This document shows, in pieces, positions 1-64,000 of a stretch of 64,000 bases of DNA (within the stretch, counting starts at the first letter, position 1; every line of letters starts with the position of its first letter). Source of the stretch: Rhodobiaceae bacterium (lineage in GTDB: Bacteria; Pseudomonadota; Alphaproteobacteria; RS24); NCBI GenBank assembly GCA_024645085.1, contig JAHEGN010000009.1, positions 1-64,000 on the forward strand, given 5' to 3'. The notes below the pieces were generated by a model. That model saw nothing but the letters and a program-made list of their open reading frames with translations, made no database searches and was not told where the DNA came from. Both the position numbers and the translations under genes were made by a program.

Positions 1-20
1 AAGCCAGCAAAGGAACAAAT

Positions 21-713
21 ATGCGTGCTCTTAAATCTATTCTTTTCCCCATCCACCCAGAAGGCTACCGCTTCATTGCGATTTTCGCCGTTGCAGCCTT
101 TCTGCTGTTTTTTCTGGCAGAATTTCTTGGTTGGGTCGGCGTTGTTTTGACGCTGTGGTGCGCTTGGTTCTTCCGCGACCCAGCCCGCGTCACGCCGCAG
201 CGTGAGGGTCTGGTTATCAGCCCTGCCGATGGTGTGGTCAATATGATTACCGACGCCGTGCCGCCGGAAGAATTGGGGCTCGGCAATGAGGCGCTGCCAA
301 GGGTTTCGGTTTTCATGAATGTGTTTAACTGCCATGTGAACCGCCTGCCGGTCAGCGGCACAATTCGCAAATCTCTTTATCGCACCGGCCAATTCCTCAG
401 CGCTGACTTAGATAAAGCCAGTGACGCCAATGAGCGCCAGTCGCTCTTGGTCGAAATGGCTGATGGCAAGCAGCTGGTCGTGGTGCAAATCGCTGGCCTC
501 GTCGCCCGCCGGATTTTGTCCTTCGTGCATGAAGACCAAGAAATGCAGGCCGGTGAGCGTTTTGGCTTGATACGCTTCGGCAGCCGTTGCGATGTTTATT
601 TGCCAAAGGGCAGTGTGCCTTTAGTGGCAGTCGGTCAATCAGCGATTGCAGGTGAGACCGTGCTGGCGGATTTGGCATCGAAAGAAAAACAACGCGAAAC
701 GGTAACTGCTTAA
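21..713 (+). CDS. psd: phosphatidylserine decarboxylase proenzyme
   Basis: Converts phosphatidylserine to phosphatidylethanolamine at the inner membrane. The 230-residue length matches the short form of the family found in many alphaproteobacteria. One or two membrane segments lie at about residues 19-50, followed by the FRDP motif. The self-cleavage site is the Gly187-Ser188 pair within RFGS; Ser188 would become the pyruvoyl group of the small subunit. AAAGGA lies just upstream of the ATG. The stop codon is 10 bases before pssA, whose product makes the substrate, so the two form a phosphatidylethanolamine synthesis operon. The promoter lies outside the window. Confidence 0.96.
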
Positions 714-723
714 AGGCTTTGCA

Positions 724-1521
724 ATGGCGTTAGAACCGAAATTGGACAAACAAAAAAGCCCCAGCGACCGGCGTCGCAGGGAATTTCCGCTGCGTCGCAT
801 GGTGCCGAATATCATCACGCTTTTGGCCCTGTGTCTGGGCTTGACGGCTCTGCGTTTGGGGCTGAATGAGCGCTTTGATTTGGCCATGTTGTGCATTATT
901 GGGGCGGCTTTTCTTGACGCTTTTGATGGCCGTTTGGCGCGTCTTTTGCGGGCCAGCAGCCCATTTGGCGCGCAATTGGACTCGCTGTCTGATTTCGTCA
1001 ATTTCGGCATTGTGCCGGTGTTGCTGGTCTATCTCTACGCTCTGCAAACCACTGGCCGCTTAGGCTGGGCGGTGATTTTGCTGTTTTCCGTTTGCTGTGC
1101 GCTGCGTTTGGCGCGTTTCAATGTCGATATTGACGACGCCGACCGACCGGCGTGGAAAATGAAATTCTTCACCGGCGTGCCATCGCCATCGGCAGGCGCA
1201 TTGGTTATGTTGCCAATGTTTCTGGACGTCGGCGGCATCATCAGCTTCCGCGATCAGCCGACCATTGTCTCGGCCAATGTCATTCTTGTCGCTTTACTGA
1301 TGGTCAGCAATCTACCGACATATTCGGGCAAGGGCTTGTCACCAACCATACGCCGAGATTTGGTGTTGCCGCTGATGCTTGGCGTTGGTGTGCTGGCGGT
1401 GATGTCTTTCACCTTCCCATGGATTACTTTGAGCGTTCTGTGTCTGGTTTATTATGGGCTAATGCCGGTTGGCTGGCGCCATTATCGCCGTTTGGCGCAG
1501 GCTACCAGCCAGACCGATTAA
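724..1521 (+). CDS. pssA: CDP-diacylglycerol--serine O-phosphatidyltransferase
   Basis: Makes phosphatidylserine from CDP-diacylglycerol and serine, supplying the psd product encoded just upstream. The CDP-alcohol phosphatidyltransferase signature is complete: Asp65 and Asp68-Gly-Arg...Ala-Arg (68-73), Gly82, Asp86 and Asp90. The 265-residue protein has several hydrophobic helices and a basic N-terminal tail (about residues 1-25), as expected for a multi-pass inner-membrane enzyme. The stop codon overlaps by 4 bases the stop codon of the convergent RND transporter gene, and no terminator separates them. Confidence 0.96.
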   Translation: MALEPKLDKQKSPSDRRRREFPLRRMVPNIITLLALCLGLTALRLGLNERFDLAMLCIIGAAFLDAFDGRLARLLRASSPFGAQLDSLSDFVNFGIVPVLLVYLYALQTTGRLGWAVILLFSVCCALRLARFNVDIDDADRPAWKMKFFTGVPSPSAGALVMLPMFLDVGGIISFRDQPTIVSANVILVALLMVSNLPTYSGKGLSPTIRRDLVLPLMLGVGVLAVMSFTFPWITLSVLCLVYYGLMPVGWRHYRRLAQATSQTD

Positions 1522-4500
1522 GCTTGCGTGGCTCTCGCCGCAAGGCTGGCCCGCCACTTACCAATCAATTGGGCAACGCGCGTATCGCGTAAATAATCCG
1601 GCAAGGTCAACATCACCGGCACAAGGATCAGTGTCAGCAGGGTTGAAAAGCCAAGGCCAAAGATAATCGCGGTCGACAATTGCACCCACCAAGCCGAGGT
1701 TGGTTCACCAATTTGAATGGTCCGATGCACCACATCAACCGATGTTTGAATCGCCATTGGCAACAGGCCAATCATGGTCGTGATGGTGGTCAATAGAATC
1801 GGCCGCAAGCGTTGACCTGAGGTTTTCAAAATCGCCATTGTCCGATTCAAACCGGCACTGCGCAGGCGTTGATAAGTATCAATCAACACAATCGAATTAT
1901 TCACCACAATACCGGCCAGCGCGACAACGCCAGTGCCGGTCATAATGACGCTAAAGTTCTGTCCGGTCACCATCATGCCCAGCAAAACGCCAACGGTTGA
2001 TAGAACAACCGTCGATAGGGTCAGTAGGGTGAAATACAGACTGTTGAACTGCAGCAAGAGAATAATGAACATCAGCAGCAAAGAAGCCAGCATAGCCCGC
2101 CCCAAAAAGGCGGTGGCGGCTTCCGCTTCTTCATTGGCGCCGCGCAGACGCACGCCAACGCCCGGTGGCAAATCTTGCGTATCGAGCCAGGTCAAAAAGT
2201 CCTGTTCGGCCACTGAGGCGAGAATCTCCTCGCCAGTGGCAGGGTCAATGATGGTCGCCGCTTTGACGGTAAACGTCCGCTTGCCATCGACGCGGTTAAT
2301 GGCGTCGCGGCGTTGGGCGATGGAGCGGGTGACAAAATTGGTAATCGGCACATTGCCAGCCTGCGTGCGCACGCGCAATTGATCCAGCTGGTCAAAGGAG
2401 CGCGCATCATACGGATAGCGGGCGCGAATCTCGATTTCATCGTCGCTGTCGTCAGGTCGATAGTGGCCAACCAGAATACCATTGGTCACCAATTGCACCA
2501 TATTGCCAACCGTCACAATATCGGCTTTGAATCGGCCAGCTGCTTCGCGGTCAACCGTCAGATTCCACTCAATACCGGGCAGCGGAAGCGTGTCTTCAAG
2601 CTCGGTATAGAGATCATCGCGACCGCGCAAATAGGCGTTAATATCATTGACCACAGAGGTCAGCTTATCAATGTCCTGACCGGCAATTTCAATCTCAATC
2701 CCCTTGCCTGATGGTGGTCCTTGTTCGCGTTCAATCACTTCCACCTCAATGGCGGGGAAGGCATTGGCGCGCTGGTTGATTTCACGCATGATTTGTGTCG
2801 CCGGCACGCGGGTGGAAAAATGTGTAAACTCAATGCGGATGAGACCAATCAAATCGCTAGGCTTGTCGCCATCGATGCGGGCGACGCCACCACCAGAGCC
2901 TAAAGCGGGGCCAGCTTGCGTGAAGGCCGAGCTAATGCCGGGGATAGATAACACAATATCTTCCACCAAACGGGTCATGCGGTCGGCTTCTTGAATCGAT
3001 AAATTACCGCGCGCCTTGATGAAAACATTGGCTTGTTGCGGCTCAACCGCCGTCGAAAATTCAATGCCGCCGCCATAGCGACCATTCAGCATAATCACCC
3101 CGACCAAAATAAACGCAGCAATGCTAATTGTGGTCAGCGGCCAGCGGATGCAGCGCTCTAAAAAGCGCAAATATTTGCCCGTCAGCCCTGGCGTTGTCGC
3201 CACATCAATATCATTTTCGGCCGCCAAGCTGGTCAGCAATTCGTCGCCTTCTTGTTCTGATTTACCAATCAAACCGCCGATAACGGGCAGGAATACCATT
3301 GCCGTCAGCAATGAGGCCGATAGCAGAATAATCACGGTAATCGGCAAAAACGACATGAATTTGCCACTGACACCGGGCCAAAAAAGCATTGGCGCAAAGG
3401 CCGCCAAAGTGGTGCCTGTCGATGATAAAATCGGCCAGAACATGCGCGATGCGGCCAAGGCATAAGCCTTTTGACGGTCGAGACCTTCGGCCATTTTACG
3501 GTCGGCAAACTCGACCACGACAATCGCCCCATCGACCAAAATACCGACAGCCAGCAGGAAGCCAAACATAATCATCATATTCAGCGTCATGCCCAAAAGG
3601 TTGACAATCAAAAAGCCAATGAGGAATGACGTCGGAATAGACAGGCCAACCAAAAGCGCTGACCGCAGTCCGAGCGCCGCAATCACCAAAATCATCACCA
3701 ATAAAATCGCATTGGTAATGGAAATTTCTAAGGAGCCAAGCATTTCAAAGATGAAGCTGGAAATATCAGATGAAAAGTCGATGGAAATATTTTCCGGCCA
3801 GTCGGCAACAAAGGCTTGCGATATTTCGCGTACTTCGCGCGTTGTGTCGACGACATTGGCGCCCAGCCTTTTGGTCACCTCAATAGAAATTGTCGGCGTG
3901 CCATTATAGCGGGCGAAAATATCTGGGTCTTTGAAACTGCGCCGGATATCGGCAATATCGCTGAGCCGCACGACAGCATCACCTTGGGTCTTGATAGCCA
4001 GCGCGTAAATATCGCTTTCGCTTTCAATCAGCCCCGGCACAGAGAGCGAAAACCGGCCGCTGCCATTATCCATATTACCAGCTGGCACCAGCTGATTATT
4101 GCGCGACAGCGTGGCATAGAGTTCTTCCGCCGTGATATTGTAATTTTCCATCGCCCGCGGGTCGATAATCACTTCCAATACTTCTTCGCGATGGCCAATT
4201 AATTTGGCTTCCAATACGGACGACATGCCAGATAATTCGTCTTTCAGCATATTGGCGTGGCGGAAAAGCTCGCGCTCAGAACCTGGGCTCGTCAAATTCA
4301 CCATAATTACCGGAAATAGCCCCGCGTTGAACTCACGCACGTCGGGTTCTTCGGCTTCCTCGGGAAACTCAGAGCGCACTTGATCCATTTTTTCGCGCAC
4401 ATCGACCAGCGCTTGGTCTTTGTCGAAACTGACGTCGAATTCGAGAATAACGGCGCCAAAATTCTGCGCCGCAATGGCTTTCATTTCTTTGACGCCGGTC

Positions 4501-4724
4501 AGTGTCCGCAGTTCCAGCTCCATTGGCTTGACAATCAAGCGCTCAGCGTCAGCCGGTGCAATGCCCGGCAGGACAACGCCAACGTAAATATAAGGAATCG
4601 GAATATCTGGGTCGGCTTCGCGCGGCAGTGAAACATAAGACGACACACCGCCGAGCAAAAGCGCGACCAGAATCGTAAGAACAGCGCGGCTACGGCTAAT
4701 GGCGGCGGTGATGAAATTAAACAT
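1518..4724 (-). CDS. RND-family efflux transporter, inner-membrane pump subunit
   Basis: Proton-driven pump of the AcrB/hydrophobe-exporter superfamily (1068 residues), expected to export drugs, lipids or other hydrophobic compounds together with the adaptor encoded upstream. The N-terminal segment at about residues 13-33 is followed by a large periplasmic loop, then a membrane block at about 335-480, and the same arrangement repeats in the C-terminal half. The transmembrane-4 proton-relay motif reads Val397-Asp398-Gly399-Ala400, so the second Asp of the classic Asp-Asp pair is Gly, which is usual in one branch of the family. It starts 2 bases after the adaptor stop codon. No outer-membrane channel gene is nearby. 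The substrate cannot be told from sequence. Confidence 0.93.
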   Translation of the reverse strand: MFNFITAAISRSRAVLTILVALLLGGVSSYVSLPREADPDIPIPYIYVGVVLPGIAPADAERLIVKPMELELRTLTGVKEMKAIAAQNFGAVILEFDVSFDKDQALVDVREKMDQVRSEFPEEAEEPDVREFNAGLFPVIMVNLTSPGSERELFRHANMLKDELSGMSSVLEAKLIGHREEVLEVIIDPRAMENYNITAEELYATLSRNNQLVPAGNMDNGSGRFSLSVPGLIESESDIYALAIKTQGDAVVRLSDIADIRRSFKDPDIFARYNGTPTISIEVTKRLGANVVDTTREVREISQAFVADWPENISIDFSSDISSFIFEMLGSLEISITNAILLVMILVIAALGLRSALLVGLSIPTSFLIGFLIVNLLGMTLNMMIMFGFLLAVGILVDGAIVVVEFADRKMAEGLDRQKAYALAASRMFWPILSSTGTTLAAFAPMLFWPGVSGKFMSFLPITVIILLSASLLTAMVFLPVIGGLIGKSEQEGDELLTSLAAENDIDVATTPGLTGKYLRFLERCIRWPLTTISIAAFILVGVIMLNGRYGGGIEFSTAVEPQQANVFIKARGNLSIQEADRMTRLVEDIVLSIPGISSAFTQAGPALGSGGGVARIDGDKPSDLIGLIRIEFTHFSTRVPATQIMREINQRANAFPAIEVEVIEREQGPPSGKGIEIEIAGQDIDKLTSVVNDINAYLRGRDDLYTELEDTLPLPGIEWNLTVDREAAGRFKADIVTVGNMVQLVTNGILVGHYRPDDSDDEIEIRARYPYDARSFDQLDQLRVRTQAGNVPITNFVTRSIAQRRDAINRVDGKRTFTVKAATIIDPATGEEILASVAEQDFLTWLDTQDLPPGVGVRLRGANEEAEAATAFLGRAMLASLLLMFIILLLQFNSLYFTLLTLSTVVLSTVGVLLGMMVTGQNFSVIMTGTGVVALAGIVVNNSIVLIDTYQRLRSAGLNRTMAILKTSGQRLRPILLTTITTMIGLLPMAIQTSVDVVHRTIQIGEPTSAWWVQLSTAIIFGLGFSTLLTLILVPVMLTLPDYLRDTRVAQLIGKWRASLAARATQA

Positions 4725-4726
4725 GA

Positions 4727-5908
4727 CTATCGCACCTCGACGCTAGGCGTTGCGACATCAGCCAAGGCTGGAGCGGCAAATTCAAAATCCACTTGTCGGC
4801 CATCGCGGGTGTATTCGCCACCGGCAATAATGACATTTTCGCGGGCCCGCAGACCGGTCACTAAAACGCCATCGAGATTGTCAGCAACAATGGCGACGTT
4901 GCGAAACGCCACGCGACCCTCATCAATCACCCGAACGCCCAGCTTGCCATCGTCGCTCATTGTTAAAATACCCTGCGGAATACGGGTCGCCAGCACATTG
5001 CCGGTTTGCAATGTCAGTTCGGCGCTCACACCATCGCGCAGCAGCAGGTCTTTATTGTCGATTTCCAATTCAATGCGAAAAGTGCGTGTCGCCAAATTAG
5101 GGGTTTCGGCGATATAGCGGACTTTTCCCTGCACGGTTTCGCCGGTGACAAAGGCGGCTTTACCAATGGCCCCAAGGCGCACTGAATTGACTTGATTTTC
5201 AGCAATATGGCCGACCACCAAAAGCGGGTCTTTGTCGATAATCGTCGCGCAAGGCTGGCCAACGCTGATGAAGTCACCGACTTTCACCGGCAGGCGGTCT
5301 AAAATACCGTCAAAGGGCGCTCTGATTGTGGCCCGAGACAATTCAACCTGGCGGCCTTTCACGGCAGCCTTGCTGGCATCATAAGCGGCGCGCGAGGCGG
5401 CCAATTGGCTTTTTGAGACATGGCCTTGTTCGGTCAGCTTGGTCGCTGCATTGAATTCAATTTGGCGCGCGTCGCGCATGGCTTTGGCTTCATCTAATTG
5501 CGCTTGGCGGGCGCCAATATCGATTTTGCAAATCGTTTGATTGGCCTGCACAAACGCCCCCTTATCAACCGGTAGGGCGCTGATGGTGCCATTGGTTTCA
5601 GCCGCTATCGTCACCACTTTATCGGCTTCGCTGCGGGCTTGCAGATTAATCTCGTTCAAATAAGGGCGCGCTTCGAGGGCTTGCACAACAACTTTGAAAC
5701 GATTGGCTTGCTGTATTGTTTCACTCAATGGTTTTGCAATGGCCAGTTCATCAGATGAATGGGACAGCAAGCCGCTAAAAAGCCATGCAATGAGGGCAAT
5801 AATCACCAGAATTGAAGTGAAAACTGATTTGCCAACGGGCATTTTGTCCCAAAAAGATGGCGCTTTTGTTGCGGCGGCGTTTGTTTGTTCTTGCTGATCC
5901 GAACTCAT
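4727..5908 (-). CDS. RND efflux periplasmic adaptor (membrane fusion protein)
   Basis: HlyD/AcrA-type adaptor of 393 residues that links the inner-membrane pump to an outer-membrane channel. A cytoplasmic tail precedes one membrane anchor (about residues 29-49). It is followed by a barrel-sandwich (lipoyl-like) half near 95-130, a helical hairpin rich in Ala, Gln and Lys (about 130-190), the second lipoyl half with the RAPFDGIL motif, then beta-barrel and membrane-proximal domains. It is the first gene of a two-gene operon with the pump. A promoter and paired ATCTAAC repeats lie upstream, but no regulator gene is adjacent. Confidence 0.93.
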   Translation of the reverse strand: MSSDQQEQTNAAATKAPSFWDKMPVGKSVFTSILVIIALIAWLFSGLLSHSSDELAIAKPLSETIQQANRFKVVVQALEARPYLNEINLQARSEADKVVTIAAETNGTISALPVDKGAFVQANQTICKIDIGARQAQLDEAKAMRDARQIEFNAATKLTEQGHVSKSQLAASRAAYDASKAAVKGRQVELSRATIRAPFDGILDRLPVKVGDFISVGQPCATIIDKDPLLVVGHIAENQVNSVRLGAIGKAAFVTGETVQGKVRYIAETPNLATRTFRIELEIDNKDLLLRDGVSAELTLQTGNVLATRIPQGILTMSDDGKLGVRVIDEGRVAFRNVAIVADNLDGVLVTGLRARENVIIAGGEYTRDGRQVDFEFAAPALADVATPSVEVR

Positions 5909-5932
5909 TACTTTTCCAATTGTTTGCAGTTA

Positions 5933-5976
5933 ATCTAACTATCTAACGAAAATAAGGCTGAAATCTGTCTTTTCAA
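5933..5976 (-). promoter_or_regulatory. candidate promoter and operator of the RND efflux operon
   Basis: On the minus strand, TTGAAA (5971-5976) and TATTTT (5949-5954) are 16 bases apart, which places transcription start near 5941. Two direct copies of ATCTAAC (+ strand, 5933-5939 and 5941-5947), 8 bases apart, cover that start, a good position for repressor binding. A GTTA/TAAC inverted pair (5929-5939) overlaps the first copy. The elements are visible in the sequence; their function is inferred. Confidence 0.4.
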
Positions 5977-6085
5977 TATTATTTATCGGCCTTTTCCATC
6001 AGTATTTTCTCACGCTGACATAGCTTGGAAGCTTGCCGATTGCAACCAAAGGAAAGTTTAAATTATTGACACACAGCGGTATTTT

Positions 6086-6114
6086 TTGACACGATAGGTG
6101 CCAATAGATATGCG
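6086..6114 (+). promoter_or_regulatory. candidate promoter of the DUF1330 / GST-like pair
   Basis: A perfect TTGACA (6086-6091) is followed after 17 bases by a weak -10, TATGCG (6109-6114). A second TTGACAC copy at 6066-6072 lies exactly 20 bases upstream, about two helical turns, so the pair may instead be an activator or repressor site. The predicted transcript would start near 6121, just before the AGGGAG ribosome-binding site of the next gene. Confidence 0.35.
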
Positions 6115-6134
6115 CACGCCATAGGGAGTTTGAG

Positions 6135-6548
6135 ATGAAAGTTGAAAATGCGGTTTATCCGGATGAGCAGCAGATAGCTGGGTTTTTTGAAGCTGGCCAC
6201 CAGCGCCCGATTTACATGGTGAATTTGCTGAAATTTAAGCCAAAGGCAGAATATGAAGACGGCCGCGAAACCGCTTTAAGCGGTCGTGAGGCCTACGAAA
6301 TTTACGCCCAAGCGGTGCAGGAATTATTGCAAAAATTCGGCGGCGCCGTTGAGTTCAACGCTCAGGTTGAACGCTTAATGCTGGGCCATGTTGAGGAGCT
6401 ATGGGACAGTGTGGCGATTGCCCGTTATCCCAGCCGTGCGGCGATGATGGACATGATGCAATCGCCGGAAATGCAAGACATATCGGTTCACCGGTCGGCG
6501 GGTCTGGCCGGTCAGTTAAATATTGAAACCACTTTACCAGCCGAGTAG
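6135..6548 (+). CDS. DUF1330 family protein
   Basis: Small soluble protein of 137 residues with the dimeric alpha/beta ferredoxin-like fold of the DUF1330 family. Typical elements are the PIYMVNLLKFK strand near residues 30-40, the segment with Gly-Arg-Glu-Ala-Tyr-Glu-Ile-Tyr at about 56-63, and the late IARYPSRAAMMDMMQSPEM segment where other members read a conserved 'FP' loop. The family's biochemical role is not established. AGGGAG precedes the ATG. The gene ends 12 bases before a GST-like gene on the same strand, so the two are probably cotranscribed. Confidence 0.85.
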   Translation: MKVENAVYPDEQQIAGFFEAGHQRPIYMVNLLKFKPKAEYEDGRETALSGREAYEIYAQAVQELLQKFGGAVEFNAQVERLMLGHVEELWDSVAIARYPSRAAMMDMMQSPEMQDISVHRSAGLAGQLNIETTLPAE

Positions 6549-6560
6549 GCGCGAGGAAAA

Positions 6561-9776
<3,216 letters not shown>

Positions 9777-9797
9777 AATGGCGAAGGGGAGTTTACC

Positions 9798-11555
9798 ATG
9801 CGTTTTTTCAAACCGCCGCCATCGCCAGCCATTGCCACAGTCGTGTTAAGTCTGCTGATGCTGCTCGCCCCCTATCTCAATTTGCAGTTTATTTATCTGC
9901 AGCACCATTGGCGGCTTGCCCCGAAAGGGGTTTATGGCGATACCGCCATGGTGGTCAGCGCTCATGGCTTGGCCTCAGATATTGGCCGCGATGTTTTAGC
10001 CGCCGGAGGCAATGCTTTTGATGCGGCCGTGGCGGTCAATTTTGCTTTGGCGGTGGTCTATCAGCAGGCCGGTAATATTGGCGGCGGTGGCTTTATGGTC
10101 TATCGGCTGGCAGATGGCCAGACGGGGGCTCTAGATTTTCGCGAAAAAGCGCCTCTGGCGGCCGATAAAAACATGTATTTGGACGCTGAGGGCGAGGTCA
10201 TTAAAGGCTTGAGCTTGGCCGGTCATTTGGCGGTTGGCGTGCCTGGTTCGGTGGCGGGCATGGTGGCGTTACACGAAAAATTCGGCACTTTGCCTTGGGA
10301 TGTGCTGGTGCGCCCGTCGATTTATTTGGCCGATGAAGGTTTTGAACTGAGCGAGAAGGCGGCGCGTATGTTCAACCGTTATCAAGCTGATTTTGCCCGC
10401 CTGAATCGCCACCAACCAATTGTTGTGCGCGATCAAAAATGGCGCGCCGGTGAGCGGCTGGCGTTTCCAGATTTGGCGCAAACGCTATCGCGTATTGCCA
10501 AATTTGGTCACGATGGGTTTTACGCCGGTGAAACGGCGCGTCTTTTGGTCGATGAAATGCGCGCCGGTGGCGGCCTCATAACCCAGGCCGACCTCAACGC
10601 CTATCAAGCCGTTTGGCGCCAGCCGGTGCGGTTTGATTATCGCGGGCATAAGATTATTTCCATGCCGCCGCCGTCCAGTGGCGGCCTCGCCTTGGCGCAA
10701 TTACTGCAAGGGGCCAGCGCCTATGATGTCGCCGCCCTTGGCCATAATAGCGCCGCCCATATTCATTTGATGACCGAATTGCAGCGCCGCACTTATGCCG
10801 ATCGGGCAACGCATTTGGGCGACACAGATTTTGTCGATGTTGATATGGCGGGGCTGATGGCGGCAGATTATATTGCCGCGCGCAATGCCGACATTGTGCC
10901 GGATAGAAAAACCGATAGTAAAACCATCCGCCCGGGTTTGGTAAATGTCATTGAAAGCGTTGAGACGACGCATTTTTCAATCATTGACCCAATGGGCAAT
11001 GCGGTGGCCATCACCACCACGCTGAACGGCAATTATGGTGCCAAAGTCGTCGTCAAAGGGGCTGGTTTTTTTCTCAATAATGAGATGGATGATTTTTCTA
11101 TCAAGCCCGGCTATGCCAATCAATTCGGTTTGGTCGGCGATGATAAAAACGCCATTGCGCCAGCTAAGCGCATGCTGTCGTCAATGACCCCGACCATTGT
11201 CGAAAAAGACGGTCGCTTAAAACTTGTCGTTGGCACGCCGGGTGGGGCGACGATTATCACCTCTGTGTTTCAAACCATTTCCAATATTATTGATTTTAAT
11301 ATGAGCGCCCAGCAAGCCGTGCACGCGCGCAAAAGCCATAGTCAATGGCAACCAGATTTTGTGATGCTGGAAAAAGGCACGCTGAATATTGGCAATATGA
11401 TTGGCCTGATGCGCCGTGGTCATCAGCCCTATAGCTGGCCGCATTTTACCTATGCGTTGGGCCGGGTAGAGGCGATTTTAGTGCATCCCGACGGGCGCCT
11501 CGAGGGGGCGGCAGATTATTCGCGTGGCTTTGATGACCGCGCCTCTGGCTTTTGA
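9798..11555 (+). CDS. ggt: gamma-glutamyltransferase (glutathione hydrolase) proenzyme
   Basis: Cleaves the gamma-glutamyl bond of glutathione and transfers the group to water or amino acids in the periplasm. The 585-residue precursor has a hydrophobic N-terminal segment (about residues 11-27) that acts as a signal or anchor. The autocatalytic cleavage and nucleophile site is the TTHFS motif at residues 390-394 (expected Thr391 or its neighbour), and the Gly-rich oxyanion region NIGGGGFMVYR is near 93-103. The later LSSMTPTIVEKDG and GTPGGATIITSVFQ segments are also typical of the family. AAGGGGAG lies before the ATG. The gene may share its regulatory region with divergent fadH. Confidence 0.93.
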   Translation: MRFFKPPPSPAIATVVLSLLMLLAPYLNLQFIYLQHHWRLAPKGVYGDTAMVVSAHGLASDIGRDVLAAGGNAFDAAVAVNFALAVVYQQAGNIGGGGFMVYRLADGQTGALDFREKAPLAADKNMYLDAEGEVIKGLSLAGHLAVGVPGSVAGMVALHEKFGTLPWDVLVRPSIYLADEGFELSEKAARMFNRYQADFARLNRHQPIVVRDQKWRAGERLAFPDLAQTLSRIAKFGHDGFYAGETARLLVDEMRAGGGLITQADLNAYQAVWRQPVRFDYRGHKIISMPPPSSGGLALAQLLQGASAYDVAALGHNSAAHIHLMTELQRRTYADRATHLGDTDFVDVDMAGLMAADYIAARNADIVPDRKTDSKTIRPGLVNVIESVETTHFSIIDPMGNAVAITTTLNGNYGAKVVVKGAGFFLNNEMDDFSIKPGYANQFGLVGDDKNAIAPAKRMLSSMTPTIVEKDGRLKLVVGTPGGATIITSVFQTISNIIDFNMSAQQAVHARKSHSQWQPDFVMLEKGTLNIGNMIGLMRRGHQPYSWPHFTYALGRVEAILVHPDGRLEGAADYSRGFDDRASGF

Positions 11556-11620
11556 TAATTTTGCCTTTTTACAAGCAGTAAAGATTGAAATTTTTCGCTG
11601 AATTGGGCATGGTCGCCAGC

Positions 11621-12601
11621 ATGAAACAAAACACCGCCATAGAGGTGCCCAGCGGGCCCGATGAAACGCCGATTGTGGTTGCCGCTTTTTACAAATTTGT
11701 GGCCTTGCCGGACTTCCAGCTGGTGCAGCCCAAATTGCAGGCCATGTGCCAAAAAGCTGGTATTCTGGGCACTATTTTGCTGGCCAAAGAAGGCATTAAT
11801 GGCACGGTTTGCGGCTCGCATAGAGCCGTGCAGGCGCTGATGGATTATTTCGCCAATGAGCCGCGTTTTGCCGATGTGACACCGAAATTCAGCTTTGCCG
11901 AAAGCGCTGCTTTCCATCGCATGAAAGTGCGTCTGAAATCAGAAATCGTCAGCATGGGACAGCCGGACATTGATCCGATTGGTGATGTCGGCGCTTATGT
12001 GAAGCCAGAGGCTTGGAATCGGCTGATCGAGCAGCCCGACACACTGGTTATTGATACGCGCAATAAATATGAAGTGGCAATCGGCACTTTCGAGGGCGCG
12101 GTTGATCCGGCCACCACCTCATTTCGCGAGTTCCCCGATTGGGTTGACAATTATCTTGGACAATTAAAAGACGGCGAAAAGCCGAAAAATATCGCCATGT
12201 TTTGCACCGGCGGCATTCGCTGCGAAAAAGCCACCGCCTATCTGGTCGGCAAAGGTTTTGACAATATTTTCCATCTCGAAGGCGGCATTTTGAAATATTT
12301 AGAAACCGTGCCGGAAGAGCAAAGTCAATGGCGCGGCGATTGTTTCGTCTTTGACCAGCGGGTATCGGTGAAACATGGTCTGGCCGAGGGCGATTATGAT
12401 ATGTGCCACGCCTGCCGCATGCCGCTGACTGAGGCTGAAAAAAAATCCCCCGCTTATGAAGCTGGTGTGTCATGCAGCCATTGTATCGACACCCATAATG
12501 ACGCCGACCGCGAGCGGTTTCGCGAACGCCAGAAGCAAATCAAATTAGCCCGTGCGCGCGGCCAAGAACATATTGGCGAAGCGCAAAAGAAAAATGTCTG
12601 A
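11621..12601 (+). CDS. trhO: tRNA uridine(34) hydroxylase, rhodanese-related (TrhO/YceA)
   Basis: Oxygen-dependent hydroxylase that makes 5-hydroxyuridine at the wobble position of some tRNAs. The N-terminal ferredoxin-like domain starts at VVAAFYKFVALPDF. The rhodanese domain has the catalytic Cys within CTGGIRCEKA, and a Cys-rich C-terminal stretch (CHACRMPL, CSHC) follows, all diagnostic of the family. Three starts are in frame (TTG 11585, ATG 11609, ATG 11621) and none has a clear ribosome-binding site; 11621 gives the family's usual length. It overlaps the next gene by 8 bases. Confidence 0.9.
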   Translation: MKQNTAIEVPSGPDETPIVVAAFYKFVALPDFQLVQPKLQAMCQKAGILGTILLAKEGINGTVCGSHRAVQALMDYFANEPRFADVTPKFSFAESAAFHRMKVRLKSEIVSMGQPDIDPIGDVGAYVKPEAWNRLIEQPDTLVIDTRNKYEVAIGTFEGAVDPATTSFREFPDWVDNYLGQLKDGEKPKNIAMFCTGGIRCEKATAYLVGKGFDNIFHLEGGILKYLETVPEEQSQWRGDCFVFDQRVSVKHGLAEGDYDMCHACRMPLTEAEKKSPAYEAGVSCSHCIDTHNDADRERFRERQKQIKLARARGQEHIGEAQKKNV

Positions 12602-13247
12602 ACTGCCAATTCTCTATAGTTTTCGGCGCTGCCCCTATGCGATGCGGGCGCGTATGGCGTTGGCGGCCAGCGGCATAGAAGTTGAATTGCGCGAAATTAT
12701 TTTGCGCGACAAGCCAGCGCATATGTTGGCTTTATCGGCCAAGGGCACGGTGCCGGTTCTATGGGTTGAGCAATCGCAAGTAATTGATGAAAGCCGCGAC
12801 GTCATGGCGTGGGCCTTGGCGCAAAGCGATCCATTTAATTGGCTGGCGCGGGCCGATGAGGTGCGCATTGATGCTTTTGACGAGCGCTTCAAACATCATT
12901 TGGATCGCTATAAATATGCCACGCGCTATGCTGATGAGGTCGATAATGTGCTGCTGCACCGCGCCGCTTGCCACGATATGTTGCGCCAGCTTGAGCCAGA
13001 TTTGACCGCTGATTGGCTGGGCGGCGGCGAGGCTGGATTGACCGATGTAGCAATTTTGCCCTTTGTCCGGCAATTTCGCATTGCTGACAGCGATTGGTTT
13101 GACAATGAACTTGGCCTGCCGCGTGTGCACGCTTGGCTGCAACGGTTTTTGGCATGGCCGGTGTTTATCGCGGTGATGGAAAAATATCCCCTATGGCAGG
13201 CTGAAACGTCGGGGATTCGCTTTCAGCCCATCATCGAAGGCCGCTAG
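12594..13247 (+). CDS. glutathione S-transferase-like protein
   Basis: 217 residues. The thioredoxin-fold N-terminus carries the FRRCPYAMRARMAL motif (about residues 9-22), in which Cys12 is the likely redox or glutathione-contacting residue. KGTVPVLWV gives the cis-Pro loop, and Asp-Glu-Ser-Arg-Asp the glutathione-binding turn. The C-terminal half is helical. The ATG at 12594 is inside the end of trhO (8-base overlap), implying translational coupling. An upstream in-frame start at 12552 is less likely because it lies deeper in trhO. The substrate is unknown; a thiol-transfer role on small molecules is the generic expectation. Confidence 0.82.
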   Translation: MSELPILYSFRRCPYAMRARMALAASGIEVELREIILRDKPAHMLALSAKGTVPVLWVEQSQVIDESRDVMAWALAQSDPFNWLARADEVRIDAFDERFKHHLDRYKYATRYADEVDNVLLHRAACHDMLRQLEPDLTADWLGGGEAGLTDVAILPFVRQFRIADSDWFDNELGLPRVHAWLQRFLAWPVFIAVMEKYPLWQAETSGIRFQPIIEGR

Positions 13248-13298
13248 ACGCTCACGGTTTATTGTGTAAATTAGCTTTAGTGCGTACAGGGGGGAGCG

Positions 13299-14603
13299 AT
13301 GGATAATCAAACAGTTTGTATCATTGGAGCTGGATGTTCTGGCTTCACCACCGCCAAGCGGCTGAAAGATTTCGGCATTGCTTATGATCAGTTTGAAGCT
13401 TCCGATAATATTGGCGGCAATTGGTATTTCAAAAACCCCAATGGCATGTCGGCCTGTTATCAGTCCTTGCACATTGATACGTCGAAATATCGTCTCGCCT
13501 TTGACGATTATCCAGTGCCCGATGATTGGCCGGACTTTCCCCATCACAGCCAGCTTTTCGATTATTTCAACGATTATGTTGACCATTTCGGATTGCGCGA
13601 CGCCATTCAATTCAACACGCGGGTGGAAGAGGCGCGTCGCGATGATAATGAAATTTGGCATGTGACGCTGTCGACCGGCGAAACCCGCCAATATAGCGCG
13701 CTGGTGGTCGCCAATGGCCACCATTGGGACGCCAAAGTTCCGACCGAATATGGCGATCATTTCGACGGCCTGCAAATGCACAGCCATAGTTATAATTCGC
13801 CATTTGAGCCACATGATTTGCGCGGCAAAAACATTCTCGTCGTCGGGGTTGGCAATTCAGCCATGGATATTGCCTCGGAAGTGTCGCAACGCCCGATTGC
13901 CAATAAATGTTTCGTCTCGGCCCGCCGCGGGGTCTGGGTGCTGCCGAAATATCTTAATGGCGAGCCGGCTGACAAGGCCGTCATGCCGGCTTGGATGCCC
14001 GGAAAAATTGGCCGCTGGCTGGGGCAAAAGACCATTGAGCGGGCGATTGGCAAAATGGAAAACTACGGCCTGCCCAAACCTGATCACAAAGTGCTGACGG
14101 CGCATCCGTCGGTTTCCGGCGAGTTTCTCACCCGTTTGGGTTGTGGCGATATTACTGTGAAGCCAGGGCTGAAAAAACTCGACGGCGATGGCGTGCTATT
14201 TGCCGACGGCACGCGTGAGGAGATTGACACGATTATCTGGGCCACTGGATATCGCATTCGGTTTCCGTTTTTGAAGCAAAACGCACTGGCGGTAGAAAAC
14301 AACAAATTTCCGCTATATCATCGGATGATTAAGCCGGGCTGGCGCAATTTGTTTTTTGTCGGTTTGGCCCAGCCCTTGCCGACTTTGGTCAATTTGGCCG
14401 AACAGCAGTCGAAATTTATCGCAGCGGTTTTGTCAGGGCGTCTCGAGTTGCCAGATGATGCGACAATGGAAGCGCAAATAATTAAAGATGAACAAAAATA
14501 TCTCGGCCATTATTATGACAGTGAGCGTCACACCATTCAGATTGATTTTAATCAATATGTTCATGATTTGAAAAAACAGCTCGGAAAAAACTGGGTAGAA
14601 TAG
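13299..14603 (+). CDS. flavin-containing monooxygenase
   Basis: Class B flavoprotein monooxygenase of 434 residues, which uses NADPH and oxygen to oxidise soft nucleophiles (amines, sulfides) or ketones. An FAD-binding GAGCSG is at about residues 8-13. The fingerprint region reads FDGLQMHSHSYNSP (about 156-169), followed by the NADP-binding VVGVGNSAMDIASE. The ATGYRI motif is near 310. It lacks the sequence pattern of the trimethylamine monooxygenase Tmm, so a specific substrate should not be assumed. GGGGGGAG lies before the ATG. It is followed after 9 bases by an alkylsulfatase gene, with which it probably forms an operon. Confidence 0.88.
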   Translation: MDNQTVCIIGAGCSGFTTAKRLKDFGIAYDQFEASDNIGGNWYFKNPNGMSACYQSLHIDTSKYRLAFDDYPVPDDWPDFPHHSQLFDYFNDYVDHFGLRDAIQFNTRVEEARRDDNEIWHVTLSTGETRQYSALVVANGHHWDAKVPTEYGDHFDGLQMHSHSYNSPFEPHDLRGKNILVVGVGNSAMDIASEVSQRPIANKCFVSARRGVWVLPKYLNGEPADKAVMPAWMPGKIGRWLGQKTIERAIGKMENYGLPKPDHKVLTAHPSVSGEFLTRLGCGDITVKPGLKKLDGDGVLFADGTREEIDTIIWATGYRIRFPFLKQNALAVENNKFPLYHRMIKPGWRNLFFVGLAQPLPTLVNLAEQQSKFIAAVLSGRLELPDDATMEAQIIKDEQKYLGHYYDSERHTIQIDFNQYVHDLKKQLGKNWVE

Positions 14604-14612
14604 GAATTTAAA

Positions 14613-16574
14613 ATGAAAAAACTCATCACTTTAGCCCTTGGCCTGTCCATGATTGGCACGCTGGCGCAAGCCGCTGAGGGGCAAAATAGCAAGCCCGCCT
14701 CGCCAGCCACACAGCAGGCGCATGAGAAAGTTCTGGCCCGTTTGCCGTTTGAAAATATGGATGACTTTGAGCTTGCCCAGCGTGGGCTTTTGGCTAAGCC
14801 GGACAGTCTGATTATCAAAAATGCTGAGGGCACGGTGATTTGGGATATGACGCGTTATGACTATCTCAAAGGCCCGCGCCCCGATACGGTTAACCCAAGC
14901 CTGTGGCGGCAAGCCCAGCTCAATGCGCTTCACGGCCTGTTCAAAGTCAGCGACCGGATTTACCAAATTCGCGGCTATGATCTGGCCAATATGACGCTGA
15001 TTGAGGGCGATACTGGCTGGATTATTGTTGACCCGCTCACCGCCACGGAAACCGCCAAAGCGGCGATGGAATTGGTCGACTCGCATTTCGGCAAGCGACC
15101 GATTAAAGCGATTTTATCGACCCATAGCCATGCCGATCATTTTGCTGGCATTCGGGCCTTGGCGACCGAGGAAGATTTGACCAGCGGGCGCATTCGCTTT
15201 GTTGCGCCAGAGCATTTCGTCAAAGAAACCGCCAGTGAAAACGTTATTGCCGGCAATGCCATGTCGCGTCGCGCTGGCTATATGTTTGGCAATTTATTGC
15301 CGCGCACGCCAGATGGCAATATTGATAGCGGGCTTGGCAAAGGCGTGGCCTTTGGCACGCTGACCCTGCTGACACCGACCGATATTATTGACCACACAGG
15401 CCAAAAACTGACATTGGATGGGGTTGATATTGAATTTCAGCTAACCCCGGGTGCCGAGGCACCAGCTGAATTTATTTTCTTCCTGCCGCAATTGAAAGCC
15501 TTATGCGTGGCTGAGGAAGTCAATGGGGTAATGCATAATCTATATACGCCGCGTGGCGCCAAAACCCGCGACGCCTTGATTTGGGCACGCCATTTGACGC
15601 AAACCATTGAGCTGTTTTCCGACCGTATGGATATTGTGTTCGGCAGTCACCATTGGCCGCGTTGGGGCCGAGAGGCGGGCACTGAATATATTGCCAAACA
15701 GCGTGATATGTATCGTTTCATCCATGACCAAACCGTGCGTCTGATGAACCAAGGTTACACATCGACTGAAATATCCAACATGTTGGATTTGCCGCCTTCG
15801 CTGGCGCAAGAATTTTATAACCGCGATTACTACGGCACGGTGAGCCATAATTCGCGCGCCGTGTATAATTTTTACCTAGGTTATTTTGATGCCATTCCGG
15901 CCAATTTGAACCCGCATGACCCGCAAACCCGGGCCCGCAATTATGTGGCTTTGGCTGGCGGCAAAGACGCTTTGTTGGCGAAAGCCCAATCCGCCGTTGA
16001 TGCTGGTGATTATCGCTGGGCCGCTGAATTGCTCAATCATGCGGTATTTGCTGATGACACAAATCAGGCGGCGCGCAATTTGTTGGCTGATGCCTATGAG
16101 CAATTGGGCTATCAAGCCGAGAGTGGGCCATGGCGCAATTTTTATCTCACCGGCGCACAAGAATTGCGCATTGGGGTAAAAAAGCCGGAAATCGTCCGCA
16201 CGGCGTCACCTGACTTAATCGCCAGCGTGCCAACTTCCATGTTCCTCGACTTTATGGGCGTGCGCTTCAACCCGGAGGGGGCTGATGATTTGGAAGTGAA
16301 AATCAATCTCGATTTCACCGACACCGGCGAACAATTCGTTCTCTCACTGGATAATAGTGTGTTGAACAATATTCCCAATAAACAAGATCCAGAGGCGAAT
16401 GCAACGCTGACGCTAAGCCGCGCTTTGTTTAATCAAGTGGCCTTGAAACAGACCAGCTTTCCGAAAGAGATTTTGAAGGGCAATGTAAAATTGTCTGGCA
16501 ATCCCTTGGCGCTGATGCGTGTGTTTGGCCGACTGGATGATTTCGATCCATGGTTTAACATTGTCACGCCATAA
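14613..16574 (+). CDS. alkyl sulfatase (SdsA1-like metallo-beta-lactamase-fold hydrolase)
   Basis: Hydrolyses primary alkyl sulfate esters (such as dodecyl sulfate) to the alcohol and sulfate. The 653-residue precursor begins with a signal peptide (MKKLITLALGLSMIGTLAQA, residues 1-20), so it works in the periplasm or outside. The zinc motif THSHADHF is at about residues 170-177. GSHHWPRWG supplies further metal ligands, and EEVNGVMHNLYTPRG is typical of class III sulfatases. A helical dimerisation domain and a C-terminal SCP2-like lipid-binding domain (about 530-653) follow. It sits 9 bases after the monooxygenase gene and is followed by a terminator. Confidence 0.9.
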   Translation: MKKLITLALGLSMIGTLAQAAEGQNSKPASPATQQAHEKVLARLPFENMDDFELAQRGLLAKPDSLIIKNAEGTVIWDMTRYDYLKGPRPDTVNPSLWRQAQLNALHGLFKVSDRIYQIRGYDLANMTLIEGDTGWIIVDPLTATETAKAAMELVDSHFGKRPIKAILSTHSHADHFAGIRALATEEDLTSGRIRFVAPEHFVKETASENVIAGNAMSRRAGYMFGNLLPRTPDGNIDSGLGKGVAFGTLTLLTPTDIIDHTGQKLTLDGVDIEFQLTPGAEAPAEFIFFLPQLKALCVAEEVNGVMHNLYTPRGAKTRDALIWARHLTQTIELFSDRMDIVFGSHHWPRWGREAGTEYIAKQRDMYRFIHDQTVRLMNQGYTSTEISNMLDLPPSLAQEFYNRDYYGTVSHNSRAVYNFYLGYFDAIPANLNPHDPQTRARNYVALAGGKDALLAKAQSAVDAGDYRWAAELLNHAVFADDTNQAARNLLADAYEQLGYQAESGPWRNFYLTGAQELRIGVKKPEIVRTASPDLIASVPTSMFLDFMGVRFNPEGADDLEVKINLDFTDTGEQFVLSLDNSVLNNIPNKQDPEANATLTLSRALFNQVALKQTSFPKEILKGNVKLSGNPLALMRVFGRLDDFDPWFNIVTP

Positions 16575-16597
16575 AATTTCATCATGAAATTTGCGCA

Positions 16598-16643
16598 AAA
16601 AAAGCCCGGCACCTGGGAACAGGGGCCGGGCCTCATTTTTTTG
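16598..16643. terminator. bidirectional Rho-independent terminator
   Basis: GCCCGGC (16604-16610) pairs with GCCGGGC (16625-16631). A run of A precedes the stem and a run of T follows it, so the hairpin can end the alkylsulfatase transcript on the + strand and the convergent flavin-oxidoreductase transcript on the - strand. Confidence 0.85.
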
Positions 16644-16648
16644 CCGCT

Positions 16649-17623
16649 CTAGCTTGCGAAAGCTTTTAAGCGCGCATTGATAATGTCATTGGCTTCTTTC
16701 ATCATTGAATCAACCAATTCCTGACAGCTTGGCACGTCATGAATCAAACCAGCGACCATGCCGCATGACCACGCGCCGGCATCCATTGTGCCTTCTGACA
16801 TGATTTTCGGATAAACGCCGGCAACTTCGCCCATGATGTCGTTGATTTGGATTTTGTCGCCGAGCTCTTTTTCTTTTTCGATAATCCGCTCAACAGCGGC
16901 ATTTTTCAAAACCCGCTCTGTGTTGCGCAAGGGGCGCATGATCAGCGTTGTGTCCAATTCGCTGGCGGCGACCAAAGCGTCTTTCACATTTTGGTGAACC
17001 GGCGCTTCTTTCGTCGCAATAAAGCGCGTGCCCATATTGACGCCATCGGCTCCAAGGGCCAAAGCGGCAACCAGCTGCTTGCCATTGCCAATGCCGCCAG
17101 AGGCAACAAATGGCACGGTCAATTCTTCGGCTGCGCGTGGCAGCAAAATCATGTTTGGAATATCGTCCTCACCTGGGTGTCCGCCGCATTCAAAACCGTC
17201 AACGCTGATGGCGTCGCAACCAATGCGCTCGGCTTTCAAAGCGTGGCGCACGGAAGTGCATTTGTGAATCACTTTAATGCCCGCTTGCTTCATGAGGTCC
17301 ATATATTGCTCAGGGCTGCGGCCCGCGGTTTCAACAATTTTCACGCCGCCGTTGATAATCGCTTCGATATATTCCGGATAGGGCGGATTGGCAAAGCCTG
17401 GCAAAAACGTCAGATTGACGCCAAATGGCTTATCGGTCATTTCATGGCAACGGGCAATCTCATTGGCCAAGTCAGCCGGTGTTGGTTGGGTCAGGCCGGT
17501 GATGATACCCAGCCCGCCAGCGTTGGAAACAGCGGCTGCCATTTCCGCATAGCCAACATGGTGCATGCCGCCTTGGATGATTGGGTGTTCAATGCCAAAA
17601 AGTTCTGTGATCCGCGTTTTCAT
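16649..17623 (-). CDS. nitronate monooxygenase / 2-nitropropane dioxygenase-like flavoprotein
   Basis: FMN-dependent TIM-barrel enzyme of 324 residues. The N-terminal FGIEHPIIQGGMHHVGYAEMA, the ISVDGFECGGHPGEDD segment near residues 139-154, and the phosphate-binding loops VASGGIGNG and GADGVNMGTRFIAT are typical of the family annotated as nitronate monooxygenase; close relatives include enoyl reductases and unassigned oxidoreductases. The ATG has GGAGAG shortly before it. It diverges from the thiolase gene across a 175-base gap. Nearby lipid-catabolic genes hint at a role there, but this is inference. Confidence 0.85.
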   Translation of the reverse strand: MKTRITELFGIEHPIIQGGMHHVGYAEMAAAVSNAGGLGIITGLTQPTPADLANEIARCHEMTDKPFGVNLTFLPGFANPPYPEYIEAIINGGVKIVETAGRSPEQYMDLMKQAGIKVIHKCTSVRHALKAERIGCDAISVDGFECGGHPGEDDIPNMILLPRAAEELTVPFVASGGIGNGKQLVAALALGADGVNMGTRFIATKEAPVHQNVKDALVAASELDTTLIMRPLRNTERVLKNAAVERIIEKEKELGDKIQINDIMGEVAGVYPKIMSEGTMDAGAWSCGMVAGLIHDVPSCQELVDSMMKEANDIINARLKAFAS

Positions 17624-17724
17624 TTAGTCTCTCCATTATGCTGAGCTCAGCGTGAGCCAATTGCCGATACATTATGGCGAAAGATTGCAGATGGAAAGAG
17701 GCTTTCGTAATTTGGTGGGGAATA

Positions 17725-17744
17725 GAACAAGAATATACTTGTTC
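17725..17744. promoter_or_regulatory. inverted repeat, candidate operator of the thiolase gene
   Basis: GAACAAG, six bases (AATATA), then CTTGTTC: perfect 7-base arms. The downstream arm contains the -35 box of the thiolase promoter, the same layout as at fadH (9729-9745). It probably binds a dimeric repressor; which family cannot be told from the window, and no regulator gene is adjacent. Confidence 0.55.
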
Positions 17745-17767
17745 GACTGCGGCAGTTTATGTTTAAT
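17739..17767 (+). promoter_or_regulatory. thiolase gene promoter
   Basis: TTGTTC (17739-17744) and TTTAAT (17762-17767) are exactly 17 bases apart, placing the transcript start near 17774, about 25 bases before the ATG at 17799. The -35 box lies within the right arm of the inverted repeat. Confidence 0.55.
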
Positions 17768-17798
17768 CTGGCAATCAATTAGCTATAGGGAGATTATC

Positions 17799-18971
17799 AT
17801 GGCTGAAGCTTATATTGTTGCCGCAGTGCGCACCGCCGGTGGGCGCCGCGACGGTAAATTAAAAGGGTGGCACCCGGCCGATTTGGCTGGTCAGGTCATT
17901 AATGAATTGCTCGATCGTTCGGGCGTTGACCCAGAAGCCGTCGAAGATGTGATCATGGGCTGCGTCGGACAGGCCGGTGAGCAAGCCGCCAATATTGGTC
18001 GCAATGCGGTTTTGTCATCGCGGTTGCCAGAAAGCGTGCCAGCGACGTCGGTCGACCGTCAGTGCGGTTCAAGCCAGCAGTCAATTCACTTTGCAGCGCA
18101 AGCGGTTATGTCAGGCACTATGGATTGCGTGATTGCCGCCGGTGTTGAAAGCATGACACGCGTGCCAATGGGAACGCCGATTAGCCTGCCTTACAAAAAT
18201 GACCTCGGCTTTTATGTCAGTGAGGAAATGCAAAAGCGTTATCCAAATGTGCAGTTCAGCCAATTTGCCGGCGCCGAAATGGTCGCCAAAAAATATGGTC
18301 TGAGCAAAGATGACTTGGATGGCTTCTCATACCGCAGCCATGAGCGCGCCATTGCAGCAACCCAAGCGGGTGCTTTCGAAGAAGAAATTTTGCCAATCGA
18401 AGTTGAGACTGAAAACGGCAAAGAATTGCACAAAGTCGATGAAGGCATTCGCTTTGACGCCAGCAAAGAAGGTATTGCCGGTGTGAAATTGCTCGCCGAG
18501 GGCGGCAGTTTGACCGCGGCTTCATCAAGCCAAATTTGCGATGGCGCCTCCGGCGTGTTGATCGTCAATGAAGAAGGTTTGAAAAAACTGAAAGTCAAGC
18601 CGCTGGCGAAAATCGTTCATATGTCGGTCATGGGACATGATCCGGTGATTATGTTGGAAGCGCCTATTCCGGCCACCAAGCGGGCTCTTCAGCGCGCCAA
18701 AATGTCGGTTGACGATATTGACCTATTTGAAGTCAACGAAGCTTTTGCCTCTATCCCAACTGCTTTCATGAAAGAGCTTGGGGTTGATGAAGAAAAGCTC
18801 AATGTGCACGGCGGCGCGATTGCGCTGGGTCACCCATTGGGCGGCTCGGGCACTAAATTGATGACCACTTTGGTCTATGCGTTGAAAAAACGTGGCGGCA
18901 AATATGGTCTGCAAACCATGTGCGAAGGTGGCGGCATGGCCAATGTTACGATTATTGAAAACTTACAATAA
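17799..18971 (+). CDS. acetyl-CoA acyltransferase (thiolase family)
   Basis: Thiolase of 390 residues, catalysing thiolytic cleavage of 3-ketoacyl-CoA (or the reverse condensation). The nucleophile is Cys89 in SVDRQCGSS, the general-base His is in GHPLGGSG, and the second Cys is in MCEGGGMAN near the C-terminus. The N-terminal VAAVRTAGGRRDGKLKG is typical of degradative thiolases. The reading frame stays open upstream to 17652, but the ATG at 17799 follows AGGGAGA and lies just behind a promoter. Beta-oxidation is the likely role; a steroid or branched-chain substrate is possible. Confidence 0.93.
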   Translation: MAEAYIVAAVRTAGGRRDGKLKGWHPADLAGQVINELLDRSGVDPEAVEDVIMGCVGQAGEQAANIGRNAVLSSRLPESVPATSVDRQCGSSQQSIHFAAQAVMSGTMDCVIAAGVESMTRVPMGTPISLPYKNDLGFYVSEEMQKRYPNVQFSQFAGAEMVAKKYGLSKDDLDGFSYRSHERAIAATQAGAFEEEILPIEVETENGKELHKVDEGIRFDASKEGIAGVKLLAEGGSLTAASSSQICDGASGVLIVNEEGLKKLKVKPLAKIVHMSVMGHDPVIMLEAPIPATKRALQRAKMSVDDIDLFEVNEAFASIPTAFMKELGVDEEKLNVHGGAIALGHPLGGSGTKLMTTLVYALKKRGGKYGLQTMCEGGGMANVTIIENLQ

Positions 18972-18994
18972 TCATTTCCTATCGCTAGATTAAG

Positions 18995-19024
18995 AAAAGC
19001 CCCGCTCATTGAGCGGGGCTTTTT
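18995..19024. terminator. bidirectional Rho-independent terminator
   Basis: A perfect 10-base stem (18998-19007 with 19011-19020) closes a three-base loop; AAAA precedes it and TTTT follows. It ends the thiolase transcript and can also end the convergent DUF3237 transcript. Confidence 0.93.
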
Positions 19025-19027
19025 GCC

Positions 19028-19498
19028 TTAGACGATTTTGAAAATATCATAGACCAAATGACCTTGTTTTTGGGGATTAGCCATGGTCGTGGTTTGCATG
19101 GCGCCGACAAATAGGGCGTCATTCATCCACTGTAAATCCGGCGCATTGGTTTCAACCGATGGGGTGGTGGTGAAATACATTTCCGACCCGTCAATGGCCT
19201 CGCCCGTGCCCATTTTGCCAGCCATATTCTCATTCACCACAACCCGACCCGGATAGGTGATGTAGAGATAGCTGCCGTCAGGCAATAGCGCGCTGAGGCG
19301 CACATCTAGGGCGATTACAGTATCGCTAATGGTGCGCGACCAATCGCCGGATGGCGCAACAATTTTCGCTTCAAAACCGTCGCCCTTAATGCTGCCGCTT
19401 GGCACATTGTAAATGCCCAAACCCTTGCCAACATCTTGCGGCGCGTCGATGACGGCTTCAATGCTCATTACTTTTTCTAATGTGGGTGTGCGTGGCAT
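19028..19498 (-). CDS. DUF3237 family protein
   Basis: 156-residue soluble protein of the DUF3237 family (predicted beta-barrel, function unknown). Family-like elements are the segment GSIKGDGFEAKIVAPSGDW (about residues 34-52), an ALDVRLSALLPDGSYLYITYPGR core, and a C-terminal MNDALFVGAMQ...VYDIFKIV. The ATG is preceded by AAGGAGA at a good distance. It diverges from the CDGSH gene. No catalytic residues are known for the family, so no function is proposed. Confidence 0.8.
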   Translation of the reverse strand: MPRTPTLEKVMSIEAVIDAPQDVGKGLGIYNVPSGSIKGDGFEAKIVAPSGDWSRTISDTVIALDVRLSALLPDGSYLYITYPGRVVVNENMAGKMGTGEAIDGSEMYFTTTPSVETNAPDLQWMNDALFVGAMQTTTMANPQKQGHLVYDIFKIV

Positions 19499-19585
19499 GA
19501 CGTCTCCTTAAACTGTGAACTAAAAATATATGTTGCGATAGCGGCGTGCTATGCGCAAGATTAAACACCTGTTAGGGAGGATATT

Positions 19586-19825
19586 ATGAGTGAAGCTGTG
19601 GTGGCGCAAAAAGCGCCTTACAAAGTCGATGTTGAAGAAGGAAAAAATTACTTTTGGTGTTCATGTGGCAAATCAGCCAAGCAGCCATTTTGCGATGGCG
19701 CGCACCAAGACACGTCCTTCCAACCGCTGCGCTACACTGCCGAGAAGACCGGCACGGTGTATTTTTGTGGCTGCAAAGCGAGTGACAAATCGCCCTTATG
19801 CGATGGTGCGCACAATAAATTATAG
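19586..19825 (+). CDS. CDGSH iron-sulfur domain protein (two motifs)
   Basis: A 79-residue protein with two CDGSH-type cluster sites: Cys25, Cys27, Cys36, His40 and Cys61, Cys63, Cys72, His76. Each Cys3-His set is the known ligand set of a [2Fe-2S] cluster in the mitoNEET family, so one chain should carry two clusters, like the mitochondrial inner NEET protein type. There is no signal or membrane segment. A strong AGGGAGGA precedes the ATG. The stop codon is inside a perfect 14-base tandem repeat. A redox or iron-handling role is inferred. Confidence 0.92.
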   Translation: MSEAVVAQKAPYKVDVEEGKNYFWCSCGKSAKQPFCDGAHQDTSFQPLRYTAEKTGTVYFCGCKASDKSPLCDGAHNKL

Positions 19826-19849
19826 TCGGCAAATGATAGTCGGCAAATG
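19822..19849. repeat. 14-base perfect tandem duplication
   Basis: The 14-base unit ATAGTCGGCAAATG occurs twice in direct succession (19822-19835 and 19836-19849), with a degenerate third start (ATAATC). The first copy contains the stop codon of the CDGSH gene, and the array fills nearly the whole gap to the end of rlmB. It looks like replication slippage; there is no terminator in this gap. Confidence 0.9.
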
Positions 19850-19853
19850 ATAA

Positions 19854-20624
19854 TCAGCGGGTGAGGGCGTAAAGCGTCACGGCGGCGGCGGTGGCAACAT
19901 TTAATGTCGCAAAGCTTGAGCCATCAGCCTCTGAGGCGACCGGTAGGCGCGCCAGCACATCGCAGGTTTCACGGGTCAGCCGCCGCAAGCCTTTGCCTTC
20001 GGCGCCCATGACGCAAGCAATCGGGCGATCGCGCGATACGCTATCAATTAAATCTGAGCCCATTTCGTCAAGCCCCACCGTCAAATAGCCGGATTGTTGG
20101 ATTTCGCGCAGCGCCCGCGCCAAATTTGTGACTTCGACGAGCGGCACAAATTCCAGCGCTCCGGAAGCGGTTTTGGCTAAACTGCCCATGGCCGGTGGGC
20201 TGTTGTGGCGGGTCATCACAATGCCGCCGGCGCCAAATACGGCGGCCGCCCGCAAAATCGCCCCGACATTGCGCGGGTCACTGACTTGGTCGAGGATGAC
20301 AATCAATTTGCCGCGGGCAATCAGCGCCTCAAGCGTCAGCGGGGTCAGCGGTTCGGTTTCCAGCACCAGTCCCTGATGCACGGCATCGGCTGGCACCATG
20401 GCGGTTAATTTATCGTTTTCCAACAGGGTCATGGGGAGGGTTAAATCGCCGAAATCTTCCTGCAAATCGCGGGCCGCATTCTTTGAGGCGAATAAGCGAA
20501 GGTTCTGGCGCTTTGGATTGGCCAGCGCCGCGCGCACCGCATGTTGCCCGTAAAGCACCATTTGGTTTCCGGCGGAAGGTTTTTTTCGTCTATTTTGCTG
20601 ATAGTTAGGCTTGCGCTTGTTCAT
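19854..20624 (-). CDS. rlmB: 23S rRNA (guanosine-2'-O-)-methyltransferase, TrmH/SpoU family
   Basis: Knotted (SPOUT) methyltransferase of 256 residues expected to methylate a ribose in 23S rRNA. A basic N-terminal tail precedes the substrate-binding domain (VLYGQHAVRAAL near residues 24-35). The three SPOUT motifs are present: ILDQVSDPRNVGAILRAA, CVMGAEGKGL, and the C-terminal LPVASEADGSSFATLNVATAAAVTLY. The ATG at 20624 has no ribosome-binding site but lies 7 bases after a good -10 box, so translation may be leaderless. An in-frame TTG at 20660 would lie inside the -35 box. The divergent neighbour is the tRNA-Tyr/tuf cluster. Confidence 0.9.
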   Translation of the reverse strand: MNKRKPNYQQNRRKKPSAGNQMVLYGQHAVRAALANPKRQNLRLFASKNAARDLQEDFGDLTLPMTLLENDKLTAMVPADAVHQGLVLETEPLTPLTLEALIARGKLIVILDQVSDPRNVGAILRAAAVFGAGGIVMTRHNSPPAMGSLAKTASGALEFVPLVEVTNLARALREIQQSGYLTVGLDEMGSDLIDSVSRDRPIACVMGAEGKGLRRLTRETCDVLARLPVASEADGSSFATLNVATAAAVTLYALTR

Positions 20625-20631
20625 ACAACAT

Positions 20632-20660
20632 CTTATAAGGACTTCGACATTGATGTGCAA
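20632..20660 (-). promoter_or_regulatory. rlmB promoter (predicted leaderless transcript)
   Basis: On the minus strand, TTGCAC (20655-20660), 17 bases, then TATAAG (20632-20637). Only 7 bases separate the -10 box from the ATG at 20624, so transcription should begin at or next to the first base of the start codon. Confidence 0.6.
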
Positions 20661-20734
20661 TTATTCCGTCACAGCGGTTGATTTTAATTAATTAGCTTGT
20701 GTGAGCGGAATTTTGTGCTTGTGTTTTTTATTGT

Positions 20735-20757
20735 AAATCAAGGGTTTACCTTGATTT
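20735..20757. promoter_or_regulatory. perfect inverted repeat upstream of the tRNA-tuf cluster
   Basis: AAATCAAGG, five bases, then CCTTGATTT: 9-base perfect arms, ending 12 bases before the tRNA-Tyr gene. There is no T-run typical of a terminator, and rlmB runs away from it. It could be an operator in the promoter of the tRNA-tuf transcript or a hairpin in its leader. No convincing -35/-10 pair was found around it. Confidence 0.45.
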
Positions 20758-20769
20758 CAAACCTTGGGC

Positions 20770-20854
20770 GGAGGGATGTCCGAGTGGCTAAAGGAGACGG
20801 GCTGTAAACCCGTTGGCTATGCCTACGTTGGTTCGAATCCAACTCCCTCCACCA
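20770..20854 (+). tRNA. tRNA-Tyr (GUA anticodon)
   Basis: The acceptor stem GGAGGGA (20770-20776) pairs with TCCCTCC (20844-20850); the CCA end is encoded. The anticodon loop CTGTAAA gives GUA, and the long variable arm fits a class II tRNA such as tRNA-Tyr. It is the first gene of the tRNA-Tyr, tRNA-Gly, tuf, tRNA-Trp, secE, nusG series. Confidence 0.97.
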
Positions 20855-20913
20855 TCCAAGCTGTGGTTTGGGTGGCCAAAAAGTTAAGGGACGACCCCTT
20901 TGGTCGGTTAAAG

Positions 20914-20987
20914 GCGGGTGTAGCTCAATGGTAGAGCAACAGCCTTCCAAGCTGAAGATGAGGGTTCGATTCCCTTCACCCGCTCCA
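20914..20987 (+). tRNA. tRNA-Gly (UCC anticodon)
   Basis: The acceptor stem GCGGGTG (20914-20920) pairs with CACCCGC (20977-20983), with encoded CCA. The anticodon loop CTTCCAA gives UCC. It lies 59 bases after tRNA-Tyr and 71 bases before tuf copy 1, the arrangement also known upstream of tufB in enterobacteria. Confidence 0.97.
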
Positions 20988-21058
20988 TGTTTCACGCAAG
21001 TGAGCTGGGGTTTAATAAGCGAAGCGGGCCGTGGCCCAAGCGAAACGAGGAACGAGAG

Positions 21059-22249
21059 ATGTCGAAAGAAAAGTTTGAGCGCAATAAGCCGCATTGTAAC
21101 ATCGGAACGATTGGTCACGTTGACCATGGTAAGACGACCTTGACAGCGGCGATTACAAAAGTTTTGTCAGAGACCGGCGGTGCGTCGTTTTCTGATTATG
21201 CTGACATTGATAAGGCGCCGGAAGAAAAAGCGCGCGGTATCACCATTTCGACGGCTCACGTTGAGTATGAGACGGAAGCACGTCACTATGCTCACGTTGA
21301 TTGCCCTGGTCACGCTGACTATGTGAAGAACATGATTACCGGTGCGGCGCAAATGGATGGCGGCATTTTGGTTGTTAACGCGGCTGATGGGCCGATGCCA
21401 CAGACGCGCGAGCATATTCTTCTTGCCCGTCAGGTTGGTGTTCCGGCTCTGGTTGTTTATTTGAACAAAGTTGATCAGGTTGATGATGACGAGCTTTTGG
21501 AGCTTGTTGAGATGGAAGTGCGTGAGTTGCTTTCTTCTTATGAATTCCCTGGCGATGATATTCCGATTGTTAAAGGTTCGGCCTTGGCGGCGCTTGAAGG
21601 TCGCGATGATGCGATTGGTAAAGAGTCGATTTTGGCCTTGATGGCTGAAGTTGACCGTTATATTCCACAGCCTGAGCGTCCGAAGGATCAGCCTTTCTTG
21701 CTGCCGATTGAGGATGTTTTCTCAATTTCAGGTCGCGGTACGGTTGTTACTGGTCGTGTTGAGCGTGGTGTGATTAATGTTGGCGACGATATTGAGATTG
21801 TTGGCATTAAAGACACAACGAAAACCACTTGCACAGGCGTTGAAATGTTCCGCAAGCTGCTTGATAGCGGTGAAGCTGGTGACAATGTTGGTGTTTTGTT
21901 GCGCGGTACGAAGCGCGAAGATGTTGAGCGTGGTCAGGTTCTTTGTGCGCCTGGTTCGATTACGCCGCATACGAAATTTAAAGCCGAGGCCTATATTTTG
22001 ACCAAGGAAGAGGGTGGTCGTCATACGCCATTCTTTACCAATTACCGTCCGCAGTTCTACTTCCGTACAACTGATGTGACGGGCATTGTTCACCTTGCTG
22101 GTGGCACGGAAATGGTTATGCCTGGTGACAATATTGAAGTGGAAGTCGAGCTGATTGTGCCGGTTGCCATGGAAGAAAAGCTGCGCTTTGCGATCCGTGA
22201 AGGCGGTCGTACAGTCGGCGCCGGTGTTGTTGCGGCTATTGTTGAATAG
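21059..22249 (+). CDS. tuf: translation elongation factor Tu, copy 1
   Basis: GTPase of 396 residues that delivers aminoacyl-tRNA to the ribosome. The P-loop GHVDHGKT is at about residues 18-25, DCPGHADY is the G3 motif and NKVDQ the G4 motif; two beta-barrel domains follow. The start is the ATG at 21059 after AACGAGAG; the longer reading frame reaching back to 20987 merely runs through the tRNA-Gly end. The gene is identical in sequence to copy 2 at 37376 for its first 1187 bases and differs only in the last Glu codon (GAA versus GAG) and the stop (TAG versus TAA). tRNA-Trp begins 10 bases after it. Confidence 0.99.
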
Positions 22250-22258
22250 TCCAACCGG

Positions 22259-22334
22259 AGGAGTGTAGCTCAACTGGTAGAGCGCCGGTCTCCAAAACCG
22301 GAGGTTGGGGGTTCGATCCCCTCCACTCCTGCCA
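22259..22334 (+). tRNA. tRNA-Trp (CCA anticodon)
   Basis: The acceptor stem AGGAGTG (22259-22265) pairs with CACTCCT (22324-22330), followed by G and an encoded CCA. The anticodon stem CCGGT/ACCGG closes the loop CTCCAAA, giving CCA. It lies between tuf copy 1 and secE and is probably processed from their common transcript. Confidence 0.97.
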
Positions 22335-22408
22335 GCCTTAATAATGAGGCGAGCAGGTTTTGAAGAAACGCTGATGCAAAATGCATCAAGTAAGGAATGT
22401 GGCAATAA

Positions 22409-22600
22409 ATGGCAAATCCACTGAAATTTGCACAAGAAGTTCGCGCTGAGGCGTCCAAGGTCACTTGGCCGTCGCGCAATGAAGTCCTCGTCACAACGGC
22501 GATGGTCTTTATTCTGGTGTTTATCGCTTCTGTGTTCTTCTTTATTGCCGACCAGCTGTTGAGCTGGGTGGTTTCATTGCTACTGGGATTGGCAAATTAA
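22409..22600 (+). CDS. secE: preprotein translocase subunit SecE
   Basis: Small essential subunit of the SecYEG channel. The 63-residue, single-membrane-segment form is the usual one outside enterobacteria. The amphipathic stretch FAQEVRAEASKVTWPSRNEV (about residues 7-26) is the conserved family signature, followed by a membrane segment at about 29-60. nusG begins on the base after its stop codon, so the pair is translated in tandem. Confidence 0.97.
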   Translation: MANPLKFAQEVRAEASKVTWPSRNEVLVTTAMVFILVFIASVFFFIADQLLSWVVSLLLGLAN

Positions 22601-23131
22601 ATGGCGAAACGTTGGTATATCGTAAACGCATATTCAAATTTCGAGCACAAAGTTGCCGATAGCATTCGTGAGCAAGCAGCGCAGGCTGGTCTTGAGGATG
22701 CTTTTGAGGAAATTCTCGTGCCGACTGAAGAAGTCGTTGAAATGCGCCGTGGCCGTCGGGTCAATAGTGAGCGCAAATTCTTCCCCGGCTATGTGCTGGT
22801 GAAAATGGAGATGAGCGACGAAGCTTATCACTTAGTGAATGATACGCCGAAAGTGACCGGTTTTCTCGGGTCACAAAACCGGCCATCACCGATTTCACAG
22901 CGTGAAGTCGACCAAATTGTCAATCAAGTGCAAGACGGCGTGGAACGCCCGAAACCTTCGATTGTTTTCGAAATTGGTGAACAGGTTCGCGTCAGCGAAG
23001 GCCCGTTTGCTTCCTTCAGCGGTTTTGTAGAAGAAATTGATGAAGAAAAAGCGCGTTTGAAAGTGGCGGTATCGATTTTCGGTCGCGCCACGCCAGTCGA
23101 GCTTGAATATGGTCAGGTCGAAAAGAGCTGA
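22601..23131 (+). CDS. nusG: transcription termination/antitermination factor NusG
   Basis: Transcription elongation factor of 176 residues that binds RNA polymerase and couples it to ribosomes or Rho. The N-terminal NGN domain starts at RWYIVNAYSNFEHKVADSI, FFPGYVLVKMEM is its core strand, and the C-terminal KOW domain contains VRVSEGPFASFSGFVEEID. It directly follows secE with no gap and precedes the rplK-rplA operon. Confidence 0.98.
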   Translation: MAKRWYIVNAYSNFEHKVADSIREQAAQAGLEDAFEEILVPTEEVVEMRRGRRVNSERKFFPGYVLVKMEMSDEAYHLVNDTPKVTGFLGSQNRPSPISQREVDQIVNQVQDGVERPKPSIVFEIGEQVRVSEGPFASFSGFVEEIDEEKARLKVAVSIFGRATPVELEYGQVEKS

Positions 23132-23140
23132 TTTAACGTT

Positions 23141-23171
23141 CGTGGGAGGCAGAGCAAACTGCCCGACCACG
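23141..23171 (+). promoter_or_regulatory. hairpin in the rplK leader, candidate L1 autoregulatory site
   Basis: The outer stem CGTGG (23141-23145) pairs with CCACG (23167-23171), and the inner stem GGCAG (23148-23152) pairs with CTGCC (23159-23163), with an asymmetric internal loop between. In many bacteria ribosomal protein L1 represses translation of the rplK-rplA mRNA through a stem and asymmetric loop in this leader. The L1 role here is inferred from position and shape. Confidence 0.45.
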
Positions 23172-23220
23172 ACCCATAATCGTAACGCAGGCCTCACGGT
23201 CGGCAAGAAAGGAACGAGAG

Positions 23221-23649
23221 ATGGCAAAAAAGATTAAGGGCTACCTGAAAATGCAGGTGCCTGCAGGGGGCGCAAGCCCGTCACCGCCAATTGGCCCAGC
23301 CTTGGGTCAACGCGGTTTGAACATTATGGAATTTTGTAAGGCTTTCAATGCGAAGACGCAGGAAATGGAAGCCAATATGCCGATTCCAACCATTGTGACG
23401 ATTTTTGAAGATAAGTCCTTTACCTTTGAAATTAAGACGCCACCTGCGTCTTTCTATTTGCGTAAAGCGGCGAAATTGGCAAAAGGCGGCAGTGCACCAG
23501 GGCGCGAAGTTGCGGGCTCTGTAACCATGAAACAGTGCCGCGAGATTGCTGAGCAAAAATTGAAAGATTTGAACACAGATGATCTCGACGAAGCACAAAA
23601 AATGATCGCTGGCTCTGCCCGATCTATGGGCTTGGAGGTGCGTGACTAA
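23221..23649 (+). CDS. rplK: 50S ribosomal protein L11
   Basis: 142-residue protein of the GTPase-associated centre, binding 23S rRNA domain II with L10 and L7/L12. The N-terminal [27 protein letters not shown] is the invariant Pro-rich region that contacts factors and thiopeptide antibiotics. The C-terminal rRNA-binding domain has [10 protein letters not shown]. The stop overlaps the rplA start as TAATG, coupling the two. AAGGAACGAGAG precedes the ATG. Confidence 0.99.
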
Positions 23650-24344
23650 TGGCTGGTAAACGTATTAAAGCGGCGCATGAAAGCGTCGAAAAAAACAAAC
23701 TCTATGCGCTCGATGAGGCGATTAAATTGGTCAAGGCCAATGCCACCGCTAAATTTGATGAGACCGTAGAAATTGCAATTAACTTGGGTGTTGACCCGCG
23801 TCACGCTGACCAAATGGTGCGTGGTGTGGTTGAGCTGCCAAATGGCACAGGCCGCACGCAGCGGGTAGCTGTATTTGCCCGTGATGACAAAGCCGAAGAA
23901 GCCAAAAAGGCTGGCGCCGACGTCGTTGGGGCGGAAGATTTGATGGAAGCGGTGCAGGGCGGAACAATTGACTTCGACCGCTGCATTGCCACCCCTGACA
24001 TGATGCCATTGGTTGGTCGTTTGGGCAAAGTTTTGGGCCCACGCAATCTGATGCCAAACCCAAAAGTCGGCACTGTGACCACAGATGTCGCGGAAGCTGT
24101 TCGTGCAGCCAAGGGCGGCGCGGTGGAGTTTCGCGTTGAAAAAGAAGGCATTTTGCACGCCGGTGTTGGCAAAGCCAGCTTCTCTGATGAGCAGCTGATT
24201 GGCAATATCAAAGCCTTGATTGCTGCGGTGCAAAAAGCCCGCCCAACGGGCGCAAAAGGAACTTTTGTTCAACGTCTCGCCGTCAGCTCGACTATGGGCC
24301 CTGGCATTAAACTAGACGTTGCAGGTGCTGGAGACAGCGCCTAA
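23649..24344 (+). CDS. rplA: 50S ribosomal protein L1
   Basis: 231-residue protein of the L1 stalk, which moves with the exiting E-site tRNA; in many bacteria it also represses its own operon. Typical segments are [18 protein letters not shown], the [29 protein letters not shown] core, and a C-terminal [12 protein letters not shown]. It shares its first base with the last base of the rplK stop. It is followed by the long rplJ leader. Confidence 0.99.
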
Positions 24345-24611
24345 TCGAATACGACGGCCCCATTTAGGGGGCGTGGTTGTCCGGAGGTTTCGACCTCTGG
24401 GCCTGTCCGAGATTACTGGTGTGCCGCGAGGTGCTTAATGGCCAGTATGAGACGGGAGTACAGTTTTTACGCACTTCGGTGCTTGATCGGCTGGACCCGG
24501 GACAGGAATGAGCGTCGCATTTAATTCGTTAGATGCGGCAATTCCGAACCGGTGGTGTCTTTGGATACCACCAACTAGCGTATTAAGTTTATACGCGAAG
24601 GAGAGTGAACA
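24345..24611 (+). promoter_or_regulatory. structured rplJ leader (L10-type autoregulatory RNA)
   Basis: A gene-free 267-base stretch between rplA and rplJ, rich in hairpins. One has an 8-base stem closed by a UUCG loop (24381-24400), and another pairs GGTGGT with ACCACC (24551-24572) shortly before the gene. In many bacteria the L10-(L12)n complex binds a leader of this kind and represses rplJL translation. The assignment rests on position and structure, not on a computed match. Confidence 0.6.
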
Positions 24612-25130
24612 GTGGACAGAGCTGGTAAAGAAGAGCTCGTATCGCACTATAATGGCATTTTCAAAAATGCTGGTGTGATCGTTGTTACCCACTATTCCGG
24701 GCTTTCAGTGCCGGAGATCGATGATCTTCGTTACCAAATGGCTGATGTCGGTGGAACGGTCAAAGTGACCAAAAACCGTCTGGTCAAGCTCGCTCTCGCA
24801 GGCACACCTGCTGAAAATATTAGCGACCTATTTACCGGCCCAACGGCTATCGCCTATTCAGACGATCCCGTTGCCGCCCCTAAAATTGCCGCTAAATTTG
24901 CCAAGCAAAACGATAGTTTCGTGATTGTTGGTGGCATTATGAACGAGACCGTTCTTGATGCAGCAGGCGTGCAAAATCTGGCGTCGCTTCCGTCTCTCGA
25001 CGAATTGCGCGGTCAACTTGTCGGTCTTATCAATTCACCAGCAACCAAAATTGCTGGCGTTTTGCAGGCACCGGCAGCTCAGTTGGCTCGTGTAATGGGC
25101 GCCAAAGCTGCACAGGGTGATGCCGCTTAA
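24612..25130 (+). CDS. rplJ: 50S ribosomal protein L10
   Basis: 172-residue base of the L7/L12 stalk. The N-terminal rRNA-binding domain runs from KEELVSHYN through VTKNRLVKLAL, and the C-terminal helix (about residues 140-170) offers the docking sites for L7/L12 dimers. The start is a GTG at 24612 with AAGGAGAG a few bases before it. It begins directly after the structured leader and is followed by rplL. Confidence 0.98.
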   Translation: MDRAGKEELVSHYNGIFKNAGVIVVTHYSGLSVPEIDDLRYQMADVGGTVKVTKNRLVKLALAGTPAENISDLFTGPTAIAYSDDPVAAPKIAAKFAKQNDSFVIVGGIMNETVLDAAGVQNLASLPSLDELRGQLVGLINSPATKIAGVLQAPAAQLARVMGAKAAQGDAA

Positions 25131-25168
25131 GCGGTGCAATCCCGGATTAACCGATTGGAGAAAAGAAA

Positions 25169-25546
25169 ATGGCTGATATTGAAAAAATTGCCGAAGACCT
25201 CTCAAGCCTGACCGTTATGGAAGCGGCAGACTTGGCTAAACTTCTGGAAGAAAAATGGGGCGTTTCTGCCGCAGCACCTGTTGCTGTTGCCGCTGCGCCT
25301 GCTGCTGGCGGCGACGCCGGTGCTGCTGAAGCAAAAGACAGCTTTACTGTTGTTCTTGCTTCTGCAGGCGACCAGAAAATTAACGTCATTAAAGAAGTAC
25401 GTGCCATCACAGGCCTTGGCTTGAAAGAAGCCAAAGACCTCGTTGAAGGTGCGCCAAGCGACGTCAAAACAGACGCGCCAACTGCTGAAGCTAACGAGAT
25501 CAAAGAAAAGCTCGAAGCTGTTGGTGCAACCGTAGAACTCAAGTAG
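25169..25546 (+). CDS. rplL: 50S ribosomal protein L7/L12
   Basis: 125-residue stalk protein, present in several copies per ribosome, which recruits translation GTPases. The N-terminal dimerisation helices ([19 protein letters not shown]) are followed by an Ala/Gly-rich hinge (about residues 34-55). The globular C-terminal domain has [24 protein letters not shown], the factor-binding face. GGAGAAAAG precedes the ATG. It is cotranscribed with rplJ. Confidence 0.99.
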
Positions 25547-25563
25547 TTTTACGCGCGCAAATT

Positions 25564-25643
25564 GGGGTGGCAGGGTTTTTCTCGGCCACCCCGTATTGCC
25601 TTTTGCAGGGCAGTCAGTGCTTCCGTTTTGTGGGTGGGAAGCA
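25564..25643 (+). promoter_or_regulatory. paired hairpins between rplL and rpoB (attenuator or processing region)
   Basis: GGGGTGGC (25564-25571) pairs with GCCACCCC (25585-25592), and TGCTTCC (25618-25624) pairs with GGAAGCA (25637-25643). The T-run after the first stem is interrupted, so it would be a leaky terminator. In E. coli this gap carries an attenuator and an RNase III site that lower rpoBC relative to ribosomal proteins; a similar function is inferred. Confidence 0.5.
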
Positions 25644-25692
25644 TGGTTTTAAGGGGAAACCCGAGCCCGCAGGTTATTAGTGAGGAATTCAC

Positions 25693-28600
25693 ATGTCGCA
25701 AGCATATGCAGGTCGTAAACGTATCCGTCGCTCTTTTGGCCGTATCCCACAAGTTGTGGAAATGCCAAACCTTATCGAAGTTCAAAAATATTCCTATGAC
25801 CAGTTTTTGCAGGTTGTGCACCCAGACGGTGGGCGACTTGAAGAAGGCCTTCAATCGGTCTTCAAATCTGTTTTCCCAATTTCAGATTTCAGTGGCGCCG
25901 CCATGTTGGAATTTGTGTCTTATGATTTCGAAAAACCAAAATATGACGTTGAAGAGTGCCAACAGCGCGGTATGACCTATGCGGCCCCGCTGAAAGTGAC
26001 GCTCCGTCTTGTGGTTTTTGATATTGATGAAGAAACCGGCGCCAAATCAATCGCCAATGTGAAAGAGCAAGAAGTCTATATGGGCGACCTGCCTTTCATG
26101 ACTGAAAATGGCACATTTGTGGTCAATGGTACGGAGCGGGTTATCGTCTCGCAAATGCACCGTAGCCCGGGCGTGTTCTTTGATCACGACAAAGGCAAAA
26201 CCCATGTATCGGGTAAATTGTTGTTTGCCGCTCGGGTTATTCCTTATCGCGGTTCGTGGCTTGATTTTGAATTTGACGCCAAAGATATTTTGCATGTGCG
26301 CATTGACCGTCGTCGTAAATTGCCAGCCACAGCTTTGCTGCATGCGCTGGGCTATGCGTCAGACGAAATCCTCGACATGTTCTATGACAAAGTGGCTTAC
26401 ACGCGCGGCAAAGAAGGCTGGATTACCGACTTCGTGCCAGAAATCCGTCGCGGTACGAAACCTGTCGATGATCTGATTGACGATAAGACCGGTAAAGTCG
26501 CGGTTGAAGCAGGGCAGAAAATTTCGCCGCGCTTGGCCCGTAAATTGGCCGAAGATGGTCTTGAAAAACTGCGCGTCACCGATGATGAATTGTTCGGGCG
26601 TTTCTTGGCCGATGAAATGGTCAATATGGAAACCGGTGAAATTTTTGCCGAAGCAGGTGATGAGATCACCGAGGAGCTGTTGGCTGATTTGATTGAGCTT
26701 GGCTTCACCGACATTAAAACATTGAACATTGATCCGGTTAACCGTGGTCCTTTCATTCGCAATACTTTGGTTGTCGACAAGTCGAGTGACAAATTGTCGG
26801 CCTTGGAAGAAATTTACCGCGTGATGCGCCCAGGCGAGCCGCCAACCCCAGAAACCGCGCAAGCGCTGTTTGATGGCCTGTTCTTTGACTCAGAACGTTA
26901 TGACTTGTCGGCTGTTGGTCGGGTGAAAATGAATATTCGCCTGAATCAAGAATGCCCTGACGATATTCGCGTTCTGCGCAAAGAAGATATTGTTGGCGTT
27001 GTCAAAACCTTGGTCAATCTGCGTGATGGCAAGGGCGATGTTGACGATATTGATAATCTCGGCAACCGTCGCGTGCGGTCGGTTGGTGAGTTGATGGAAA
27101 ATCAATATCGCATTGGTCTGCTGCGCATGGAACGCGCCATTAAAGAGCGCATGAGTTCGATTGGCGAGATTGACACGGTGATGCCGCAAGATCTGATTAA
27201 CGCCAAGCCGGTCTCCGCCTCTGTGCGTGAATTTTTTGGTTCCTCGCAATTGTCACAATTTATGGACCAAACAAATCCATTGTCAGAAATCACCCACAAA
27301 CGCCGTCTTTCGGCGCTTGGCCCAGGTGGTCTGACGCGCGAACGCGCTGGCTTTGAAGTGCGCGACGTGCACCCAACCCATTATGGCCGTATTTGCCCAA
27401 TTGAAACCCCAGAGGGGCCAAATATTGGTCTGATTAACTCGCTCGCGACATTCGCGCGGGTCAATAAATATGGCTTTATTGAAAGCCCATATCGGAAAGT
27501 CAAAGACGGCAAAGTCACCAAAGAAGTGGTCTATTTGTCGGCCATGGAAGAAGCCCGTTTCCGCGTTGCCCAGGCGACCATCACCATTGCGGCTGATGGC
27601 ACAATTGACGAAGAATTGATCAATTGCCGCGTCAATGGCGATTTTGAAATGGTGCCGCCAAATATGGTTGATTTGCTCGACGTGTCGCCGAAACAGATTG
27701 TTTCTGTGGCGGCTGCGCTGATTCCATTCCTTGAAAACGATGACGCCAACCGCGCGCTCATGGGCTCAAACATGCAACGTCAGGCCGTGCCTTTGTTGCA
27801 AGCTGATGCGCCTCTGGTCGGTACCGGTATGGAAGAAGTGGTGGCCCGCGACAGTGGCGCTGCGATTTCAGCTCGTCGGGCCGGTGTTGTTGATCAAGTC
27901 GATGCAACACGTATCGTTATTCGGGCGACCGAAGAAACTGATGCGTCAAAATCTGGCGTTGATATTTACAATCTGCGCAAGTTCCAGCGTTCGAACCAGT
28001 CAACTTGTATCAATCAGCGCCCATTGGTGCGGGTTGGTGACCGTGTTGAAGTAGGTGATGTGGTGGCTGATGGGCCGTCAACAGAACTTGGTGAATTGGC
28101 CCTTGGTCGTAACGTGCTGGTCGCGTTTATGCCATGGAATGGCTACAACTTCGAAGATTCGATTCTGATTTCAGAGCGCATTGTGCGAGATGATGTATTT
28201 ACATCTATCCACATTGAAGAGTTTGAAATTATGGCCCGCGACACCAAATTGGGCCCGGAAGAAATCACCCGTGACATTCCAAATGTCGGTGAGGAAGCGC
28301 TGAGCAACCTCGACGAGGCGGGCATTGTCTATATTGGTTCTGAGGTTAATCCTGGCGATATTCTGGTTGGTAAAATCACCCCTAAAGGTGAAAGCCCAAT
28401 GACACCGGAAGAAAAATTGCTGCGCGCCATTTTTGGTGAAAAAGCCTCTGACGTGCGTGACACATCATTGAAATTGCCGCCCGGAACAACCGGTACAGTG
28501 GTCGAAGTGCGTGTGTTTAACCGTCACGGCATTGACAAAGATGAGCGTGCTTTAGCGATTGAGCGTGAAGAAATTGAGTCATTGGCGAAAGACCGCGATG

Positions 28601-29787
28601 ACGAAATGTCAATTCTGCAACGCAATATCGCCAACCGTCTGCAAGATGTGTTGGTTGGCAAGCAAGCAGCGTCTGGCCCTAAGGGTATTGATGCTGATGC
28701 CAAAATCACGCCCGCCATGTTGGATGATCTGCCGGTCAGCCAGTGGTGGCAAATTGCGCTGAAAAACGACCAAGCCATGGCTGAAGTCGAAGCGATGAAA
28801 AAGCAATTTGACGAAGCCAAGGCGGAGTTGGAAGCGCGGTTTGAAGACAAAGTCGATAAGCTTCAGCGCGGTGATGAATTGCCACCAGGCGTCATGAAAA
28901 TGATCAAAGTCTATGTGGCCATTAAGCGTAAGCTGCAGCCGGGTGATAAAATGGCCGGCCGTCATGGTAACAAAGGTGTGATCAGCCGCATCGTGCCAGT
29001 CGAAGACATGCCTTATCTGGAAGACGGCAGCCAAGTCGATGTGGTGTTGAACCCACTCGGCGTGCCAAGCCGGATGAATGTTGGGCAGATTTTGGAAACC
29101 CATTTGGGTTGGGCTTGTGCCGGTCTGGGACGTCAAATCAGCGACGCCTTGGATAGCTATGAGCGTGACGGTAATGTGCAACAGGTCAAAGAAACATTGA
29201 GCAATGTGTATTCTGGCGATAGTGCGGTAGCCGCTTTGTCTGATGGTGAAGCCATTGAGATGAGCCAGACTTTGCGTCGCGGTGTGCCAATGGCAACGCC
29301 AGTGTTTGACGGTGCGATTGACGATGACATTGTTGAAATGCTCGGCAAGGCTGGCATGGATAGCTCAGGTCAGGTGCAATTGCGCGATGGCCGCACCGGT
29401 GAGCCTTTCGATCGGAAGGTAACCGTTGGCTATATCTACATGCTGAAACTGCATCACTTGGTTGATGACAAGATTCACGCCCGTTCAATTGGTCCATATT
29501 CACTGGTCACCCAGCAACCACTCGGCGGTAAAGCGCAGTTCGGTGGTCAACGCTTTGGTGAAATGGAAGTGTGGGCATTGGAAGCTTATGGTGCTGCCTA
29601 TACGCTGCAAGAAATGCTGACTGTGAAGTCAGATGACGTGGCTGGCCGTACCAAAGTCTATGAAGCCATTGTTAAGGGCGATGACACGTTTGAGGCCGGT
29701 ATTCCGGAGAGCTTTAACGTGCTTGTCAAAGAAATCCGTTCGCTTGGTCTCAACGTCGAATTGACTGAGAGCCGGAAGCAAAATTAG
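25693..29787 (+). CDS. rpoB: DNA-directed RNA polymerase subunit beta
   Basis: 1364-residue catalytic subunit that forms one side of the active-site cleft. The rifampicin-binding region lies at residues 514-541 ([13 protein letters not shown]...). Residues equivalent to E. coli Asp516, His526 and Ser531 (here Asp525, His535, Ser540) are wild type; Thr527 replaces E. coli Asn518, as in other alphaproteobacteria. Other core motifs are [13 protein letters not shown], the [14 protein letters not shown]-like segment ([14 protein letters not shown]) and the C-terminal [27 protein letters not shown] precedes the ATG. rpoC follows after 36 bases. Confidence 0.99.
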
Positions 29788-29823
29788 GGTTAATGCGGTG
29801 CGCCGCAAATTAGGAGACGACCG

Positions 29824-32800
29824 ATGAATCATGAGGTCATGAACATTTTCAATCCGCAGGCCAACCAGCAGGCGTTTGATCAAATCCGCATTTCAATTGC
29901 CAGCCCAGAGAAAATTCTCTCTTGGTCATTTGGTGAGATTAAAAAGCCAGAAACCATCAACTACCGGACATTTAAGCCGGAACGTGATGGTCTTTTCTGC
30001 GCTCGTATTTTTGGCCCAATCAAGGATTATGAATGCTTGTGCGGTAAATATAAGCGGATGAAATTCAAAGGCGTCATTTGCGAAAAATGCGGCGTTGAAG
30101 TTACCTTGACGAAAGTCCGTCGCGAGCGCATGGGTCATATCGAATTGGCCGCGCCTGTGGCTCATATTTGGTTCTTGAAATCACTGCCAAGCCGTATTGG
30201 TCTGTTGCTCGATATGACGCTGAAAGACCTTGAGCGGGTTCTATATTTCGAACATTTCATTGTTCTCGATCCAATGCTGTCATCTTTGAAAAAAGGCCAG
30301 TTGCTGACCGAAGAAGAATATATGGACGCCCAAGATGAGTTTGGCGAAGACACATTTGCCGCCGGCATTGGTGCGGAAGCGGTTCGGGTCATGCTGGAAG
30401 ATCTCGATCTTGAGAAATTGCGCGATCAATTGCGCGTTGAGATTGCCGAAGCAACAACTGAATTGAAACCAAAGAAATTGGCCAAACGTCTGAAAGTCGT
30501 TGAAGCCTTTATCCGCTCCGGCGGTCGTCCAGAATGGATGATTTTGAATGTTGTGCCGGTTATTCCACCAGAACTTCGCCCCTTGGTGCCACTCGATGGC
30601 GGTCGTTTTGCGACCTCAGATCTGAACGATTTATATCGTCGCGTGATCAACCGTAACAATCGATTGAAGCGACTGATTGAATTGCGCGCGCCAGATATTA
30701 TCGTGCGCAATGAAAAACGCATGTTGCAAGAATCCGTTGATGCCTTGTTCGACAATGGTCGTCGTGGCCGCGTCATCACAGGCGGCAATAAACGTCCGCT
30801 GAAATCATTGTCTGACATGCTGAAAGGCAAGCAGGGCCGTTTCCGTCAGAACTTGCTCGGCAAGCGCGTCGACTATTCCGGCCGTTCGGTGATTGTGGTT
30901 GGCCCAGAGCTGAAATTGCAGCAATGTGGTTTGCCAAAGAAAATGGCCTTGGAATTGTTCAAGCCCTTTATCTATTCGCGACTGGAAGCCAAGGGCTTGT
31001 CGGCGACGGTGAAACAATCGAAAAAAATGGTCGAGAAAGAGCGCCCAGAAGTGTGGGATATTCTTGACGAAGTTATTCGCGAACATCCGGTGATGTTGAA
31101 CCGGGCGCCGACTTTGCACCGTTTGGGCATTCAGGCGTTTGAGCCAGTATTGATTGAGGGCAAAGCCATTCAATTGCATCCGCTGGTTTGCGCCGCCTTT
31201 AACGCTGACTTTGACGGTGACCAAATGGCGGTTCACGTGCCGCTTTCACTGGAAGCCCAGTTGGAAGCTCGCGTCTTGATGATGTCGACCAATAATATTC
31301 TGCACCCTGCCAATGGCGCGCCAATTATCGTGCCATCACAGGATATCGTCTTGGGTCTGTATTACATGACCCTGCAACGCGATGGTCTGCCAGGCGAGGG
31401 CATGTTGGTTGCCGATGTGGCCGAGTTGGAACAAGCCTTGGATACAGGCGCGGTGACCTTGCATACGAAAATCAAAGCCCGGGTGCCGAGCTTTGACGCT
31501 GAAGGCAATCAAACGACACGTATCGTCGACACAACTGTCGGGCGTTTCTTGCTGTCGCAAGAACTGCCGCTCCACCCAAGTCTGCCATATGAGACCATTG
31601 ATAAATTGATGACCAAGAAAGAAATTTCGAAAGTTATTGATGCTGTCTATCGTCACTGCGGCCAGAAAGAAACCGTTCTGTTCTGCGACCATATTATGAA
31701 AATCGGTTTCCGCGAAGCGTGTAACGCCGGTATTTCATTCGGTAAAGACGACATGGTGATTCCAGAAGATAAAATTGGACTTATCGAGGAAACCAAAACC
31801 TTGGCGACCGAATATGAACAGCAATATATTGACGGTCTGATCACTCAGGGCGAAAAATACAATAAAGTTGTTGATGCGTGGGCCCGTTGTACCGACCGTG
31901 TGGCCGACGCCATGATGGGCAAAATTTCGACGGTTGATGCCGATGGCACAGAAGACGCCAATTTCATCAACTCGATTTACATGATGTCTCACTCAGGGGC
32001 GCGTGGTTCACCCGCACAAATGAAACAATTGGCCGGCATGCGCGGTCTGATGGCGAAACCATCAGGCGAGATTATCGAAACGCCAATTATTTCGAACTTT
32101 AAAGAAGGTCTGTCGGTTCTTGAGTACTTCAACTCAACCCACGGGGCGCGTAAAGGTCTTGCCGATACCGCCTTGAAAACAGCCAACTCAGGTTATCTGA
32201 CGCGTCGTTTGGTCGATGTGGCGCAAGACAGTATCGTCAATGAATATGACTGTGGCACACAAGACGGCATCACCGTCGCCGCGGTTATTGACGCTGGCGA
32301 AGTCATTGCCTCCTTGTCAGATCGAGTTCTTGGCCGCACACCATGTGATGATGTCGTCAATCCAGCCACCGATGCGGTGATTGTGAAACGTGGTCAATTG
32401 ATTTCTGAAGAGCATCTTGATGCCATTGAGGAAGCCAATTTGGTGAACATTAAAATCCGTTCAGCCCTGACCTGCGAAACCAAAAGCGGCATTTGTGGCG
32501 CCTGTTATGGTCGTGACCTTGCACGCGGTACACCCGTGAATATTGGTGAAGCGGTTGGTGTTATTGCGGCTCAGTCAATTGGTGAGCCGGGTACACAGTT
32601 GACCATGCGGACGTTCCACATTGGTGGTACGGCGCAAGTGGTTGACCAATCATTCATTGAATCCAATGCCGATGGTAAAGTTGTTATTGAAAACGCCAAT
32701 ATCGTGAAAGACAGCTCAGGACGCTCCGTCGTCATGGGTCGTAACGTGACGATTAAAGTGGTCGACAATAACGGTCTTGAGCGGGCCAGCCATAAACTAT

Positions 32801-34002
32801 CCTATGGTGCGCGCTTGCGGATTAATGAGGGCGATGAAATCAAACGTGGTGAGCGGATTGCCGAATGGGAGCCTTATGCCATTCCAATTTTGACAGAGCT
32901 TGATGGCATTGTTGAATTTGAAGATTTGGTCGAAGGTGTTTCTATTCTTGAAATCACCGATGAAGCGACCGGCATTAGCCAGCGCGTCGTCGCTGATGCG
33001 TCAAGCCAAACACGCGGTGCCGATTTGAAACCGGCGATGGTTGTGAAAGACGAGAAGGGTAAAATTAAAACCCTGTCGAATGGTAATGAGGCCCGCTTTA
33101 TTCTGGCGCCAAATGCTATTTTGTCTGTCGAAGGCGGTGCCACTGTGCATGCCGGTGACATTTTGGCTCGTATTCCGTCAGAGGGCGCAACATCAAGCGA
33201 TATTACCGGTGGTTTGCCACGGGTTGCTGAATTGTTTGAAGCACGCCGTCCGAAAGACCATGCGATTATTGCTGAAATCACCGGCCGTGTAGAATTTGGT
33301 CGCGATTACAAAAACAAGCGTCGGATTATCATTCACCCAGAAAATGCCGATCTCGAGCCAGTCGAATATTTGGTGCCGAAAGCCAAACATTTGTCTGTTC
33401 AAGAAGGCGATGTGATTGAGAAAGGTGAATATCTGATCGACGGTCACCCGGCACCACATGATATCCTCGCGATTTCTGGGGTTGAGGAATTGGCCGCCTA
33501 TTTGGTCAATGAAATTCAAGACGTCTATCGTCTGCAAGGCGTGACCATCAATGATAAGCACATTGAAGTGATTGTCCGTCAAATGCTGCAAAAAGTTGAA
33601 ATCACCAGCATTGGTGAGAGCGATTATTTGAAAGATGAGCAAGTCGACCGCATTGAATTTGAAGAGGCCTGCGCGAAATTGGAAGCTGAGGGCAAGCAAT
33701 TGCCAACCAGCGTGCCGATTCTCCTGGGCATCACCAAAGCCTCACTGCAAACCCGCTCGTTCATCTCAGCGGCCTCGTTCCAAGAAACCACACGGGTGCT
33801 GACAGAAGCTGCGATTAACGGCAAATATGACGAATTGATTGGTCTCAAAGAGAACGTCATCGTCGGCCGCTTAATCCCAGCCGGTACCGGTGGTCTGATG
33901 CAGCGTCTGAAAGGCGAAGCAGCAGCCCGCGATGCCGAATTGGAGGCGCAGAACCCAGCACCGATTCTCGAAGAAGAAGTGGCTGAGGACATTCAACTCT
34001 AG
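29824..34002 (+). CDS. rpoC: DNA-directed RNA polymerase subunit beta'
   Basis: 1392-residue catalytic subunit. The N-terminal zinc ribbon uses the Cys pairs in CLCGKYKRM and CEKCGVE (about residues 72-90). The active-site magnesium motif [12 protein letters not shown] starts at residue 460 with Asp462, Asp464 and Asp466. The second zinc site comprises DCGTQDG and [16 protein letters not shown]. The trigger-loop region around [16 protein letters not shown] is intact. GGAGACGACC precedes the ATG. It ends the beta operon at a strong terminator. Confidence 0.99.
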
Positions 34003-34045
34003 CGCAAATGCGAATAAATGGCTGATTTAGCAGTCAAATTTGAAG

Positions 34046-34080
34046 ACGCCGGCTTTGTTTACGCAAAGTCGGCGTTTTTA
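34046..34080 (+). terminator. Rho-independent terminator after rpoC
   Basis: A 12-base stem with one G-U pair (34046-34057 with 34064-34075) closes a six-base loop and is followed by TTTTA. It separates the beta operon from the str operon, whose own promoter lies 34 bases downstream. Confidence 0.88.
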
Positions 34081-34113
34081 TTGCCAAAATGGCAAAAAAC
34101 CTGCAATCAAAGC

Positions 34114-34142
34114 TTGACCGGTGCAGTGCAATCCCCTAATTA
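34114..34142 (+). promoter_or_regulatory. str operon (rpsL) promoter
   Basis: TTGACC (34114-34119), 17 bases, then TAATTA (34137-34142). Both boxes are close to consensus, and a G-rich discriminator follows, typical of genes under growth-rate control. The predicted start is near 34149, right behind the rpoC terminator. Confidence 0.7.
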
Positions 34143-34148
34143 GAGGCT

Positions 34149-34387
34149 ACTTTGGTAGCAGGGCCGTAAGTTCAATTGGTCACGGGGACTTCCCGAGAAT
34201 GAGAACTTAAACGCTGTTGTAGTATCTGAAGTGAAAATATTGGACGCATGATCCCTCGGGATCCTCTGCTTAACGCACCAAATGCCTCATGTGAGGCGGC
34301 TGGTGAATGGGTCATGAGCTCTTTCTCTGCTGATAATTCAGGGGCTCGCAATGGCTCATTTGTGTTTGAAGATTGGGAGTTGGCACT
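34149..34387 (+). promoter_or_regulatory. long structured leader of the str operon
   Basis: About 240 bases without a gene between the predicted transcript start and rpsL. Local hairpins include GCTAC-TTTG-GTAGC near 34146-34159 and ATCCC-TC-GGGAT near 34250-34261. A short reading frame from 34248 runs through it into rpsL in another frame but has no ribosome-binding site or family resemblance. A regulatory leader is the likely content; no known class was recognised. Confidence 0.4.
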
Positions 34388-34759
34388 ATGCCTACAATTA
34401 ACCAACTTATCCGCAAGCCGCGGAACAAGGTTTTGAAACGGAACAAAGTTCCGGCGATGGAAGCGTGCCCACAGCGTCGTGGCGTATGTACTCGCGTTTA
34501 TACAACTACACCGAAGAAGCCAAACTCGGCGCTTCGTAAGGTCTGCCGCGTGCGTTTGACCAGCGGTTATGAAGTTACCTGCTATATTCCAGGTGAAGGT
34601 CATAACTTGCAGGAACACTCCGTGGTGATGATCCGCGGCGGTCGCGTGAAAGACCTTCCAGGTGTTCGTTATCACGTTATTCGTGGCGTCCTCGATACAC
34701 AGGGCGTTAAAGATCGTAAGCAGCGCCGTTCGAAATACGGCGCGAAGCGTCCGAAATAA
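34388..34759 (+). CDS. rpsL: 30S ribosomal protein S12
   Basis: 123-residue protein at the decoding centre. The [13 protein letters not shown] segment (residues 39-51) and the loop around [12 protein letters not shown] hold Lys43, Lys44 and Lys88. These are the positions where streptomycin-resistance changes occur, and they are wild type here. The ATG at 34388 follows GGGAG; a slightly longer frame from 34373 is not needed. First gene of rpsL-rpsG-fusA-tuf. Confidence 0.98.
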
Positions 34760-34770
34760 GGAACTGAGTT

Positions 34771-35241
34771 ATGTCACGTCGTCACCGCGCTGAAAAACGT
34801 AAAGTCATCCCCGACGCCAAATATGGCGATGAGGTTTTGACCAAATTCATGAATAGCTTGATGCTGCATGGTAAAAAATCAACTGCCGAGAGCATTATTT
34901 ATGGTGCGCTTGAAAAAGTCGAAGGCAAGTTGAGCCGTGAGCCATTGGGCGTTTTCCACGAAGCTCTCGAAAACATTATGCCTGCTGTTGAAGTGCGCTC
35001 TCGCCGTGTTGGTGGTGCGACCTATCAGGTGCCTGTTGAAGTGCGTCCAGAGCGTCGTCAAGCCCTTGCTATTCGCTGGTTGATTACAGCGGCTCGTGCG
35101 CGCGGTGAAAACACAATGGTTGATCGCTTGTCAGGTGAGCTGATGGATGCGGTTAACAATCGTGGTTCAGCCGTTAAAAAACGCGAAGATACACACCGGA
35201 TGGCCGACGCCAACCGGGCTTTCTCTCACTATCGCTGGTAA
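34771..35241 (+). CDS. rpsG: 30S ribosomal protein S7
   Basis: 156-residue primary binder of the 16S rRNA 3' major domain, located at the mRNA exit and E site. It starts [20 protein letters not shown] and holds the conserved [24 protein letters not shown] core and a C-terminal [15 protein letters not shown]. In enterobacteria S7 represses its own operon. It lies 11 bases after rpsL and 24 before fusA. Confidence 0.99.
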
Positions 35242-35265
35242 TAAACCTCCCAAGGAACTGTCCCC

Positions 35266-37341
35266 ATGGCACGTAAGACCAAACTCGAAGATTATCGCAA
35301 TATTGGCATCATGGCCCACATTGATGCGGGTAAGACGACCACGACTGAGCGTATTTTGTATTACACAGGTGTAAGCTACAAAATCGGCGAAGTGCACGAT
35401 GGTGCTGCAACAATGGACTGGATGGAACAAGAGCAAGAGCGCGGTATCACCATTACCTCCGCCGCCACGACTTGTTTCTGGCGCGATAAGCGTATCAATA
35501 TTATTGACACACCCGGACACGTTGACTTCACCATTGAAGTTGAGCGCTCATTGCGCGTGTTGGATGGTGCAGTAGCGGTATTTGACTCGGTTGCTGGTGT
35601 CGAGCCGCAATCAGAGACAGTGTGGCGCCAGGCTGATAAATATGCCGTGCCACGCATGTGTTTCGTCAACAAAATGGACCGTATGGGCGCCGATTTTTAT
35701 CGCTGCGTCGATATGATTAAAGATCGTTTGGGTGCCAATGCTTTGGTTCTGCAGCTGCCAATTGGTGCTGAATCTGAATATGAAGGCCTGATTGACTTGG
35801 TGCGCATGAAAGAGGTTCTTTGGAAAAACGAAGACCTTGGTGCGGAATATGATTATTTCGACATTCGTGACGAGCTCAAAGCACAAGCCGAAGAATATCG
35901 CGCTGCCCTGGTTGAAGCGGCGGTGGAGATGGATGACGATGTCATGGAAGCCTATCTCGAAGGCAATGAGCCAGATGAAGCGACCTTGCTGCGTTGCATT
36001 CGTATTGGCACCATTAATCAGTCTTTCGTGCCTGTTTTGAACGGCACAGCGTTTAAAAACAAAGGCGTTCAGCCTTTGTTGGATGCGGTCATTGATTTCA
36101 TGCCGTCACCACTGGAAGTGAAAGCTATTCAGGGTGTTGACGCCAAGACCGAAGCGCCAATCGTTCGTAAGTCATCTGATGATGAGCCTTTGTCTATGTT
36201 GGCCTTCAAAATCGCCAATGACCCGTTTGTTGGTTCTTTGACCTTCGCACGGATTTACTCTGGTAAATTGGAAAGCGGTTCGTCAGTTATCAATACGGTT
36301 AAAGACAAGCGCGAGCGCATTGGTCGGATGCTGCAAATGCACGCCAATTCACGCGAAGAAATCAAAGAGGCTTTTGCTGGTGATATTGTCGCCCTGGTGG
36401 GGATGAAAGATACCACAACGGGTGACACGCTTTGCGCCACTGACAGCCCTGTTATCCTCGAGCGCATGGAATTCCCTGAGCCTGTTATTGAAGTTGCCGT
36501 TGAGCCGAAAACCAAGGGCGACCAAGAAAAAATGGGTCTGGCGTTGAGCCGTTTGGCACAAGAAGATCCGTCTTTCCGCGTCAAATCTGACGAAGAGAGC
36601 GGCCAGACAGTTATCGCCGGTATGGGCGAGTTGCATTTGGATATTATTGTTGACCGTATGCGTCGCGAATTTAGCGTTGAAGCCAATGTTGGCGCTCCGC
36701 AAGTGGCGTATCGCGAAACCTTCACCAAAGAAACCGAAGTTGACTACACCCATAAGAAACAATCGGGTGGTTCGGGTCAGTTTGCTCGGGTGAAAATGAC
36801 CATTTCACCATTGGAGCCAGGTGGCGGCTTTGAGTTTGAAAATAAAATCGTTGGTGGTTCTATTCCGCGCGAATATATCCCTGGCGTTGAAAAAGGTATT
36901 GAGAGCGTGCGTGAAAATGGCGTGCTCGCAGGCTTCCCAATGATCGACTTCCGTGTGACGCTGTTTGATGGCGCTTATCACGATGTTGACTCAAGTGTGA
37001 TGGCCTTTGAAATTGCGGCGCGTGCCGCTTTCCGTGAAGCGTCACGGGCAGCTGGTGCGAAATTGCTTGAGCCTATTATGAATGTTGAGGTGGTGACACC
37101 GGACGACCATATGGGTGACGTGATTGGTGACTTGAGCAGCCGTCGCGGTCAGGTGCGTGGCACGGAAACACGAGGCAATGCCTCAGTGATTTCAGCCATG
37201 GTGCCGCTTGCCAATATGTTTGGATATGTAAACACACTGCGGTCAATGACCCAGGGTCGGGCGCAATATTCAATGACCTTTGACCATTATGAACAAGTGC
37301 CACAGGCGGTGTCTGACGAAGTCATCGCGAAAATGGCGTAA
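35266..37341 (+). CDS. fusA: translation elongation factor G
   Basis: 691-residue GTPase that drives ribosomal translocation. The P-loop [13 protein letters not shown] is at about residues 17-29, DTPGHVDFT is G3 and NKMDRMGAD is G4; domains II to V follow, ending [22 protein letters not shown]. The length fits the canonical single-copy EF-G. CAAGGAACTGTCCCC precedes the ATG. It is followed by tuf copy 2. Confidence 0.99.
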
Positions 37342-37375
37342 TCGACCCTAACGGGCTAATCGACGGAGAGATAAA

Positions 37376-38566
37376 ATGTCGAAAGAAAAGTTTGAGCGCA
37401 ATAAGCCGCATTGTAACATCGGAACGATTGGTCACGTTGACCATGGTAAGACGACCTTGACAGCGGCGATTACAAAAGTTTTGTCAGAGACCGGCGGTGC
37501 GTCGTTTTCTGATTATGCTGACATTGATAAGGCGCCGGAAGAAAAAGCGCGCGGTATCACCATTTCGACGGCTCACGTTGAGTATGAGACGGAAGCACGT
37601 CACTATGCTCACGTTGATTGCCCTGGTCACGCTGACTATGTGAAGAACATGATTACCGGTGCGGCGCAAATGGATGGCGGCATTTTGGTTGTTAACGCGG
37701 CTGATGGGCCGATGCCACAGACGCGCGAGCATATTCTTCTTGCCCGTCAGGTTGGTGTTCCGGCTCTGGTTGTTTATTTGAACAAAGTTGATCAGGTTGA
37801 TGATGACGAGCTTTTGGAGCTTGTTGAGATGGAAGTGCGTGAGTTGCTTTCTTCTTATGAATTCCCTGGCGATGATATTCCGATTGTTAAAGGTTCGGCC
37901 TTGGCGGCGCTTGAAGGTCGCGATGATGCGATTGGTAAAGAGTCGATTTTGGCCTTGATGGCTGAAGTTGACCGTTATATTCCACAGCCTGAGCGTCCGA
38001 AGGATCAGCCTTTCTTGCTGCCGATTGAGGATGTTTTCTCAATTTCAGGTCGCGGTACGGTTGTTACTGGTCGTGTTGAGCGTGGTGTGATTAATGTTGG
38101 CGACGATATTGAGATTGTTGGCATTAAAGACACAACGAAAACCACTTGCACAGGCGTTGAAATGTTCCGCAAGCTGCTTGATAGCGGTGAAGCTGGTGAC
38201 AATGTTGGTGTTTTGTTGCGCGGTACGAAGCGCGAAGATGTTGAGCGTGGTCAGGTTCTTTGTGCGCCTGGTTCGATTACGCCGCATACGAAATTTAAAG
38301 CCGAGGCCTATATTTTGACCAAGGAAGAGGGTGGTCGTCATACGCCATTCTTTACCAATTACCGTCCGCAGTTCTACTTCCGTACAACTGATGTGACGGG
38401 CATTGTTCACCTTGCTGGTGGCACGGAAATGGTTATGCCTGGTGACAATATTGAAGTGGAAGTCGAGCTGATTGTGCCGGTTGCCATGGAAGAAAAGCTG
38501 CGCTTTGCGATCCGTGAAGGCGGTCGTACAGTCGGCGCCGGTGTTGTTGCGGCTATTGTTGAGTAA
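37376..38566 (+). CDS. tuf: translation elongation factor Tu, copy 2
   Basis: Second gene for EF-Tu, 396 residues, placed at the end of the str operon behind fusA (the tufA position). The protein is identical to copy 1 at 21059. The DNA match begins at the start codon and ends at the last codon, while the flanks differ completely (GGAGAGATAAA before this copy). This shows that the coding sequence alone has been homogenised. A GC-rich UUCG hairpin follows 9 bases after its stop codon. Confidence 0.99.
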
Positions 38567-38575
38567 TAAAAACAC

Positions 38576-38595
38576 GGCGCGCCTTCGGGCGCGCC
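38576..38595 (+). promoter_or_regulatory. perfect hairpin with UUCG loop between tuf copy 2 and rpsJ
   Basis: GGCGCGCC, TTCG, GGCGCGCC: an 8-base all-GC stem on the most stable tetraloop, 24 bases before rpsJ. Only ACTTTATTT follows, so it is a weak terminator at best. It may protect the tuf mRNA 3' end, act as a partial terminator, or regulate rpsJ. Confidence 0.6.
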
Positions 38596-38619
38596 ACTTT
38601 ATTTGGAACGGAAATACAA

Positions 38620-38931
38620 ATGGTACAGTCACAAAATATTCGTATCCGCTTGAAAGCGTTTGACCACCGTGTGTTGGATAATTCTGCACGCGAGATTTTG
38701 AACACAGCTAAGCGGACTGGCGCGGATGTGCGTGGGCCAATCCCGCTTCCGACTCATATTGAGAAATTCACTGTTTTGCGTGGGCCACATATTGACAAAA
38801 AGAGCCGCGACCAGTTCGAAATGCGGACTCATAAGCGCATGCTCGACATTGTCGACCCAACCCCGCAAACCGTTGATGCTTTGATGAAACTCGACTTGCC
38901 AGCCGGCGTCGACGTTCAGATTAAGCTTTAA
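38620..38931 (+). CDS. rpsJ: 30S ribosomal protein S10
   Basis: 103-residue protein of the 30S head that also binds NusB/NusG in transcription antitermination. [14 protein letters not shown] at the N-terminus and the [35 protein letters not shown] loop are diagnostic. First gene of the S10 cluster; no separate promoter was recognised, so it may be read through from the str operon. Confidence 0.99.
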
Positions 38932-38955
38932 AGACCAGGATTAGGAGACGTACTG

Positions 38956-39762
38956 ATGCGTTCCGGATTGATAGTTCAAAAAGTTGGGATGACCCGCTTG
39001 TTCACTGAAGCAGGGGCGCATGTGCCTGTGACAGTTCTCAAACTTGACAAATGTCAGGTGGTGGCTCAACGCACTGAAGAAAAAGACGGCTATACAGCTG
39101 TTCAGCTTGGCTCAGGTTTTGCCAAAGTAAAGCGGACCAGCAAAGCCATGCGCGGCCACTTCGCCAAAGCAAATGTTGAACCAAAGCGTCGTGTCGCTGA
39201 GTTTCGCGTCAGCGCTGATAATATGATTGATGTTGGCGCCGAATTGGCGGCCAGCCACTTCATCGAAGGTCAGCATGTTGATGCCACTGGCGTCAGCATT
39301 GGTAAAGGTTTTGCCGGTGCCATGAAACGTCACAACTTTGGCGGTCTGCGGGCCTCTCACGGCGTGTCGATTTCGCACCGTAGTCACGGTTCAACCGGTC
39401 AGTGCCAAGATCCAGGTCGGGTTTTCAAAGGTAAGAAAATGGCTGGTCACATGGGTGATGTGCGGGTAACCACACAAAATCTGACAGTCGCCAAAATCGA
39501 CCTTGAGCGTGGCCTTGTCATGGTAAAGGGCGCTGTGCCTGGTGCCAAAGGCGGTTGGGTTTTGCTGCGTGATGCGGTGAAACGCCCAATGCCAGCTGAT
39601 GTGCCATTGCCTGCCGGTTTGGTTGCTGATATGGCGCCAGTTGAAGAAGAAGCGCCGGTTGAAGAAGTTGCGGCTGAAGAGGTTGTTGAGACAGGTGCCG
39701 AAGAGGCCGTTGTTGAGGCGCCAGCCGAAGAAGCGACAAGCGAAGAGAAGGATGCTGAATAA
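38956..39762 (+). CDS. rplC: 50S ribosomal protein L3 with acidic C-terminal tail
   Basis: Early-assembly protein near the peptidyl transferase centre. The extended loop with the segment [18 protein letters not shown] and [20 protein letters not shown] is conserved; the Gln after Cys150 is the methylation site known in E. coli. The fold ends near residue 225. Residues 227-268 form an added tail of Glu, Ala and Val, so the protein is longer (268) than the usual 205-215. The stop overlaps rplD as TAATG. Confidence 0.98.
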
Positions 39763-40382
39763 TGAAAGCTGATGTGACAACGCTTGGCGCAAAAGCCAGT
39801 GGTTCCGTCGATCTCGACGAAGCTGTATTTGGCATTGAAGCGCGCGCCGATATTCTGCAACGCATGGTGACTTATCAATTGGCCAAACGCCAAGCTGGTA
39901 CGCATAAAACCAAACAGCGTAGTGAAATTGCCGGTACCACGAAGAAATTCGGTCGCCAAAAAGGCGGCGGTGGGGCGCGGCACGGTAACCGCAAATCAAA
40001 CATCTTTATTGGTGGTGGTAAATCGCACGGCCCCGTCGTGCGCTCGCATGCCATTGATTTGCCGAAGAAAATTCGTGCTTTGGCCCTGAAAATGGCGCTA
40101 TCTAGCAAAACCGCCAATGAGCAATTGATTGTTCTGGAAGATGCTAAGTCGAAAGACGGCAAAACCGGCGGTCTGCGTAAGCAGCTGGAAAAACTCGGCA
40201 TTAACAATGCTTTGATCATCGACGGCAGCGAGTTGGATGATAACTTCGCCCGCGCCGCCCGCAATATTGCCCAGATCGACGTGCTACCAGCACAGGGCAT
40301 TAATGTTTATGACATTTTGCGCCGTGAGAAGTTGGTTTTAACCAAAGCCGCTTTGAGCAGCCTTGAGGAGCGCTTCAAATGA
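39762..40382 (+). CDS. rplD: 50S ribosomal protein L4
   Basis: 206-residue protein lining the exit tunnel. The long tunnel loop contains [40 protein letters not shown], and the globular domain ends [25 protein letters not shown]. In E. coli L4 represses the S10 operon at both transcription and translation. It overlaps rplC by one base and rplW by 4 bases (ATGA). Confidence 0.99.
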
Positions 40383-40672
40383 GCAAGGAAAAATATTTCG
40401 ACGTAATCCGTCAGCCGGTCATTACTGAAAAAGCTACCCTTGCTTCTGAAAGCAATCAGGTTGTTTTCAAAGTCGCAATGGATGCCAGCAAGCCACTGAT
40501 CAAAGAAGCCGTTGAAGCTTTGTTTGATGTCAAAGTGAAAGCTGTCAACACGCTGGTTCGTAAGGGCAAAGTGAAGCGCTTCCGTGGTATTCGCGGTAAG
40601 CAGAATGATGTGAAACAGGCGATTGTAACGCTTGAAGACGGTCACGCAATCGACGTGTCGACCGGTCTATAA
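40379..40672 (+). CDS. rplW: 50S ribosomal protein L23
   Basis: 97-residue protein at the tunnel exit and docking site for trigger factor and signal recognition particle. [17 protein letters not shown] at the N-terminus and [18 protein letters not shown] are typical. Its start overlaps the end of rplD as ATGA. rplB follows after 15 bases. Confidence 0.98.
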
Positions 40673-40687
40673 GCGGGGTAGGAAAGC

Positions 40688-41524
40688 ATGGCACTTAAGA
40701 AGTATAAACCAACGACGCCGGGTCAACGCGGCCTCATTCAGGTCGATCGGTCTGCGCTTTACAGCGGCAAGCCGGTCAAACAACTGACCGAGGGCTTGAC
40801 CAAAAATGGCGGTCGTAACAACACAGGTCGTATTACCGCGCGCCGTCGTGGTGGTGGTCATAAGCGTAGCTATCGCCTGATCGATTTCAAACGTACGAAA
40901 TTTGATATGGTGGCGACGGTTGAACGTCTGGAATATGATCCAAACCGTTCAGCTTTTATCGCTCTGATTAAATATGAAGACGGTGAATTGGCCTATATCT
41001 TGGCGCCACAGCGCTTGGGTGAAGGCGACAAAGTGGTTTCTGGCAAATCGGTTGACGTGAAACCGGGCAATGCCATGCCTTTGGCCTCTATTCCCATCGG
41101 TACGATTATTCACAATATTGAGCTCAAACCAGGTAAGGGCGGTCAAATTGCCCGTTCAGCCGGTACTTTTGCTCAGCTTGTTGGCCGCGATGCCGCTTAT
41201 GCGATTATCCGCCTGACATCTGGCGAGCAGCGTTTGGTGCTCGGGACTTGCATGGCAACAATCGGCGCCGTGTCGAACCCTGATCAGTCAAACATCAAGC
41301 TGGCGAAAGCCGGTCGTAGCCGCTGGTTGGGCAAACGCCCATCCGTTCGTGGTGTGGCCATGAACCCAGTTGATCACCCACATGGTGGTGGTGAAGGTAA
41401 AACCTCAGGTGGCCGTCATCCGGTTACCCCGTGGGGCAAACCGACCAAAGGTCGGCGTACGCGGTCTAATAAGGCCACTGATAAATATATTCTGCGCAGT
41501 CGCCATCTGCGTAAGAAACGTTAG
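40688..41524 (+). CDS. rplB: 50S ribosomal protein L2
   Basis: 278-residue, highly conserved protein needed for subunit association and peptidyl transfer. It starts with [14 protein letters not shown] and contains [15 protein letters not shown]. The C-terminal [36 protein letters not shown] holds the invariant His important for activity. GTAGGAAAGC precedes the ATG. Confidence 0.99.
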
Positions 41525-41534
41525 GAGTGTTTAG

Positions 41535-41816
41535 ATGACACGTTCAGTCTGGAAAGGCCCATTTGTTGACGGTTATCTGCTGAAAAAGGCAGAAGCTGTG
41601 CGCGAAAGCGGGCGCATCAATGAAGTCATTAAAATCTGGAGCCGTCGTTCGACGATTCTGCCGCAATTCGTCGGTCTGACCTTTGGTGTTCACAACGGAC
41701 ATAAGCATATCCCTGTCTCTGTGACGGAAGATATGGTTGGCCATAAATTCGGTGAGTTTTCGCCGACCCGTACATATTACGGCCATACAGCCGATAAAAA
41801 GGCAAAGAGAGGTTAA
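41535..41816 (+). CDS. rpsS: 30S ribosomal protein S19
   Basis: 93-residue protein of the 30S head that forms bridges with the 50S subunit. It begins [19 protein letters not shown] and has [30 protein letters not shown] and [16 protein letters not shown]. It lies 10 bases after rplB and 3 before rplV. Confidence 0.99.
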
Positions 41817-41819
41817 CCC

Positions 41820-42206
41820 ATGGGCAAGTCATCCCTAGAACGTCAATTGCCAGACAATTCAGCGAAAGCTGTTGGACGCAATATTCGTACAAGCCCGCAA
41901 AAGCTGAACCTAGTGGCTCAGTTGATCCGTGGCAAAAAAGCCGAACGCGCTTTGTCTGATCTTACCTTTTCGCAGCGTCGCATTGCCGCTGATGTGAAAA
42001 AAGTACTGCAAAGCGCCATTGCCAACGCTGAAAACAACCACAATCTGGATGTTGATAGCTTGGTTGTCGCTGAAGCCTATGTTGGTAAAAACTTGGTCAT
42101 GAAACGCTTTCGGGCCCGTGCCAAGGGTCGTGCTTCGCGTATTCTGAAGCCATTTAGCCAGTTGACGATTGTCGTGCGTGAAGTAGAAGCCGAGGAGAAG
42201 GCATAA
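41820..42206 (+). CDS. rplV: 50S ribosomal protein L22
   Basis: 128-residue protein whose beta hairpin reaches into the exit tunnel constriction. [26 protein letters not shown] begins the globular fold, and [26 protein letters not shown] is the hairpin and C-terminal strand. No macrolide-resistance deletion is seen in the hairpin. The stop overlaps rpsC as TAATG. Confidence 0.99.
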
Positions 42207-42916
42207 TGGGAAATAAAGTTAATCCAATTGTTATGCGTCTTGGCGTGAACCGCACATGGGAATCACGTTGGTATGCTGAAAAAGGCGAATATGCGACTTT
42301 GTTGCATGAAGATCTGAAAATCCGCACCATGTTGATGAAAGAATTGCGTCAGGCCGGTATTGCGCGCGTTGTTATTGAGCGTCCGCACAAAAAATGCCGC
42401 GTCACCATTCATTCAGCACGTCCTGGTGTGATCATCGGTAAAAAAGGCGCTGATATTGATAAGTTGAAATCACGTATTGGCCAAATGACCGATAGTGAAG
42501 TCCATTTGAACATCGTCGAAGTGCGTAAGCCTGAGATTGATGCGCAGCTGGTGGCCGAAGGTGTGGCCCAGCAGCTTGAGCGTCGTGTTGGCTTCCGTCG
42601 GGCGATGAAACGGGCCGTTCAATCGGCCATGCGTCTAGGTGCCCTTGGTATTCGTATCAATTGCGGCGGTCGTTTGGGGGGTGCAGAGATTGCCCGTACC
42701 GAATGGTATCGTGAAGGCCGTGTGCCCTTGCATACATTGCGCGCCGACATTGACTATGGTGTCGCCGAAGCCATGACCGCATATGGTATTTGCGGCGTGA
42801 AAATCTTTATCTTTAAAGGCGAGATTATGGAGCATGATCCAATGGCTCGTGATCGCCGTCTAGAGCAGGGTGAAGCTGGTCGCCAGCAACAACAACGCCC
42901 AGCAGCAGGAGAATAG
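42206..42916 (+). CDS. rpsC: 30S ribosomal protein S3
   Basis: 236-residue protein at the mRNA entry channel with helicase activity. [24 protein letters not shown] begins the N-domain, a KH domain carries [17 protein letters not shown], and [32 protein letters not shown] is the C-terminal core. A Gln-rich end ([12 protein letters not shown]) follows. It is coupled to rplV by a one-base overlap. Confidence 0.99.
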
Positions 42917-42919
42917 ATC

Positions 42920-43336
42920 ATGTTGCAGCCTAAGCGTACGAAATTCCGCAAGGCCCACAAAGGCCGGATTCATGGTAATGCCAAAGGTGGCACAAGCCTG
43001 ACTTTCGGTTCATATGGCCTGAAAGCGACCTCGCCGGATCGGGTGACAGCGCGTCAAATCGAAGCCGCGCGTCGTGTGATTACCCGTCACATGAAACGTG
43101 CCGGTCGTGTGTGGATCCGCATTTTCCCAGATGTGCCGGTTTCTAAAAAGCCAACCGAAGTTCGGATGGGTAAAGGTAAAGGTTCTCCAGAATACTGGGC
43201 CTGCCGTGTGAAGCCAGGTCGCATTATGTTTGAAGTTGATGGTGTGCCAAGTGATGTAGCTCATGAAGCTCTGAAACTGGCAGCAGCTAAATTGCCGGTA
43301 GCGACACGGGTTGTGTCACGTCCAGGCGAACAATAG
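42920..43336 (+). CDS. rplP: 50S ribosomal protein L16
   Basis: 138-residue protein near the A site that helps position aminoacyl-tRNA. It begins [24 protein letters not shown] and has [42 protein letters not shown]. The Arg corresponding to hydroxylated Arg81 of E. coli lies in the VRMGKGKG loop. It follows rpsC by 3 bases. Confidence 0.99.
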
Positions 43337-43348
43337 GGCGGTGTCATT

Positions 43349-43546
43349 ATGAAATATTCTGAGATCAAAGATTTGACAGCCGACCAATTGGCTGACGAGC
43401 TTCTGAAGCTGAAAAAAGAGCAGTTGAACCTGCGCTTTCAGCAAGCTTCAGGCCAGCTTGAAAATTCATCGCGGATTAAACAAGTCCGTCAAACCATTGC
43501 GCGCATTAAAACAATGCTGCGTACAACCGCTCAGCAAGCCGGTTAG
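43349..43546 (+). CDS. rpmC: 50S ribosomal protein L29
   Basis: 65-residue two-helix protein beside L23 at the tunnel exit. The [31 protein letters not shown] signature and IARIKTMLR identify it. It lies 12 bases after rplP and 12 before rpsQ. Confidence 0.98.
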
Positions 43547-43558
43547 GGGTAGATAGTT

Positions 43559-43798
43559 ATGCCAAAACGTATTTTGCAAGGCACGGTAGTTAGCGACAAG
43601 GGCGACAAAACAGTTGTTGTCAATGTAGAGCGTCGCTTCTCTGACCCTGTCATGAAAAAAACCGTTCGTAAGTCAAAGCGTTATCACGCTCATGATGCGA
43701 ATAATGAACTCAAAATCGGTGATCAGGTGACGATTCAAGAATGCCGTCCGATTTCAAAATTAAAAAGCTGGGAAGTCGTTCCTAGCAATGGCGAGTAA
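43559..43798 (+). CDS. rpsQ: 30S ribosomal protein S17
   Basis: 79-residue OB-fold primary 16S rRNA binder. [39 protein letters not shown] and [20 protein letters not shown] are diagnostic. It precedes rplN by 11 bases in the spc part of the cluster. Confidence 0.99.
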
Positions 43799-43809
43799 GA
43801 GGTCCCGTT

Positions 43810-44178
43810 ATGATTCAGATGCAAACCAATCTGGATGTTGCCGATAATTCAGGCGCACGCCGGGTGCAGTGCATCAAGGTTCTTGGTGGGTCCAAGCGGA
43901 AAACAGCTTCTGTTGGCGACACAATTGTTGTCAGTGTGAAAGAAGCTATCCCGCGTGGACGTGTTAAGAAAGGCGATGTGATGAAGGCTGTGATTGTACG
44001 CACAGCGAAGGAAATCCGTCGTCCCGACGGCAGCGTTATCCGCTTCGACCGCAATGCGGCCGTTTTGGTCAACCAAGCCGGCGAGCCGATTGGCACACGT
44101 ATTTTTGGTCCAGTAACGCGTGAATTGCGCAGTTCCAACCATATGAAAATCGTGTCTTTGGCACCGGAGGTGTTGTAA
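43810..44178 (+). CDS. rplN: 50S ribosomal protein L14
   Basis: 122-residue protein at the subunit interface and docking site of silencing factor Rsf[28 protein letters not shown] begins the barrel, and [29 protein letters not shown] is the conserved C-terminal half. The stop overlaps rplX as TAATG. Confidence 0.99.
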
Positions 44179-44501
44179 TGGCGATTAAACTGAAAATCAA
44201 AAAAGGCGATAAAGTTATCGTCTTGGCTGGTCGCGATAAGGGAAAATCAGGCGAAGTTCTCGCAGTTTTCCCAACTGAAAACCGCGCTCTCGTGCAAGGT
44301 GTGAATATGGTGCAACGCCATACCCGCCAATCGGCACAAACTGAGGGTGGTATTTTGAGCCGCGAAGCCAAAATCCATATCTCAAACCTGGCCTTGATCG
44401 ATCCAAAAGACGGCAAGGCAACACGGGCTGGTTACAAAATCAATGATGATGGCAGCAAGTCACGCATTGCGAAACGTTCGGGGGAAGTTATCGATGGCTG
44501 A
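44178..44501 (+). CDS. rplX: 50S ribosomal protein L24
   Basis: 107-residue assembly initiator. [23 protein letters not shown] is the KOW motif, and [37 protein letters not shown] follows. It is coupled to rplN at its start and overlaps rplE by 8 bases at its end. Confidence 0.99.
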
Positions 44502-45054
44502 TGCACAAAGCTACACACCGCGTATGAAGTCGCATTATCTGGAAACAGTTCGCGGCGCATTGCAGGAAAAGTTTCAATATACAAACGTTATGCAGGTTCC
44601 AGCGCTTGAAAAAATCGTGCTGAACATGGGCGTCGGTGAAACAACCCAAGACACGAAAAAAATCAACTCTGCTTTTGAGGCAATGCAAGCGATTGCAGGT
44701 CAGCGGCCGGTGATTACCCGTGCCCGGACATCTATCGCCGGCTTTAAGGTGCGTGAAGAAATGCCATTGGGTGTCAAAGTTACACTGCGTGGCGCGCGTA
44801 TGTATGAGTTTATTGACCGTCTGATTACTGTGGCTCTGCCGCGGGTTCGTGACTTTCGTGGTCTCAACGCAAAAAGCTTCGACGGCAATGGCAATTTCGC
44901 CATGGGCCTGAAAGAACATATTGTGTTCCCAGAAATCAATTATGACAAAGTCGACACAATTTGGGGTATGGACATTATCGTCTGCACCTCAGCGACTGAA
45001 GATGATCAAGCCCGTGAATTGCTGCGCGGCTTTAACTTTCCGTTTAACGATTAG
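44494..45054 (+). CDS. rplE: 50S ribosomal protein L5
   Basis: 186-residue protein that binds 5S rRNA and contacts P-site t[59 protein letters not shown] and [18 protein letters not shown] are all present. An open frame extends upstream to 44443 inside rplX, but the ATG at 44494 matches the family start and is preceded by GGGGGAAG. Confidence 0.98.
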
Positions 45055-45070
45055 AGCGGAGGAGTAGACA

Positions 45071-45376
45071 ATGGCTAAAAAGAGTTCCGTCGAACGCAAT
45101 GATAAGCGCAAACGCTTGGCAGAGAAATTTGCCAGCAAACGTGCGGCTTTATTGGCAATCGCCAATGATAAATCATTAACCAATGAAGAGCGCTTCAAAG
45201 CGCGCTTGAAACTGTCTGAATTGCCACGCAATTCATCGCCGCATCGTGTGCGTAACCGTTGTGGCGTGAGTGGTCGTCCACGCGGTTATTACCGTAAACT
45301 GAATATGTCTCGCATTGCCTTGCGTGAACTGGCCTCAAAAGGCCTGATCCCTGGCATGGTTAAGTCGAGCTGGTAG
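45071..45376 (+). CDS. rpsN: 30S ribosomal protein S14 (zinc-free type)
   Basis: 101-residue long form without the Cys4 zinc site, as usual in proteobacteria. [15 protein letters not shown] begins it, and the C-terminal [40 protein letters not shown] is nearly invariant. A GGAGGAG ribosome-binding site precedes the ATG. Confidence 0.99.
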
Positions 45377-45385
45377 GAGTTAGAT

Positions 45386-45778
45386 ATGAACGATCCTCTT
45401 GGCGATATGCTTACCCGTATTCGTAATGCTCAAATGCGCGGCAAGTCTAAAGTGATCAGCCCTGCATCTAAGCTACGCGTTTGGGTGCTCGATGTGCTGA
45501 AAGAAGAAGGCTACATTCGTGGCTATTCTGAATCTAAGCTGGACAATGGTGCCGGTGAGCTTGAAATCGAACTGAAATACTACGAAGGCCAGCCGGTCAT
45601 CCAAGAAATTCAGCGCGTTTCTAAGCCTGGCCGTCGGGTTTATTCATCCGTGAAAACCATGCCGACTATTCGTAACGGCTTGGGAATTGCGATTATATCG
45701 ACACCCAAAGGTGTGATGTCAGATAATGCCGCCCGCGACAATAATGTGGGTGGGGAAATTCTGTGCCGCGTCTTTTAG
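45386..45778 (+). CDS. rpsH: 30S ribosomal protein S8
   Basis: 130-residue central-domain binder; in E. coli it represses the spc operon by binding near rplE. It starts [20 protein letters not shown], has [34 protein letters not shown], and ends in the usual GGEILCRVF. It lies 9 bases after rpsN. Confidence 0.99.
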
Positions 45779-45802
45779 GGGCGGACTGAAAAGGATAGAA
45801 AA

Positions 45803-46336
45803 ATGTCTCGTATTGGCAAAAAACCAGTGGCTGTTCCCAACGGCGTCGAAGTTAGCCTAAACGGCCAACATGTGGCTGTGAAAGGCCCGAAAGGCGCATT
45901 GGACGCAACCCTGTCGCAGCACGTATCTGTGGTTCAAGACGATGCCGGCTTGCTGGTGTCACCCGTTGATAAGTCTCAAACAGCACGTAGCTTTTGGGGG
46001 TTAAGCCGGTCTTTGGTTGAAAACCTGGTTGTTGGCGTGTCAGAAGGCTTTAATCGCAAGCTGATTTTGCAAGGCGTTGGTTATCGTGCGCAAGTGCAAG
46101 GCCAAAACCTGAAATTGGCGCTTGGCTTCAGCCATGATGTGGACTTCCCAGTGCCAGAAGGCATTAGCGTTGAATGCCCATCGCAGACTGAAATTATTGT
46201 GTCCGGCATTGATAAGCAAAAAGTTGGTCAGGTCGCATCAGAAATTCGCTCCTACCGTCCACCAGAGCCCTATAAAGGCAAAGGCGTGCGTTATGAAGGC
46301 GAGTATGTGTTCCGTAAAGAAGGCAAGAAGAAGTAG
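45803..46336 (+). CDS. rplF: 50S ribosomal protein L6
   Basis: 177-residue protein with two similar domains, located near the factor-binding site. [31 protein letters not shown] is the first, and [58 protein letters not shown] the second. AAGGATAG precedes the ATG. Confidence 0.99.
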
Positions 46337-46344
46337 GATTGGTC

Positions 46345-46701
46345 ATGGGTAATAAAATATCAACAGATGAACGTCGTAAGCAGCGGGTTCGCCGCCAGCT
46401 TCGCAAAGTGGCTAATGGTCGTCCGCGGCTATCAGTTTTCCGCTCTTCAAAGCACATTTATGCGCAAGTTATTGACGATACGGCCGGCCGCACATTGGCA
46501 GCAGCATCGACAAAAGATAAAGACTTCAGCGGTGCGACGGGCGCAAATATTGATGCGGCAAGCGTCATTGGAGCAGAAATTGCAAAACGCGCCAAAAAAG
46601 CTGGCGTTGAGAGTGTCGTGTTCGACCGCGGCGGTTATATTTATCATGGGCGTGTTAAGGCTTTGGCCGATGCAGCGCGCGAAGCTGGTCTCAGCTTCTA
46701 A
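46345..46701 (+). CDS. rplR: 50S ribosomal protein L18
   Basis: 118-residue 5S rRNA-binding protein of the central protuberance. [36 protein letters not shown] and [26 protein letters not shown] are typical. The ATG at 46345 follows AGGAT; an in-frame TTG two codons earlier is not needed. Confidence 0.98.
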
Positions 46702-46723
46702 GCTGGTTTAAAGGAGAAACACC

Positions 46724-47293
46724 GTGGCAAGAAACGAAAACCGGGATAATCGCGAAGAGCGCGATAGCGAATTTATCGACCGTCTGGTCCATATCAACCG
46801 TGTTGCAAAAGTTGTGAAAGGTGGCCGCCGTTTTGGTTTTGCCGCTTTGGTTGTGATTGGTGATCAGCGCGGTCGCGTTGGCTTTGGTCATGGTAAGGCG
46901 CGCGAAGTGCCAGAAGCCATCCGCAAAGCAACCGAAAGCGCCAAGCGCAAAATGATTCAAGTGCCATTGCGCGAAGGTCGCACATTGCACCACGATATTG
47001 CTGGCCGTCATGGCGCCGGTCGCGTTCAATTGCGCGCCGCCCCGGCTGGTACCGGTATCATTGCTGGTGGCCCAATGCGTGCTGTGTTTGAGGTTTTGGG
47101 TGTGCAAGATGTGGTTGCCAAGTCAATCGGTTCGTCAAACCCTTACAACATGATCCACGCCACTTTCGACGCTTTGTTGAAACAAGGCAGCCCGCGTTTG
47201 GTCGCGGCACGCCGTGGCAAAAAAGTCAGCGATTTAGTGTCGCGTCGTCGTGATGACGCGCAGTCAGACGCTGAAGTCGAAACGGCGAATTAG
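46724..47293 (+). CDS. rpsE: 30S ribosomal protein S5
   Basis: 189-residue protein at the mRNA entry channel that affects decoding accuracy. [51 protein letters not shown] is the double-stranded-RNA-binding half, and [36 protein letters not shown] the other. The start is a GTG at 46724 behind AAAGGAGAAA. It has acidic residues at both ends. Confidence 0.99.
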
Positions 47294-47304
47294 GAGAGGC
47301 GAGC

Positions 47305-47493
47305 ATGGCAAAAGCGAAAAAACTTATTGTTGAGCAAACTGGCAGCCCGATTGGCCGTCCAGCTGATCAGCGGGCAACCCTGATTGGTCTTGGCTTGAAT
47401 AAAAATGGTCGTCGTAACGAGTTGGAAGATACACCAGCAGTACGCGGCATGATTAACAAAGTGGCGCATTTGGTGCGTGTGGTCGACGCTTAA
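47305..47493 (+). CDS. rpmD: 50S ribosomal protein L30
   Basis: 62-residue protein with the bacterial L30 fold: [62 protein letters not shown] precedes the ATG. It lies between rpsE and rplO as usual in the spc cluster. Confidence 0.98.
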
Positions 47494-47524
47494 TCAGCGG
47501 CGACACTTTTTGGAGAAACCGATT

Positions 47525-48034
47525 ATGAAACTGAATGAGCTTCGTGATAATGAGGGTGCCCGCAAAGGCCGTATGCGCGTTGGACGTGGTACCTCATCTG
47601 GCAAAGGTAAAACAGCAGGCCGCGGTGTAAAGGGTCAAACCTCACGCTCAGGTGTGGCCATTAAAGGCTTTGAAGGCGGTCAAATGCCAATTCATATGCG
47701 CTTGCCAAAGCGCGGCTTTAATGTGCCAAATCCGGTCAAATTAAATGCCGTCAATCTGGGTCGTTTACAAACAGCTGTGGAAGCTGGCAAAATTGCCAAA
47801 GGCGCCACAGTAACAGCTGCTTCTTTGGTGGAAGCCGGTGTTTTGCGCCGCGCCAAAGACGGCGTACGGATTTTAGCCAGTGGCGAGCTGAAAGAGAAAC
47901 TCAACTTTGAAGTTGCTGGTGCCTCTAAAGCTGCCCAAGAAGCTATTGAGAAATTGGGTGGGACGGTTTCAATCTTGAAACAGGCCACACCTGCTGCTGA
48001 AGCCGCCGCACCAGAAGCTGGTGACGACGCCTAA
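47525..48034 (+). CDS. rplO: 50S ribosomal protein L15
   Basis: 169-residue protein. It begins [43 protein letters not shown] and has [19 protein letters not shown] short Ala/Glu/Pro-rich tail closes it. The ATG at 47525 after GGAGAAACCG is preferred; the frame open from 47477 runs into the rpmD end. Confidence 0.98.
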
Positions 48035-48056
48035 TCATTCCAAGAAGGGATAGTCG

Positions 48057-49388
48057 ATGGCTTCTGCCGCCGAACAGCTCGCTGCGAATATGAGCTTATC
48101 AGCCTTTAAGACGGCTGATGAGTTGAAGAAGCGCATTTGGTTCACTTTGGCCGCGCTGCTCGTCTATCGTTTGGGTACCTATATTCCGCTGCCGGGCATT
48201 GATCCGGAAGCCTTGAAATCGGTTTTTAGTCAGCAGCAATCTGGCATTGTTGGCATGTTCAACATGTTTGCTGGTGGCGCCGTTGGCCGGATGGCGATTT
48301 TCGCGCTTAACATCATGCCCTATATTACCGCATCGATTGTTATTCAGCTTTTGACCTCGGTCGTGCCACGGCTTGAGCAGCTGAAAAAAGACGGCGAAGC
48401 AGGCCGCAAAACCATCAACCAATACACCCGCTATGGCACAGTTCTACTGGCCACGGTTCAGGGCTATGGCATTGCTGTCGGCCTTGAAGGGGCTGAGGGC
48501 GTGGTCGTTGACCCGGGTACTTTCTTCCGCATTAGCGCGGTGATTACGCTGGTGGGCGGCACGGTTTTCTTAATGTGGTTGGGCGAACAAATTACCGCCC
48601 GCGGTGTTGGTAACGGTATTTCATTAATTATTTTCGCCGGTATTGTCGCTGAATTGCCAAGCGCATTGGCTGGCACGCTGGAGCTCGGCCGTCAGGGCGC
48701 GCTTTCAACTTTCATTATTCTGGCGCTGATGATTATGGTCGTGGCCGTGATTGCTTTCATCGTTTTCATGGAGCGCGCGCAACGTCGCCTATTGGTGCAA
48801 TATCCAAAACGCCAAATCGGCAATAAAATGACCTCTGGCGACAGCTCGCATTTGCCGCTGAAACTCAACACAGCTGGTGTTATTCCGCCAATTTTCGCTT
48901 CATCTTTGCTGCTAATGCCAGTGACTTTGGCTAATTTCTCATCCGGTGAAGGCAATGACATTATGGCGACGATTGCCGCCACTTTGGGTCGTGGCCAGCC
49001 CGCCTATATGGCAATGTATGCCGCCGGCATTATCTTTTTCTGCTTCTTCTACACATCAATCGTATTCAACCCAAATGACACGGCTGATAATTTGAAACGG
49101 CAGGGTGGTTTCATTCCGGGCATCCGTCCAGGCCAGCGCACGGCTGAACATATCGATCGCGTGTTGACGCGTTTGACGGTTGTCGGCGCGCTATATCTGA
49201 CCTTGGTTTGTTTGCTGCCAGAGTTTCTCATCAACGCCTATAGCGTGCCTTTCTATTTTGGTGGCACCTCGCTGTTGATTGTTGTCAGTGTGACCATGGA
49301 TACGGTTGGGCAAGTGCAAGGACACTTGTTTGCCCATCAATATGAAGGTTTGATCAAGAAATCTAAATTGGGTGGTAAACGCCGATGA
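48057..49388 (+). CDS. secY: preprotein translocase subunit SecY
   Basis: 443-residue channel protein of SecYEG with ten membrane segments. [28 protein letters not shown] begins it, followed by the plug region near [23 protein letters not shown]. The cytosolic loop [37 protein letters not shown] and the late [15 protein letters not shown] loop contact SecA and ribosomes. The stop codon overlaps the adk start as ATGA. Confidence 0.99.
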
Positions 49389-49954
49389 AATTGATTTTTT
49401 TGGGCCCTCCCGGTGCCGGCAAAGGCACTCAGGCACAGCGTATTGAAGAAGCCTTTTCGCTACGTCAGCTGTCAACCGGCGACATGTTACGCGCCGCCGT
49501 TGCCGCTGAGACCGAAGTCGGGCTTCTTGCGAAAGACATTATGGCGCGCGGCGATTTAGTGCCCGATGAAGTGGTTGTTGGTATTATTGCCGACCGTATT
49601 GACCAGCCAGATTGCGCCAATGGCTTTATTCTCGATGGTTTCCCGCGCAATCTTGCACAGGCGCAAGCCTTGGACGCGATGCTTCTTGAAAAAAACATTG
49701 CCCTTGATGCGGTTATTGAATTGGCCGTCGACTCGGAAGTATTGATCGGCCGTATTTTGAAACGCGCCGCTGAGAGTGTTTCGGGCCCGCGCGCAGATGA
49801 CACGGAAGAGGCCTTGCAGCATCGCTTGCAAGTCTATGAACAACAAACAGCACCGGTAGCTGATTTTTATGCCGGAAAAGGTATTTTGCGGACCTTAGAT
49901 GGGATGCAAGAAATGGACGAAGTAACGTCGCAGATTAAGGCGGCGTTGAGGTAG
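49385..49954 (+). CDS. adk: adenylate kinase (short form)
   Basis: Interconverts ATP plus AMP and two ADP. The 189-residue length and the sequence around [22 protein letters not shown] show the short type, in which the LID domain is reduced and carries no zinc Cys. The P-loop [16 protein letters not shown] is at residues 7-22, [11 protein letters not shown] binds AMP, and [13 protein letters not shown] is intact. It is coupled to secY, the usual place for adk in the spc cluster. Confidence 0.98.
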
Positions 49955-49984
49955 ATTTAACAGAGAGGTTTGCGGTGTTAACAG

Positions 49985-50012
49985 TTGACTAGCGGGGCGA
50001 ATTAAATATAAT
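49985..50012 (+). promoter_or_regulatory. alpha operon (rpsM) promoter
   Basis: TTGACT (49985-49990), 16 bases, then a perfect TATAAT (50007-50012), followed by a CG-rich discriminator. The predicted transcript start is near 50019, leaving a leader of about 105 bases before rpsM. It would allow rpsM-rpsK-rpoA-rplQ to be expressed apart from the spc genes. Confidence 0.75.
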
Positions 50013-50125
50013 CCGCGCTTCTGACGGTCAATCTGGAAAATGCTAGAAAACCGCTAAAATTCAAGGTTTTGGGGCTGATTTCCCGAACCGAGGCATCACC
50101 GCAAAGCGGTGCAAAGGAGAAGCAA

Positions 50126-50494
50126 GTGGCTCGTATAGCTGGTGTAAATATTCCAACAGGCAAGCGTGTAGTTATCGCCTTGACCTATATTCACGGTATT
50201 GGTGATACAAAAGCGCATGAAATTTGCGCCAAAGTTGGCATTCCTTTGGAACGCCGCGTCAATGAATTAAGTGACGCTGAAGTCATTCAAATTCGTGAGA
50301 GCATTGACGCTGATTACCTTGTTGAAGGTGATTTGCGCCGCGAAAACTCCATGAACATCAAACGCCTATTGGATATGGGCATTTACCGTGGCCTGCGCCA
50401 CCGTCGCAATCTGCCAGTACGTGGTCAGCGCACGCATACCAATGCGCGTACCCGTAAGGGCCCAGCTAAAGCAATTGCTGGTAAAAAGAAATAG
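50126..50494 (+). CDS. rpsM: 30S ribosomal protein S13
   Basis: 122-residue protein of the 30S head bridging to L5. [33 protein letters not shown] at the N-terminus and [34 protein letters not shown] at the end are typical. The start is a GTG at 50126 behind AAAGGAGAAG; the frame open from 50069 has no such signal. No L36 gene (rpmJ) lies upstream, consistent with its separate location in this class. Confidence 0.98.
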
Positions 50495-50514
50495 CGGCTA
50501 GGATAGGATAGAAA

Positions 50515-50904
50515 ATGGCTACTGAAAAAACCCGCATTCGTCGTCGCGAGCGTAAAAACATCTCTTCAGGTGTGGCCCACGTCAATTCGACTTTTAACAA
50601 TACATTGATCACAATCTCGGATGCCCAAGGCAATGCGATTAGCTGGTCATCAGCTGGCACAATGGGCTTTAAGGGCTCACGTAAATCAACGCCTTATGCA
50701 GCGCAGGTTGCAGCAGAGGATGCTGGCAAAAAAGCTATGGAACATGGTGTGAAAACACTTGAAGTTCATGTGCGCGGGCCTGGTTCAGGCCGTGAGAGTG
50801 CTCTTCGGGCATTGCAAGCGGCTGGTTTTACCATCACCTCAATTCGTGATGTAACGCCAATTCCACATAATGGCTGCCGTCCACCTAAACGTCGCCGCGT
50901 TTAA
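50515..50904 (+). CDS. rpsK: 30S ribosomal protein S11
   Basis: 129-residue platform protein contacting mRNA in the E site. [51 protein letters not shown] and [51 protein letters not shown] are nearly invariant. It lies 20 bases after rpsM. Confidence 0.99.
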
Positions 50905-50944
50905 GGTCTCCTTCCAACTCCGGCGTTTTCAAAGAGGTATCACT

Positions 50945-51964
50945 GTGATCCAAAAAAATTGGCAAGAATTAATTAAACCGACAAAACTGGATATTATTCC
51001 AGGCCACGATGCAACGCGCCATGCACGCATTGTTGCTGAGCCGCTTGAGCGTGGCTTTGGTCTGACTTTGGGCAATGCATTGCGCCGGGTTTTATTGTCA
51101 TCAATTCAAGGTGCCGCTGTCACCGCCGTTCAAATTGACGGCGTGTTGCACGAGTTTTCATCTATCCCCGGCGTGCGTGAAGACGTAACCGATGTGGTAT
51201 TGAACATTAAGCAAATGTCATTGTCTTTGGCAGCTGAGGGCGCAAAACGCCTGACACTGAGCAAAAAAGGCCCAGGCGTTGTCACCGCTGGTGATGTTGA
51301 GCTGACGGCGGATGTCGAAATCCACAACCCAGACTTAGTCTTGTGCACGCTCGACGAGGGCGCTGAGGTGCGTTTTGAATTTACCATTAACACCGGTAAC
51401 GGCTATGTGCCGGCTGAGAAAAACCGTCCGGAAGATGCGCCCATCGGCCTGATTCCCGTCGACAGCCTATACAGCCCAGTGCGTCGGGTTTCTTACAATG
51501 TTGAGAACACGCGCGAAGGCCAAGTTTTAGATTATGACAAGTTGACCATGGAAATCGAAACCAATGGTACGGTCACACCAGAAGATGCGCTGGCTTTGTC
51601 AGCACGTATTCTGCAAGACCAATTGCAAAGCTTCATCAATTTCGAAGAGCCAGAAGCGCGCGTCGAAGAAGTGTCGGCCATTGAAGAAACTGGTTTCTCG
51701 GCTGCTTTGCTGAAAAAAGTCGACGAATTGGAATTGTCCGTGCGTTCAGCCAATTGCCTGAAAAACGACAACATCGTTTACATCGGCGATTTGATTCAAA
51801 AATCAGAAGGCGAAATGCTGCGGACACCAAATTTTGGCCGCAAGTCGCTGAATGAAATCAAAGAAGTTCTGGCTGAAATGGGTCTGCATCTGGGTATGGA
51901 TGTGCCAAATTGGCCACCTGAAAACATCGAAGACCTTGCTAAAAGGTTCGAAGATAATTATTAA
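50945..51964 (+). CDS. rpoA: DNA-directed RNA polymerase subunit alpha
   Basis: 339-residue assembly subunit. The N-terminal domain has [35 protein letters not shown] for dimerisation, and a linker follows at about residues 235-250. The C-terminal domain ([53 protein letters not shown]) binds UP elements and activators. The start is a GTG at 50945 behind AAGAGG; the frame open from 50870 overlaps rpsK and is rejected. Confidence 0.99.
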
Positions 51965-51998
51965 GCCACGCATTGAGCGTGAATAGAGGAGTGTCGTT

Positions 51999-52421
51999 AT
52001 GCGCCACGCAAAAGCAGGTCGTAAACTGAATCGCACAAGCAGCCACCGTAAGGCGATGCTGTCAAACATGGCTGGTTCACTGATCAAACACGAACAAATT
52101 ATTACGACATTGCCGAAAGCCAAAGAGCTTCGCCCATTTGTAGAAAAATTGGTGACCCTCGGCAAAAAAGGCGATTTGAGCGCCCGCCGTAAGGCTTCTG
52201 CGCAGCTTCTCGAAGATAAATTTGCTGTCAAATTATTCGAAGTTCTCGGCCCACGTTATGCCGAGCGCGAAGGCGGCTACACGCGTATTATGAAAGCCGG
52301 TTTCCGTTATGGTGACAATGCACCAATGGCGGTGATTGAATTCGTCGATCGCGATCCAGAAGCACGCGGCCAAGATTCAGGCCCAGTTATGGTTGATGAC
52401 GAGGCTGAAGTCAGCGCGTAA
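51999..52421 (+). CDS. rplQ: 50S ribosomal protein L17
   Basis: 140-residue protein at the tunnel exit. [46 protein letters not shown] is the conserved N-terminal domain, and the C-terminal half is longer than in E. coli, as in other alphaproteobacteria, ending acidic. It closes the ribosomal block and is followed by a strong terminator. Confidence 0.99.
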
Positions 52422-52442
52422 TTTGACTATGACGGCAAAAAC

Positions 52443-52475
52443 AAGACACGGAAGTTCGCTTTCGTGTCTTTTTTT
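52443..52475 (+). terminator. Rho-independent terminator after rplQ
   Basis: A 12-base stem with one G-U pair (52443-52454 with 52459-52470) closes a TTCG loop, and the T-run continues to 52475. It marks the end of the ribosomal protein transcript. Confidence 0.95.
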
Positions 52476-52516
52476 ATGGTAATTTGCGGCCAGACGAAGC
52501 GCAATTAGGGGCGGGA

Positions 52517-52891
52517 ATGATGTCATTTATCTATGTCGGAATAGGCGGTGCGCTTGGCGCAATGGCGCGTTTCGGCGTGTCTGTTTGGCTCAAAACCGCT
52601 GCCATAGGCGGTTTTCCGTGGGCGACCTTGAGTGTCAATATTTTCGGCTCCTTGCTGATGGGCCTGTTAATGGGCTGGCTGGCGCGGTCCGGCAATGAGG
52701 GGGTGCGGCTTTTTCTGGCGGTTGGCGTGCTTGGCGGTTTCACCACATTTTCGGCCTTTTCTATGGAGCTGGTTAGCCTATTAGAACGCCGTGAAGCGGT
52801 TTTGGCTGTGCTTTATGCGTCGGGCTCGCTGATCGGCGGTGTCGCCGCCTTTATGGCTGGCTATGTGCTATTACGGAGTGTTGCGGCATGA
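52517..52891 (+). CDS. crcB: fluoride channel CrcB/Fluc
   Basis: Small dual-topology fluoride exporter of 124 residues with four membrane segments. GGALGAMARFGVSVWL at the N-terminus, the conserved Asn in TLSVNIFGSLLMG, and GVLGGFTTFSAFSMEL (with the Phe box and a Thr-Thr-Phe-Ser break) identify it. Two adjacent ATGs (52517, 52520) follow GGGGCGGG. No fluoride riboswitch was seen before it. The stop overlaps the next start as ATGA. It is the first gene of a run to atpF1-assembly chaperone and beyond. Confidence 0.94.
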   Translation: MMSFIYVGIGGALGAMARFGVSVWLKTAAIGGFPWATLSVNIFGSLLMGLLMGWLARSGNEGVRLFLAVGVLGGFTTFSAFSMELVSLLERREAVLAVLYASGSLIGGVAAFMAGYVLLRSVAA

Positions 52892-53886
52892 GTGGTGTGC
52901 ATCATCGGAAAGTGAAAAGCCAAGACGACGGCTTGCGGCTTGACCGTTGGTTTCGGCAATATTTCCCCGGGCTGACGCAGGGGCGTTTAGAAAAACTATT
53001 GCGACGCGGCTTGGTGCGAGTCGATGGTAAGCGTGCCAAAGCCAATGAGCGCGTGGTGATTGGACAATCGATTCGTATCCCGCCTGAAGTGCCGACTGAT
53101 CATAAATCACCAATCGCCAAACAAGTCGATGTGCCGCCGTCGCTGATTGAGCAATTGGAAGCGGCAATTATCCACCGCGATAAGCATATTCTGGTGCTCA
53201 ACAAACCCTCCGGCTTGGCCGTGCAGGGCGGCAGCAAAACCACAGTTCATGTCGATGCGGCTTTACCGGCTTTGCAATTTGAAGCTGAGGAAGCGCCGCG
53301 TTTGGTGCACCGGCTCGACCGCGATACCTCTGGCGTTTTACTCTTGGCGCGTAATCGCAAAGCGGCGCAATTTTTGACCCGTCATTTTGCCACCCGCGAA
53401 GTTGAGAAAATCTATTGGGCTTTGGCTCACGGCGTGCCGCGTCCACCGCGTGGGCGCATTAGCGTGCCCTTGGCCAAACGGGCCGCGGCAGATGGCGGCG
53501 AGCGCGTGCGCCCAGTTGATAAGTCAGACCCTGATGCGATGAATGCGCAAACTGATTTTGCCGAAATCGCCCGTGTCGGGCAGAGGTTTAGCTGGCTGGC
53601 GTTTCGCCCGCGCACCGGTCGCACCCACCAAATTCGTGCCCATGCGGCGGCCATTGGTCATCCTTTGGTGGGTGACCCAAAATACCGTGATGTCGAGCAA
53701 GAGGAAGAAACTGGCGGCATTTTGCCGAAAAAACTTCACTTGCACGCCCGATCGATTATATTGCCTCATCCGGCAGGCGGGCGGTTTTCATGCGAAGCGC
53801 CGTTGACTGGCCATATGGCGGAAACATGGGATATGCTAAGTTTAGACATAGCCGATGGGCATGATCCATTCGACGAGGAAAATTAA
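52888..53886 (+). CDS. rluC: RluA/RluC-family pseudouridine synthase
   Basis: 332-residue enzyme that converts uridine to pseudouridine in 23S rRNA. An N-terminal S4 RNA-binding domain (LRLDRWFRQYFPGLTQGRLEKLLRRGLVRVDGKRA, about residues 11-45) precedes the catalytic domain, in which RLDRDTSGVLLLARN carries the nucleophilic Asp. RTGRTHQIRAHAAAIGHPLVGDPKY is motif III. The RluC assignment rests on the S4 domain and neighbourhood; RluD-like specificity is possible. It is coupled to crcB by ATGA and to the HAD gene by TAATG. Confidence 0.9.
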   Translation: MSGVHHRKVKSQDDGLRLDRWFRQYFPGLTQGRLEKLLRRGLVRVDGKRAKANERVVIGQSIRIPPEVPTDHKSPIAKQVDVPPSLIEQLEAAIIHRDKHILVLNKPSGLAVQGGSKTTVHVDAALPALQFEAEEAPRLVHRLDRDTSGVLLLARNRKAAQFLTRHFATREVEKIYWALAHGVPRPPRGRISVPLAKRAAADGGERVRPVDKSDPDAMNAQTDFAEIARVGQRFSWLAFRPRTGRTHQIRAHAAAIGHPLVGDPKYRDVEQEEETGGILPKKLHLHARSIILPHPAGGRFSCEAPLTGHMAETWDMLSLDIADGHDPFDEEN

Positions 53887-54554
53887 TGCGCTTGGTAGTA
53901 TTCGATTGTGACGGCACTTTGGTTGATAGCCAACAAGCGATTGTTGCATCAACCGAAACAGCGCTGAGTGCGTTCGGCCTGCCAACGCCAGAACGGCAAG
54001 CCATTTTACATGCTGTTGGTCTGCCAGTAGATGTCGCCATGGCCACCCACGCGCCAGATGCCGATGAAGCGACCTTGGCCCAAGCCATCAGCCTGTTTCG
54101 CGAAACCTATCAAAAATTATCGCAACAAGATGACCGTGGGCAAATCATGTTCGATGGCATGCATGACCTAATTTGCGAGCTTGGCCAATTGCCGCAAACG
54201 CAAATGGCGATTGTCACCATGAAGTCGCGCCGCGGCCTGCATCGAGTTGTCGATGCTTATAACATTCGCGATTATTTTCAGGCTTTGAAAAGCGCTGACG
54301 ATGGGCCCGGCAAACCGGCGCCTGATCTATTGCTCGACGCCATGCGCGAATGCGGCGTCAGCCCTGAGCACACGGTGATGGTTGGCGATACCAGCTTTGA
54401 CATGCTGATGGCTAAGGCGGCTGGCGCCTATGCGATTGGCGTTGCCTGGGGCTATCAAGACATTGATGAATTGCTGGAAACCGGCGCCGATGATATTGCC
54501 GAAACACCAGAAAAGCTGAGACAAATTCTCGCCGCTTTCCCCGCTGGGGCTTAA
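53886..54554 (+). CDS. HAD-superfamily phosphatase, phosphoglycolate-phosphatase-like
   Basis: 222-residue haloacid-dehalogenase-type hydrolase. Motif I is FDCDGTLVDS with Asp7 and Asp9, motif II is the Thr-Met-Lys segment near residues 113-115, motif III Lys is in GKPAPD, and motif IV is GDTSFDMLMAKAAGAYAIGVAWG. The small helical cap of the Gph type follows motif I. The phosphorylated substrate is not evident. It overlaps rluC by one base and ends 3 bases before the ATP12 gene. Confidence 0.88.
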   Translation: MRLVVFDCDGTLVDSQQAIVASTETALSAFGLPTPERQAILHAVGLPVDVAMATHAPDADEATLAQAISLFRETYQKLSQQDDRGQIMFDGMHDLICELGQLPQTQMAIVTMKSRRGLHRVVDAYNIRDYFQALKSADDGPGKPAPDLLLDAMRECGVSPEHTVMVGDTSFDMLMAKAAGAYAIGVAWGYQDIDELLETGADDIAETPEKLRQILAAFPAGA

Positions 54555-54557
54555 GCC

Positions 54558-55256
54558 ATGGCCAAGCGTTTTTATGATATGGCGCGCTGCGTCGCCAGCG
54601 ATGATGGCTACGGCGTCCAGCTCGATACATTTGACCTCAAAACCCCGGCAAAAACTCTGATGCGCGTGCCAACGCCGGCCTTGGCTGAATTAGTCGCCAG
54701 CGAATGGAATGAGCAGGGCGATAAAATTGAGCCGGCCACCATGCCGGTAACGCGGCTGGTGTCGACCGCCATAGACCGTGTTTCGCTAGACCCTGCGGCG
54801 ACGGCTGAGGCTTTTGCCGCTTTTGGCATGTCGGATTTGCTGTTCTATCGGGCCAGCCACCCTGATCGCTTGGTGGCGCGGCAGAGCGAAAGCTGGGACC
54901 CGCTGCTCGCTTGGGCTAGCCAACGGTTTGACATGACCTTTTTGACCACTGAGAGCATTTTGCCAATACAGCAAGCGGCTGGTAATTTGCAAAAATTCGT
55001 CGCCCTCGCCAGTGGTCATGTGTTGCGCCTCACCGGTCTGGCCCACGCCGCCGCCTTAATGGGCTCAGCGATTATTGCCTTGGCTTTAGATGAGGCGCAT
55101 GTGTCGGCTGCGCAAGCCTATGAGCTGGCGTTTCTTGACGACCAGTTTCAAATCGAGGAATGGGGCGAGGATGAGGAAGCGCGCGACCGGCTGGACAAGA
55201 TAAAACTGGAAATAAAAATGCTTGCGGTCTATTTATCAGCACTGAAATCTGCTTAA
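54558..55256 (+). CDS. ATP12 family F1-ATPase assembly chaperone
   Basis: 232-residue protein of the ATP12 family, which in mitochondria chaperones the F1 alpha subunit and is kept in alphaproteobacteria. Diagnostic are TFDLKTPAKTLMRVPTPALAELVASEWNEQGDKIEPATMPVTRLVSTAIDRV (about residues 23-73) and the late DEAHVSAAQAYELAFLDDQFQIEEWGEDEEARDR. The crcB-rluC-HAD-ATP12 order is common in the class. Confidence 0.92.
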   Translation: MAKRFYDMARCVASDDGYGVQLDTFDLKTPAKTLMRVPTPALAELVASEWNEQGDKIEPATMPVTRLVSTAIDRVSLDPAATAEAFAAFGMSDLLFYRASHPDRLVARQSESWDPLLAWASQRFDMTFLTTESILPIQQAAGNLQKFVALASGHVLRLTGLAHAAALMGSAIIALALDEAHVSAAQAYELAFLDDQFQIEEWGEDEEARDRLDKIKLEIKMLAVYLSALKSA

Positions 55257-55292
55257 ATTTCAATCAATTCACGATTCTCTGGGGAGCACGTT

Positions 55293-56825
55293 GTGAGAGA
55301 TATTATTAAAGAGTTGGAAGAACGCCGTCGCGTCGCCCGATTGGGTGGGGGCGAAAAATACATTGAGGCGCAACATGCGCGCGGCAAGCTGACGGCGCGC
55401 GAGCGTATCGACCTACTGCTTGATCCTGGTAGTTTTGAAGAAATTGACATGTTCGTTGAACATGACGGGCAAGAGTTTGGCATGCAGGATAAGAAAATTC
55501 CTGGCGATGGAGTGGTCACGGGCTGGGGCACGGTCAATGGCCGCCCGATTTATCTCTATGCCAAAGACTTCACTGTTTTCGGCGGCTCGCTATCAAAGGC
55601 GCATTCCAAGAAAATCAACAAAGTGCAAGATATGGCCTTACGCAATGGCGTGCCGATTATTGGCATTTTGGACTCGGGCGGGGCGCGCATTCAAGAAGGC
55701 GTTGATGCGCTGGGCGGCTATGCCGAAGTGTTCCAACGCAATACGCTAGCCTCCGGGGTAATCCCGCAAATCACCATGATTATGGGCCCATGCGCTGGCG
55801 GTGATGTTTACTCACCAGCCATTACTGATTTCATTTTCATGGTGCGCAATACATCTTACATGTTCGTCACCGGCCCCGGAGTTGTCAAAACCGTCACCAA
55901 TGAAGAAGTCACGGCTGAAGAATTGGGCGGGGCTAAAGTTCACACCACCAAATCATCAGTGGCCGATGGTGCCTATGACAATGACGTCGAGGCGCTGGCT
56001 GAATTGCGCCGCTTGATTGATTTTCTGCCGCTTTCCAACACATCAGGCGTGCCAGAGCAGCCAAGTTTCGACATTCGCGATCGGGCCGAGGACGCGCTCG
56101 ACACTCTCGTGCCCGACAATCCCAACATGCCTTATGACATGATGGAATTGGTCAAAAAAGTGGTCGATGAGGGTGACCTCTTTGAGATTCAAAAAGATTT
56201 TGCCAAAAATATTATCGTCGGCTTTGGTCGCATTGAAGGCCGTTCGGTTGGCTTTGTCGCCAATCAGCCAATGACTTTGGCCGGTGTGCTTGACAGTGAC
56301 GCCAGCCGCAAAGCCGCCCGTTTTGTCAGATTTTGCGATTGTTTTGACATTCCAATCGTTACTTTCGTCGATGTGCCCGGGTTTTTGCCCGGCACGTCGC
56401 AAGAATATGGCGGGCTGATTAAACATGGTGCTAAATTGCTTTTCGCCTATGCCGAAGCCACCGTGCCAAAAATCACCGTCATCACGCGCAAAGCCTATGG
56501 CGGTGCCTATGATGTGATGGCCTCGAAACATTTGCGCGGCGATATGAATTACGCTTGGCCGACAGCCGAAATTGCGGTGATGGGGGCCAAAGGGGCGGTG
56601 GAAATTATTTTCCGCAGCTCGATTGGCAATGATGAAGAAATCGCCGAACACACACGCGAATATGAAGAGAAGTTTCTCAACCCATTTGTCGCCGCCGAGC
56701 GCGGTTATATTGATGAGGTTATTCAGCCGCATAATACGCGCCGTCGCGTGGCACGTTCATTGGCCTTATTGCGAAATAAGGAACTCGAAAACCCGTGGAA
56801 AAAACACGATAATATTCCGCTATAA
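55293..56825 (+). CDS. pccB: propionyl-CoA carboxylase beta subunit (carboxyltransferase)
   Basis: 510-residue carboxyltransferase that moves the carboxyl group from biotin to propionyl-CoA, giving methylmalonyl-CoA. The N-terminal half ([43 protein letters not shown]) and C-terminal half ([52 protein letters not shown]) each bear a crotonase-type oxyanion site with paired Gly. The start is a GTG at 55293 after GGGGAG. pccA follows after 9 bases. Acyl substrates other than propionyl-CoA cannot be ruled out. Confidence 0.94.
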
Positions 56826-56834
56826 GGCTTTAAA

Positions 56835-58820
56835 ATGTTCAAAAAAATTCTCATTGCAAACCGTGGCGAAATTGCTTGCCGTGTTATCCGTTCGGCCCGC
56901 GCTATGGGCATTAAAACTGTCGCCGTTTATTCCGATGCCGACGCCTTAGCCCTGCATGTGCGTGAGGCTGATGAAGCCGTTCATATCGGCGGCGCGCCGG
57001 CCTCTGAAAGCTATTTGGTGATTGATAAAATTCTCGATGCCATCAAACAGACGGGCGCCGAAGCCGTGCATCCAGGCTATGGTTTTTTGAGTGAAAACCG
57101 CGCCTTTGCCGAAGCATTAGACAAAGCCGGTGTCGCCTTTATCGGCCCGCCAGCTGGCGCTATTGAAGCGATGGGCGATAAAATCACCTCGAAAAAACTA
57201 GCTGCCGAAGCTGGCGTCACCACTGTGCCCGGCTATATGGGGCTGATTGAAGATGCCGATGAAGCGGTAAAAATTGCCGGTCAGATTGGCTATCCAGTGA
57301 TGATTAAAGCCTCGGCGGGCGGCGGCGGTAAAGGCATGCGGGTTGCCTATAATGATCAAGAAGCACGCGAAGGCTTTCAATCGTCGAAAAATGAGGCCGC
57401 CTCAAGCTTTGGCGATGATCGCATTTTCATTGAGAAATTTGTCACTCAGCCGCGCCATATTGAAATTCAAATATTGGGCGATAAGCACGGCAATTTGATT
57501 TATTTGGGTGAGCGCGAATGTTCGATTCAGCGCCGCAACCAAAAGGTTATTGAAGAAGCACCAAGCCCGTTTCTTGATGCCAAAACCCGCAAAGCCATGG
57601 GCGAGCAGGCGGTGGCCTTGGCCAAAGCCGTTGACTATTGCTCGGCCGGTACGGTGGAATTCATTGTTGATGGCGAGCGCAATTTTTACTTCCTTGAAAT
57701 GAACACACGTTTGCAAGTTGAACATCCGGTGACCGAATTGATTACCGGCGTTGATTTGGTCGAGCAAATGATCAAAGTCGCGGCTGGTGAAAAACTCACT
57801 TTGCAGCAAAAAGACGTGAAACTCGAAGGCTGGGCGATGGAAAGCCGTGTCTATGCCGAAGATCCCTATCGTGGCTTTCTGCCGTCGACCGGTCGTTTGA
57901 GCTATTATCGGCCGCCCGAAGAACAAGTCGCCAATGGCATTACCGTGCGCAATGATACTGGGGTTTATGAGGGCGGCGAGATTTCGCTTTTCTATGATCC
58001 AATGATTGCCAAATTAATCACCCATGCGCCGGACCGGACGCAAGCCATTGACGCCATGTCGCAAGCGCTTGATGGCTTCCGTATTGATGGCATTCGCCAC
58101 AATATTGATTTCCTCGGCGCCATTATGGGTCATCAGCGTTTCCGCGATGGCAATCTGACAACCGCCTTTATCGACGAAGAATATCCGGAAGGTTTTGCCG
58201 GGGCGCCGGTTTCGGCAAGCCGCGAAAAAGCTTTGGCGGCGCTGGGCTATGTGATGATGCGGCGGCGCCTGCTGCGGGCCACTCAAACCTCGCATATTCT
58301 GTCCAATCATGAATATCAGCCAAACCCACAAATGGCGGTGCAAATCGGCGAAACCGTGTTTAGCGCTGATGAAACCGATGACGGTGTGGCGCTTGACGGC
58401 ACGGCCTTGAGTGTGGCCACAGATTGGCTGCCCGGTGATTTATTCGCCGAGGCTGAAATCGACGGGCAGTTCATGAAAGTCAGTGTTGACGCCATGGCCG
58501 AGGGCTATTGCTTAACCGGCGGCGGGGCGATGATTGAGGTGCAGGTGCGATCGATGGCGGCACAGGCCCTGATGGTGCATATGCCAGAAAAAACCGATGG
58601 CGTTAGCGACAAAGAATTGATTTGCCCAATGCCAGGTGTGGTGGTGTCAGTTGCCGTTGCTGAAGGTGATGCGGTCAAGGCGGGTCAGCCATTGGCGGTG
58701 GTTGAGGCGATGAAAATGGAAAATATTCTGCGCGCCGAAAAAGACGTCACCATTGCCAAAGTGCTTTGCGCGCAGGGCGATAAGCTGGCCGTCGACGATG
58801 TTATGATTGAGTTTGAATAG
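56835..58820 (+). CDS. pccA: propionyl-CoA carboxylase alpha subunit (biotin carboxylase and biotin carrier)
   Basis: 661-residue subunit. The biotin carboxylase domain (about residues 1-450) has [22 protein letters not shown], the ATP-grasp loop [12 protein letters not shown], and [21 protein letters not shown] linker barrel domain precedes the C-terminal biotinyl domain, where Lys627 in VVEAMKMEN is the biotin site. The protein works with PccB to feed odd-chain and branched-chain carbon into methylmalonyl-CoA. The last 20 bases overlap the convergent lipB gene. Confidence 0.95.
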
Positions 58821-59478
58821 CGTTTTCTTGCGGGAAATAAGCGGCAAAATTGTCAATCAGCGCTTTATCAAGCTCTGGCATGGCAATTGGATAGCCCAGG
58901 TCAATCATGCTGGTGACGCCCTGATCGCTGATACCGCAGGGCACAATGGCATCAAAATCGTTCAATTCCGGCTCCACATTAATGGCAATGCCATGAAAGC
59001 TCACCCAACGGCGGATGCGTAAGCCAATAGCGGCAATTTTATCCTCCCGCTCTGGCCCTTTATCAGGCCGTGGCACCCAAACGCCGACGCGGTCGCGGGT
59101 GATATGCGCGGCAATATTAAAATCGGCCAATGTGCCAATCACCCAGTTTTCGGTTTGCTCAACAAACTTGCGCACATCGCGCCCACGCCTGCGCAAGTCC
59201 AGCATCATATAGACAACCCGCTGGCCGGGCCCATGATAAGTATAGGCACCGCCGCGTTTGCTCGGATAAATCGGGTGCCGGTCGGGGCGCAATAAATCCT
59301 CTGGCTTGGCCGACGTGCCCGCCGTATAAAGCGGTGGGTGTTCGAGAAACCACAAACATTCGGCCGCCTGACCATTGATAATGCCCTCAACCCGCTGTTC
59401 CATAAAACCGACAGCTTCATCATAGTCGACCAATTGGTCGCTGAATTTGAGCTCCGGCAGGGTGGTATTATTTGACAT
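58801..59478 (-). CDS. lipB: lipoyl(octanoyl) transferase LipB
   Basis: Transfers octanoyl groups from acyl carrier protein to lipoyl domains of 2-oxoacid dehydrogenases and the glycine cleavage system. The 225-residue protein has [38 protein letters not shown] with the catalytic Lys, and the nucleophile Cys181 in [14 protein letters not shown]. The frame is open up to 59589, but the ATG at 59478 gives the family length. Its 3' end runs 20 bases into pccA. Confidence 0.95.
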
Positions 59479-59523
59479 AAGCCTGTGTAGCATTTCTCGC
59501 CAATGAATAAAAACAAAATATAA

Positions 59524-59544
59524 TGTAGAATAAAAATATCTACA
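59524..59544. promoter_or_regulatory. inverted repeat in the lipB / cysG-like intergenic gap
   Basis: TGTAGA, nine bases, then TCTACA, in a very AT-rich divergent gap of 122 bases. The spacing gives a TN11-16A-type element such as LysR-family regulators use. Given the cysH gene downstream, a CysB-like regulator is possible, but this is conjecture. Confidence 0.3.
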
Positions 59545-59552
59545 AAAAAACA

Positions 59553-59581
59553 TTGATAAAAGCGGCCGAATACCACATATA
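59553..59581 (+). promoter_or_regulatory. candidate promoter of the cysG-like / cysH operon
   Basis: TTGATA (59553-59558), 17 bases, then CATATA (59576-59581). The predicted start near 59588 is a few bases before the AGGAG ribosome-binding site of the gene at 59601. Consensus match is moderate. Confidence 0.4.
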
Positions 59582-59600
59582 TGAAGCATAGGAGTGTTTT

Positions 59601-60161
59601 ATGCTGCCGATTATTCTTGATGTCACCAATTTGACGCTGGCCATTATTGGCAGTGGGCCTCAGGCGCGCCGCCGTTTGCAAATGGTAGATGCTGCTGGCG
59701 CTGCCTTTGTGCGGATTTATGCCGAACAGGCTGAAGCAGAAATGGTTGAGCTGGCTGGCGACCGGTTGATTGAAACATGGCCGAGTGAGGCTGAGATTGC
59801 TGCTTGTCATGTGGTCTATGTCGCCAATGTCGAAGACGCGCTGGCCGAGGCCATTACCGCTATTGGGCGGGCTCATAAGACCTTGGTCAATGTTGAGGAC
59901 GTTAAGCCATTGTGTGATTTTCATGTGCCGGCGATTGTGCGGCGGGGCGATATGTTGCTGACCGCCTCAACTGGCGGGCAGTCGCCGGGCTTGGCGCGCC
60001 GCTTAAAAACCAGTCTTGAAGAACACTATCCCGCGCAATGGTCTGAGCGGCTTGAGATTCTCGCGCGCAAGCGCGAGCAATGGCGCAAAGAGGGGGCCGC
60101 CTTTGGCGAGTTAATTTCGCGCACCAATCAGGTGATTGATGATGAGGGGTGGTTGTCATGA
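59601..60161 (+). CDS. precorrin-2 dehydrogenase / siroheme synthase N-terminal domain protein
   Basis: 186-residue protein resembling the N-terminal CysG domain (Met8-like), which oxidises precorrin-2 and inserts iron to give siroheme for sulfite or nitrite reductase. The NAD-binding loop IGSGPQARRRLQMVDAAGA is at about residues 15-33, and STGGQSPGLARRLKTSLEEHYP near 127-148 is the family's active-site segment. There is no methyltransferase domain, unlike full CysG. It is coupled to cysH by ATGA, supporting a role in assimilatory sulfate reduction. Confidence 0.85.
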   Translation: MLPIILDVTNLTLAIIGSGPQARRRLQMVDAAGAAFVRIYAEQAEAEMVELAGDRLIETWPSEAEIAACHVVYVANVEDALAEAITAIGRAHKTLVNVEDVKPLCDFHVPAIVRRGDMLLTASTGGQSPGLARRLKTSLEEHYPAQWSERLEILARKREQWRKEGAAFGELISRTNQVIDDEGWLS

Positions 60162-60886
60162 GTTTAGCTTTGCCTACAGCCCAGCCAACCGTCGATGTCG
60201 CGGCGCTCAACGCGCTTTATGAATCCATGACGCCGCAAGAGGTGTTGCGCCATGCGATTACCGAGGCTTTTGTTGAGCGCATTTGCATTGTGTCGTCATT
60301 TGGCGCCGAGTCGGTGATCCTATTGCATATGATTGCGCAAATTGACCCGTCTGTGCCGGTGATTTGCCTGAATACCGGCAAATTATTTGGCGAGACATTG
60401 CGTTATCGCGATCGTCTACAGGCAGCATTGGGGTTGACTGACATTCGCGCCGTGGCGCCGCATCCTGATGATTTGCGGGCCAGTGACCCGAAGGGCAGCC
60501 TATGGCAGCGCGACACTGACGGTTGCTGTCATATTCGCAAAGTTTTACCGCAAGCCCGTGCGGTGTCGGGATTTGATGCCCTCATCACGGGTCGCAAAAA
60601 GTTTCAAACTGATACGCGTCAAACCATGGATGTTATCGAATCGAGCACTGATGGTCGCTATAAGATAAATCCGCTGGCCAATTGGCAGCTTGATGCGTTG
60701 AAAAGCTATATTGAAACCCATAATTTGCCGCGCCATCCGTTGGTGAAAGACGGTTATTTGTCGATTGGCTGCATGCCATGCACCTCAAAAGTTGAGGCTG
60801 GCGGCGATTATCGTTCGGGTCGTTGGGCTGGCAGTGACAAGGATGAATGCGGTATTCACTTGAATATTGATGGCGACGGCATTTAA
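60158..60886 (+). CDS. cysH: adenylyl-sulfate (APS) reductase, assimilatory, [4Fe-4S]
   Basis: Reduces adenylyl sulfate to sulfite with thioredoxin. The 242-residue protein has the nucleotide-binding SSFGAESVILLHM (about residues 46-58). Cys123-Cys124 (DGCCHIRK) and Cys205-Cys208 (GCMPC) are the four cluster ligands that separate APS reductases from enterobacterial PAPS reductase. The catalytic Cys231 is in DECGIH. The ATG at 60158 overlaps the preceding stop as ATGA; an in-frame GTG at 60149 is less likely. No sulfite reductase gene is in the window. Confidence 0.94.
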   Translation: MSLALPTAQPTVDVAALNALYESMTPQEVLRHAITEAFVERICIVSSFGAESVILLHMIAQIDPSVPVICLNTGKLFGETLRYRDRLQAALGLTDIRAVAPHPDDLRASDPKGSLWQRDTDGCCHIRKVLPQARAVSGFDALITGRKKFQTDTRQTMDVIESSTDGRYKINPLANWQLDALKSYIETHNLPRHPLVKDGYLSIGCMPCTSKVEAGGDYRSGRWAGSDKDECGIHLNIDGDGI

Positions 60887-60914
60887 GTTTAGGGCCCTGA
60901 AATAGCTACCAAAG

Positions 60915-60943
60915 TTGCTTGTTAAAAGGTTTAAATCTTGCTA
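60915..60943 (+). promoter_or_regulatory. candidate tRNA-Leu promoter
   Basis: TTGCTT (60915-60920), 17 bases, then TTGCTA (60938-60943), with a C-rich discriminator as in many tRNA promoters. The start would be near 60950, 15 bases before the tRNA. Confidence 0.4.
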
Positions 60944-60964
60944 CACCCCAAGCCTGTCTGGCGT

Positions 60965-61051
60965 GCGGTCGTGGCGGAATTGGTAGACGCGCAGCGTTGA
61001 GGTCGCTGTGGGGTAACACCCGTGGAAGTTCGAGTCTTCTCGACCGCACCA
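60965..61051 (+). tRNA. tRNA-Leu (GAG anticodon)
   Basis: The acceptor stem GCGGTCG (60965-60971) pairs with CGACCGC (61041-61047), with A and encoded CCA after it. The anticodon stem CAGCG/CGCTG closes the loop TTGAGGT, giving GAG. A long variable arm confirms a class II tRNA. It stands alone between cysH and a small membrane protein gene. Confidence 0.97.
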
Positions 61052-61166
61052 AGGCCTCTCTCCCCATATTATTTACCAACTGCCTTGTAAACGCCTCGCG
61101 CTTTATATTACCTTTTTTAACCGTCCGTGATGGGTCATGGGGGTAATGAAACAGAGAGGCACTTTG

Positions 61167-61532
61167 ATGAGCTTTTATTTATTTCTAATTGCAGCGGCGA
61201 TATGTTTTCTCAGCGCAGGCGTGCATGGCATATGGGGCAGAGGCGTATATTTGGGGTTTATTAGCAAGACCAATTTACCGATCCGCGAAAAGACCATCAG
61301 TGCCGTCACTTGGGACATTTTCACGATTATGTTGCTGGTAAGCGGCGGCTGTTTGGGCTTCGTCGCCTTCAACGCCCAAGCCATTTGGATGGCCTATCCG
61401 ATCATGTTGATAAATCTCCTGGGGGCAGGCGTGTTTTTTGCGATGATAGCCACGGGCCGAAAAGAACTTATTGCTTTGCCAGGCGCTTACTTAATGAGCG
61501 CTATTGGGGTTCTGACGCTATTGGCTGTTTAA
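61167..61532 (+). CDS. small four-helix membrane protein of unknown function
   Basis: Not recognised. 121 residues with four predicted membrane segments (about residues 2-20, 48-68, 72-95 and 102-121) and a short basic/polar loop (GRGVYLGFISKTNLPIREKT) between the first two. The ATG at 61167 is preceded by AGAGAGG; in-frame ATGs at 61137-61146 are less likely because they would add a charged tail before the first helix. It stands alone behind tRNA-Leu. The promoter may be TTGTAA with TATTAC near 61084-61110, but the spacing is short. Confidence 0.65.
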   Translation: MSFYLFLIAAAICFLSAGVHGIWGRGVYLGFISKTNLPIREKTISAVTWDIFTIMLLVSGGCLGFVAFNAQAIWMAYPIMLINLLGAGVFFAMIATGRKELIALPGAYLMSAIGVLTLLAV

Positions 61533-61672
61533 AATTCACGTCCCTTGCTTGCGCCGATACGAGGCTGTTGTGTTAGCGGCGCCCTTATCTGACGATTTTT
61601 ATAGAACTCCCGATGGTTTTTCGGTTACGCTCCCTTAACGCAATCAGAATGGTCGCTCCAGCGCATGGGACA

Positions 61673-61963
61673 ATGAAAATAAATAAACAGCTTCTCATAT
61701 TGCTTTTCGTAAGCTTTATCAGCGCCCAGCTGATGGCGGCCCTGCATATCGCCCAATATGGCGTTGGCGATCATCTGCATGATGGGCAATTTTGCCAAAT
61801 TCATTTGCAGCGCGAACAAGGCCATGCCGCCGCACCTGATGGCTTCGTCCTCACCATTCGCGCCGCCAGTTTTATTTGGCTGACGCCTACCCAACACCAG
61901 CAAATTGTTCTACCAAAACCCCACACCATTGCCGCGCCCCGCGCGCCGCCGCAGCTCTCCTAG
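61673..61963 (+). CDS. small exported His/Cys-containing protein, candidate metal-uptake accessory
   Basis: 96 residues. A hydrophobic N-terminal signal or anchor (about residues 5-22) is followed by HIAQYGVGDHLHDGQFCQIHLQREQ (a 25-residue metal-ligand-like patch; key residues His25, His34, His36, Cys41, His44) and a Pro-rich end reading APRAPPQL. The pattern resembles small periplasmic proteins of the DUF2946 kind found before metal-transport genes. It lies 58 bases before the porin-like gene. The start at 61673 is chosen because it begins right before the signal segment; the frame is open to 61613. Function is inferred. Confidence 0.55.
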   Translation: MKINKQLLILLFVSFISAQLMAALHIAQYGVGDHLHDGQFCQIHLQREQGHAAAPDGFVLTIRAASFIWLTPTQHQQIVLPKPHTIAAPRAPPQLS

Positions 61964-62021
61964 ACCCAAAATCACATTAACGCGCCGCCGAGTGGCTGGC
62001 GCCTCTGTCTAGGAGACAATT

Positions 62022-63383
62022 ATGCTAAATTTCAAAACAGCGGCCTCTGCCGCACTTATCGCTGTCCTATCGGCGTCACCGACGCTAGCCGCCGATGATG
62101 ACCTCACGGCTTTGCGCACTGAAGTTGAAAAAATGCGTCAAGCCTATGAGCAGCGCATTAATCAGCTTGAAGCCAAGCTCAATCAGCTAGAGGGCAATCA
62201 GGCGCAAGTCGGGGCTACCGCCAATACCCCGCCAGCAACCTCGCGTCGTCGTATTGCCGACAATCGTTTCAACCCCTCCATTGGCATGATTTTGAACGGC
62301 CAATTTAGCCAATATTCGCAAGGCGAAAGTGAAATTGCCGGGTTTGCCGTCAGCCATGAGGGCGAACGCGGCGAAGAGGGGTTCGGAATCGGCCACTCAG
62401 AAATCAGCCTGTCGGCCAATGTTGATGACAAATTTTTTGCCAGCAGCACAGTCGCCATTGTCGAGCATGAGGGCACCACTGAGACTGAGTTGGAAGAGGC
62501 CTATATTCAAACCCTGCCTGGCGCTGGCCTGCCAATTGGCATGAGCGTCAAAGCCGGGCGTGCCTTTTGGACTTTGGGTTATTTGAACGAACACCACAGC
62601 CATGCCGATGATTTTGCCGACCGCCCGCTGCCCTATCGGGTATTTATGAACCACGCCTATAATGATGACGGTTTGCAAGTGTCTTATCTCTTGCCGACCG
62701 ATATCTACGCCGAGATTGGCGGTGGCGTCTATCGCGGGGACGACTTCCCCTATGGCGGCAATAATGGCTCAGGAACCGGCGCTTGGTCGGCCTATGCCCG
62801 CATTGGTGGTGATGTTGGCGACAATCAAAGCTGGCGTGCCGGTGCTTATGTGCTCTCAGGCGAGGCTGAGACGTCGCGTTTGAGCAATGAGGATAGCGTC
62901 GGATTCACTGGCGACAGCGATTTGCAAATCATTGACCTGCGCTATATTTGGGCGCCGACTGGCAATGCCCGTGACCGCGAAGTGATTGTGCAAGCCGAAT
63001 ATTTTCAGCGTGAAGAAGATGGCGTCTATACGGTATTTGACGAACTCAGCGGCGACGTTTTAGCGACCAGCACGGTCAATGGCAAATCCGACGATGGTTG
63101 GTATCTCCAAAGCGTTTATAAATTCGCCCCACAATGGCGTGTCGGTGCCCGCTATAGCCAATTGATGAGCGACGCCACACCAGCGCCGCTGGTTGGCACG
63201 GGGCTGGATGCTCAGGGCCATGATCCAGAAGTTTTGTCATTAATGGTCGATTGGACAAATAGCGAGTTCAGCCGCTTGCGCTTGCAATTTAACCGCGAGG
63301 ATTTAAGCGGTGGCGAAACCGATGATCAGGCTGTGCTGCAATATGTCATGAGTATTGGTGCGCATGGGGCCCATAAATATTAG
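62022..63383 (+). CDS. outer-membrane porin-like protein of a metal-uptake locus
   Basis: 453-residue precursor with a signal peptide ending at about residue 23 (SPTLAA). A short coiled coil (about 27-60, heptads of Leu, Met and Ile, as in trimeric or LbtU-type porins) precedes a beta-barrel of alternating strands. There is no TonB plug domain. His-rich spots are NEHHSHADDF (about 190-199) and the C-terminal GAHGAHKY. An AGGAGA ribosome-binding site precedes the ATG. Its place directly before a ZnuA-like gene suggests it admits zinc or a zinc complex; LbtU-like siderophore passage is the alternative. Confidence 0.75.
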   Translation: MLNFKTAASAALIAVLSASPTLAADDDLTALRTEVEKMRQAYEQRINQLEAKLNQLEGNQAQVGATANTPPATSRRRIADNRFNPSIGMILNGQFSQYSQGESEIAGFAVSHEGERGEEGFGIGHSEISLSANVDDKFFASSTVAIVEHEGTTETELEEAYIQTLPGAGLPIGMSVKAGRAFWTLGYLNEHHSHADDFADRPLPYRVFMNHAYNDDGLQVSYLLPTDIYAEIGGGVYRGDDFPYGGNNGSGTGAWSAYARIGGDVGDNQSWRAGAYVLSGEAETSRLSNEDSVGFTGDSDLQIIDLRYIWAPTGNARDREVIVQAEYFQREEDGVYTVFDELSGDVLATSTVNGKSDDGWYLQSVYKFAPQWRVGARYSQLMSDATPAPLVGTGLDAQGHDPEVLSLMVDWTNSEFSRLRLQFNREDLSGGETDDQAVLQYVMSIGAHGAHKY

Positions 63384-63388
63384 GGAAT

Positions 63389-64000
63389 ATGATGCGTAAA
63401 ATTTTCACCACAATCGTGGCGGGGCTGCTTTTTGCAGTCCCGTTCACCGCTATGGCGCAGGTTAATATTTTGGCCTGTGAGCCCGAATGGGCGGCTTTGG
63501 CAGAAGAAATTGGCGGGCCCAAAATCAGCGCTTTTTCGGCCACACATGCGCGCCAAGATCCGCACCATATTCGTGCTCGCCCAAGCCTGATTGCCAAGGC
63601 GCGGCGGGCTGATTTAATTATTTGTTCTGGCGCGGGACTGGAGGTTGGTTGGCTGCCCATATTGCTGCAAAAATCCGGCCCGCAAGTTCAGCCCAATGCG
63701 CTCGGCCATGTGACCGCCTCGCATTATGTGCCGCTGCTCGATACCGGCGCCGGTGTGGATCGCAGCATGGGTGATGTGCATCCGGAAGGAAACCCGCATA
63801 TTCACCTCAACCCGCATCACATTTTGCCAATTGCGGCGCAAATAACCGACAGGCTAGCGCAACTCGATTCCGCCAATGCGGATTATTACCAAAACCGTTA
63901 CCAAGATTTCGCCCAGCGCTGGCAGCAAGCCTTGGCCCAATGGGAAGCCAAAGCCGCCCCCCTCAAGGGCACGCAAGTGGTGGTGCATCACAAATCCTTC
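63389..64000 (+). CDS. ZnuA-like metal ABC transporter substrate-binding protein (cut by window end)
   Basis: The first 204 residues are visible, with no stop before the window edge. A signal peptide (about residues 1-24, ending AMAQ) is followed by a cluster A-I fold: ILACEPEWAALAEEIGG, then ATHARQDPHHIRARPSLIAKARRADLIICSGAGLEVGWLP. The His ligands in DPHHIR and in HPEGNPHIHLNP fit zinc binding. The His-rich acidic loop of classical ZnuA is missing. Two ATGs (63389, 63392) follow TAGGGA. It lies 5 bases after the porin-like gene; permease and ATPase genes are expected beyond the window. Confidence 0.85.
   Translation, partial: MMRKIFTTIVAGLLFAVPFTAMAQVNILACEPEWAALAEEIGGPKISAFSATHARQDPHHIRARPSLIAKARRADLIICSGAGLEVGWLPILLQKSGPQVQPNALGHVTASHYVPLLDTGAGVDRSMGDVHPEGNPHIHLNPHHILPIAAQITDRLAQLDSANADYYQNRYQDFAQRWQQALAQWEAKAAPLKGTQVVVHHKSF

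Follow-up and report, generated by a model that had tools for sequence, protein, structure and literature searches.

To our knowledge, dedicated zinc import across the Gram-negative outer membrane has been described almost only as a TonB-dependent process. TonB-dependent receptors are barrels of 22 strands with a plug. A related arrangement is found in Vibrio: the genes of V. parahaemolyticus operon VP_RS21420-21430 (znuBII, znuAII and omr) are upregulated 283-, 543- and 1034-fold in zinc limitation (PMC9817125). For znuAII (vpa1307), described as a new subfamily of ZnuA, a deletion mutant grows poorly under TPEN, and the double mutation H69A/H148A abolishes the function of Vpa1307 (PMC3794297). 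In another V. parahaemolyticus strain, the role of znuAII is minor beside that of ZrgA (PMC9817125). The omr gene (VP_RS21430) was called a TonB-dependent receptor, and the same cluster is named in V. campbellii (PMC9817125). A porin with a role in zinc homeostasis is known from Mycobacterium smegmatis, where MspD is zinc-induced and ZUR-controlled (PMC13098993). Literature searches, which did not reach most subscription papers, turned up no account of a Gram-negative porin specific for zinc.

The locus described here lies at the end of a 64,000-nucleotide stretch of DNA (the window) from a Rhodobiaceae genome of 1.7 Mb (48 contigs, completeness 99.65%). The initial annotation had proposed a zinc-uptake locus of three adjacent genes, and all three open reading frames are present where it had placed them. 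The description as a triplet holds for the window, but the cassette extends past its edge with a fourth gene:

61673..61963, + strand: small exported DUF2946-like protein, 96 aa (ORF call; orthologue family)
62022..63383, + strand: porin, 453 aa, with a signal-like N-terminus (ORF call; 16-strand plugless model)
63389..64000, continuing to contig position 64300, + strand: ZnuA-like substrate-binding protein (SBP), 303 aa (PF01297)
contig 64290-65042, + strand: divergent ZnuB-type permease, ~250 residues (PF00950, 63.3 bits; cut-off 20.1)

The four genes are closely spaced on the + strand: the small protein comes first, followed by the porin, the ZnuA-like protein and the permease. The window edge falls inside the ZnuA-like gene. 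It had been suggested that znuB, znuC and zur be sought beyond the window, and that downstream genes for a siderophore or an unrelated solute would speak against zinc uptake. Directly downstream is instead an ABC-3 (ZnuB-type) permease. No znuC is part of the cassette; a ZnuC resides elsewhere in the genome (contig C21). No ATPase of any kind was found among the open reading frames of the source cassette, including those on the contig past the window edge. The gene after the permease is on the opposite strand, and its sequence looks like that of a flavin monooxygenase. A tRNA-Leu (gag) lies just 5' of the cassette region (window 60965-61051), and between this tRNA and the cassette (window 61137-61532) is a gene for a small membrane protein (131 aa) that matches no Pfam family. 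Within the family of the source genome, the cassette porin was found in the source genus only, which fits acquisition.

Linkage, regulation and the binding protein

When the porin alone was used as a query against the genome-contig set, 35 loci were recovered. The ZnuA-like gene follows the porin in 34 of the 34 evaluable loci, in which the contig continues past the porin, and the permease then follows the ZnuA-like gene where the contig allows. Further loci came from searching 398 genomes of the phylum with a porin profile, and the cassette is present at 27 of the 29 that were inspected with their flanks. Because these matches, about 60 loci in total, were found through the porin only and all but two of those that could be evaluated carry an adjoining ZnuA-like gene, the linkage is not due to chance, and the genome search proposed in the initial annotation thus bears out a conserved association of the families. 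Two porin homologues, in loci L128 and L131, are unlinked to a ZnuA-like gene.

Cassettes occur in Pseudomonadota, Thermodesulfobacteriota and Campylobacterota, and one (L037) is from a Desulfobulbaceae genome. A plasmid of Sulfurovum mangrovi (Campylobacterota) has the same order with two hypothetical proteins first, and its genes are annotated as "zinc ABC transporter substrate-binding protein" and "metal ABC transporter permease", with no ATPase. A cassette-related SBP-permease pair with no ATPase within 2.6 kb was also observed (L162 366-2113), in a genome (G076) that has a full cassette as well.

The ZnuA-like protein matches PF01297 with 104.9 bits (cut-off 29). As had been recognized from the sequence, it is divergent and carries no His-rich loop; the residues after H112 are YVPLLDTGAGVDRSMGDVHPEGNPH. 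The histidines at the ligand positions (H59, H137 and H201) are conserved across 36 sequences, as are H131, H231, C30 and C79. H68 and H147 of the V. campbellii SBP align with H59 and H137 of the window protein, and are within one residue of Vpa1307 H69 and H148. Of the NCBIfam models, AztC matches the SBP best, at 46.6 against a cut-off of 350 for the in-window part of the protein. In a quick tree, cassette SBPs together with two intermediates are split from 13 ordinary ZnuABC-like SBPs with 96% branch support, and permeases show the same split between cassette and ATPase-linked proteins with 99% support; branches in both trees are long, and their details are unsure. The SBPs of two cassettes from genomes inferred to be Vibrio-like (G238 and G308) fall within the cassette clade.

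Potential regulation of the cassettes was investigated with a Zur matrix derived from five Caulobacter Zur sites (PMC4176598) at a threshold of 13 bits. Operator-like sites occur in 7 of 62 regions upstream of porins, versus 16 of 1242 other 750-base tiles of the same loci (Fisher p = 5e-5). Clear sites precede L014, L028, L117 and L119, and the V. campbellii cassette (L154) is preceded by two sites in tandem. In L121 (2784-7789), a 23.7-bit Zur site is followed by a run of genes for DUF1826, an AztD-like zinc chaperone, porin, SBP and permease. The AztD-like protein scores 113.8 bits, under the curated AztD cut-off of 400, and this locus forms a natural bridge from the cassette to AztD. In L124 (3597-8652), a Zur site is ahead of genes for an SBP, small protein, porin, second SBP, AztA-like ATPase (92.8 bits versus the AztA cut-off of 220) and divergent permease. 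The L124 run adjoins a divergent ZnuCB, and is the only inspected cassette with an ATPase of its own.

No Zur box is found at the window cassette, in agreement with the initial annotation of the upstream gap, and a recognizable box is missing in most cassette relatives too. A scan of the whole source genome allowing up to one mismatch also revealed none, and the check for zur beyond the window came out negative: the genome has two FUR-family proteins, one of which is Fur-like (below cut-off) and the other Irr, and no Zur-type regulator was recognized.

A cassette with this anatomy might import another transition metal (Mn, Co, Ni or Cu) or a metal-chelate. PF01297 includes proteins that bind Mn and Fe, models of MntC/EfaA match the SBP weakly, and the source genome exhibits no sign of Zur control. 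In addition, DUF2946 genes are not confined to zinc uptake: one in Caulobacter precedes the Zur-activated efflux genes CC2720-26 (PMC4176598). However, the third metal-ligand position is histidine in all aligned SBPs, which is the zinc type (PMC12183173), and the Zur boxes of relatives, the AztD-like neighbour and the induction of the Vibrio operon in zinc limitation (PMC9817125) also argue against another metal. We regard a different substrate as unlikely. Zinc uptake as the function of the cassette, as originally proposed, is well supported: the genes stay linked across genomes, and what follows them is an ABC-3 permease rather than a siderophore gene. The Zur boxes of relatives, the AztD-like gene in one operon and the Vibrio publications (PMC9817125, PMC3794297) also back the assignment to zinc.

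The porin and the small protein

The window porin falls into no Pfam or NCBIfam family and has no match to a plug or TonB domain, and a search of PDB sequences with the porin profile gave no match. An AlphaFold2 model built on 32 homologues (mean pLDDT 83.2, pTM 0.77) has 16 strands and an N-terminal helix, which is probably a trimeric coiled coil. The best PDB matches of this model in Foldseek are OprP (2o4v, E 6.2e-13) and then OprO (4rjx, E 3.1e-12), followed by other 16-strand porins. In porins with 16 strands, loop L3 lines the constriction. The predicted features of the window porin are as follows:

62094..62207, + strand: N-terminal periplasmic helix, residues 25-62 (DSSP of the model)
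62568..62660, + strand: loop L3, residues 183-213, between strands 5 and 6 (strand count on the model)
62595..62603, + strand: HxH in L3, H192 and H194 (alignment; L3 placement from the model)
63363..63374, + strand: C-terminal HxxH, H448 and H451, at the periplasmic end of the barrel (alignment)

The model and the domain searches support a plugless porin of 16 strands as the outer-membrane component. The porin-like barrel without a plug described in the initial annotation therefore stands, as does, to the extent that the model is correct, its suggestion of a porin-type entry other than a TonB receptor.

The product of omr is described as a TonB-dependent receptor (PMC9817125), and the same could be proposed for the outer-membrane protein here; one relative's barrel does match PF00593, with E 0.03, below the cut-off. 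However, none of the cassette porins tested, among them those of the window and V. campbellii, matches the Plug domain (PF07715), and these proteins have 380 to 453 residues and 16 predicted strands, with folds closest to those of 16-strand porins. We therefore reject this identity for the window porin, which has no plug and 16 strands instead of 22, and consider a TonB receptor extremely improbable for the cassette. The V. campbellii porin is homologous to the window porin (31.5% identity over 83%, E 5e-45), and the V. campbellii gene at the omr position (L154) encodes a barrel homologue of 380 residues with no plug match. Judging from this counterpart, omr of V. parahaemolyticus probably encodes this plugless porin as well.

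H192, H194, H448 and H451 are invariant in a 32-row porin alignment. All four are retained in the copy from Campylobacterota and in divergent cassette porins, whose scores reach only about 55-84 bits. The HxH and C-terminal HxxH are both absent from the two homologues that lie outside the cassette (L128 4821-5843 and L131 4767-6053). In L027, L033 and L040, insertions rich in His, Asp and Glu map to the predicted surface loops L5 and L6.

These histidines might instead be structural or serve barrel assembly in an ordinary diffusion porin that is kept for its expression. Porins such as OmpF pass Zn2+ passively (PMC13098993), and the C-terminal histidines fall in the region of the barrel-assembly signal. 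Against such a role are the near-absolute linkage of the porin to a single SBP subfamily, the loss of the histidines in exactly the unlinked homologues (two cases), and the His/Asp/Glu-rich insertions in predicted surface loops. An ordinary porin seems to us an improbable explanation, and a dedicated porin remains the preferred one. No transport measurement on any member of this porin family was found in the literature.

We know of no function for DUF2946, the family to which the small protein appears to be related. The claimed small exported His/Cys protein is present as an open reading frame at 61673-61963, with an in-frame alternative start at 61613. It has a hydrophobic N-terminus, the H/C motif HLHDGQFCQIH and a C-terminal RAPP. 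Although no Pfam model matches the window protein, two tested orthologues score above the cut-off of DUF2946 (PF11162), with 32.2 and 28.6 bits, and the orthologue in L009 is just under it (23.0 bits; cut-off 23.7). A short open reading frame ending in R[A/G/D]PP is directly 5' of the porin in 46 of 60 evaluable cassettes, and 39 of these 46 contain CxxC or CxxH. The proposal of a dedicated small protein is therefore upheld as to its frequency, but the protein is dispensable: it is missing from cassettes L117, L119 and L154, which suggests that it is a helper and is not essential to the design.

Proposed mechanism and energy supply

We think it likely that these genes constitute a zinc-uptake cassette with its own TonB-free porin, SBP and permease. 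Upon zinc shortage, a dedicated porin of the trimeric type would be made, through which Zn2+ could cross the outer membrane without TonB. The HxH of L3 would attract or select zinc at the constriction, and the His/Asp/Glu-rich insertions in surface loops of some relatives may also attract and select it. The histidine pair at the periplasmic end could favour hand-over to the ZnuA-like protein, which would deliver zinc to the inner-membrane permease of divergent ZnuB type. For the small DUF2946-like His/Cys protein, the most likely role is that of a zinc-binding helper, located in the periplasm or anchored to the membrane, in either hand-over or barrel assembly. ATP could be supplied by an ATPase acting in trans, and the candidate in the source genome is the ZnuC of the ZnuC-ZnuB pair on C21. 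The zinc selectivity of the pore, the hand-over, the parts played by the histidines and by the small protein, and the ATPase or other source of energy are inferences.

The ZnuA-like protein of the cassette is the single PF01297 protein of the source genome, and no binding protein adjoins the ZnuC-ZnuB pair (L067 4265-5865; G000:C21:48764-50364). The second gene upstream of this pair resembles, in sequence, a PCu(A)C-type copper chaperone. PF01297 is absent from the tested genomes of the same family, namely eight from other genera plus G002 from the source genus. All but one of the nine nevertheless encode a PF00950 permease, giving a ZnuCB that has no recognized binding protein.

Six genomes (G275, G272, G418, G386, G346 and G420) have the cassette SBP as their sole PF01297 protein and the cassette permease as their sole PF00950 protein, barring marginal matches in G272 and G346. 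No ZnuC orthologue was found in these genomes in a screen with a threshold of E 1e-15, and the best ATPase matches, inspected in four of the six, are members of other families, for example LptB, LolD, NodI, LivF and PhnT-like proteins. Two possibilities follow: the cassette borrows an ATPase of an unrelated kind, or it manages without any.

If it works without one, the SBP and permease would form a binding-protein-dependent secondary or facilitated transporter, and no ABC importer. The lack of a cassette ATPase across about 60 loci, with the exception of L124, is consistent with this possibility, as are the six cassette-only genomes. However, the permease keeps the conserved segments of ABC-3 proteins near the ATPase-coupling loop, L124 couples a related SBP with its AztA-like ATPase, and a divergent ATPase could lie below the threshold of the screen or beyond the matches inspected. 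We consider an ATP-independent permease doubtful, and favour the borrowing of an unrelated ATPase over the use of none. A broader proposal, in which a zinc-selective OprP-like porin, an SBP and an ABC-3-derived permease, either ATP-independent or relying on a shared ATPase of another family, constitute a widespread, self-contained, TonB-free route, has in our estimation a slim but real chance of being correct.

If the preferred reading of a zinc-uptake cassette is true, a zinc-linked porin would represent a second route across the outer membrane, used by marine and other small-genome bacteria and by Vibrio. Its importance lies in a related Vibrio pore having been labelled a TonB receptor, and in the cassette having no ATPase of its own. 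It raises the question of whether a porin with a histidine constriction can select zinc, and, separately, what powers an ABC-3 permease that lacks a cassette ATPase.

Comparison with known systems

Several systems were rejected as matches. An ordinary ZnuABC operon is ruled out by the missing ATPase and by the separate SBP and permease groups. ZniCBA of Cupriavidus is an unrelated RND efflux system, ZniCBA of Rhizobium is an ABC-type importer that includes an ATPase of its own, and the zrpW and znuGHI genes of Caulobacter belong to other families.

The cassette resembles ZnuABC in its PF01297 SBP with three ligand histidines and its PF00950 permease, but differs in having no ATPase and no His-rich loop, in its separate SBP and permease groups and in having its own porin. 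Similarities to AztABCD of Paracoccus denitrificans include AztC as the best SBP match, the AztD-like protein of L121 and the AztA-like ATPase of L124. However, scores are far below the AztC and AztD cut-offs, AztA and AztD were not seen in the other inspected cassettes, and the Azt system, unlike the cassette, has no porin.

Among outer-membrane proteins, the TonB receptors ZnuD and ZnuK/L/M perform the same zinc step, whereas the cassette porin has 16 predicted strands and no plug. MspD belongs to the mycobacterial Msp family, which is unrelated to the cassette porin, and lies outside any such cassette. The phosphate porins OprP and OprO share with the window porin a predicted 16-strand, substrate-specific fold, but are only 12-13% identical to it, and cassette porins have conserved His, Asp and Glu residues. 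The Porin_O_P family (PF07396) does not match the window porin, and matches one relative with E 0.047.

The omr-znuAII-znuBII clusters of V. parahaemolyticus, V. vulnificus and V. campbellii are like the cassette in having genes for an outer-membrane protein, SBP and permease in this order, without an ATPase. Unlike the window cassette, they have Zur boxes, and no DUF2946-like protein was found before the porin. For Vibrio, both the SBP subfamily and its regulation by zinc are already known. What is new is the plugless porin partner, the histidine signature that is lost outside the cassette, the DUF2946-like helper, the consistent absence of an ATPase and the spread of the cassette over phyla.
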